A DNA stretch of 37,971 bases, taken from contig QEUQ01000019.1 of NCBI GenBank assembly GCA_003577105.1, positions 1 through 37,971 on the forward strand, written 5' to 3'. Made by a program: the position numbers and the translations under genes. This DNA is from Acidobacteriota bacterium (GTDB lineage Bacteria > Actinomycetota > Acidimicrobiia > ATN3). Position 1 is the first letter of the stretch. Each line of letters starts with the position of its first letter. Shown here piece after piece: positions 1 to 37,971 of the stretch. Below the pieces are notes generated by a model. The model was given only the letters and a program-made list of their open reading frames with translations, had not been told where the DNA came from and did not search any database.

Positions 1-3000
1 AGAGGAGATCGAATAGCCGGTATTGCCGTCATGGAGATGGGCATTGGTGAATGTGGGGGCGGGGTAGATGTCAGGTGTGTTGGTGCTCTTCGAGAGAATG
101 CGGATCGTGGCAAACGTCCCAGTCGGCCCCACCTCGATATCGGAGAAGGTGGGCGCCGAATCCTCAACGTACACGGGGAAGCAATTAGCTTGGCTACAAG
201 AAAGACCAGCCCCAGCGAACTTCGTATGTCGAATCGACGATTGGTCTGAGCCTGGGACAAATGCCACACCTCGCCAGGCGCTTCCCGAGGAAAGGCGATC
301 AAACGTTATCGGACGGTTCGTGCTACCGCTCGAGATCAACGTCCCCTGTACAGTGAGCGACTTCGACGGTGCGACTCGCACTTCAACGCCCTCTTCGAGA
401 GTGAGTGTCACACCTGCGGGAATAGTGCAGTTCTCGTCAATGATGTGGGGGTTGTGCTGGCGTCGCCAGGTCGTGTCACGGGTAACGCATCTGGTTGTGT
501 TCACCGAGACCGTCGCATGAGCAGAGTCGCTGCCATTTCCGGCCCGATCGATCGCCTTGGCGAAGACCTGGTACTCGGCCGGAGCGACGTGGTCAACGAG
601 AGAAACCAACGCCGAACAGGAACCCGAAGCGTCGGGGCTGCATGAAGCTCCAAGGTAGATGTCTTCGTACAACGAGTGCGCCCAGAATTCGATCCGGTCG
701 ATACCCGAATACGCGTCCGCCGCCGTAGCGGAGAATGTCGCCGAGTCCGCAAGGGTTGACCCAGAAGTAGGCGATGTGAGTACGACGCTGGAAGGCGGCG
801 TCTGATCCACGACGACCATTGCATCGACAAAACCCGAGACATTGCCAGCCGAGTCGCGCGCTTGCGCAACAACTACGCGCGGCCCTTCGCCCGGAGCGAG
901 ATCTACTGCCGCGGGACCGGTCGCACGCCAATTGCCATGTTCTGCAACCCCTGCGACGTCAAAGGCCGCTCGCGCGAGCTCGGCACCCTCGATCTCAAAG
1001 ATCATTCCGTCAACTGACCCGCCCGAGAGGCCCCCGGGGATCGGGTCGACTGCCAAGACTACGAACTCGCCCGCCGGCGGGAGTGGCCCCTGGGCAATGT
1101 CACCGGGACTGTCAATGCCCCAGGCGTATGAAACATAGTCACCCTGGCCGGCGGGGTGATAAGAGATCCTCAGTGTTTGCACGCCAGCGTCGATACGAAC
1201 AACGTTGATCAGCGTCGAATCCTGCTGGACGGCGACTGGGGCCTCCGGGGCGAAGTAGCCGTGATGACCAGCGCTCTGTCCTGACGGGATCTCTTGGATG
1301 TGGATCCTGCCAAACCCCGAAGGATGCTCCCGCTCGGTCGACGAGAAGACCCATTCCGTGGCCGGTGGGCCCAATGGCTGGCCCGGAATCTCGTCGTCAA
1401 CGATTGGTACGACAGCCCCCACACGCACCTGCCCTAAGTCGGTCTCGACCTGCGATGCATCGGCCATCACCCGCGACTCCTTAGAAAAGACCGGGGGTGC
1501 AAGGACAAGTGTCGGGCTTGGCGCGGACCTGTCGATCGTGACGCGTCTGTCAAGGCTGAATTCACGCCCGAAATAGTCGAAGAGCGTGAGACGAACTGTG
1601 CCCGCGCCCTCCGGAGACGCGGACGTGTCCCAAGGAATTGTCCCTGGGCCCTCGGGAGACAGGGCGCCTTGGCCGACCGAACCCATCGCTATCGGCACTT
1701 CGGATCCGTCCGCGTCGGCGATATAGGTAAGAGTCCAGCCCGCAGGGAGTGGCGAATCATCGACGACCCCCGAGATCTGTACCACTCCGCTGACTCGTGC
1801 ACCCTCCGCCGGGTTGTCGACTTGCAACACTGGTGGCGTATTGTCGATCGCGATTTGGCGTCTCTGGCTCGCAGTTTCGATCAACAGCCCCGCCGAGGCG
1901 AGATCCCCCGGGGCCAGAGCCACTCCGAATGGCTGGTTCGACTGACGAACAACGATCTCCGCCTCGTAGACCCCGTCTTGCAACTGAGTTGTGTCAATCG
2001 CGCCGATCTCAGCCGACTCGGAGCTCGGCGAGCGAGTCGTCGCCACGTCGCGGCGCTCGCCTCCGCTGTCGTAGAGATACAGCGTGGCATCGACGAAATT
2101 CGAGCCCGTGAATTCGCCGGAGACGGGAATGACGCCTGACAGGACTCCTGCGCCGGGTCCAGGCGCATTGATCAATGCGCGCGCGGCAGTCCACCGGAAT
2201 ACGGTCGAGGTGACGACAGCCGTTGGATCGTCATCAACCTGCAACCGGTAAGTGACGGCTCGTTCGCCGTCCAGCGGCGGCTCCTGGGGATCGAAAGTCC
2301 CGAGCACTTCGGCGAAACCACCGGCTGTCGTTGTCCCGCTCGCCATGGGGACATAGGTCGTACCACCATCGGTTGAGTATTCAAGTGCCCAGCCCTTGTT
2401 GTCTCCCTGGACTATTCCTTGAATGGGTTGAGGTCCGTAAACCTCGTACGAGGGCGCTACCAAGAGCCGGTTCGACGGCGAACCGTTCGACACGTGAACC
2501 GGTACAGCGACGTAGCTGATGCGGTGGACGTCTTGGAGCGGCAAGTTAGCAGGCGCGAATCCGGGGACGGGATAGGGGAACTGATAGGCGATGAGGACGA
2601 CGTAGTAGTCGCCATCAGCTACTGCTCGTGTCTCGATGAATCCGATCTCACCATCGACCTCGCCAACCCCTAGAACCTGAGGCGCCTCCGAGATTAGGTG
2701 GGGGTATTTGAAGCCGAAAGTGATCTGGGTGAGCGAAGACCCATCCGCATCCATGATGCAAATCTCAAAGTCGCCTCCCGACCGCTTTGCTGCAAAGATG
2801 ATCTCTTCGCCGGAGGGCGAAAATGATGGATCGACTTCTTCGAGATCGCTGGGTCCGACCGCCACCGGCTCACCGAGAATCTCTCTGCCGCCAAAATCGG
2901 CGACGAATATCGTCCATGCGGCGCCCTCGCCCGACTGCTCCCTGCCTGTGAAGGCAATTCCCATGCCGTCGGGCGATATCGATGGATGTGCCGCGAATGC

Positions 3001-6000
3001 GAACTGCTCAGCTGACGTGAGTGCTGCCGGATTCTCGCCGCCTCTGCCGACGCGCCAGATCTGCTGGGAGCCCCTTACGCCCGCATCAAACACAATCAAG
3101 CTCGAGTCGGGCGAGTATGTTGGCGCTGCAACTTCAGATCCGAGCCACGTTACTTGCCGCGGACTTCCGGCGTAGTAGGCGCCCGAAGTGCCGTCACGCC
3201 CCAAGCTCACCGCGAAGATCTCGGAGCCCGAACCGGTCCGCGAGACAAAAGCGATCTCCCCTCCATCGGGAGACACTGCGGGCTCGCCGTCAGCCCGGCT
3301 ACCTGGAAGCAGCCGAGTTTGATCCGAACCGTCCGTATCCATGACGTACAAGGCCCGGTCGCCGTCCCGGTCTGAGGAGAACACGATCGCGGATCCATCG
3401 GCGGTGAAAACCGGCTCCATGTCATTCCCGCTGTCCGGCGTAAGAAGACGGAGATTCGTAGTAATTGGCTCGCCCGTACCTGGGTCGCGCAACAGATCCA
3501 TCGTGTAGATGCCGATGTCGAATCCTTCACGAGACGAAGAGAACACGATTCTCGACCCGTCAGGAGACACCTGAAGCTCTGGTCCAAAACTCGGGTCACG
3601 AGCCGCGCTGCGCGGGAACTCATCTAGCAGCGCCCCCTCCCAGAGCCCCGCAGTCCTCACGTAGACATTCGATCCCGCGATTAGCGCATCAAGTGGAGCC
3701 GCGCCGGAGATTGTGGCGTCCGATGCCGGGTCACGGATCAGAATCTCCAAGTCCCTGAAAACGAACTCCACAGAGCGTTCGGCTACCGAGCCGTTGCCTG
3801 CTGAGTCGACGACTTCTAGTCGGAACATGGCTGAACCGATTCCCTGGGAAGGCACCGCAGGATCCCAGGTCGCGAAAGTGGTACCCGCATCACGAGGGCC
3901 AGTCCCTTGAGCCAGCACCGCGGGATCCGATCCAAGTTTCGTCGCCGTTAGTGTCCAGCTGACAGAGTCCGACATGTCTCCAGATGGCGCTGGATCGACC
4001 CCGACCGATCCTTTGATCTCGACCGGTCGAAACACCTCGTACGACCCCTCGACATCGAGCGTGGCTCTTGGCCCGAGGTTGTCGATTACCAGGGGGGGCG
4101 AGGTGACTGCGGTCACGGTCGACTGAGCAAGTAGCTCGGCCAGCTCACGCTCGACGGGGTCCTGGCTGTTCAAATCCGGTGCGATGCAACCGGTGAATTC
4201 ACCGGGCACACACGGCAGGACGTATTCCTGGGGAGGAGCGCGCGGCGACTGGACCGCGAGGAGAACCAATTCGACGGGTCCATCGGCGAAGCGGCCTGAG
4301 TCGATCGTTCCTAGCATTTGCGCTTCGCCCGCGCCGCGCGCGTCCGAGAACGTAGCGGTCGGGGCTACATCCAAGCCGCGGCTGACGCCCGGGAAGGCGT
4401 TTGCTGCCACGCCGTTAATCGTCTCGCCAGTCGCGACTCCGACGCCCCAGATCCATGTATGCGAGCCTCCGACGGTGCCATTGACATCGACGCTTGACTT
4501 CAAGACGCTGGGCGGCGGCGGGCTCGCAATCGTTGCATCGAGTGGCTGCCATCTGAATGTTGATGTCTTTTCAACGATGACCGGCTCGCCACCGCCAGAA
4601 GGCGCAGCGGTGAGTCTGAAGACAACGCTGACTCCCTCGGGTGAGGATCCCCCCGGCAGGCGCGGGTCGTACTGGAAGCTCGGCGGATTCGCGGGATCGG
4701 TCGGGCCAGAACCCGCTATGACTGTCGACTGGCCGCCTCCCTCGACGGAGAAACTCCACGCCCCCGCAACACTGCCTCCCACCGAGTATCCAATCGGCAC
4801 CTGCTCGAACCGCTCGTATTCCGGCTCGGCTTCGACGAAAGCCTTGATCGGCACCGACACGTTCACTGCCAGTGTCACCATGGACTCGACGGGTGGTACC
4901 GCGACGTTCTCGGCTTTGACGCTGAGAGTCACGTCGCCATCGTCAAAAGCAAAGGGGTCGAGCGTCCCGATGGGCTGTGAGAACACCTCGCCTGAACCGC
5001 TCGCGAGCACAACGGACTTCTCACCTTGCGAAGCTGTGACCGTCCACGGGCCAACATCGGACTCATCGTCGCGAATCGTCGCGACAATCGGTGTGGGCTC
5101 GGCAACTGTCTGGCCGTCGGTTGGCGTGTCGACAGAAATCGCGGGCGGTGAATTGTCGACGATCGGGTCCTCCGCAACAATCACTTCATTTCCCGATGTG
5201 TCGGCCACAACTGCAGCCAGCCGCCAGGCGGATCCGTCCTTCAGCCGGGTCGTATCCCAGTCGACGAGGTAGTGATCGCTCCCGCTCGGCGATGTCGACG
5301 CGCCATCGCTATCAGCCGCATAGGGTGGCTGGGTGCCCTGTCGCTCAGGAGGACCCGGCGGGATATCAGCGGGCGGCCCATGACTCCGGCGACAGCGCCT
5401 ATCGCCGTCGCGGTCATCGTCCCTCTCCCGGCCGTCAGCGCGGCGGTCGCGGTCGTCGTCCCTCTCCCGACAGCGACGATGTCTCCGTCGCCCAATAGGC
5501 ACACCAAGCTCGCCGTCTCGCGCATCTGCGCGGGCCGCATAGAACTCGGGGTCAGATGCCAGGCCCACGTCATCGGTGGCCGTGATCTCAACCGGAACCA
5601 CGCCCGAAACGAACATGCCAAGGTGCGGATAGATCCACCCCGTAGACGGCGGCGAGGCGTCTACCCCGGCAGCCCTGATCTCCCGCACGCCGTCTGATGA
5701 CGACGCCGACCAGGCGGCGGGCAGTCTCCCTAACGAGTTCTCCGGTGATGCCGGCGAGCTGAGCGCAGTACCGGAAATCTCAACGCGTGCATCCGACCAC
5801 TCGCCACCATCTGCAAGGTTGCGCCTGAACAGGTTGTAGCCGTCAGTCGTCAATAGAACACGTCGACCGGGGACTTGGCTGAGCGACGGCTGGGATTCGG
5901 CGGGGCCACTGACACGTCTGCTCGTCCAAGTACCATTACGCCTTGTCGCGACCTCGACTCCATTTGACGTCGCATAAGCCAGACTTGGGGATGCGCCTCC

Positions 6001-6744
6001 CACGACTGAGAAGCCGGCTGACCTCACCTGACGGGATATCTCTGCGGAATTCGACCACTCGGTCGACCCCGACCGAGACCAGGAATGCAACGTTCCATCT
6101 GCGGACGCGGCGACTACAAGTCCCTCGGTGGTGTGCGCGACTCCGATGCGAGCCGGCGCGGTGCCAGCCGCTATTCCTTGAGGCGCCGACCAGGTCGACC
6201 CGTCAGGTGAGTCCCCGACCCGCAATTGCGAACCCGAAACCCACGCGGCCACGAGATGTCCCGGCCGATACGCGAGCGAGATGGCCGAGGCCGCGCCGTC
6301 GAGCGAAACCGGTGGTCCAGTCGGTTCGAATCCGAACATGCCGACGGCTATGCGCTGTACGTGGAGCCCGCTGGGATCCGAATACGCGATGAAAAGATCG
6401 CCCGAACCGCCTGGGGCCAGAGCGAGCACGGTCGTGGGCGAAGGAGATACGAGACTGGGCTGCGTGACTACGGACGTAGCATCTGTATTGAGGAGGGCGA
6501 GTGCAATTCCCTGGCCCGGCTGGTAGGCGACAGCAACGCGACCGTCGGAGAGCTGCGCCGTCCTTCTTGAGGGCCCATCACTCAATGGCTCAGGAATTGC
6601 AACCGACCCCACGAGCAGGCCCGGCGAGGGTGGAATCGCCGCTCTCGCGGGTGGCGCCAGGCCGAACCCGGCTGCGACAACGGCAAGCGCGACGAATGCG
6701 GCAAGTGCTGGTCTGGCGATGCGCGCTGCGCCTAGGCCCGGCAC
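1..6744 (-). CDS. Giant secreted multidomain protein (PD40 propeller, Ig-like, beta-helix), 3' end outside window
   Basis: One minus-strand frame is open without a stop from position 6744 to the window edge, giving at least 2248 residues. It starts at GTG 6744, the only start between the upstream in-frame stop (6805-6807) and a clear signal peptide (hydrophobic core around residues 14-28, cleavage after PPARA near 35). Residues about 36-360 are beta-rich and repetitive (SDGRVAVAYQ-type strands). Residues about 1050-1350 hold six TolB/PD40-like blades with the signature SPDGxxIxFxS (SPDGSRIVFSS, TADGSAIVFSS, SPDGGEIAFVS, SPDSSLIVFDA, SPDGMGIAFTG, SPSGEEIIFAA). Around 360-1040 and 1350-2080 are Ig-like units recognised by PP-x-VxxxxP-x-xGxxV and D-x-SGN-type endings. 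From about 2105 to the edge the sequence resembles a right-handed beta-helix (TIPAGVTLTLEEGVEVRV). The protein is exported and probably extracellular or wall-associated. The ligand is unknown. A weak AGG lies upstream of the start. Confidence 0.85.
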   Translation of the reverse strand, partial: MPGLGAARIARPALAAFVALAVVAAGFGLAPPARAAIPPSPGLLVGSVAIPEPLSDGPSRRTAQLSDGRVAVAYQPGQGIALALLNTDATSVVTQPSLVSPSPTTVLALAPGGSGDLFIAYSDPSGLHVQRIAVGMFGFEPTGPPVSLDGAASAISLAYRPGHLVAAWVSGSQLRVGDSPDGSTWSAPQGIAAGTAPARIGVAHTTEGLVVAASADGTLHSWSRSGSTEWSNSAEISRQVRSAGFSVVGGASPSLAYATSNGVEVATRRNGTWTSRRVSGPAESQPSLSQVPGRRVLLTTDGYNLFRRNLADGGEWSDARVEISGTALSSPASPENSLGRLPAAWSASSSDGVREIRAAGVDASPPSTGWIYPHLGMFVSGVVPVEITATDDVGLASDPEFYAARADARDGELGVPIGRRRHRRCRERDDDRDRRADGRERDDDRDGDRRCRRSHGPPADIPPGPPERQGTQPPYAADSDGASTSPSGSDHYLVDWDTTRLKDGSAWRLAAVVADTSGNEVIVAEDPIVDNSPPAISVDTPTDGQTVAEPTPIVATIRDDESDVGPWTVTASQGEKSVVLASGSGEVFSQPIGTLDPFAFDDGDVTLSVKAENVAVPPVESMVTLAVNVSVPIKAFVEAEPEYERFEQVPIGYSVGGSVAGAWSFSVEGGGQSTVIAGSGPTDPANPPSFQYDPRLPGGSSPEGVSVVFRLTAAPSGGGEPVIVEKTSTFRWQPLDATIASPPPPSVLKSSVDVNGTVGGSHTWIWGVGVATGETINGVAANAFPGVSRGLDVAPTATFSDARGAGEAQMLGTIDSGRFADGPVELVLLAVQSPRAPPQEYVLPCVPGEFTGCIAPDLNSQDPVERELAELLAQSTVTAVTSPPLVIDNLGPRATLDVEGSYEVFRPVEIKGSVGVDPAPSGDMSDSVSWTLTATKLGSDPAVLAQGTGPRDAGTTFATWDPAVPSQGIGSAMFRLEVVDSAGNGSVAERSVEFVFRDLEILIRDPASDATISGAAPLDALIAGSNVYVRTAGLWEGALLDEFPRSAARDPSFGPELQVSPDGSRIVFSSSREGFDIGIYTMDLLRDPGTGEPITTNLRLLTPDSGNDMEPVFTADGSAIVFSSDRDGDRALYVMDTDGSDQTRLLPGSRADGEPAVSPDGGEIAFVSRTGSGSEIFAVSLGRDGTSGAYYAGSPRQVTWLGSEVAAPTYSPDSSLIVFDAGVRGSQQIWRVGRGGENPAALTSAEQFAFAAHPSISPDGMGIAFTGREQSGEGAAWTIFVADFGGREILGEPVAVGPSDLEEVDPSFSPSGEEIIFAAKRSGGDFEICIMDADGSSLTQITFGFKYPHLISEAPQVLGVGEVDGEIGFIETRAVADGDYYVVLIAYQFPYPVPGFAPANLPLQDVHRISYVAVPVHVSNGSPSNRLLVAPSYEVYGPQPIQGIVQGDNKGWALEYSTDGGTTYVPMASGTTTAGGFAEVLGTFDPQEPPLDGERAVTYRLQVDDDPTAVVTSTVFRWTAARALINAPGPGAGVLSGVIPVSGEFTGSNFVDATLYLYDSGGERRDVATTRSPSSESAEIGAIDTTQLQDGVYEAEIVVRQSNQPFGVALAPGDLASAGLLIETASQRRQIAIDNTPPVLQVDNPAEGARVSGVVQISGVVDDSPLPAGWTLTYIADADGSEVPIAMGSVGQGALSPEGPGTIPWDTSASPEGAGTVRLTLFDYFGREFSLDRRVTIDRSAPSPTLVLAPPVFSKESRVMADASQVETDLGQVRVGAVVPIVDDEIPGQPLGPPATEWVFSSTEREHPSGFGRIHIQEIPSGQSAGHHGYFAPEAPVAVQQDSTLINVVRIDAGVQTLRISYHPAGQGDYVSYAWGIDSPGDIAQGPLPPAGEFVVLAVDPIPGGLSGGSVDGMIFEIEGAELARAAFDVAGVAEHGNWRATGPAAVDLAPGEGPRVVVAQARDSAGNVSGFVDAMVVVDQTPPSSVVLTSPTSGSTLADSATFSATAADAYSGIDRIEFWAHSLYEDIYLGASCSPDASGSCSALVSLVDHVAPAEYQVFAKAIDRAGNGSDSAHATVSVNTTRCVTRDTTWRRQHNPHIIDENCTIPAGVTLTLEEGVEVRVAPSKSLTVQGTLISSGSTNRPITFDRLSSGSAWRGVAFVPGSDQSSIRHTKFAGAGLSCSQANCFPVYVEDSAPTFSDIEVGPTGTFATIRILSKSTNTPDIYPAPTFTNAHLHDGNTGYSISS
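5407..5469. repeat. Two near-identical 24-bp direct repeats, period 39 bp, in the giant gene
   Basis: Positions 5407-5430 and 5446-5469 differ at one base and are offset by 39 bp, which is 13 codons. In the gene's frame they encode an Arg/Asp-rich stretch (RERDDDRDRR and RERDDDRDGD) within a hydrophilic insert, about residues 420-450, that interrupts an Ig-like unit. The frame is kept, so this reads as an in-frame tandem duplication of a linker. Confidence 0.75.
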
Positions 6745-6928
6745 TGCCGGCCCAACCTGCTGGGCCCCCTGCGGCCGAACTCGATACCCTCCACCCGGCT
6801 CCCTTCACAAGCACGGCTGCCCGACCATAGCAGTATCCGGCTGGTCGTGCCGCCGACTGTGGCATCGCCAACACTTTGGGCGGCCACTGCGCATATTGTT
6901 CCTGCGACCGAGGAGATGCATCGCCACT

Positions 6929-7510
6929 ATGTCTGACGGAAACGGCGGTCCTGTAGAACCCGGCGAGGCCGAAGACCGCTTGAAAACTCAAGAAGCGGAT
7001 GTCTCGGGGGCCGAGGCCGTCGTTCGTTGGGCCGCGCAGAGGCGGCTCTGGCTGATCACAGGGGGCATCGCGATTCTTATAGCTCTCGTAGTGCTGGCAG
7101 CCCAAGTAGGGCGCGCCCCAGATCTACCTCAGCCAGTCCGGATTGAGAGAGATCGCGAAGCTCAGGCCGCTACTCGCCGGGCGCTAGTTGACGAAAAGGT
7201 GATCTACCTAGACCGCGACGCCTATACGGCTAATGCCGATGAGCTGACGAGATTCGACAAGGAGCTGCGAGTCGGCAGCTACAAGGACCCTGCGGCCGTG
7301 GTCGTGCTGACCGGTGACGACGGACAAACACGCTGCTTGGGCTCACAGAGCGAGTCGGGAAAGCGCTTCTACATCAAAGATGTGACGCACGGCGAAGATG
7401 TTGGGACCTACTACGCCTCGTCGGGGACCAGAACTGACAAGATCCGGCGCTGTGACTCCGGGGACCTGGAAGCATGGAGTAAGGATCCCACCACCGGCTG
7501 GGAGAGCTGA
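6929..7510 (+). CDS. Single-pass membrane protein of unknown function
   Basis: This 193-aa protein starts at ATG 6929 (MSDGNGG); AGGAG at 6911-6915 is a rather distant ribosome binding site. The longer frame upstream is proline/arginine-rich junk that overlaps the opposite gene's leader. About 50 acidic cytoplasmic residues precede one strong membrane helix (LWLITGGIAILIALVVLAAQ). An extracytoplasmic domain of about 120 residues follows, with two cysteines (TRCLGSQ, IRRCDSG) and an AWSKDPTTGWES ending. That tail vaguely recalls the C-terminal sheet of actinobacterial pilin-like proteins, but the helix is not N-terminal and no prepilin peptidase site is visible. It is divergent from the giant secreted protein across 184 bp and could share a promoter region with it. 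Function unknown. Confidence 0.7.
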   Translation: MSDGNGGPVEPGEAEDRLKTQEADVSGAEAVVRWAAQRRLWLITGGIAILIALVVLAAQVGRAPDLPQPVRIERDREAQAATRRALVDEKVIYLDRDAYTANADELTRFDKELRVGSYKDPAAVVVLTGDDGQTRCLGSQSESGKRFYIKDVTHGEDVGTYYASSGTRTDKIRRCDSGDLEAWSKDPTTGWES

Positions 7511-7648
7511 CGAGCGCAGACAGCCGCGTCTCCTCCCGGCCGCGAGTGCCCCAGGTGGTGACAACGTTAACGACCACGGCGCAGGTTCTCTCGATCGCCA
7601 ACATCAAAGCGTGACTAAACACAGGGTCTTCGGCTTGCTCTCAAAGCG

Positions 7649-8065
7649 TTGGCTCGCAGCATTCGGTTGGGCTGGCTAGGGTTTGTCGTGGCTGCCCTGG
7701 GGGCAATTGGCTTGGTGTCGCGGCTCTTTGCCGGGTTCTTGGCGAGCACTCCGTTGAAATGGTGGCTTCCCGCAGCACTCGCGGCCGTCCTGGTCCCGAT
7801 CATTGTGGGCGGGATCCGAGTGCATTGGCCACGAGTTGTCCTCGAACCGTGCGACGTAAACCGATTGAATGACCGAGAGTTCGAGGTTCTGTTGCCGGTG
7901 GCAAATGAGGCGCCGAGGCGCACCTTCACTGTGCGAGTGCCGCGCCAGAGTGTGCTGGGCCTGAGCGCGAGTTATCCAGACGACGCGATCCGGCGCGTCT
8001 GCTCGCGGGAATCTGAGATGACGTCGAACAACAGCTCCGCGCCGACTTGGGTCGCTGTTACCTAG
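7649..8065 (+). CDS. Two-TM hypothetical membrane protein
   Basis: This 138-aa frame begins at TTG 7649, with no clear ribosome binding site, so the start is uncertain. Two hydrophobic helices (about residues 8-29 and 39-59) are followed by a soluble domain of about 75 residues (VVLEPCDVNRLNDREFEV onward). I do not recognise the family. The stop at 8063-8065 lies exactly where an IS21-type istB remnant begins on the other strand, so the last residues (NNSSAPTWVAVT) may have been altered by that insertion. It follows the 6929-7510 membrane gene in the same direction after 138 bp. Confidence 0.5.
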   Translation: MARSIRLGWLGFVVAALGAIGLVSRLFAGFLASTPLKWWLPAALAAVLVPIIVGGIRVHWPRVVLEPCDVNRLNDREFEVLLPVANEAPRRTFTVRVPRQSVLGLSASYPDDAIRRVCSRESEMTSNNSSAPTWVAVT

Positions 8066-8235
8066 CCCAGATCGTCTAAGATCAAGAGATCGAGGCGTTG
8101 GAGCTGGTTCTTGATCCGAAGGAAGCTCCGTTCATCTCGTGCCTCCGTCAGTGTCGTGATCAACTCGGTCACTCGGAAGTAGCGGACCTTCTTGCCTCTG
8201 GCGCAAGTCTCATGGCCGAGGGGGATCGAGGAATG
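8062..8235 (-). pseudogene. Remnant of IS21-family ATPase IstB
   Basis: About 57 minus-strand codons read as the middle of IstB, the AAA+ helper of IS21 transposases. LGHETCARGKKVRYFR matches the segment after Walker A, TELITTLTEARDE the next helix, and LQRLDLLILDDLG the Walker B strand. The frame stops immediately after LDDLG at 8062, and IstB similarity ends upstream near 8235, so Walker A and both termini are missing. No istA is visible. It is a dead fragment. Confidence 0.8.
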
Positions 8236-8299
8236 GCTCCTCCCGGGCCCGCGGTTGATGAAGGGAAAAACGTGGACCCGGTCGCAAAGAATTCGAACC

Positions 8300-8509
8300 G
8301 CGGCTGAACTGCCGTTGGTTGTCGATCTCGCCGACCCCGCTCTCCCACCCAAGTATCAGCAGATCGCCGAGCGCGCCGCCCACCTCCGCGAACTCGGGAT
8401 GACCTACCGCTCTATCGGCGAAGTCCTCGGTGTCGACGCGAAATCAGTGCGGAACGCTACCGGGTGGTGGGAAACAAGGAGCCAGGACCGCCACCTTGGT
8501 CGCCCATAA
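8300..8509 (+). pseudogene. Fragment with a helix-turn-helix (recombinase/transposase-like)
   Basis: About 65 plausible residues run from around 8300 to the stop at 8509. The helix-turn-helix is clear: RAAHLRELGMTYRSIGEVLG, then VDAKSVRNATGWWE, where YRSIGEVLG and DAKSVRNA form helices 2 and 3. This type occurs in resolvase and transposase DNA-binding parts. The codons before it overlap the istB remnant on the other strand and do not look like protein, so this is probably a tail whose N-terminus was lost. The 242 bp from here to the methyltransferase hold no gene that I can support. Confidence 0.5.
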
Positions 8510-8751
8510 GCATTGTTTCAAGAATCCAGTACGTGCCCATCGCTCGCAGGATTGCCACTGCAGGTCGAGGTTTTCGAGGCCCCGTTGAACAGCCCAACTA
8601 TTCCAACCGAGCCCTCTTTGTTGTCATCGCACTTACCGCAGTCCCGGGTCCCCGTGACTGTCACGCCCCCTCGGTAGGGTATTGCTGCCGGACGTCCGCG
8701 ACCGGTTCACGTCCCCGAACATCAGGAATTGACCGCACGTGAGGAAGACTC

Positions 8752-10485
8752 GTGTCGATTGCCAAGCAATGCCAATTGCCGTTCACTGTCGCCCATGATG
8801 ACCGGACCCCGACCGCTGCGTCTCATGACCAGACCGGAGCAAGGCGAGTGACGTCGCTGCTCGATCCGGCACCGACACTCGCCGAGAGTTCTCATAGGGG
8901 GCTCGGCGCGTACTACACGCCATCCATTGCGACGAAGGCGCTTGCGGCGTGGGCGCTTCGGCAGCGCGGCGACCGGGTACTTGAACCGAGCATGGGCGAC
9001 GGCGCGTTTCTGGCGGAGCTGGCCCAGGAAAGCGAACGGCGCGGGCTTGATGCGGAGATCTGGGGTGTCGAGCTCGCCGCCGACACATTCGCGGCCACTA
9101 TTGATCGCGGCGTCGTGGATCCCACGCATGCTATTCGGAGCGACTTCCTGGCGGTTGACCCCTTCGAGGTCGATGCTGTCGTTGGCAATCCACCCTATGT
9201 GCGTCTACGACATATCCCAGAGGACGAGGCCATTCGAGCCCGGTGCGCGGCTGCCGAGGTTCTAGGCGAGACCATGGACCCGAGCGGCAGCGTGTGGATG
9301 CCCTTCGTGCTCCACGCAACGCGGTTTCTTACCCGCGGGGGCCGACTGGCCTTCGTTCTCCCTTTCGACATCACCTACGTTCGCTATGCGCAACCGCTGT
9401 GGTCATTCTTCGGTCACAACTTTGGCTCGTTAAGGGTCGTCCGAGTCCACGAGCGGATGTTCCCTGAGATCCTGCAGGAAGTCGTGCTCCTGTTTGCTGA
9501 CAACTTCGGCGGATCGACGCAGCAGGTAACCTTTGAGGCGTTCCGCACGCTCGAGCACCTTGAGCGAGGCGCACCCGAGCTAAGTGCGCGACTTCATGTG
9601 AGCGATGTGGTCGCCGGCGATCGCGTATTCCTCGAAGCGCTGCTGCCGGGAGCGGCTCGCGAGTTGGTGGGTCAACGGCTCCGAGATCTCACTGTACCGG
9701 CCCGTGAATTGGTCACCTTCAACATCGGTTACGTCTGCGGTGACAAGAGCTTCTTCCACCCCGAAGACGAGGCTATCGTCGACTACGACCTTCCTGACGC
9801 ATGTCTTCGGCCCGCCCTCACGTCGAGTCGGCAACTGCGCGGGTGTGGCCTGCGCGCGTCGGCAGTTCCGAGCGATCGCCTAGATCGATTGTTTCTACCC
9901 TCCTCCGATCTCGGGACACTCACGGACGGTGAAAGGGAATACATTCGATTCGGTGATCGATCAGGCGTGTCCCAGCGATACAAGTGCCGAATTCGCGATC
10001 CCTGGTACATAACCCCGGGCGTGAAAATCCCTGATGTCCTCGTGCCTGTTTTTACCGAGCGCCCGGTCATGCTCCTGAACGACGCTGGAGTTGTGGCATC
10101 GAACAGTCTGCTCTGCGGCTACCTGCAGTCCGGCACCTCCAATGCTCTCGTCAGCTCTTGGTACACGTCCCTCACTTTGCTTCAGCTCGAACTCCAAGTC
10201 CACGCACTCGGAGGCGGCGTGATGGTCCTCGTCCCGCGCGAAGCAGGAAGCATTCGGATGGTCGACCTTCAACGATCAGTCGGTGGGGACCACCTCAGAC
10301 GAATCCATCGGCATCTTGCCGCCGGGCGGTTGGACGATGCGTTCCTAGCCGGTGACGAACCGGTGCTCCAACGCAACCTCGGACTAACCAGTAATGAGAT
10401 TGTGGCAATTCAAGAGGCGGCGCGAGAACTTGCCTGGTGGCGCACCGCCGGACGATCAGGGTCTACGGCCAGGACTGCGGGGTAG
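8752..10485 (+). CDS. Adenine-specific DNA methyltransferase (M.TaqI-like, gamma class)
   Basis: The 577-aa protein starts at GTG 8752 behind a good ribosome binding site (GAGGAAG, 8740-8746). An N-terminal methyltransferase domain shows motif X (GAYYTP, residues 52-57), the AdoMet-binding motif I (VLEPSMGDGAF, 76-86), the acidic IWGVEL strand (103-108) and catalytic motif IV NPPY (146-149). This order is that of gamma-class N6-adenine methyltransferases such as M.TaqI. The remaining ~350 residues would be the target-recognition region. It probably methylates adenine in a specific site and protects host DNA from the nucleases encoded convergently downstream, whose last stop lies 24 bp away. 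It could also be an orphan or part of a bifunctional enzyme, but no nuclease motif is seen inside it. Confidence 0.85.
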   Translation: MSIAKQCQLPFTVAHDDRTPTAASHDQTGARRVTSLLDPAPTLAESSHRGLGAYYTPSIATKALAAWALRQRGDRVLEPSMGDGAFLAELAQESERRGLDAEIWGVELAADTFAATIDRGVVDPTHAIRSDFLAVDPFEVDAVVGNPPYVRLRHIPEDEAIRARCAAAEVLGETMDPSGSVWMPFVLHATRFLTRGGRLAFVLPFDITYVRYAQPLWSFFGHNFGSLRVVRVHERMFPEILQEVVLLFADNFGGSTQQVTFEAFRTLEHLERGAPELSARLHVSDVVAGDRVFLEALLPGAARELVGQRLRDLTVPARELVTFNIGYVCGDKSFFHPEDEAIVDYDLPDACLRPALTSSRQLRGCGLRASAVPSDRLDRLFLPSSDLGTLTDGEREYIRFGDRSGVSQRYKCRIRDPWYITPGVKIPDVLVPVFTERPVMLLNDAGVVASNSLLCGYLQSGTSNALVSSWYTSLTLLQLELQVHALGGGVMVLVPREAGSIRMVDLQRSVGGDHLRRIHRHLAAGRLDDAFLAGDEPVLQRNLGLTSNEIVAIQEAARELAWWRTAGRSGSTARTAG

Positions 10486-10509
10486 TCGATCCACCGCCCT
10501 CGAAAGGCC

Positions 10510-11208
10510 TCAGGCGAAGACGTCCATAAACAGCATCCGCGACTTGAACGTGTCGACCATTCGATCGATGAACGTCGACGTTCGAAGGTCGATACCTGGC
10601 ACTGAGGCCTGCACGATGTCGTCCCTCACCCGCGGGGGAACCTGGTCAAAGTCAACGACGAGGTAAGCGAACTGGTCATAAATGCCTCTGATGGACTTGT
10701 AGTCCTGACCTGTTCGCCCCGTAATGGATGCATACAGTTTCGCAAATCGCGGGTGGTCCACGGCCTCGTGCTCCTTTCCCTCCTTGATTGGCTTGAGCGG
10801 CATGAGATAGGCATAGCCGATGGTGCTCATTGGGAATCGGTCCTGCAGGCTGATGCACTCACCGACGATGCCTTCGTAGTAGGTCAGAACGTTCTTGCCG
10901 ACACTGCTCATCTGACTGCGGACACCGATCATCATTAACGGTCCGTTGTCGGGATCGATGACGGAAACGTCCACATCCTTTGGCTTGTGCGAGCCGAGGA
11001 TCGTCGCCTCCGCTTTGACGAAGATGCCGCGCTTCTTGGCCTGGGGCGTCAGCCGCGCGTCCAGCTCTGCGATGAAGTAGCTGTGCAAGCACTTGATGAA
11101 TGCCTGGCCGCGCACGGCCTTCACCGGATCAGCTCGGTAGATCGTGCCCATGTCGACAAGGCATCGTGAGAAGTCCACCGTTCCGCCCTTGCTAGCCGTG
11201 TTGTTCAC
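10510..11208 (-). CDS. Probable restriction nuclease subunit, atypical PD-(D/E)xK-like
   Basis: This 232-aa soluble protein is not a family I can name. A helical N-terminus (GQAFIKCLHSYFIAELDARL) is followed by a strand-rich core: FVKAEATILGSHKPKDVDVSVID (about 63-85), then LMMIGVRSQMSSVGKNVLTY (91-110). The spacing of D78/D80 and the next strand resembles a PD-(D/E)xK nuclease, but the expected ExK is replaced by VRSQ, with K105 further on, so the active site is uncertain. It is the second gene of a minus-strand operon, 14 bp after the PLD-type nuclease, and it converges on the methyltransferase. That context, not a motif, supports a restriction role. It could instead be a specificity or structural subunit. 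Confidence 0.55.
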   Translation of the reverse strand: MNNTASKGGTVDFSRCLVDMGTIYRADPVKAVRGQAFIKCLHSYFIAELDARLTPQAKKRGIFVKAEATILGSHKPKDVDVSVIDPDNGPLMMIGVRSQMSSVGKNVLTYYEGIVGECISLQDRFPMSTIGYAYLMPLKPIKEGKEHEAVDHPRFAKLYASITGRTGQDYKSIRGIYDQFAYLVVDFDQVPPRVRDDIVQASVPGIDLRTSTFIDRMVDTFKSRMLFMDVFA

Positions 11209-11222
11209 TTGGCCTCAGGAGA

Positions 11223-12437
11223 CTAGTACAGGAAGGGGCCTGCGGGGTTGTCGGCAATGAGCAGACGGTAGATCCCTGCGCTAGTCCTTTCGAGCGACGC
11301 GTATTTGTCAGTGTTGTCGTGCTGGCGGAGGTATTCCCCAAACTCGCGCCACGCGAACTCACTCGTCCGGTTGGCTTGGTCGGAGTCGTAACCCGGCGTG
11401 TACCGAACATCGAAAGTGTGAAGGCCAAGGTTCTCTTCATCGACGGTCACCGCAACATCAACTGACGCGATTTCCCGCAGCTGGCCGCCCGCCGTTTCGC
11501 TCGCGTGCCAGCCAGCATCTGCGAAGAACACCTCACGGAAGTACGTTGACGCATCGATGTCATGTCCTGCCTTGACCAGGGTCATGGTGTTCGAGGGGCT
11601 GCTTGTCGGAAGCTGCTGGGCATCCGCGCGAGGCAGCCGCTTGAACCACCGCCGGACGACGCGGTCTTCGGGGGCTGCGGCAGATTCGAGGCCGTCCGCC
11701 TCAGCCGGCGTCGCGCCTTCGCCAATCCCAGGTGTCGCGCCGCGATCGGCTCTGATCGGCTTCTTACGCGATCTCATCTGGAACCGGGTCGTTCCGAAGA
11801 TCCGCGCACCGGGCGGAAGGCCAGGGTCTGCTTCCGCGGTGGGGTCCTGCTCCGATGTCGATCCGCCGCGAGACTCGTCTTCGTCGGCCAGCGGGTACCG
11901 ATCGTTTCTGGCCAGCGATTCGATGAGCGCCTCGTCGAGCCGCAAGCACAGCTCTTTGTCATCGACCAGCCGATCGACGTAGTCGTGAACGGCGATCGAG
12001 AACGCCCGCTCGTCGTCGACCATCAGGTCGAGCGTCGAAAGCACTCCGGCCTCGTAATTATCCTGCACGCCGCCGAGCGTGAGATTGTGCGAGCCAACCA
12101 ATATGAGGGCGGTGTTCGAGCCGCTCGCCGCGAAAAGCTTCGGGTGGAACGTGCGGCCAGGATGGTGGAAGACGTAGGCATCTGTCGCGACTTCCGTTAT
12201 CGCCTGGAGTCCCTGCAAGCTGGTGCCACCCTGGCTGATGCCGACGACAGCCCGGATCGTGCCCCCGCGCTCCAGGAAGCGCGCCAAGTTGTCGTAAACG
12301 GCTCTGACACCTGTCCGCTTCACCCAGGCCACCACAATGTCGAGCTGGGAGAGCGCGGCGTCGGCGGCGACCAGTTCGAGGAAGTCGCGCAGATCGAAGC
12401 CGGCGTCATGAGGCTGAGCAACGAAGCGATGCGACAC
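11223..12437 (-). CDS. PLD-superfamily nuclease, probable restriction endonuclease
   Basis: The 404-aa protein starts at GTG 12437 with AAGGA upstream. The N-terminal ~170 residues are a phospholipase-D-like nuclease half: a first strand and helix (LDIVVAWVKRTGVRAVYDNL), an IRAVVGISQGGTS loop, then FHPKLF (H98, K100) and VGSHNLTLGGVQDNYEAG (114-131). This HxK...GSxNLT...N.E pattern is that of BfiI/NgoFVII-type nucleases, which act as dimers and often need no metal. After an acidic, low-complexity linker (about 175-290), the C-terminus (about 295-404) could be a DNA-binding domain. It leads the operon with the 10510-11208 gene and faces the methyltransferase, so a restriction-modification role is likely. 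A single HKD motif is normal for this group. Confidence 0.75.
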   Translation of the reverse strand: MSHRFVAQPHDAGFDLRDFLELVAADAALSQLDIVVAWVKRTGVRAVYDNLARFLERGGTIRAVVGISQGGTSLQGLQAITEVATDAYVFHHPGRTFHPKLFAASGSNTALILVGSHNLTLGGVQDNYEAGVLSTLDLMVDDERAFSIAVHDYVDRLVDDKELCLRLDEALIESLARNDRYPLADEDESRGGSTSEQDPTAEADPGLPPGARIFGTTRFQMRSRKKPIRADRGATPGIGEGATPAEADGLESAAAPEDRVVRRWFKRLPRADAQQLPTSSPSNTMTLVKAGHDIDASTYFREVFFADAGWHASETAGGQLREIASVDVAVTVDEENLGLHTFDVRYTPGYDSDQANRTSEFAWREFGEYLRQHDNTDKYASLERTSAGIYRLLIADNPAGPFLY

Positions 12438-12793
12438 CTAGGGCATCCTTTCCAGATACACAGGCTCTTCCCGCGTCATTCGACTCCGTACCAGCGCCCC
12501 GTGGACTGGTGAAGGTTACAGGTTAGTACCCACCAAATGATCCCGGGTATGTGCACTCGCCGTGGCTTCGGCCCACTTCACGTCTGCGGACCGCGCGCTC
12601 CCAAGAGTTCTCTCGCGACAACCGACCGCGGGTATCCGCGGGTTAGGGCCCCGCATGCCACGCTTGCACGGCCTTTGATTCTCGTAGAGCGACCCAGGGA
12701 GGGCGCCATTCACGACGGACCTCTCGCTGCCGCACGCCCCTGCGGGGCGCTTGGCCTCAAATTGTGCGATGGCGTTGATAGAGTTTGTCGATC
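12438..12793. other. Intergenic region between the nuclease operon and the MerR-like gene
   Basis: This 356-bp divergent region contains no frame I would call a gene. Its left end must hold the promoter and ribosome binding site (AAGGA) of the PLD nuclease on the minus strand. Its right end holds the -35-like TTGTGC (12762-12767) and the operator of the MerR-like gene. Nothing else was recognised. Confidence 0.5.
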
Positions 12794-12794
12794 A
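12762..12794 (+). promoter_or_regulatory. -35-like element plus palindromic operator of the MerR-like gene
   Basis: TTGTGC at 12762-12767 is followed 14 bp (start to start) by TGATAGAG-TTT-GTCGATCA at 12776-12794. The arms are an imperfect palindrome and the operator ends on the A of the start codon. It matches the second operator (13386-13404) at 16 of 19 positions and has the same offset from its -35-like element. Autoregulation by the MerR-like protein is inferred. Confidence 0.65.
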
Positions 12795-13345
12795 TGACCC
12801 AGCAGTCCTTCACACTTACGGAGATCGCGCGGCGACTCGGCGCAGAGCAGCATCGGCTGATTCATCTCTGCGAGAAGGACGTCGTGCTCCCCGACTTCGG
12901 GGGAGCAGCAGGGCGTGGAAGCAGCCGACGATTCTCAGGGCGAAACCTTCTGGAATTCTCGATCGCGCTACGTCTCCGCAAACTGCAGCTGCCGCTAGCC
13001 TCGATCCGGGGCATTCTCTACGTGCTTCGCGAATTCGAGGCAAAAGTCGCGAAGAAGATTCCCGGGTTCGCTCTTCCCGACAGCCTGCGAGAGGCGTCGG
13101 CCCCGGAACTCCGAATTATCGTCAGCGATGGCGAGGCCATCTACTTCACCCTTGAGACAAAGTTGTTCTACGGCATGCCGCTGTTGCTAGACCCCGCGAG
13201 CCCTTCGACAAGCGGCTCTCCGAAGTTGCGGCCAGTCACTCCGGCGAAGCGCCGCGCCGGTCGATTTGGCGGCCCCGAATCGAGCCAGTTCATGCGTCTA
13301 GAGATCAGCGTCACCGAAATCGCGAAAGCCCTCCCCCTCGACTGA
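12794..13345 (+). CDS. MerR-like helix-turn-helix regulator
   Basis: This 183-aa protein starts at ATG 12794; a TTG nine bases upstream is in frame but would put the operator inside the gene. Residues about 6-70 resemble a MerR-type winged helix: FTLTEIARRLGAEQHRLIHL for the helix-turn-helix, then SRRFSGRNLLEFSIALRLRK for the wing and the RxF-type segment. The helix LASIRGILYVLREFEA is typical of the linker. The C-terminal ~110 residues are unrecognised and have no cysteine cluster, so metal sensing is unlikely. It sits between the nuclease operon and the recombinase operon, and the operator beside its own start recurs before the recombinase operon. It probably controls the element's own excision or integration genes. 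A role as a recombination directionality factor is possible. Confidence 0.7.
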   Translation: MTQQSFTLTEIARRLGAEQHRLIHLCEKDVVLPDFGGAAGRGSSRRFSGRNLLEFSIALRLRKLQLPLASIRGILYVLREFEAKVAKKIPGFALPDSLREASAPELRIIVSDGEAIYFTLETKLFYGMPLLLDPASPSTSGSPKLRPVTPAKRRAGRFGGPESSQFMRLEISVTEIAKALPLD

Positions 13346-13371
13346 CCTCGCCCGGCCGGAACCACCGGGTT

Positions 13372-13406
13372 TTGTCACAGGCAAATGATAGACTATGTCT
13401 ATCATT
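13372..13406 (+). promoter_or_regulatory. Promoter and operator of the recombinase operon
   Basis: TTGTCA at 13372-13377 is a good -35. The palindrome TGATAGAC-TAT-GTCTATCA (13386-13404) follows and extends two more paired bases on each side, to 13384-13406. It covers the place where a -10 should lie (TATGTC at 13394-13399, spacer 16). A bound protein would either block the promoter or, in MerR style, distort it. Confidence 0.75.
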
Positions 13407-13422
13407 CATGGCGGAGGAACCG

Positions 13423-13602
13423 GTGCGGGCGAGCAAGAGCAAGACGATCGGAAACACGCTCGACGAAGGCCTGAAGGCCATGCTCGATCACGTCGCCACC
13501 GAGCTTGCCGAGGAGTACGTCCAACTCATGGAGCGCGCGGCCGCTGAACAACTGATCGCCTCATCCAGCCCAGCAAACACACGAAAGGAAGATTCAGCGT
13601 GA
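13423..13602 (+). CDS. Small protein co-transcribed with the serine recombinase
   Basis: This 59-aa protein starts at GTG 13423, chosen because GGAGG at 13413-13417 has ideal spacing; an in-frame ATG at 13408 would place that site inside the gene. The sequence is mainly helical and charged (NTLDEGLKAMLDHVATELAE, EYVQLMERAAAEQLIAS). Its stop overlaps the recombinase GTG (GTGA at 13599-13602), so translation is coupled. There is no known domain. Small genes in this position can encode directionality factors or recombinase partners, but no motif proves that here. Confidence 0.65.
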   Translation: MRASKSKTIGNTLDEGLKAMLDHVATELAEEYVQLMERAAAEQLIASSSPANTRKEDSA

Positions 13603-15428
13603 GAGCGGCCATCTATGCCCGTTACAGCTCGGAGAACCAGCGACCGGAGAGCATCGAAGACCAGGTCGGTGCTTGTCGCCGGTTGGCGGCGGAGCGCGGT
13701 TTCGTCATTCTCGAAGACCAGATCTACAGCGACCAGGCCAAGTCCGGCGCGCGCCGAGATCGCGAAGGTCTCGCGGCGCTGATCGAAGCTGCTTCGAGCG
13801 GTGTGTTCGACGTAGTTCTGGTCGACGACCTGTCGCGCCTTGCCCGCGACAACTACCTCATGCTCTCGGTTCTTGCCGAGCTTCACTTTGAGAAGGTCCG
13901 GGTCGTATCGGTCGCAGACGGCCTCGACAGCGACGACGAAGAGGCAACGCTCGGCATCCAGATACGGGGAATCTTCAACGAGCTGCAGCTACGCGACCTG
14001 AAGAAGAAGACCCTCCGCGGCCAGATCGGCCAGAAGCAACGGGGCTTCTCGGTAGGCGAGCGCACCTTCGGTTATCGCTCCGTCCCAGTCGGCGAGATGC
14101 GCATGGACAAGAATGGGCGGCCCCGCCCGGGGGGTTACCGAATGGAGATCGACCCGCGCGAAGCCGCCGTTGTGCTCCGTATCTTCAAGGCGTACGGAGA
14201 TGGCATGCCGATGACCAAGATCGTCAAGGTATTGAACGAGGAGGGAGTACCTGGGCGCTTTCGCGCGTCGAAGGGGTGGTCGCCCGCGACGGTCAGCAGG
14301 ATCCTCGACAACGAGAAGTACATGGGGCGCTGGGTCTGGAACAAGACCGAATCACGCCGCGATCCGCGCACAGGCAGGCGTCGCAAGTTCGAGAAGCCCG
14401 AGTCCGAGTGGCTCGTAACGGAAGACGAGTCGCTCCGCATTGCGCCCCAGAATCTTTGGGAAGCGGTGCGGGCCCGACGCAAGGAGGTGCGCAAGACCTG
14501 GCCGGGCGGGAACAAGCGCGGCTTCTCTGCCGACCAGGGCAGCCGGCAGGCCCACTTCCCCACCCATCTCTTGTCGGGCACGATGCGCTGCGGAGTGTGT
14601 GGCGGAGCTGTAGGCCAGGTGAGCGGGAAGTCCGGCGGTTACTACGGCTGCTTCGGCGCGCAGAGACGCTCTTGTGAGAACAAACTCTTGGTGCGACGAA
14701 CGCTCGCCGAGGAGAAGATCGTCGATGCCGTCCGCAAAGTGATCGCCGAACCCGAGAACGTCCGCTACGTACTCGAGCGGGTCGAGGCCGAGGTGGCCAA
14801 CCTCCGCTCGGATCTACCCGAGACAGTCAAGTTGAAGCAGGCCGAACTCGACTCAGAACAGCGCCGCCTCTCCAACTTCATCGACTTCGTGGGCGAGGGT
14901 CGCGGAAGCCAGGCCCTTGCCAAGGCTCTCGTCGAAAGCGAACGGCGAGTCGAGTCACTGACTGAAGAGGTCGACGCGCTCAACGCAAGTTGCGAAAAGG
15001 TCTTCCGCGCGCCGCCGGTCGAGTGGATCGCGGACCGGCTCGCAAATGTTGGCGACGTTTTGAAGAAGCGCACCGGTCGCTCGGCCCTGGTGCTGAGGGA
15101 ATTCCTCGGCACCGTCACTCTCACCCCGACACCCGCCGACATCGGCAGGCCGTTCTACAGGGCTGCGACCTCTATCGACACGGTGGCGCTCGTCGAATCC
15201 GACGGTGCGACCGGCGGCGGCGAGGCCGACGGTTCGAATTCATTGCGTTCGTGGAGGTGGCGGGACTCGAACCCGCGTCCCCCGGGGCATCGGCAAGAGC
15301 ATCTCCGAGCGCAGCCGCCAGGAGCAATCTCAACCACACACCCTCTGACGGCGCCGGGTGCGGGTCCAGCTCAGCTCAAATTTCCCTGTAACAGAGTGCC
15401 GAGCGGACTCGTGCAGGTAAGCCCGTAA
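13599..15428 (+). CDS. Large serine recombinase (integrase) whose frame ends inside ssrA
   Basis: The 609-aa frame starts at GTG 13599. The resolvase domain (1-150) has YARYSSENQ with catalytic Ser10, a DQAKSGARRDREGL loop and LVDDLSRLARD around 75-85. The recombinase domain (about 155-290) has KGWSPATVSRILDNEKYMGRW. A zinc ribbon lies near 331-356 (CGVC...C...C), followed by a coiled coil (about 385-480) and a conserved tail (FLGTVTLTPTPADIGRP). From about residue 552 the frame reads antisense ssrA (RWRDSNPRPPG is the antisense of the T-arm), so the last ~58 residues are host sequence. It presumably inserted the island at the ssrA 3' end. Transcription depends on the operator promoter at 13372-13406. 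Confidence 0.93.
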   Translation: MRAAIYARYSSENQRPESIEDQVGACRRLAAERGFVILEDQIYSDQAKSGARRDREGLAALIEAASSGVFDVVLVDDLSRLARDNYLMLSVLAELHFEKVRVVSVADGLDSDDEEATLGIQIRGIFNELQLRDLKKKTLRGQIGQKQRGFSVGERTFGYRSVPVGEMRMDKNGRPRPGGYRMEIDPREAAVVLRIFKAYGDGMPMTKIVKVLNEEGVPGRFRASKGWSPATVSRILDNEKYMGRWVWNKTESRRDPRTGRRRKFEKPESEWLVTEDESLRIAPQNLWEAVRARRKEVRKTWPGGNKRGFSADQGSRQAHFPTHLLSGTMRCGVCGGAVGQVSGKSGGYYGCFGAQRRSCENKLLVRRTLAEEKIVDAVRKVIAEPENVRYVLERVEAEVANLRSDLPETVKLKQAELDSEQRRLSNFIDFVGEGRGSQALAKALVESERRVESLTEEVDALNASCEKVFRAPPVEWIADRLANVGDVLKKRTGRSALVLREFLGTVTLTPTPADIGRPFYRAATSIDTVALVESDGATGGGEADGSNSLRSWRWRDSNPRPPGHRQEHLRAQPPGAISTTHPLTAPGAGPAQLKFPCNRVPSGLVQVSP

Positions 15429-15603
15429 ACGTCGCCCTGACCGGCCCGACGGGCACAAACCGGAGGACGGGCTGCTAGTTAGGCAGCCAGCGCGACATTT
15501 TCGTCGGCGCTTATTGTTGTTTTCCCACCTGATTAACGAGGACTGTGGGGACCTCGGCTCGCTTCTCCTGCGTCAACACCCGGGGTCGAAACCAATCACC
15601 CCC
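15252..15603 (-). ncRNA. ssrA: tmRNA (ssrA)
   Basis: The minus strand begins GGGGGTGATTGGTTTCGAC. GGGGGTG (15603-15597) pairs with CACCTCC (15259-15253) as the acceptor stem, with discriminator A at 15252; CCA is not encoded. The T-arm GGGTTCGAGTCCC lies just inside the 3' end. The internal tag reading frame is GCC GAC GAA AAT GTC GCG CTG GCT GCC TAA, giving ADENVALAA, a normal degradation tag rescuing stalled ribosomes together with SmpB. The 352-nt length is usual. The gene remains intact although a recombinase gene abuts and overlaps its 3' end. Confidence 0.95.
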
Positions 15604-15608
15604 GTGAT

Positions 15609-15637
15609 GTAACAAGGTTAACGCCCCACTGCGACAA
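15609..15637 (-). promoter_or_regulatory. Possible ssrA promoter
   Basis: On the minus strand TTGTCG (15637-15632), a 17-bp spacer and TGTTAC (15614-15609) precede the mature tmRNA 5' end. The -35 is good and the -10 weak. Its position would start transcription near the mature end. Confidence 0.3.
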
Positions 15638-15666
15638 ATCGTTCCGAATTTTGGCATCTCGCCCCC

Positions 15667-16596
15667 TCAGAAGCCGAGTTTCTGAAGTGACTTTGGGTTC
15701 TGCTGCCAATCCTTCATGACGACCACCCGCAGATCCAAGAAGATCTGTCCGCCGAGCAGCTCCTCGATCTCGGTGCGGGCCTCGGCCCCAGCCCGCTTCA
15801 GATTGGCACCGCCCTTGCCAATCACCAGGCCCTTCTGGGACTCACGCTCTACGACGGCCCGTGCGTGCACGTCGATCAAGTCTGAGTCGGGGCGCTCCGC
15901 AATCTCGTCGACGACAACCGCGATTGAATACGGCAGCTCGTCACGCGCTGATGCAATCAGCTTCTCCCTGATGATCTCGCCAATCTGGCCTTCGAGCCCC
16001 TGGGCGCCCCCGTCGTGGACGGTCGACTCGTCGAAGAGATGTGGGCCTTCCTTGGCTCGCGCAGCGAGGAGGCTCAGCAAGACATCTACTCCCTCTCCAG
16101 TCAGCGCCGAGATCGCAACGAATTCATCGAATCCGGGGAATCCTTCGACCGACTCCGCCATCTCCTTACACGCTTCGAGTGCCTTGGCAGTCTTGGCACG
16201 CCCTGCCAAGTCGGCCTTATTTACCGCGCAAATCACCGGCACATCCCAATTGCAGACTCGCTCGATCAAGTACTTGTCGCCCCGCCCGACGCCGGACTGG
16301 GCATCAACGATCAGCAGTACCGTGTCGGCGCTTGCGAGCTCGGTGCGAGCGGTCTTGTTCAGCCGATCGCCGAGCAAGGTCGACGGCTTGGAAAGCCCAG
16401 GCAGGTCCACAAAGACAAGTTGAGTCTCGCCGTCGGTGACAACAGCTCGAGAAGGGATTCGGGTCGTCTGAGGGACCTTGGAAACTGCCACGACCTTCTC
16501 TCCGCAAAGTGTGTTGATCAGGGTCGACTTGCCCACGTTGGGCCGGCCCGCCAGCGCAACATATGCAGCGCGGGTGGGCGGCTTCTCACATTCCAA
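15667..16596 (-). CDS. era: GTPase Era, ribosome assembly
   Basis: The 309-aa length is normal for Era. The G domain shows G1 GRPNVGKST (residues 17-25), G2 around PQTTR, G3 DLPG, G4 NKAD and G5 SAL. The C-terminal KH domain has VIGKGGANLKRAG and the usual ending W-x(6)-L-x-LGF. Era binds the 3' end of 16S rRNA and assists 30S maturation. DLPG replaces the more usual DTPG, and the segment after TTR is IPSRAVV, both mild departures. The start is TTG 16596, five bases after the corC-like stop; no strong ribosome binding site is visible. It is the last gene of the phoH-ybeY-corC-era operon and is followed by ssrA. Confidence 0.95.
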   Translation of the reverse strand: MECEKPPTRAAYVALAGRPNVGKSTLINTLCGEKVVAVSKVPQTTRIPSRAVVTDGETQLVFVDLPGLSKPSTLLGDRLNKTARTELASADTVLLIVDAQSGVGRGDKYLIERVCNWDVPVICAVNKADLAGRAKTAKALEACKEMAESVEGFPGFDEFVAISALTGEGVDVLLSLLAARAKEGPHLFDESTVHDGGAQGLEGQIGEIIREKLIASARDELPYSIAVVVDEIAERPDSDLIDVHARAVVERESQKGLVIGKGGANLKRAGAEARTEIEELLGGQIFLDLRVVVMKDWQQNPKSLQKLGF

Positions 16597-16601
16597 GATG
16601 A

Positions 16602-17915
16602 CTAGCTACCGGCCTCGGCGGCTGCCTCGGCTGCCTTGAGCGACATCAGCCCCGTGATCACAACCGAGAGAATCCGCCGCTCGAGGACCTTTTCGATCCT
16701 AAATTCAAGGCCGCCAAAGGAGATCACCTCACCCTCCTCGGGGACTTGGCCGGCGATGTTGAGCACGAGTCCCCCGACGGTGTCCCACTCATCGCTCGGA
16801 AGATCGAGGCCAAGCTCCTCATTTAAGTCGTCAATAGAGAGACCGCCCCTCGCCCTGACGGCATCTTCGGAGAGGGTCACCAGGTACGGCTCCTCGACGT
16901 CGTATTCGTCCACGATTTCGCCGACTATTTCCTCAAGCAAGTCCTCGAGAGTCACGATGCCGGCAGTGCCCCCGTGCTCATCGACGACGATCGCCATGTG
17001 GTACTTCTGCTCCTGCATCTCGCGCAGCAGCTCCGCGACCTTCTTCTGCTCAGGTACGAAATGAGCCTTGCGCGCAATCTCCTCGGCGGCAACTGACTCG
17101 CCGTTTTCGTGAATCCTGCGAAGCACGTCCTTGGCGTAGATCAAACCGACAATTGAGTCGTTGTCTCCCTTATACACGGGGATGCGCGAGTAGCCCTCTT
17201 CGACGATGACGCGCATGACCTCCTCGAGGGTAGTTGCCGCATCGACGGCGATCATGTCGGGGCGGGGTGTCATGACCTCTCTGACAACCGTGTCACCGAA
17301 CTCAAATATCGAGTGAATCATCTTGCGCTCTTCGGCCTCGACCTCAGTTGCCGATGCGCTGTCAACCATCGTGCGAATCTCGCGCTCGGAGACGAATGCA
17401 CCCTCGGGGTATCCCTTGCCGGGCAGAATCACGTTTGAGATCGCAACTAATCCTCTAGCGATCGGATAGAGGAGCACCGTCAGCGCCGAGACCAACGGAG
17501 CCACCGCCATCGCGACCCGCTCGGGGTGCTGGATCGCAAAAGTCTTTGGCATCGACTCGGCAAAGATGAAGGTGACGATCGTCAAGATGATTGTCGCAAC
17601 CGTGATCATGAAGTTGCCGAATAGACGCTCCATGACGCTTGTGGTGATGGTCGCGGCTCCGAACTGCACAACGAGAGTCACCAAGAGAATCACGTTGAGA
17701 AAGCGGGCGGGCTGCTCGATAAGGCGAAGCACCCGCTTGGCTCCGGCGGCTCCCTCATCGGCCTTCGCCATCATGCGGATACTCGACACTCGAGTCAGCG
17801 AAGTTTCCGCAAGGCCGAGGAAGGCAGAGAAAGCTATTAGAAGCAGTACAGCAGCAAGTCCGAATGCATCGGTCGATGTGAAAGCTGCCGCGAGTAACGG
17901 AACTGCGGAGCTCAT
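16602..17915 (-). CDS. CNNM/CorC-type transporter with CBS pair
   Basis: The 437-aa protein has an N-terminal DUF21/CNNM domain with four hydrophobic segments (about residues 10-30, 65-85, 95-115, 130-155). A CBS pair follows ([19 protein letters not shown], about 215-275, and [20 protein letters not shown], about 280-340), with the hallmark [22 protein letters not shown]-terminal CorC_HlyC domain ends at about residue 425 ([26 protein letters not shown]). Members act in magnesium or other divalent-cation efflux, or are called hemolysin-like. The start ATG overlaps the ybeY stop (ATGA), so translation is coupled. This ybeY-corC-era arrangement is common in bacteria. Confidence 0.9.
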
Positions 17916-18406
17916 TTCGACTTAACCGCCCTCTCAAAACTTTCAAGAAGCTTGCGCTCCTTGGCCTGCATGGCCTTGGCTTCCTCGACGGTCGCGTGGT
18001 CATAGCCAAGGAGATGGAGGATCCCATGGACGAAGAGCAAGTCAACTTCGTCTTGGACCGGAGCTCCTCGCTCTTCGGCCTGCTTCTTGGCCACGGCCGG
18101 ACAGAGAACCACATCGCCCAAGAGCAGAGGCGGTTCTCCCGGATCACTCAACCGCCCCCCAGGGCCGGTCTCGCGAATCTCAGGCTCGAAGTCCTCATCC
18201 ATCGGGAAGGCAAGTACGTCAGTCGGATAGTCCCCGTTGAGAAACGACTTGTTCAGCTCGGTCATGGCGAACTCGTCAAGAAATATGACCGATAGGTCCG
18301 CGTCTTCATTCACCTTTTCTTGAGCCAGAACAGACCGGGCCAAGCGCACCAGCCGGTCGAGATCCATCTCGACCTCGTCTTGCTCATCTGCAACGAAGAT
18401 CTCCAT
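17912..18406 (-). CDS. ybeY: rRNA maturation endoribonuclease YbeY
   Basis: The 164-aa protein carries the zinc site HGILHLLGYDH (H127, H131, H137), the family hallmark, and the conserved LNKSFLNGDYPTDVLAFPMD segment. YbeY takes part in 16S rRNA 3' processing and ribosome quality control. The start ATG shares one base with the phoH stop (TAATG), and its stop overlaps the next gene's start, so three proteins are made from one tightly coupled message. An insert with GPGGRLSDPGEPP (about 81-93) lengthens the loop before the LLLGDVV strand. Confidence 0.95.
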   Translation of the reverse strand: MEIFVADEQDEVEMDLDRLVRLARSVLAQEKVNEDADLSVIFLDEFAMTELNKSFLNGDYPTDVLAFPMDEDFEPEIRETGPGGRLSDPGEPPLLLGDVVLCPAVAKKQAEERGAPVQDEVDLLFVHGILHLLGYDHATVEEAKAMQAKERKLLESFERAVKSK

Positions 18407-19404
18407 TACCGAGTCGCGCTCTTGTCCTGTGAGGCCTCGTAAATTGCATAGGCCTCGACGATGTCGCGCACGATTCGGTGCCGCACTACGTCACCGCCCC
18501 CGAGCCTGATGAAGTCGACGCCCTCAATCGTGCCGAGGATCGGCTCAAGTTCGACGAGACCCGACCGGTGGCCAGATGGCAAGTCGATCTGTGTAACGTC
18601 GCCGGTGATCACAGCCTTTGATCCAAATCCGATTCGCGTCAGGAACATCTTCATCTGTTCGGGCGAGGTGTTCTGCGCCTCATCCAAGATTATGAAGCTG
18701 TCGTTGAGCGTACGTCCTCTCATGAATGCAAGCGGCGCAATCTCGATGGTTCCCCTGTCTATCAAGCGCTGGGTCGCCTCGGCATCAAGCATGTCGTACA
18801 AGGCGTCGTAGAGCGGGCGGAGGTACGGGTCGATTTTCGCAATCAAATCGCCCGGCAGGAATCCAAGCTTCTCTCCGGCCTCGACCGCGGGGCGGGTGAG
18901 GATAATCCGCCGTACCTCGCCGGCCCGCAGCGCACTGACCGCCGATGCCACGGCCAGGTAGGTCTTGCCGGTTCCAGCCGGTCCAATGGCAAATGTGACG
19001 AGATTCTCTCGGATCGCGTCGACGTAGCCTTTCTGGCCTGCGCTCTTGGGCCTTACCTGTCTGCCGCCGGCTGCGAAGACCTGATCGGACATGACCTCAC
19101 GGGGCCCGAAACCGCCGGGCGTCTTGACCATTTCGATTGACCGATCGAGCTGATCGCGGTCGAGCGCCTGACCTTGCTGAACTACCTCGACCATCTCCTC
19201 GAAAAGCCGCGCGACCTTGCCTGCCTCGGTCTGATCGCCACGAATCGTGATCTCGTTTCCGCGAACGACCACGCTCGCGTCAAAGGCGTCTTCGATCAGG
19301 CGAAGGAATTCATCGTGACGCCCGAGTAGAGAGACCATCAGGTGGTTCCCGGGAACCAGCACCTTTACTTCTGAGGTTGGCGTCAAGCGGGTCGAGCTCC
19401 ACAC
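18406..19404 (-). CDS. phoH: PhoH-like ATPase
   Basis: Starting at GTG 19404 the protein has 332 residues. The PhoH domain has Walker A GPAGTGKTYLA, a TRPAVEAGEKLGFLPGDL motif, Walker B FIILDEAQNTS and sensor VITGDVTQIDLP. An N-terminal KH-like region (VVVRGNEITIRGD) precedes it, as in the PhoL/YbeZ type that works with YbeY on RNA. The frame is open further upstream to 19488, but that would overlap the HIT gene and a clean -10 (19429-19434), so I took a start after both. TTG 19386, with GGAG ten bases upstream, is a fair alternative. Confidence 0.93.
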   Translation of the reverse strand: MWSSTRLTPTSEVKVLVPGNHLMVSLLGRHDEFLRLIEDAFDASVVVRGNEITIRGDQTEAGKVARLFEEMVEVVQQGQALDRDQLDRSIEMVKTPGGFGPREVMSDQVFAAGGRQVRPKSAGQKGYVDAIRENLVTFAIGPAGTGKTYLAVASAVSALRAGEVRRIILTRPAVEAGEKLGFLPGDLIAKIDPYLRPLYDALYDMLDAEATQRLIDRGTIEIAPLAFMRGRTLNDSFIILDEAQNTSPEQMKMFLTRIGFGSKAVITGDVTQIDLPSGHRSGLVELEPILGTIEGVDFIRLGGGDVVRHRIVRDIVEAYAIYEASQDKSATR

Positions 19405-19428
19405 GGGGCTGCAATTGATGAAGGCCGC

Positions 19429-19434
19429 ATTATA
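19429..19434 (-). promoter_or_regulatory. -10 box before phoH
   Basis: A perfect TATAAT on the minus strand lies 24 bp before the chosen phoH start, between the HIT stop and phoH. The best -35 at a 17-bp spacing is GTAACT, which is weak. It could give the phoH-ybeY-corC-era operon its own promoter. Confidence 0.5.
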
Positions 19435-19453
19435 TCGGGATGCGCAATGCCAG

Positions 19454-19795
19454 TTACCCGGGAGGCCACCCCATTGGACGCCCACCAATCAGGTGGAAAT
19501 GCAGGTGGAATACGGTCTGTCCGGCCTCCCGCCCAATGTTGGTTATCAACCTGTAGCCGGTCTGAGCGATGCCCTCTGCTGACGCGATTTCCGCGGCTGC
19601 CTTGAAGATCGCAACCAGATCACCCGCGTGCCTGTCTTCGAGCTCAGCGGCCGACGCCACGTGATCCTTCGGGATCACCAAAATGTGAGTCGGTGCCTGA
19701 GGGTTGATGTCGCGAAACGCCAAGACAGCATCGTCTTCAAAGACCGTTTCGGAAGGTACCTCACCAGCAACTATCTTGCAGAAAAGGCAGTCCAT
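19454..19795 (-). CDS. HIT-family nucleotide hydrolase/transferase
   Basis: This 113-aa protein starts at ATG 19795 (MDCLFCKIVAGEVPSE), the usual HIT N-terminus, with GAGGAG seven bases upstream. The longer frame adds only an unconserved acidic leader. It has the CxxC pair (C3, C6), DINPQAPTHILVIPK, and the catalytic HLHFHLIGGRPMGW with the His triad. Family members hydrolyse purine nucleotide phosphoramidates or dinucleotides. It follows lipoprotein B by 23 bp and probably shares its message. Confidence 0.93.
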   Translation of the reverse strand: MDCLFCKIVAGEVPSETVFEDDAVLAFRDINPQAPTHILVIPKDHVASAAELEDRHAGDLVAIFKAAAEIASAEGIAQTGYRLITNIGREAGQTVFHLHFHLIGGRPMGWPPG

Positions 19796-19818
19796 GCCCA
19801 ACTCCTCGTCTGACTCCT

Positions 19819-20682
19819 CTAGCCCAACGGTACCCACGAGACCCGAGGCGCGTCAGGATTCGCAAATTGGATGAGCGCAAGCAGGGACTCCGACGTCGAG
19901 CGGTCGGTGGCCGCGCCAGTCAGGTTCCAGGACCCCTCCGGAGCTTGAATCGATTCGATCTTCGAAATCCAAGCTGGATCGACGCTCGAGCGCTGACCTC
20001 TGTATAGCAGCGTCGCGACTGCCTCGACGTAGCCGACATCGGTGGCGTCGTGGGAGCGAACATAGTCGAGCATCTTCTCCTTCAGGCGGTCGTCTATGGC
20101 CTTGAGATCGAAATTGTCCAGGCACCCCTGATCGGCAGCCCATCCGATTGCCCGGGCGCCAATAGCCGCTCCCCGGTCCCAGGCCAGAGCCTGCTCATCC
20201 ACACTCTTTATGAAGTCAGATGTGAGGGGGACTTCGCTGCAATGCAGAGCGCGAACCAGATTCCATGCGGTGGGTGCTGCGGCGAAGACGGGTGGAGGGG
20301 CGGCCGGATCAAACGAGTACCGCGCCGTCGGGTCGAGGAGCCTGAGGAACGGGTACAAGGTCTCCTTGTACTCAGGCTCGCGCGACTTCACAGCTAGGCG
20401 GTCCATCGCCCCCTGCGCCCACTCAGCTCCGAACCGTCTCCGTAGGTACACAAGCGGATAGATCGCATCGCTTCCGAGAATCGCCTCGTTGGATACGAGG
20501 AATGCAGCCGCGCGGTCGATGGGCTTTTCGCCTTCAATGAAGGGCGCGCTCGCAACCTCCTCGGGGGTGCACCCCGATAGCGCCAAAGCTAGAGCCGTCC
20601 CTAGGGCAAATGCGGCTACCCATCTTCGCGATCTTGAAATCATGTCGTCCAAAGTACGTCTGAGTCGCCGGAGAGGTTGCAT
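19819..20682 (-). CDS. Lipoprotein B, paralogue of lipoprotein A, possible alpha-toroid fold
   Basis: Starting at ATG 20682, five bases after the permease stop, the protein has 287 residues; ATG 20643 would give a shorter, classical signal. The hydrophobic stretch VAAFALGTALALALSGC ends in a lipobox. The body matches lipoprotein A (21443-22261) in order: PIDRAAAFLVS against PISRATRYLAS; YLRRRFG against YLRRRYS; RLLDPTAR against RIFDPAAR; ALHCSEVPLTSDF against ALHCDRWPLPSGF; SVDPAWISKIESIQAPEGSW against SVRPEWIETLKRTQRADGSF; and a VSWVP end. The Q-x-x-(E/D)-G-S-(W/F) segment resembles a QW motif of prenyltransferase/terpene-cyclase toroids. Function unknown; probably anchored on the outer face of the membrane. 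Confidence 0.8.
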   Translation of the reverse strand: MQPLRRLRRTLDDMISRSRRWVAAFALGTALALALSGCTPEEVASAPFIEGEKPIDRAAAFLVSNEAILGSDAIYPLVYLRRRFGAEWAQGAMDRLAVKSREPEYKETLYPFLRLLDPTARYSFDPAAPPPVFAAAPTAWNLVRALHCSEVPLTSDFIKSVDEQALAWDRGAAIGARAIGWAADQGCLDNFDLKAIDDRLKEKMLDYVRSHDATDVGYVEAVATLLYRGQRSSVDPAWISKIESIQAPEGSWNLTGAATDRSTSESLLALIQFANPDAPRVSWVPLG

Positions 20683-20687
20683 CGAGC

Positions 20688-21446
20688 TCAACCCTTCCAG
20701 ACCAACAGGATTCCGCCAATCAGAAGCACTGCAAATACGCCAACTCTGAAGGCCGCGACACTGATGCGCTTGTGAATCCACTCCCCTGCGGCCAATCCGC
20801 CGGCGAGCGGGACAAGCAGAAGCGCACTTGCTCCCAGCGTTGATCTACTGAGATGTGAGGTGAGCGCGTAATTGATTGCCAGGCTCAAATTTGCAACAAA
20901 CCACAACGCAGCCAGAGTCGCTCTGAAGACGCCCTTTTCGCTCACGCGCCGGCTCACCACGTACACGACAATCGGCCCACCCGATCCGAATATGCCGTGT
21001 ATGAATCCTCCAAGGCTCAGCAGTCCCGCCTCGGCCGGGAAGATCAATGGCTTCCTCGACCTGGATCCCTGATCCTCAGGGGATCCATCGCGAATCGCGC
21101 CGACTAGCTCAATGACGGCAAGGAGAATCACGAATGCCCCGAAGGCCCGCTTGAGCCAAGTTTCGTTTTCGAGATTGAAGAGAGCGATGCCGACTGGCAG
21201 GCCTATTGCCATGAGTGGAATTACGCGCAATAGCAATAGGCGGCGGTCAATCTGGTTGAAATACCGGGTTGCCAAGTATGCCGAGAGCCCTAGGTTGGCC
21301 GGCACGAATATTGGCAGGACTGTGTCTATCGGCAAGAACAATGCGGCTGTCGTGACCATGAAGACTGTGGCACCGAAACCGACAGTTGCCTCGATTCCGA
21401 AGGCAACGAAGGCAATCGGTGCCATGATCCAAAGAGTTCGGCTCAT
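20688..21446 (-). CDS. TauE/SafE-family membrane permease
   Basis: The 252-aa protein starts at ATG 21446 (MSRTLWIMAPIAF), which overlaps the stop of lipoprotein A (ATGA), so translation is coupled. About eight hydrophobic helices are visible. TauE/SafE signatures are GIEATVGFGATVF in the first repeat and GGFIHGIFGSGGPIVVYV in the second, with an FRATLAALWFVANLSL segment. Members move small anions such as sulfite, sulfoacetate or thiosulfate, but the substrate cannot be told here. It is sandwiched between two paralogous lipoproteins, which suggests a joint function. Confidence 0.88.
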   Translation of the reverse strand: MSRTLWIMAPIAFVAFGIEATVGFGATVFMVTTAALFLPIDTVLPIFVPANLGLSAYLATRYFNQIDRRLLLLRVIPLMAIGLPVGIALFNLENETWLKRAFGAFVILLAVIELVGAIRDGSPEDQGSRSRKPLIFPAEAGLLSLGGFIHGIFGSGGPIVVYVVSRRVSEKGVFRATLAALWFVANLSLAINYALTSHLSRSTLGASALLLVPLAGGLAAGEWIHKRISVAAFRVGVFAVLLIGGILLVWKG

Positions 21447-22261
21447 CTCTTCGCCGGCGGTCCCGGATCGGGAATCCATGTGACCGCCGGATCGCCAATG
21501 CCCTCGGCACCGCATAGTGCCCAAAGCGCCAATGAGGTCGAGTGACGGGGCAGCAGCTCGGTGTTGTCAAAAGGAAAGCTTCCGTCGGCCCGCTGGGTGC
21601 GCTTGAGGGTCTCGATCCACTCAGGGCGGACCGACTCGCCGAATCCCCCGTAGTAGAGCATCGCGAGTGACTCGGCGAAGATGTCGCCGTTTACGTGTCT
21701 CTCAGCATTTTCGACCAAACCTGCTCGAAGAACCTCGGTCAGCTCAGACGAGCTCTCATAGCAACCTTGTTCCATCCCCCACTGACGTGCAACGACGGCG
21801 TGAGTGGTGAAGTAGCCGCCCTTGGCCACCTCGGCCCTCAGACTCGAGTCGAAACCTGATGGCAGCGGCCACCGATCGCAGTGAAGTGCAAGCAGCGGGA
21901 AGTAGGCGACTGAGCTCATCTTCGCTGAGTCGATACCTGCATTGGCTGGGGTGGCAAATTGCTCGAGGCGAGCAGCTGGATCGAAGATCCGGCCGTAGAG
22001 GAATAGCTGATTCGTCGGGTCGCGCGATAGATCGGCTCCGTGAGAGATCTGACCTCCCAGACCGCTTATTGAATACCGACGGCGAAGATAGTCGAGTATC
22101 AGCGAGACCGAGGGGTCATCATCGGGATTCGAACTTGCCAAGTACCTTGTTGCGCGGGAGATTGGATCGGCTCCCGTCGGAATGGGATCGGGTGGCGGCG
22201 GCGGATCACCGGGCTCACAGCCAGACATCAGCAACAGAACTGCAAAGGCCAAGAGCAGCAA
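21443..22261 (-). CDS. Lipoprotein A, paralogue of lipoprotein B
   Basis: A lipoprotein signal (LLLLAFAVLLLMSGC) is clear, with proline-rich EPGDPPPPPDPIP after the cysteine. The longer frame upstream reads through tRNA-Asn and even into rpoD's end, so it cannot be the true start. TTG 22261, three bases after the tRNA's encoded CCA, is the first usable codon, giving 272 residues; it lacks the usual basic n-region, so the start is uncertain. The body shares the motifs listed for lipoprotein B, including TQRADGSFPF (QW-like) and LLALHCDRWPLPSGF. Transcription may come through the tRNA, with RNase cleavage at its CCA leaving a nearly leaderless message. Confidence 0.75.
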   Translation of the reverse strand: MLLLAFAVLLLMSGCEPGDPPPPPDPIPTGADPISRATRYLASSNPDDDPSVSLILDYLRRRYSISGLGGQISHGADLSRDPTNQLFLYGRIFDPAARLEQFATPANAGIDSAKMSSVAYFPLLALHCDRWPLPSGFDSSLRAEVAKGGYFTTHAVVARQWGMEQGCYESSSELTEVLRAGLVENAERHVNGDIFAESLAMLYYGGFGESVRPEWIETLKRTQRADGSFPFDNTELLPRHSTSLALWALCGAEGIGDPAVTWIPDPGPPAKR

Positions 22262-22263
22262 TT

Positions 22264-22339
22264 TGGCTCCGGGGGCGAGACTCGAACTCGCGACCAAGCG
22301 CTTAACAGGCGCCCGCTCTGCCGACTGAGCTACCCCGGA
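22264..22339 (-). tRNA. tRNA-Asn (GTT)
   Basis: The 76-nt minus-strand cloverleaf has acceptor TCCGGGG (22339-22333) paired with CCCCGGA (22274-22268), discriminator G and encoded CCA (22266-22264). The D-arm AGCTCAGTCGGCAGAGC, the anticodon GTT (complement at 22304-22306) in loop CTGTTAA, and the T-arm GCGAGTTCGAGTCTCGC are all present. Confidence 0.97.
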
Positions 22340-22445
22340 ATGATCAGGCTTGAAGAGGGGGATCGTAGCACGCCCGCTTGAGCGCCTTTGATTGGATTGC
22401 CTGCACGACCTGCTTGAATACAAGAGATAGAGATGCTCTCGCGCT

Positions 22446-23612
22446 CTACTCGTCGAGGTAGTCGCGAAGTTTCTGGCTCCGGCTCGGGTGGCGCAGCTTG
22501 GCAAGGGTCTTGGCCTCGATTTGTCGAATGCGCTCACGTGTCACGTTGAATTCCCTCCCGACCTCTTCGAGAGTTCGCGGATTGCCGTCAGTGAGCCCAA
22601 ATCGCAGCGCGACGACCCGGCGCTCCCGCTCGGTCAAGTCCTGCATGACCTGCTGAACGTGCTCCTGTAACAAGACGATCGTTGTCTGATCCTGAGGCGA
22701 GACTGCGTCGATGTCCCGCACGAAATCACCGAGGGTCGACCCGTCGTCTTCGCCCACGGGGGACTCAAGACTGACCGGATCAAGGGAAAGTTGCTGGATC
22801 TCCGCCACACGTGTCTCGGTCATCTGCATCTCATGTGCGAGTTCGGCAAGGGTGGGCTCGCGACCGTTGTCCTGCACTAGTTGACGCTGGATCCTCATCA
22901 ACTTGTTGACAGTCTCGACCATGTGCACGGGGATACGAATTGTTCGGGCCTGGTCTGCGATTGCCCGGGTGATGGCCTGACGTATCCACCAAGTCGCGTA
23001 GGTTGAGAACTTGAAACCCTTGGTGTAGTCGAACTTTTCAACGGCTCGGATCAGCCCAAGGTTGCCCTCTTGGACCAGATCGAGCAGGTTCAATCCGCGC
23101 CCCGCATAGCGTTTGGCAATTGAGACGACGAGCCGAAGGTTTGCCTCAATCAAATGACGCTTGGCGGCCAGACCATCGGCAACTATCGCCACCAACTCGG
23201 CTTCGAGTTCAGGGGTCGGTTCGCCTGCGAGAGCCAAGCGGTCCTGGGCAAGCTCTCCGGCCTCCATGCGCTGAGCAAGCTCTACTTCTTGCTCGGCTGT
23301 CAGGAGTGGAACCCGCCCGATCTCCTTCAGATACTGACGAACCGGGTCAGCGTTGAACGCCTCTTCGCGTAGAGTTGGTGCCGGCTCTTCCTCGGGCTCG
23401 TCTCCCTCGGCCTCACTGACAACCTCAATCCCCTCGGCCTCAAGCGCGTTGCGAACGCTCTGGAGCTGTTCGGGGGTCAGCTCGTCTGAATACGCGTCGA
23501 GGATATCGGCATCCGTGACTTGTCCTTCCTCGCGGCCGCGAGCGAGCAACGATGCCCACTCCGTGGAAGCAACGAGACCATCGTGCGCCTCTGCTGCCTG
23601 CGATGCTGACAT
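22446..23612 (-). CDS. rpoD: Primary sigma factor (sigma-70, RpoD/SigA type)
   Basis: Starting at ATG 23612 ([12 protein letters not shown]), preceded by GGAAGGTCAGGTGG, the protein has 388 residues; ATG 23642 is in frame but has no ribosome binding site. Region 1.2 is [21 protein letters not shown], and region 2 includes [36 protein letters not shown] and [17 protein letters not shown]. Region 3 has [11 protein letters not shown], and region 4 has [15 protein letters not shown] and the helix-turn-helix [20 protein letters not shown]. These are hallmarks of an essential group 1 sigma factor. It follows dnaG in the same direction after about 100 bp, the classical dnaG-rpoD order. Confidence 0.96.
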
Positions 23613-23652
23613 TCCACCTGACCTTCCGATGGTGACGGCCATCTAGAGTCTA

Positions 23653-23658
23653 ATTATC
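23653..23658 (-). promoter_or_regulatory. Possible -10 of rpoD
   Basis: GATAAT on the minus strand lies 41 bp before the chosen rpoD start and 11 bp before the alternative ATG 23642. No good -35 is seen at the usual distance; a GC-rich imperfect palindrome occupies that spot. Confidence 0.3.
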
Positions 23659-23717
23659 TTGCGGCCCGCCGCGGGCGCGATCGCGTAATGCGCTGACAAA
23701 GCACAGCGAATTACCGC

Positions 23718-25514
23718 TCAAATCAAGGCCCTAAGCTTCCGCTGAATCTCCATATATTGCCGCTTGGCTTCGATCATGTCTTCGTCAGAAGTGTCGTCTG
23801 CCGTAACAAGACGTTCGAGTCTGGCAAGTTCTGCCCTAAGTACACGTTGCTCTGCACGCACAAGCGCATCGCGCTCTCGCTCATCATCGGAGTCGACGTC
23901 GTCTTCGAGCATCACATGCCCAATGACTACTCGAACCGGATCACTGTCTTCCAACGTACCTAGCAGACTTGCCGGATCCGGGCGTGTCGGTGTGGCCAAC
24001 ATCTCAAAGACCTTCTTTGCACCCTTGCCCCTGATGGCCTTCTCTCCTAGCGCGATCAATGCAGCTCTTGTCTCGTCACTACCGACGATGAGGCATCTAA
24101 GAATTTCCGCATCGAGTTGATCTAGACGCCTGATGATCTCGGAAGGCGTTAGCTTCGGCTCAGCTATTGAAGACTCCTTCTGCTGAGTTGTTGTACTCCG
24201 CCGACCTCCCTTCACTGCAGACTCGATCTCAGTTCTCACGGTCTCGACGTCAATGCCAGTCGCGTGCGCGATCTCCTGCGCGTACTCGTGACGGACCAAG
24301 TGGTCGGGGTGTAGCGCGACGCTCGCCGCCCCGGCTCGCAAGGCATCGGCCCGATAGTCGGGAACCGTAAGGTCGTAGCGGGCCATGTCGCTTCGGAGCT
24401 TGAAGCGCATCAGTGGCATCGCGTTTTCCAGCGCGTCGTGCAGCTGATCGGGGATCTGCCGTGAAGCGTCGGCCGGGTCGGTGCCAGGCGGCAGCTCAAC
24501 AACTCTGACATCGAAACCAAACTTGTACTGAAGCTCGAAACCTCGGCGGCTCGCAGCTTCGCCAGCCGCGTCGGCGTCAAATGCTAGAAGTACTTTCAAC
24601 CGCTGCCCGCTGCCCGCAGGGCCGAACCGGCGGAGCATTTCGAAATGCCCCTCGCCCATGGCGGTCCCACACGTCGCGACCGCGTTGGTGATTCCAATCT
24701 GATACATGCCTATGACGTCGGTATAGCCCTCGACAATGATCACGGACCGAGTAGCCACTATTTCCTTGCGGGCCCAGTTCAGTCCGTAGAGGGTCCGCGC
24801 CTTGTCATAGACGACACCAGTGGCGGAGTTCTTGTACTTGGGCTTGGCATCACCCATTGCGCGAGCGCCGAAGGCAATGGGCTTATCCGAGGGGTCAAAG
24901 ATCGGAAACATAATCCGCTCGCGGAACTGATCCGTGAGGCGGCCGCGGTCGTTTCTAAACGCCAGACCGGACCTGAGTAGCTCATCTTCGGTGAAGCCGG
25001 CCTTGCGGAGGTGAACGACCAATTGGTCCCACCCCGGCGGCGAAAACCCGAGCTTGAAGTGTTCTGCTTCAGCAGAACCAATGCCGCGTGACTTGAGATA
25101 GGCGCGTGCATCTGTAGCCTGAGTGAGGAGGCAATCGTGATAAAACGCGACCGCAGCCTCAATTGCCTGAATCAAGCGACCGCGCTTGTCCCGCCCCGAT
25201 GAGCCTCTTGCTCCCTCGTACTGAAGGGCGATGCCAGCACGAGAAGCCAGCCGCTCGACTGCTTCGGTGAACGTGAGCACCTGGGTGCGCTCAAGGAACT
25301 GGAATACGTTTCCGGCTTGGCCACACCCGAAGCAGTAATAAAGGCCCGTTGCTGAGTCCATCTTGAAGCTCGGCGACTTCTCTTGATGGAAAGGGCAGAG
25401 CGCCCACGCGATGTTCCGCTGCCGCTTTACGGTGAGCGTCTCCTCCGCCACCGCGACGATATCGGTAGCATCTCGAACCCTGTCGATGTCTTCTTGGCGA
25501 ATTCTCTGGCTCAC
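23718..25514 (-). CDS. dnaG: DNA primase DnaG
   Basis: The 598-aa protein begins at GTG 25514. The CHC2 zinc ribbon is intact (C40, H43, C61, C64 in CPFHQEKSPSF and YYCFGCGQAGNV). The RNA polymerase core with Toprim follows: FPIFDPSDKPIAFGARAM, VIIVEGYTDVIGMYQIG, GTAMGEGH, LLAFDADAAG. The C-terminal ~200 residues are helical (helicase-interacting domain), ending in MEIQRKLRALI. It makes RNA primers for replication. A TACAAT lies seven bases before the start codon, so a leaderless message is possible. dgt ends 17 bp upstream. Confidence 0.96.
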   Translation of the reverse strand: MSQRIRQEDIDRVRDATDIVAVAEETLTVKRQRNIAWALCPFHQEKSPSFKMDSATGLYYCFGCGQAGNVFQFLERTQVLTFTEAVERLASRAGIALQYEGARGSSGRDKRGRLIQAIEAAVAFYHDCLLTQATDARAYLKSRGIGSAEAEHFKLGFSPPGWDQLVVHLRKAGFTEDELLRSGLAFRNDRGRLTDQFRERIMFPIFDPSDKPIAFGARAMGDAKPKYKNSATGVVYDKARTLYGLNWARKEIVATRSVIIVEGYTDVIGMYQIGITNAVATCGTAMGEGHFEMLRRFGPAGSGQRLKVLLAFDADAAGEAASRRGFELQYKFGFDVRVVELPPGTDPADASRQIPDQLHDALENAMPLMRFKLRSDMARYDLTVPDYRADALRAGAASVALHPDHLVRHEYAQEIAHATGIDVETVRTEIESAVKGGRRSTTTQQKESSIAEPKLTPSEIIRRLDQLDAEILRCLIVGSDETRAALIALGEKAIRGKGAKKVFEMLATPTRPDPASLLGTLEDSDPVRVVIGHVMLEDDVDSDDERERDALVRAEQRVLRAELARLERLVTADDTSDEDMIEAKRQYMEIQRKLRALI

Positions 25515-25531
25515 GCTCGCATTGTAGGGAG

Positions 25532-26527
25532 TCAGTTCGTCGGCGAGGGCACGAAGAGCTCCGAGTAAACCTTGATGGCGTATCGGTCGGTCATGCCCGA
25601 GATGTAATCGGCTACCTGAGTGTCAATTGGGTCGTCGCGATCCCGGTAGTCACCGGCCATCTCCTCGGGATTGGCCGAGAAATAGTCGAAGAGGTTTCCG
25701 AGAACGTGCCTCGCCGCGCGCTGCTCGGCCGCAACTTCCGGTCCCTTGTAGATTCGCTCGAACATGAAGTCACGCAGCGCCCTCATCGCCTCATGCACGG
25801 GCTCAGTCAAGCCGATCCGCCCTGACTTGTCGCTTGACTCAACCAAGTCGTTTACCAACGATCCGAGCCGCTCCGAGTAGCCCTTGCCAAGTCGCTCCTT
25901 TGTGATCTCTGGGAGGTCGTCGACGTCGATAAGCCCCGCCCGAATCGCGTCATCAACGTCATGGCACAAGTACGCGATCCGATCTGCGTATCGGACTATC
26001 CAGCCTTCATATGTGCCTGGCTCAGGCTGGCTCCAGCTATGCGAGACGATCCCGTCACGCACCTCCCAAGTCAGATTGAGTCCCGCACCGCCTCGCTCGA
26101 GTTTCTCGACGACTCGCAAGCTCTGATCCGCGTGGACGAAGGGTCTCCCCAGCTTCTCGGTCAAGACCTCCTCGCCCAAATGGCCAAATGGCGTGTGGCC
26201 AAGGTCATGGCCTAGGGCACACGCCTCAGCAAGGTCTTCATTGAGGGCCAGGGCCCTCGCGGTGACGCGGGCGACCTGAGCGACCTCCATGGTGTGGGTG
26301 AGGCGCGTCCGGTAGTGGTCCCCCTCGGGCGAGAGAAAAACTTGCGTCTTGTGCTTGAGGCGCCTGAAGGCTTTCGAGTGAACGATTCGATCGCGATCGC
26401 GCTGGAAACAGGTGCGCAGCGGGTCTTCGTTTTCATGCAGATCCCTCCCGCGCGACTCAGCCGCGAGAACCGCGTTGGCAGCGAGAAGCTTCCGCTCCCG
26501 ATCTTCAAGGTCAGATCTAGTGAACAT
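25532..26527 (-). CDS. dgt: dGTP triphosphohydrolase-like HD protein
   Basis: The 331-aa protein starts at ATG 26527. HD-domain metal ligands are visible: H78 in TRLTHTMEV, H107-D108 in ALGHDLGHTPFGHLGEEV, and a later aspartate in RYADRIAYLCHDVDDAI. RIVHSKAFRRLKHKTQVF and GDHYRTR are conserved in bacterial dGTPases, which release triphosphate from dNTPs. The length suits the short (type 2) class often placed next to dnaG in actinobacteria. It follows the membrane-anchored ASPIC protein by 39 bp and precedes dnaG. Confidence 0.93.
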   Translation of the reverse strand: MFTRSDLEDRERKLLAANAVLAAESRGRDLHENEDPLRTCFQRDRDRIVHSKAFRRLKHKTQVFLSPEGDHYRTRLTHTMEVAQVARVTARALALNEDLAEACALGHDLGHTPFGHLGEEVLTEKLGRPFVHADQSLRVVEKLERGGAGLNLTWEVRDGIVSHSWSQPEPGTYEGWIVRYADRIAYLCHDVDDAIRAGLIDVDDLPEITKERLGKGYSERLGSLVNDLVESSDKSGRIGLTEPVHEAMRALRDFMFERIYKGPEVAAEQRAARHVLGNLFDYFSANPEEMAGDYRDRDDPIDTQVADYISGMTDRYAIKVYSELFVPSPTN

Positions 26528-26566
26528 GCTTCGAGACTAGCAGCGCCCTACGACACTTCTCGCCGC

Positions 26567-28282
26567 TCACCTGCCACACGAGGCCTCGTCGAGCGCGAGC
26601 ACCTGATTTGAACGCACATCCGTAAGTGTCTGAACGCATCCGCTGGGCCAGGTAACGCGCACTTCCGCCACGTTGGCTCTAGATTGACCAAGGCCAAAAT
26701 GTGCCTCGAGTGGATCTTGGCCGAGGTAGTTGTCTCTCATTCCAACTTCGCGCAGCATCGGCGTCTTTCCCGCTGCGCGTGTCACGAGAACCCGAGCGCC
26801 CACCGCCTCGGGCGTAGATTTCGGCCCGTAGCCACGGAGACGAACCTTGAGCCACGCACCGACGGAGGTCTCATTGCGAAACAGGCGTGGCTGATCCCTC
26901 CGCTGGATTACGAGCAAATCGAGATCGCCGTCGTTGTCGTAGTCAAAGGTGACCAAGCCGCGGCCTTCGACTGTGTCACGGACACCGGCCTTGGCGGCAA
27001 GATCGGTGAAGTGCCCCTTGCCATCGTTTACCTGGAGAAAGGTCGGGTTCGAGCGGAACTTCTCATAACGATCTTCGCCAAGAACATGGAACCCTGATGT
27101 GTGAGCGATGTCGAGATCGCCGTCGTTGTCGGCATCGAAGAAGCTTGCGCCCCACCCCCAGGCGCCATCTCTGACATTCGCCCGGTCTGTGAAGTCAGAG
27201 AAGCTTCGATTGCCATCATTTCGATAGAGGCGATTGCCCGTTATCCCGAACATGTGGTCACACTGACCGGGCATGCAGTCATCAAAGATGGATGTGACAA
27301 ACCAGTCGAGCCTGCCATCGAGATCGAAATCACCAAAGGTCGATCCCATGCCGTTCTCGTCGGAACCTACGCCAGAGGACTTCGTGCCGTCGGTGAATGT
27401 GCCGTCTGTGTTGTTCCACCAAAGTCCACTTGAGCCGAAGTCCGCGGCGACCGCTAGATCCTGATAGCCGTCATCATCGAGATCGACAAATGCCGGCGCG
27501 AAACCAAATATGCCGTTGTGTCCCCCCACCGGTGAACGGCCTTCAAAATTGATGCCAGCTTTCGCTGTCACATCGTCGAATTGACCGGGAGCCGCCTGTC
27601 CTCGGTTTCGCAAGAGCCTGTTGTGTGACTCCCCAACAACTCCGGCCTTACGGAACCGCCACTCGCTCACGAAGATATCGAGGTACCCATCACGGTCATA
27701 GTCACCTAGCGTTACCCCTTGGCCGAAGACCTTGGAAGTCTCGTCAACCGGCGTCGCGTTCCTCGCCACCGCTTCTTCGGAGAAGTGCCCCTTGCAGTCA
27801 CTCATGTAGAGCACATGGTGAGCCTTGCGAACCCTGGTCATGTAGATGTCAGGGCATCCGTTGTTGTCGATGTCTCCGAAAACGACGCCGCTTGTCCCCA
27901 GATGCCCCGAGGGGCCGCCTAAGCCGGACTTAACAGAGACATCTTCAAAGCTTCCGTCTCCGCGATTTCGATAAAGAATCGGCGGCTCATCAATTCGAGT
28001 GACAGCTAGGTCGAGATTCCCATCGCCGTCGAAATCGCCCGCAGCCGCGCCACCGCTCATGATTTCAGGTCCGCACTCCTGCCAGTCACCGCAATCCGGG
28101 CTCGCGTCCTGGACGTAGTCAATGCCGGCGGCCTTGGTCACGTCGCTAAAGATTGGACTAGGTGTGCCGCTCCCAAGCGATGCGTAGATGGCCCCGGCGC
28201 CGGCCAAGAACGCGATCGCCAAGACCACAATGAGTAAGGTTTTCGGCCTCAACGCGCGCCGGACCAGCCGCCCGGCGCGCAT
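26567..28282 (-). CDS. FG-GAP/ASPIC-UnbV repeat protein, membrane-anchored
   Basis: The 571-aa protein starts at ATG 28282 (MRAGRLVRRALRPKT); the open TTG 28303 would overlap the upstream stop. A basic N-terminus and one hydrophobic helix (LLIVVLAIAFLAGAGAIYA) give an anchor or uncleaved signal. Seven or so integrin-like FG-GAP/VCBS repeats follow with calcium-loop motifs DFDGDGNLD, DIDNNGCPD, DYDRDGYLD, DLDDDGYQD, DFDLDGRLD, DADNDGDLD and DYDNDGDLD. The C-terminal UnbV/ASPIC domain ends with VRVTWPSGCVQTLTDV. It is a beta-propeller surface protein, paralogous to its upstream neighbour throughout. The ligand is unknown. Confidence 0.9.
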   Translation of the reverse strand: MRAGRLVRRALRPKTLLIVVLAIAFLAGAGAIYASLGSGTPSPIFSDVTKAAGIDYVQDASPDCGDWQECGPEIMSGGAAAGDFDGDGNLDLAVTRIDEPPILYRNRGDGSFEDVSVKSGLGGPSGHLGTSGVVFGDIDNNGCPDIYMTRVRKAHHVLYMSDCKGHFSEEAVARNATPVDETSKVFGQGVTLGDYDRDGYLDIFVSEWRFRKAGVVGESHNRLLRNRGQAAPGQFDDVTAKAGINFEGRSPVGGHNGIFGFAPAFVDLDDDGYQDLAVAADFGSSGLWWNNTDGTFTDGTKSSGVGSDENGMGSTFGDFDLDGRLDWFVTSIFDDCMPGQCDHMFGITGNRLYRNDGNRSFSDFTDRANVRDGAWGWGASFFDADNDGDLDIAHTSGFHVLGEDRYEKFRSNPTFLQVNDGKGHFTDLAAKAGVRDTVEGRGLVTFDYDNDGDLDLLVIQRRDQPRLFRNETSVGAWLKVRLRGYGPKSTPEAVGARVLVTRAAGKTPMLREVGMRDNYLGQDPLEAHFGLGQSRANVAEVRVTWPSGCVQTLTDVRSNQVLALDEASCGR

Positions 28283-28296
28283 CGCAGCAGAGTCTT

Positions 28297-30036
28297 CTAC
28301 CAACTCGATTGCTTACCGCACTCAGCCTCTTTGGCCTCAACTGTTGAGCCGCGCTCAACGTCGCGGAAGGTCTGCGCGCATCCCGACGGCCAAGAGACTT
28401 TGACCTCATGGATCTTCTCCTTGCCGCCGCCGACACCAAAGTGCTGCACCAACGGATTCATGCTCAAGTAATTGTCAGCTCCAGCCACCCTCGAGACCAA
28501 CGGCGCCTTGGACTTGTCATAGGTCACCGTCACCTTGGCGCCGACTCCGTCACGTGGGGCCTTGCCTGCACCACCCTCCCCAATGGCCTTCACCTTCACT
28601 GAGCCATTCTTGTTTCCGCCCTCATTCTTGAAAAGGCGCGCCTTCTGCGCGTGCTGCACGAGGAACAGATCAAGGTCGCCGTCGTTGTCGTAGTCGAAGG
28701 TAAGCAAGCCCCGGCCATCTTTGCTGTCACGGATGCCGACCTCGTTACCCACCTCGGTGAAGGTGCCGTCACCGTTGTTGCGCTGGAAAAACGTCGGGTC
28801 GTTACGGAACCGGTCTATGTGAGGCATGCCTGCCATGTGAAAACCGGCTGTGTGGGCAATATCGGGCCATGTGTTGTTGTCGTAGTCAATGAATGTCGCG
28901 CCCCAGCCCCAAGCACCGTCACGCACTCTGGCTCGGTCGGTCCTGTCCGAGTAGGTCCGATTGCCGTCGTAGTGGTACATGCGATTGCCATCTACTGCGT
29001 GCGTGCGCCCGCAGTCGGCAGCGCACTCGTCGTAAATCGCGGTTACGAACCAGTCGGTGCGCCCGTCTTGATCGTAGTCGGCGTATGTCGAGCCCATGCC
29101 GGCCTCGTCGGTGCCAACCCCTGCGGCACGTGTTCCATCGGTGAAAGTTCCGTCTCGGTTGTTCCACCAAATTCCACTAGTGACAAAGTCCGCCGCCACT
29201 GCGAGGTCCAACCATCCGTCGTCGTCGAGATCGATCAAGGCCGGCGCAAAGCCAAAGGCGCCTTGGAATTCAGGGTTCTTTGACCTGCCGCCCAGCTCGA
29301 TACCTGCGGCCTTAGTTACGTCGGTGAAAGTTCCCGGAGCGGCCGCTCCGTTGTTCTTCAGCAGGCGATTGTGGTGCGGAGTACCAGCGGGCCAGGGGGT
29401 CTTGCGTCCGCGAACCTCCTCGGCCCTCCACTCGGCGATGAAGATGTCAAGAAATCCGTCACGGTCGTAGTCGCCGAAACTCACGCCCATGCCGAAGACG
29501 CTCGGCACGCTCTCAACCGGCGTCGCCTGGCGCTCAACTGCCTCTTCGGTGAAATGCCCTTTGCAGTCACTCATGAACAGGTAATTGCGGAAGTCCCTCA
29601 ACGCGGTTACGTAAAGGTCGAGACATCCGTCGTTGTTGATATCTCCCCAACCGGCTGAATTGGACTTCAGCAACTTGCCATCGAGGTCGAGCTTTGACTC
29701 CTTGGTCTTGTCCTCAAAAGTCCCATCCCCCTTGTTCCTATAAAGGATGGGCGTCTCATGGTGACGGGTCACAAAGAGATCGATATTGCCGTCGTTGTCG
29801 TAGTCCCCCGCAGCTGCACCGCCGGTCATCGACTCTGGGCCGCACTCGGGCATGTTCCCGCAATCACGCCCGTGATATTGGATGTGCGTGATCCCCGCAG
29901 CCTCCGAAACGTCAACAAATTTCGGGGCTGATTTCGATCCAGCTGAGCCGGCGGGAGTATCGGTCTTAGTGCAACCGGCAAGTAGCAGGAGGACCGCTAG
30001 GGTGCCTGCAAGTCCGGCCAAGCGAGCATGGCGCAT
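28297..30036 (-). CDS. FG-GAP/ASPIC-UnbV repeat lipoprotein
   Basis: The 579-aa protein starts at ATG 30036, with GGAGGA ten bases upstream. The signal LAGTLAVLLLLAGC is a lipobox. Repeats follow with DYDNDGNID, DINNDGCLD, DYDRDGFLD, DLDDDGWLD, DYDQDGRTD and DYDNDGDLD; one loop, DYDNNTWPD, is off-consensus. The UnbV/ASPIC end has VKVSWPSGCAQTFRDV. It aligns over the full length with the 26567-28282 protein (shared CGPE-MxGGAAAGD, MSDCKGHF-EEAV, GFAPA-DLDDDG, GWGA-F-D), so the two arose by tandem duplication and then took different anchors. Same strand, 14 bp apart, probable operon. Confidence 0.92.
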   Translation of the reverse strand: MRHARLAGLAGTLAVLLLLAGCTKTDTPAGSAGSKSAPKFVDVSEAAGITHIQYHGRDCGNMPECGPESMTGGAAAGDYDNDGNIDLFVTRHHETPILYRNKGDGTFEDKTKESKLDLDGKLLKSNSAGWGDINNDGCLDLYVTALRDFRNYLFMSDCKGHFTEEAVERQATPVESVPSVFGMGVSFGDYDRDGFLDIFIAEWRAEEVRGRKTPWPAGTPHHNRLLKNNGAAAPGTFTDVTKAAGIELGGRSKNPEFQGAFGFAPALIDLDDDGWLDLAVAADFVTSGIWWNNRDGTFTDGTRAAGVGTDEAGMGSTYADYDQDGRTDWFVTAIYDECAADCGRTHAVDGNRMYHYDGNRTYSDRTDRARVRDGAWGWGATFIDYDNNTWPDIAHTAGFHMAGMPHIDRFRNDPTFFQRNNGDGTFTEVGNEVGIRDSKDGRGLLTFDYDNDGDLDLFLVQHAQKARLFKNEGGNKNGSVKVKAIGEGGAGKAPRDGVGAKVTVTYDKSKAPLVSRVAGADNYLSMNPLVQHFGVGGGKEKIHEVKVSWPSGCAQTFRDVERGSTVEAKEAECGKQSSW

Positions 30037-30090
30037 TTGTCGTATGTCCTCCGCGAAGGTTTCGTTGTGTGTCTTGGGACGCTTCTGTTT

Positions 30091-30600
30091 CTACGGTGAA
30101 TGTGAACCAATAGTTCCCAGCGCCGGAACCAGCATTTTGTGCATCACATATTGGTCTTCTGTAATGACGTGACTGGTTCCCGCCGGATCCTGAAATTCCC
30201 AGCGGGCAAATCGGGCATCTACCGTCCGGAACCCGGCCTTCTTGTATAGCTCCTGGGCCGCCTTGTTGTCTTGTGCGACGAAGAGCGTCGCTTCACTTCG
30301 CCCTCGCTCGACCCCGGCCGACTCCAGTGCCGATAGTAGTGCAGACCCCACTCCCCGGCGCCTGATTGACTCGTGCACTCGAAAAGCGACGACGTGCATG
30401 GTTCGTCCGCTCCGCTCGTGCTCCGGGAAAAGCTCGCCCCAGACAGAGGCAAGTGGCTCGCCGCCAACCTCGGCAACAAGCCAAATCAAGCGCCCGAGCT
30501 GGTGCTCGCTAAACGCCCTTTCGTTGTTGAGCCTGAACTTCCAAAGACCGAAGAGCTGCTCGATCCTTACAAGGTCAGCCTCGGTGGCCGGCCTGATCAC
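30091..30600 (-). CDS. GNAT-family N-acetyltransferase
   Basis: I take GTG 30600 (VIRPATEADLVRIEQLFGLW) as start because AGGAAG lies at ideal distance; ATG 30624 is in frame but weaker. The protein has 169 residues. The acetyl-CoA loop is VHESIRRRGVGSALLSALE (motif A, RRxGxGxAL), preceded by the strand MHVVAFRV and followed by EATLFVAQDNKAAQELYKKAGFR, typical of GNAT motif B. The substrate is unknown. It is divergent from the pfkB operon across about 75 bp, and it follows no other minus-strand gene closely. Confidence 0.88.
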   Translation of the reverse strand: MIRPATEADLVRIEQLFGLWKFRLNNERAFSEHQLGRLIWLVAEVGGEPLASVWGELFPEHERSGRTMHVVAFRVHESIRRRGVGSALLSALESAGVERGRSEATLFVAQDNKAAQELYKKAGFRTVDARFARWEFQDPAGTSHVITEDQYVMHKMLVPALGTIGSHSP

Positions 30601-30677
30601 TAATTCTTCCTTCACGCCATGCATTTTCGCGCGGTACCACGGGTAACGTGTAGTGCAATCAAGCGCTGAGGAGAGTG

Positions 30678-31631
30678 ATGTCGCAGCCGAGAGTGGCCGT
30701 CTTCGGCTCGCTGGTGATGGATTTTGTCGCCTGGGCGCCCCGCAGGCCCGAGAAGGGCGAGACGCTCATCGGAAACCGCTTCGAGCGTTTCCTGGGCGGA
30801 AAAGGATTCAATCAAGCAGTTGCCGCTGCGCGGCTTGGCGCATCCGTAGAGATGATTGGGGCCGTTGGCACTGACGGACTTGATGGTGCATTTCTCTCGG
30901 CACTCGTCGAAGAGTCGATTGGGCGGAGTCATGTGGTAGCGATCGAGGGCACCACGGGGGTGGGCCTCCCATTGGTCACCGACGACGGTGACGTATCTAT
31001 AGTCGGCGTAGCGGGTGTAAATGACCTGCTCAACGCAGATCATGCTGAGGCAGCAGCCAATGTCATCGAGGGCGCTGACGTGTGCATCGTCCAGTGCGAA
31101 GTGCCGACAGTGGCAAGTGTAAGGGCCATCGAGATCGCCTCTGGAGCCACCACGGTTCTAAATGCAGCCCCGGCCGGAGATAGAGCAGCCGCGCTCGCAC
31201 CGCTGGCTCAAACTGTCGTGGTAAATGAGCCTGAACTGGTGACCCTAGCAGGCCTCGCCGAGGATCCCGAGACTCTCACCGAACTCGAGATCGCCAATGC
31301 TGCAAGCCGAGTCAAGGAGTTCGGACGAACATCGGTAGTAGCCGTGACGCTGGCCGGTCGAGGCGCATTGGTTGTGGATGACTCATCGGCCTGGGGAATC
31401 GATGCTCACGGCGTTGAGGCGATCGATCCGACCGGAGCAGGTGACGCGTTCACGGCGGCCCTTGCCATAGGTATCTGCAGCGGCATGTCCACTCCTGAAG
31501 CTCTCGAGTTTGCAAATGCCGCAGGCGCGGTCGCAGTCCAGACCCCGGGTGCCCAGCCATCGATGCCAAGGCGACGGGAAGTAGAGTCACTCATGGCCGG
31601 CCAGGCAAGCCCGAGGCCCAGGAAGCTCTAG
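30678..31631 (+). CDS. PfkB-family sugar kinase
   Basis: The 317-aa protein starts at ATG 30678; GAGGAG four bases upstream favours it over GTG 30675. PfkB signatures are FLGGKGFNQAVAAARLGASV (about 39-58, signature 1) and IDPTGAGDAFTAALA (about 248-262, signature 2 with the catalytic aspartate and anion hole GAGD). The N-terminal lid strand and the NAAPAG motif match the ribokinase/fructokinase side of the family. It probably phosphorylates a sugar released by the glycosidase in this operon; fructose is plausible, ribose or arabinose possible. Confidence 0.9.
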   Translation: MSQPRVAVFGSLVMDFVAWAPRRPEKGETLIGNRFERFLGGKGFNQAVAAARLGASVEMIGAVGTDGLDGAFLSALVEESIGRSHVVAIEGTTGVGLPLVTDDGDVSIVGVAGVNDLLNADHAEAAANVIEGADVCIVQCEVPTVASVRAIEIASGATTVLNAAPAGDRAAALAPLAQTVVVNEPELVTLAGLAEDPETLTELEIANAASRVKEFGRTSVVAVTLAGRGALVVDDSSAWGIDAHGVEAIDPTGAGDAFTAALAIGICSGMSTPEALEFANAAGAVAVQTPGAQPSMPRRREVESLMAGQASPRPRKL

Positions 31632-31646
31632 AACGCAGGAGATCTC

Positions 31647-32297
31647 ATGGCGATATTCCTAGATTCAGCCGACGTCGCGGACGCCGAATGTGCGCGCCAA
31701 CTCGGCTTTGTCGCAGGCGTCACTACAAATCCAAAGCTCCTAGCAGGTGCCAACCCGCTTGCCCGCATCCCTGAGCTACTAGACGCGATCCCCGATGTGC
31801 CGGTCTGCTGCCAGCTCACCGAACTTGACGACGCAAAGGCTTTCCTGGCCCAGGGCGAAGCCCTTCATGCGCTCGATCCGGAGAGAGTCGTGATCAAGGT
31901 GCCAACCCGAACAGAGACTCTCAATCTCGCCTGTCAATTGATAGAGAGGGGAATTCCGTGCGCGATGACAACGATCTTTTCCCCCGAACAAGCGCTCATT
32001 GCCGGGGAGATCGGAGCTGCGTGGGTCATCCCATATGTCGACCGCACCACCCGGCTAGGAGGAGACGGTCTCGAGCTCGTCAGCGAGATGCGGCGAATCC
32101 TCGATGCGATCGGAGCACGAACTCGCGTAATGGCAGGAAGCATCAAGTCCGCTGCGGGAGTTGCGCGGATTGTCGAGGCCGGCGCGCACGATGTCACGGC
32201 GAGTCTCGACGTAGTCAAGGAGCTTGGAAATCATGAGTGGTCGGAAGCCTCAATAGCAGACTTTGCTGAAGCGGCACAGAGCGGAGCGAGCAAATGA
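31647..32297 (+). CDS. Transaldolase / fructose-6-phosphate aldolase-like
   Basis: This 216-aa protein begins at ATG 31647 after AGGAGA. It has the short FSA/TalC-type barrel: FLDSADVADAE, GVTTNPKLL, VVIKVPTR with Schiff-base lysine K84, CAMTTIFSPEQALIAGEIGA, VIPYVDRTTRLGGDG, VMAGSIKSAAGV and HDVTASLDVVKEL. In family terms it either cleaves fructose 6-phosphate to dihydroxyacetone and glyceraldehyde 3-phosphate or acts as a transaldolase; the sequence alone does not decide. It follows pfkB by 15 bp and its stop overlaps the next gene's ATG. Confidence 0.9.
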   Translation: MAIFLDSADVADAECARQLGFVAGVTTNPKLLAGANPLARIPELLDAIPDVPVCCQLTELDDAKAFLAQGEALHALDPERVVIKVPTRTETLNLACQLIERGIPCAMTTIFSPEQALIAGEIGAAWVIPYVDRTTRLGGDGLELVSEMRRILDAIGARTRVMAGSIKSAAGVARIVEAGAHDVTASLDVVKELGNHEWSEASIADFAEAAQSGASK

Positions 32298-33541
32298 TCA
32301 ACCTCGATCTGACTTCGGCCCTGAATTCGCTCCCAGCCATCACGAGCGCTCGGACACTGCGCCAATCGAGCTGGGATCGGACCGGGGGCAACAAAGACAA
32401 CGTGACGATTGAACCTGGCGACAGCCATGTCATGGCAGAGATCGAGGGCCCCGGCCAAGTCACTCACATTTGGATGACGATTGCCGCGGCCGACATCTAT
32501 TGGGCCCGCCGCCTCGTGCTGCGGGCATGGTGGGACGGCGAAGAAAACCCCTCAATTGAGGTGCCGCTCGGCGACTTCTTCGGGCAAGGCAATTGCAGAC
32601 TTGGGCAGTGGTGGTCACTGCCGTTTTCTGCCGGACCCGTTGGCGGCAGGGGGCTGAATTGCTGGCTGCCGATGCCGTTCTACGACGGTGCTCGAATTGA
32701 GATCGAGAACCAAGGACCACTCCCAGCTGCCGCCGTCTATTACTACGTTGACTACGAGTCGTGGCCAACAGAGCACGGCGACCTGTCGCGAATGGGGCGA
32801 CTTCACGCCTGCTGGAACCGGGAAGCCCCAACGAGTGCCGTCGATCACAGCAATGCCGAGGCTCACTTTGGATTCAAGGGCAAGAACTTGACCGGAGATG
32901 ACAACTACCTACTCGTAGATGCCGAGGGCACTGGCCACTATGTGGGCTGCAACCTCTTCATCTACAACGAAGCCGGTGCCTGGTGGGGCGAGGGTGACGA
33001 CATGTTCTTCATTGACGGTGAGCCATTTCCTCCCAGCTTGCACGGGACCGGAACCGAGGATTACTTCGGTACCTCGTGGTGCCCGTCAGAGGTTTACTCC
33101 TCGCCGTATCACGGCGTCTCCTTTGCCGAGCGAGATGACTGGCGCGGCTTCTCATCGTGGTACAGGTTCCACCTGACCGACCCCGTGAGGTTTTCCAAGT
33201 CGCTAAGGGCAACAATTGAGCACGGACATGCAAACGATCGGTCAGATGACTGGTCGAGCGTCGCCTACTGGTACCAGACCGAACCTCACCGGGCCTTTGG
33301 ACCGCTCCCAGAACCTGAGACGCGAATACCGCCTGCGCGTGAGGAAAACAGGGCCCTGCTCGACAGATGTGAGTCAGCCCTGGCGAGGCTCTACGGTGAA
33401 GCAGTAAGTGTTGGCGAAGGCACTGATGCACAACTCACCCTCTTTGCACGCATGTTTCTCATAGGCAAAGAGGTTGATGATCGGATTCAGCGCAGCGACT
33501 GGGCAGGCCTGGCCGAGCTATTGGACTCGCTCGGAGCCTAG
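32294..33541 (+). CDS. DUF2961 / GH172-family glycoside hydrolase
   Basis: The 415-aa protein has no signal peptide, so it acts in the cytoplasm. The DUF2961 hallmark is GTGTEDYFGTSW (251-262), with E255 the probable catalytic glutamate, preceded by IEVPLGDFFGQG (about 88-99) and WWSLPFSAGP, and followed by SSPYHGVSF and SSWYRFHLTDP. Characterised GH172 enzymes act on difructose dianhydrides or on alpha-D-arabinofuranosides. The ATG overlaps the aldolase stop (ATGA). With a PfkB kinase and an aldolase in the same operon, a route from an internalised furanoside to triose phosphates is likely. An assignment to fructose or D-arabinose is inference. Confidence 0.85.
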   Translation: MINLDLTSALNSLPAITSARTLRQSSWDRTGGNKDNVTIEPGDSHVMAEIEGPGQVTHIWMTIAAADIYWARRLVLRAWWDGEENPSIEVPLGDFFGQGNCRLGQWWSLPFSAGPVGGRGLNCWLPMPFYDGARIEIENQGPLPAAAVYYYVDYESWPTEHGDLSRMGRLHACWNREAPTSAVDHSNAEAHFGFKGKNLTGDDNYLLVDAEGTGHYVGCNLFIYNEAGAWWGEGDDMFFIDGEPFPPSLHGTGTEDYFGTSWCPSEVYSSPYHGVSFAERDDWRGFSSWYRFHLTDPVRFSKSLRATIEHGHANDRSDDWSSVAYWYQTEPHRAFGPLPEPETRIPPAREENRALLDRCESALARLYGEAVSVGEGTDAQLTLFARMFLIGKEVDDRIQRSDWAGLAELLDSLGA

Positions 33542-33550
33542 GGCTAGCGG

Positions 33551-34756
33551 TCAGTCCACTGCCTTAATGTTGCGCCTGCGCTTCTTATCGCCTCGCGGCG
33601 GTCTTAGCAGGCTCGCCAGGCCTAGGAAACCCCAAACCGCGCCAACGGTTCCCGCAATGAAGAGGCCTCTGACAAAGATCGACTCATAGCGCACATCCGG
33701 ATCGATGAAGAGGAGTCGCGATATTGCGGTCGGCGCCGCGATCCCCATCGCACCACCCCAAACCAAGATCCTTCCCAGCTTGTCTGGGACTCTTCTCATT
33801 GCCATTGCAAGCAGCGCGGCACCCGCGAGCGCAAAGGAGGGAATCAAGATCCCCGGCACTAAGACCGGGTGGAGCTGGATCGACTTGAAGTCCGGAGCGA
33901 GAAAGATCAGCACGGGCACTTGAGCGGCTTCATCTGGATCGATTGCCGAGAAGAAGTAGGCGATGATCCCGGCCATTAGGAGGCGCTCGCTCCAGTTGTT
34001 GAGGTGGCCATCCCACCGGGCGGCGAGGAGAAAGGCCAGGGCGAGTACGAAGACGAGCACTCCGAGTATGAACACGATCGTTCCCGAGGGCCCCGCGATG
34101 TTGCCGAGATACATGGCGCCGAGCCCGCCGAGGGCAGCCCAAATCGGGCGCATGTCTTCATAGGACTCAAGTGACAGGCCGGCCGCAAACAGTCCGACAG
34201 ATGCCGCGCCCGCCCATCCAAACGCAAAGAGCGGAGTGAGAAACCTGATTGCGAAGGTGCTCAGCGGGATCACGTCGATGAAAAGCGCGGAGAGCGCAAG
34301 CGACGCAGCCGCCACGAAATGCGCCCAGTGCAGCGGGGTCGGCTTGGTCATGTGCCCGAGCATGATTCGCGCCTCAATTACAAATACCGCGATACCTAGG
34401 GCGGCAAAGGCGAAAGGGATGTTCGCGTATCGCAGCCCTGGCGTTACCGGCCCGAATTGCGAAGCGACGGCACCTGCGACTGCTATCTGCCAAAGGATTG
34501 CTATTGCACGGGATATGCCCGCTGGTAATCCGTGCTTCGAGAGCATCGTCGAGAAGGCCAAGAGGTGGGATGCGAGCCATGCGTTGCCCATGACGCCAAG
34601 CGCCGCGGCCAAGAGCGCTGCATTCCCTGCGGCGAGAAAGCCGTCTACGAAAGTGACATCTCCGCCCACTCGAAACGCCAATAGGAGACCGGTTATTGCC
34701 GCCCAAGCGCCTGCTGCACTCAGGTGAAATCGCGAGGTCGATGTGATTCCTGCCAT
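33551..34756 (-). CDS. Polytopic membrane protein of unknown function
   Basis: This 401-aa protein starts at ATG 34756 (MAGITSTSRFHLS), five bases after the stop of the SCP2-like gene; the longer frame overlaps that gene. Ten to twelve hydrophobic helices cover most of it, with short charged loops (SLESYEDMRP, RWDGHLNNWSER, DPDEAAQ) and a basic tail RPPRGDKKRRR. Histidines sit in several helices (ASHLLAF, GHMTKPTPLHWAHF), a little like NnrS-type or heme-handling membrane proteins, but this is not enough for a name. Its stop lies nine bases from the convergent GH172 stop. Confidence 0.8.
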   Translation of the reverse strand: MAGITSTSRFHLSAAGAWAAITGLLLAFRVGGDVTFVDGFLAAGNAALLAAALGVMGNAWLASHLLAFSTMLSKHGLPAGISRAIAILWQIAVAGAVASQFGPVTPGLRYANIPFAFAALGIAVFVIEARIMLGHMTKPTPLHWAHFVAAASLALSALFIDVIPLSTFAIRFLTPLFAFGWAGAASVGLFAAGLSLESYEDMRPIWAALGGLGAMYLGNIAGPSGTIVFILGVLVFVLALAFLLAARWDGHLNNWSERLLMAGIIAYFFSAIDPDEAAQVPVLIFLAPDFKSIQLHPVLVPGILIPSFALAGAALLAMAMRRVPDKLGRILVWGGAMGIAAPTAISRLLFIDPDVRYESIFVRGLFIAGTVGAVWGFLGLASLLRPPRGDKKRRRNIKAVD

Positions 34757-34761
34757 CGAGC

Positions 34762-35223
34762 TCAGTAGTCCACCGGGTCGTCTCGAGTCGCACGCACCAA
34801 GGCTATGAAGGCGTCCTGCATCGGCATCAGCTGCAGCAGACCTTCGATCCGGATCTTGCGGGTCACGAGCGCTTTGAGTGGATCGAGCTCCTTGGTAACC
34901 AGCCCCACCCACGATTCATAGGTGGCATGGGCGGAAAACGCGTCGTCGATCTCGTCGAAGCCGGCCTCACACAGAAAGCCCTCCTTGGCGATCATGTAGA
35001 AGACCGGGGGAGCCCACTCCGGATTGTCCTCAATGACGAAATTGGCGCGTATCCCCTTGCCTTGAGCCTTCTCCTTAAACTCCTCGTTTGAGTTGATTGA
35101 ATACAGGGCGCGGTGAAGCCACTTGTGCGAGAAGAACTTGAGCCGCTCATCGGCATATGGCTTGTCGTCGAGCGGCTGGCCGGGCTCTAGCGTGATGCTC
35201 TTGGGAATACTCTCCGGATCCAA
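34762..35223 (-). CDS. SCP2-like sterol/lipid-carrier domain protein
   Basis: This 153-aa soluble protein starts at TTG 35223, with AAGGA nine bases upstream. RANFVIEDNPEWAPPVFYMIAKEG..., then SAHATYESWVGLVTKELDPL and a KIRIEGLLQLMPM end, has the order of an SCP2 domain: beta strands, an amphipathic helix, then the hydrophobic ...I-x-G-x-x... C-terminus. Such domains bind lipids or acyl chains. It is the first gene of a two-gene unit with the membrane protein. Confidence 0.6.
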   Translation of the reverse strand: MDPESIPKSITLEPGQPLDDKPYADERLKFFSHKWLHRALYSINSNEEFKEKAQGKGIRANFVIEDNPEWAPPVFYMIAKEGFLCEAGFDEIDDAFSAHATYESWVGLVTKELDPLKALVTRKIRIEGLLQLMPMQDAFIALVRATRDDPVDY

Positions 35224-35307
35224 CCGTGGTCGTCCTTGGAATTTCTGCTGGGCGGTCGTAGCAGCCTAATGGGAAACGAACTTGTGAGCTAGCCTCGAAC
35301 TGCAACG

Positions 35308-35451
35308 ATGTGGGAGCTAGAGGCGGCCATCGATAACTACGTCGGGCGCTTGAACGTCGATCGCCCGAACGAGGCACTGGAGATGGCGTACCCAATCGAG
35401 TCGAGGCGTATCAGGCAGACCCGGATCGCCCATTTGTCGCATGGCCCATGA
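35308..35451 (+). pseudogene. Tail of an IS481/IS3-type transposase
   Basis: A 47-codon frame (ATG 35308 to TGA 35449-35451) reads AAIDNYVGRLNVDRPNEALEM then AYPIESRR. The Y-N-x-x-RP-x-EAL pattern is the C-terminal signature of rve-type transposases. Nothing upstream continues it, so only the 3' end survives. Confidence 0.6.
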
Positions 35452-35510
35452 CCAGCGCGGCCGAGACGTTTCTACGACCTAGGACGGGCTGACTCTGCCT
35501 AGGAAAGCTG

Positions 35511-35528
35511 ACTCGGGACACTCGGGAC
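35511..35528. repeat. Tandem repeat of 9 bp (ACTCGGGAC twice)
   Basis: Two perfect copies lie about 60 bp beyond the transposase tail, within GCTGACTCGGGACACTC. The reverse complement resembles TGTCCC-type insertion-sequence ends, so it may be the right end of the lost element. The rest of 35452-35585 holds nothing I recognise. Confidence 0.4.
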
Positions 35529-35585
35529 ACTGTGAAGCTGGGGTGCTCTTTGTCCCACCGAGGCCGAATGTGTGGCATCGGCAGG

Positions 35586-35996
35586 CTAGGCACCACACTC
35601 GATCCCCTTAGACCGCAGAACGGAGTTGACGCCACACGCAACAACCAATACCGATAGAGGGATCAACCAGTAACCAAGAGCATATGCGAACCAGCGGAAG
35701 CGGTGGTACGCGGACTCCAGAACGTCCTGGGTCGCATTTCTCATCGTCGCGCCCAGGACGGCAATCCAGCCGAGCAACGGCCCGGCGATCGCGGTCATGC
35801 CGAGGGGTACGTTCGTGACAGCGCACGACGGACCACTAGTGGCGAGCGCAATGAGCGCTGCTGCGACACCCACCGGCGGAAAGAGCACGAACGGTAGCCA
35901 GACAATCGCGATGCTCGGAATCCGATCGGTACCCCTGAACCGCCTCCACAACGTTGAAATCGAACATCGCGCGAGGTGTATCGCTGTACCCGTCAC
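35586..35996 (-). CDS. Three-TM membrane protein, probable immunity protein of the Rhs toxin tip
   Basis: The 136-aa frame starts at GTG 35996, which overlaps the rhs stop (GTGA). Hydrophobic helices lie around residues 27-52 (IAIVWLPFVLFPPVGVAAAL), 64-84 (PLGMTAIAGPLLGWIAVLGA) and 103-126 (FAYALGYWLIPLSVLVVACG). No known family is recognised. Rhs and other polymorphic toxins are normally followed directly by their immunity gene, and a membrane-embedded partner fits a toxin whose own tip ends in hydrophobic helices. The functional link is inference from position and coupling. Confidence 0.65.
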   Translation of the reverse strand: MTGTAIHLARCSISTLWRRFRGTDRIPSIAIVWLPFVLFPPVGVAAALIALATSGPSCAVTNVPLGMTAIAGPLLGWIAVLGATMRNATQDVLESAYHRFRWFAYALGYWLIPLSVLVVACGVNSVLRSKGIECGA

Positions 35997-36925
35997 CGCG
36001 CGGTGCCAATAGGCTGGGAGAAATAGCAGAAGAAATCAGCAACCGTATAGGCGATTGTCGCACCCCACATTGCGGCACTCACAGCTTTGAGTAATCTCGG
36101 CGCAATCTTGAGCAACTGCCCAATCGAAATGCCAGCGGTTACAGCATCACCGATTCCAAGATTGCCCAAGGCCTTCTTGAAATGCTCATAAGCCGCATCC
36201 GAATTCCCGGCGCTCCAGCGGTATAGACATTGCTCGAGTTCCCATGCCGCTCGGACAAGACTTCCAATGCTCAGATTCCTGATGAGGGGGTCATCCTGAC
36301 ATCCGGCAATCCAGTCCTCTTTGATGTTCCGGGGGTCGTTGGCCTCGTCTATCTCTCGCTGAAGTTCGTCCATGTCGTTGTCTGAACCGAGACCGGGACC
36401 TAGGGCTGACTCACCTCTCACCCCGCGCAGAGATGGAAGACGCGCAGACAGGCCGGCCGGGTCTGTGAGAGTAGCCGGGCTTGCCGACGCATAAGCGTAG
36501 CGATTCATTGACTTGAGGTCGCTTGGGTCACCCGCGAGCGGATCCCGGCTCAAGAACCTCCCCGTCCCCGGGTCCATCCAGCGAGCCCGCAGGTAGTAGA
36601 GGTCGAAGCCGTCCTCGTAGCGGTAACCCGCGTATCTGAAAGGCTGGTGTACTTGCTCTGAGACCCTGGTCGCCTCGCCCCACGGCCCGTAGGCGTAGCG
36701 GTTGACGACATTGCCGTCCTTATCCGTCAGCGCGACCACGTCGCCGTGGGTGTTGGTCACGAAGAAGTAGTTCTTGTAGGTGCCGTCGGCCTGCCTCGCA
36801 CGCATCGCCGTCGGCGCCTCCCCGCCCGCGTACAGATACTCCCTCACGGTCCCCGTCATGTCCTCTTCTAAGATGAGCTGGTCGCCGTCGTAGTGATAGA
36901 AGAGGTGTCGTGGGTCAGGATTTGT
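35993..36925 (-). CDS. Rhs-repeat C-terminal fragment with toxin tip, 5' end cut off
   Basis: About 310 residues of an Rhs/YD protein remain. YDGDQLILEED, NTHGDVVALTDKDGNVVNRY, RYAGYRYEDGFDLYYLRARW, DPGTGRFLSRDP and NRYAYASASPATLTDPAGL form the conserved end of the Rhs core, where the shell closes and self-cleaves. The following ~150 residues (from ARLPSLRG) are the variable tip, with helical WELEQCLYRWSAG and a hydrophobic end (LLKIAPRLLKAVSAAMWGAT, IAYTVADFFCYF). The frame stays open past 36925, but there it is antisense to an IS3-type element and no longer Rhs-like. The N-terminal shell and any export signal are missing, so this is an orphan tip unless joined elsewhere. Confidence 0.85.
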   Translation of the reverse strand, partial: TNPDPRHLFYHYDGDQLILEEDMTGTVREYLYAGGEAPTAMRARQADGTYKNYFFVTNTHGDVVALTDKDGNVVNRYAYGPWGEATRVSEQVHQPFRYAGYRYEDGFDLYYLRARWMDPGTGRFLSRDPLAGDPSDLKSMNRYAYASASPATLTDPAGLSARLPSLRGVRGESALGPGLGSDNDMDELQREIDEANDPRNIKEDWIAGCQDDPLIRNLSIGSLVRAAWELEQCLYRWSAGNSDAAYEHFKKALGNLGIGDAVTAGISIGQLLKIAPRLLKAVSAAMWGATIAYTVADFFCYFSQPIGTAR

Positions 36926-36997
36926 TGGACACGCGAAAGTGGGATGATCGATGCACTTCCCCGTGTGCCCATCAATCCGCTGGCATGAGGAGGGCCC

Positions 36998-37318
36998 ATG
37001 GGCCGAAAGCCGTTCAAGTCCCCCGACGAGAAACTCGCGATCGTCCTCTCGGTCCTGAGAGGCGAGACAACCCAGACCGACATCGCGCGACGTCTCGAGA
37101 TGAGCCAGACCACCGCTGCCAAATGGCAGAAGCAGTTTCTCGAGGGCGGACGGGAGGCACTCGCCAGAGGTGAGAACGCCAAGACCCCGACCTCGAAACG
37201 AGAGGCCGAGCTCGAGTCCAGAGTCGAGGAACTCTCCACTGCTCTTGGAGAAGCTGCTGTTGAACTCGGGGCATGGCGCAGAAGGGGGGCCGCCCTCTAC
37301 CCGGGTTCGCGGAGCTAG
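36998..37318 (+). CDS. IS3-type transposase OrfA (first IS)
   Basis: The 106-aa protein starts at ATG 36998 behind GAGGAGGG. The helix-turn-helix is SPDEKLAIVLSVLRGETTQT with DIARRLEMSQTTAAKWQKQF, followed by a leucine-zipper-like REAELESRVEELSTALGEA. OrfB continues in the -1 frame from about 37273, the layout that IS3 elements use for a frameshifted OrfAB transposase. OrfA itself looks intact, but without a working OrfB it cannot transpose and may act only as a repressor. Confidence 0.85.
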   Translation: MGRKPFKSPDEKLAIVLSVLRGETTQTDIARRLEMSQTTAAKWQKQFLEGGREALARGENAKTPTSKREAELESRVEELSTALGEAAVELGAWRRRGAALYPGSRS

Positions 37319-37872
37319 AGGAGATCCGCAAAGAGGCCGAGACGGAGGTGGTCCGCTTTTGCGAGCGCCTCGGTATTTTGCGCTCGACCTGGTACTACTG
37401 GCGGGCCGGGCACGTCCGCGGCGAAGAGGTGGCCCGCTGGCCCGCACCCGTCGTCGATGAGATCGAAGCGGTCGTGAGCGATGTTGCAGAGAAGTACCCG
37501 GCATGGGGACATCGTAAGGTCTAGGGAAAGTTGAGGCGGGCCGGATCGATGGCAAGTCAGTCATCTGTCAAGCGCGCGATGGCTCGCCAAAAGCTCTTGC
37601 ACTCGCCGACCTACAAAGCTGAGGTGAGAGAGCGGCCAAGAAAGCGCCGCTCGGCATTTGTCGAGGCGAAGGCGAGACGTCGATCGTCACGCCAAGGTAG
37701 TTCTCACCTGTCACATCTCGGGGCGCCAGGCTGCCAGTGACGCTCTCGCGGCCCTTTGCAGAGCAATCGATTCCGCCGAGGAGATGCTTGGCTTCGCCCT
37801 CATCGAAGACTGTACCGACAAAGAGACTGGAGAGATCACGCCCGTCGTTGTCGTCACCGACAACGGGCCGGC
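37273..37872 (+). pseudogene. Broken IS3-type transposase OrfB (first IS)
   Basis: The frame from 37273 reads FCERLGILRSTWYYWRAGH and KYPAWGHRKV, then hits TAG at 37522-37524, where related proteins have W. Homology continues in the same frame (GKLRRAG, SVKRAMARQKLLHSPTYKAE, RKRRSAFVEA) and then jumps, near 37680, to another frame reading VVLTCHISGRQAASDALAAL and FALIEDCTDKETGEITPVVV, ending in VTDNGPA at 37872. So it has a nonsense mutation, a deletion/frameshift across part of the DDE core including the first catalytic aspartate region, and an interruption by a second IS. Confidence 0.85.
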
Positions 37873-37971
37873 TGAACCGCCCCGGGATACTTGGAGGCTC
37901 CATCACTTGAGAGGATGGTGCCATGGCAACCAAGAGACCGTACCCACCAGAGGTGCGAGAGAGAGCTGTTC
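37873..37971 (+). mobile_element. Left end of a second IS3-family element nested in the first
   Basis: TGAACCGCCCCGGGATACTT begins at 37873, exactly where transposase homology of the first IS breaks off after DNGPA. It has the form of IS3-family inverted repeats (TGAACCGCCCCGG...). The element runs off the right edge. Confidence 0.75.
37923..37971 (+). CDS. Start of an IS3-family transposase OrfA, truncated by window edge
   Basis: ATG 37923, with AGAGGA nine bases upstream, opens MATKRPYPPEVRERAV, a typical OrfA N-terminus. Only 16 codons are in view. Confidence 0.75.
   Translation, partial: MATKRPYPPEVRERAV

Follow-up and report, generated by a model that had tools for sequence, protein, structure and literature searches.

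A conserved pair of operator-like sites and a candidate MerR-type repressor on a serine-recombinase island

The MerR-like protein encoded by an island at a bacterial tmRNA gene is probably an autorepressor that also represses the operon of the island's large serine recombinase (LSR), acting through two copies of one operator, S1 and S2. This reading, binding and repression included, is given roughly three chances in four. Taken on its sequence, the pair is real and conserved, and it makes up a two-site regulon of an LSR island. The predicted circuit, one repressor gene and two 19-bp sites, is small enough to be rebuilt in the laboratory, and it comes with the attachment arms of its LSR. To our knowledge, the control of LSR islands after insertion, that is, how recombination is kept off, has been little studied outside phages.

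The island and its recombination module

The window, the whole 37,971-nucleotide stretch of DNA that was analysed, is best read as holding a ~7-kb island that is inserted at the 3' end of the tmRNA gene and carries restriction-modification genes. The putative island and its target comprise the following features:

8192-8509, overlapping the left arm: small left-end ORF, HTH-like (weak HTH/sigma-like matches)
8272-8299, unstranded: left attachment arm and left end of the island, GTGGACCCGGTCGCAAAGAATTCGAACC, an inverted copy of the right arm; the same in G1088
8752-10485, plus strand: cargo, type II DNA methyltransferase, Eco57I-like (Pfam, PADLOC)
10510-11208, minus strand: cargo, type II restriction-enzyme-like protein (PADLOC REase_II, E=4e-10)
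11223-12437, minus strand: cargo, PLD-nuclease-like protein, DrmC-like (PLDc_2, weak DrmC matches)
12794-13345, plus strand: MerR-like regulator, 183 aa (Pfam MerR_1, E=0.004, under the cut-off)
13408-13602, plus strand: small ORF, 64 aa (ATG at 13408, or GTG at 13423 with GGAGG before it)
13599-15428, plus strand: LSR, 609 aa (Pfam Resolvase, Recombinase, Zn_ribbon_recom)
15231-15255, unstranded: right attachment arm, GGTTCGAATTCATTGCGTTC then GTGGA; the same in L036, L069 and others
15251-15603, minus strand: tmRNA gene, the insertion target (ARAGORN, tag ADENVALAA)

The LSR gene extends into the tmRNA gene. No long direct repeat of the tmRNA end turned up when one was sought; the left end came from an inverted copy of the tmRNA-side arm (15231, GGTTCGAATTC) at 8289-8299, with GTGGA common to both sides. 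Since the inverted arms share this pentamer, the left end is placed at ~8272 and the length of the island at ~7 kb. Inverted arms round a short shared core are the arrangement of an LSR island, recognized here from the sequence and conserved in relatives, and the recombinase itself has the Resolvase, Recombinase and zinc-ribbon domains of its class. Its GTG start overlaps the stop codon of the small ORF, which has a conserved motif (LLDHxAxELAxEYVxLM) and is retained in LSR relatives that have no MerR-like gene.

The window's MerR-like protein scores 17.6 bits against a MerR_1 cut-off of 21.6, so its assignment to the proteins with an N-terminal MerR winged-helix domain is made on its homologues: all five match MerR_1, three of them (L036, G1088 and G1187) above the curated threshold. 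By sequence, the nearest protein of solved structure is CvkR (7xn2), a weak match (E=0.005); the structure prediction, with a pLDDT of 37, is too poor to be used.

ORFs similar to the HTH-like ORF at the left end are found in G1088 and L037; the ORF is a candidate directionality factor or regulator. Elsewhere in the window, two adjacent long minus-strand ORFs (26567-28303 and 28297-30036) are alike and by eye resemble FG-GAP/ASPIC-like repeat proteins; they are probably a tandem duplication.

Two sites, probably one operator

The proposed operators flank the MerR-like gene:

12776-12794, unstranded: S1, TGATAGAG-TTT-GTCGATCA (in full TGATAGAGTTTGTCGATCA), covering the start of the MerR-like gene
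13386-13404, unstranded: S2 core, TGATAGAC-TAT-GTCTATCA, before the operon of the small ORF and the LSR

S1 and the MerR-like gene overlap by a single base, the A of the ATG. The symmetry of S2 continues beyond its core, giving perfect 10-bp arms in AATGATAGAC-TAT-GTCTATCATT (13384-13406); no other palindrome in the 38-kb window combines perfect arms ≥10 with a spacer ≤10. The sequence-only reading had aligned the two sites as identical at 16 of 19 positions, and its sequences and coordinates are exact. A 16/19 pair also arises in 13 of 300 Markov simulations of a 645-bp region of the same composition (~4%); the internal match is therefore suggestive, and the case has to be made from other elements.

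The first relative to be found, L036, is in a record labelled as an Acidobacteria metagenome-assembled genome; its LSR is 69% identical and its MerR-like protein 49% identical to those of the window, and it, too, is inserted at tmRNA. G1088, G808, G1187 and G1247 (whose element ends at a contig end) were found in the phylum of L036 and in the classes of its relatives, for at least five relatives in all. As far as the contigs reach, the order MerR-like gene, small ORF, LSR holds in every element. The pair recurs in these elements: a site occupies the S1 position in 6/6 elements and the S2 position, before the small ORF, in 5/5 elements that extend far enough, the window included in both counts. 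The sites of the relatives are:

L036: TGATAGACAATGACTATCA (S1), TGATAGACGTTGCCTATCA (S2)
G1088: TGATAGACACTGCCTATCA (S1), TGATAGACGCTGTCTATTA (S2)
G1187: TGATAGACAATGACTATTA (S1), TGATAGTCATTGTCTATCA (S2)
G808: TAATAGTAGTCGTCGATCA (S1), TGATAGACGTTGTCTCTTA (S2)
G1247: TAATAGCCGTCGTCGATCA (S1 only)

S1 ends in ATCATG, start codon included, in five of the six elements; the exception is G1187, whose start would be a GTG just past S1 or an ATG within it. Because the window's own pattern was used to spot these sites in the first place, the argument rests not on their resemblance but on their fixed positions, on a leave-one-out matrix and on the unconserved flanks. In every two-site element the leave-one-out matrix ranks the two sites first and second, with a clear gap to the third, and identity within the sites is 0.72/0.83 vs 0.28-0.39 in the 45-bp flanks on either side. 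Applied to the plus strand of the window, a strand-symmetrical matrix built from other elements' sites only scores S2 at 28.1, S1 at 20.1 and the next-best position at 11.6. The notion that two palindromes happen to look alike, for which the 4% of simulated regions leaves some room, is refuted by this conservation (the pair in other elements, the leave-one-out ranking, the unconserved flanks) and retains almost no credence. S1 and S2 are thus probably two copies of a single operator, with the consensus TGATAGAC-NNT-GNCTATCA.

The host phylum of these relatives appears to differ from that of the window, since the sets of genomes drawn from the two phyla have no member in common, and the pair is apparently conserved across two phyla. 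Among the matches listed from the host's own phylum, MerR proteins occur without a recombinase nearby; among plasmids and viral contigs no MerR-like relatives were found. In G1187 the target is not tmRNA but a tRNA-Ala gene, at whose 3' end the copy lies (L166 3196-3289), which indicates that this LSR family is able to use other tRNA-like 3' ends. An apparently decayed copy, L165 (G1177), is at tmRNA: its recombinase is truncated at the N terminus, and both the MerR-like gene and the site are missing.

The motif is also rare. Many unrelated copies in the genome would have counted against a dedicated operator, and a scan finds the pair to be essentially unique per genome: in the host's 2.87 Mb, the sequence-only reading's pattern, one mismatch allowed, fits three places, two of them S1 and S2, and in the relatives' genomes nothing matches with at most two mismatches other than the element sites. 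The third place in the host genome (C40:6514) is within a coding gene for an AarF/UbiB-kinase-like protein and is read as chance, as are three exact matches in viral contigs, which lie in or beside unrelated genes. The island cargo holds no convincing further operator copy; the other matches in the window have three mismatches and lie outside it.

Repression or activation

Two -35-like hexamers had been singled out upstream of the sites:

12762-12767, plus strand: TTGTGC before S1; present, spacing varies in relatives
13372-13377, plus strand: TTGTCA before S2; present, spacing varies in relatives

The matched 14-bp spacing between each of these hexamers and its site is true of the window and is not conserved: in the relatives the nearest TTG begins 18, 21, 18 or 19 bp upstream of S1 and 10 bp upstream of S2, or is absent. 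With distances that differ and a TTG that may be missing, the spacing is no conserved feature and looks coincidental. It also differs from the geometry of a MerR-activated promoter.

A consensus-like promoter of L036 and G1187, TTGACA-N17-GACAAT, has its predicted -10 element within S1 and would start transcription close to the ATG, so that a leaderless message is predicted, one that would be blocked once S1 is bound. At S2, the best candidate -10 element overlaps the right half-site in three relatives. In the window itself the promoters match the consensus poorly, and a promoter and terminator scan of 12600-13700 found nothing. A T-run between the stop codon of the MerR-like gene and S2 is conserved (TTTT at 13370-13373 in the window, longer in L036, G1088, G808 and G1187); it is a candidate terminator or promoter element.

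Classic activators of the MerR/CueR/BmrR type act on a dyad centred in a 19-20 bp spacer, and with promoters as predicted no such spacer centred on the dyad is found in the window. The overlap of the likely -10 elements with S1 and S2 appears to fit occlusion, and hence repression, better than classic MerR activation. A mixed scheme, in which the MerR-like protein represses itself at S1 and, on a signal, activates the recombinase operon at S2 by untwisting an over-long spacer, nevertheless has points in its favor: in L036, G1088 and G1187, S2 lies between TTGNNN and TATCAT/TATTAT hexamers 18 bp apart, and spacers of this kind often serve MerR proteins for activation (PMC9938897). However, the S2 dyad is displaced ~4-5 bp toward the -10 element and overlaps the hexamer, and the corresponding hexamers in the window are 22 bp apart; activation at S2 is accordingly rated unlikely.

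The protein that goes with the site

LSR relatives that keep the small ORF and have no MerR-like gene do not have the site; they have other regulators. In L037 (LSR identity 60%), an ORF divergent from the recombinase operon (4465-4799) matches NikA and, weakly, RHH, and this gene is preceded by a 22-bp perfect palindrome of different sequence, AGTCGCCACCGCGGTGGCGACT. In L083 (LSR identity 47%), the divergent gene (5096-5770) encodes an HTH_3 protein. Across 79 LSR loci without a MerR-like homologue, mostly those of distant recombinases, the top score is 18.1 vs 21.4 for the weakest true site; the close MerR-less relatives inspected in detail number two. Of the island's proteins, only the MerR-like one is present or absent together with the site.

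This correlation bears on the idea that another island protein binds S1 and S2, either the 64-aa small protein or the product of the left-end HTH ORF (8192-8509). Both are small, and G1088 keeps a counterpart of the left-end ORF, whose HTH/sigma-like matches are weak; yet L037 has both kinds of ORF and L083 has the small one, and neither element has the site. Either assignment is quite improbable. It is a shade less probable still that the MerR-like protein serves chiefly as an excisionase-like directionality factor for recombination, with its promoter sites providing feedback control. Its gene adjoins the LSR gene, and phage excisionases and MerR proteins have a common winged-helix fold, but S1 and S2 lie in promoters, ~2-5 kb from the attachment arms, and neither arm has a copy of the motif nearby.

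The preferred reading is autorepression coupled to repression of the recombinase operon. A dimer of the MerR-like protein would bind S1 and S2; homodimers of the MerR family bind palindromes of ~15-20 bp, and both sites are palindromic over 19 bp. Occupation of S1, the likely -10/start region up to the start codon, would make the protein repress its own gene; at S2, where operator and likely promoter of the small-ORF and LSR operon overlap, it would repress the recombinase. An island entering a repressor-free cell would produce a burst of LSR and insert at the tmRNA 3' end, and as the repressor builds up, recombination and repressor synthesis would both shut down. Binding by the MerR-like protein, repression as its sign and the timing of the entry burst are what we infer. 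The proposal of one regulator for itself and for recombination is borne out to the extent that the pair keeps its positions in relatives, is near-unique, and is absent where the MerR-like gene is; that this protein is the binder is the inferred part. To call the arrangement a simple switch goes beyond the evidence; the observations fit an autorepressed shut-off module.

A broader view is offered tentatively, at somewhat less than even odds: the recombinase and small-ORF module may be a common chassis on which regulator-plus-operator cassettes are swapped (MerR-like with TGATAG, NikA/RHH-like with another palindrome, HTH_3), and the MerR-like cassette may represent a new repressor family of mobile elements, with an operator that runs up to and onto the repressor's own start codon.

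Comparison with known systems

Repression by MerR-type proteins through palindromes that overlap the -10 element and start point is known for McdR and HnoC (cited in PMC9938897). Their targets are chromosomal (cell division and DNA repair; nitric oxide signalling), whereas here the target belongs to a mobile element.

Among islands, the ssrA-specific genomic islands of Dehalococcoides, with DsiB/DsiA (PMC3146451), are alike in having a serine recombinase at the island end, insertion at tmRNA and cargo behind a conserved integration module; they differ in their partner genes, which are RecF-, ParB- and Mom-like. The words MerR, regulator and operator are absent from the text of that paper. In the literature covered, outside which most subscription papers fall, a pairing of MerR proteins with serine recombinases or with ssrA islands was not found described.

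The nearest counterpart is CvkR (Alr3614), the MerR-type repressor of type V-K CRISPR-associated transposons (PMC9938897; PDB 7xn2). Like CvkR, the island protein is MerR-type, is encoded by a mobile element, has a palindromic operator and, it is predicted, controls the element's recombination genes; a leaderless message, established for CvkR (PMC9938897), is predicted here for the MerR-like gene. CvkR, too, has one target site over the -10 element and start point and another in a long spacer. The differences are substantial. The CvkR operator is AnnACATnATGTnnT, against TGATAGAC-N3-GTCTATCA in the island. The element of CvkR is a Tn7-like CAST with cas12k and tnsB, and that of the MerR-like protein combines restriction-modification genes with an LSR; the island proteins searched gave no Cas12k- or Tn7-type match, so that the gene does not stand beside cas12k. 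The targets differ as well, and the CvkR authors' data speak against autoregulation (PMC9938897), whereas S1 lies over the start of its own regulator's gene. The best reading is that the island regulator works like CvkR but is not a CvkR. If true, this would add to CvkR a second MerR-type protein that guards the recombination genes of a mobile element.
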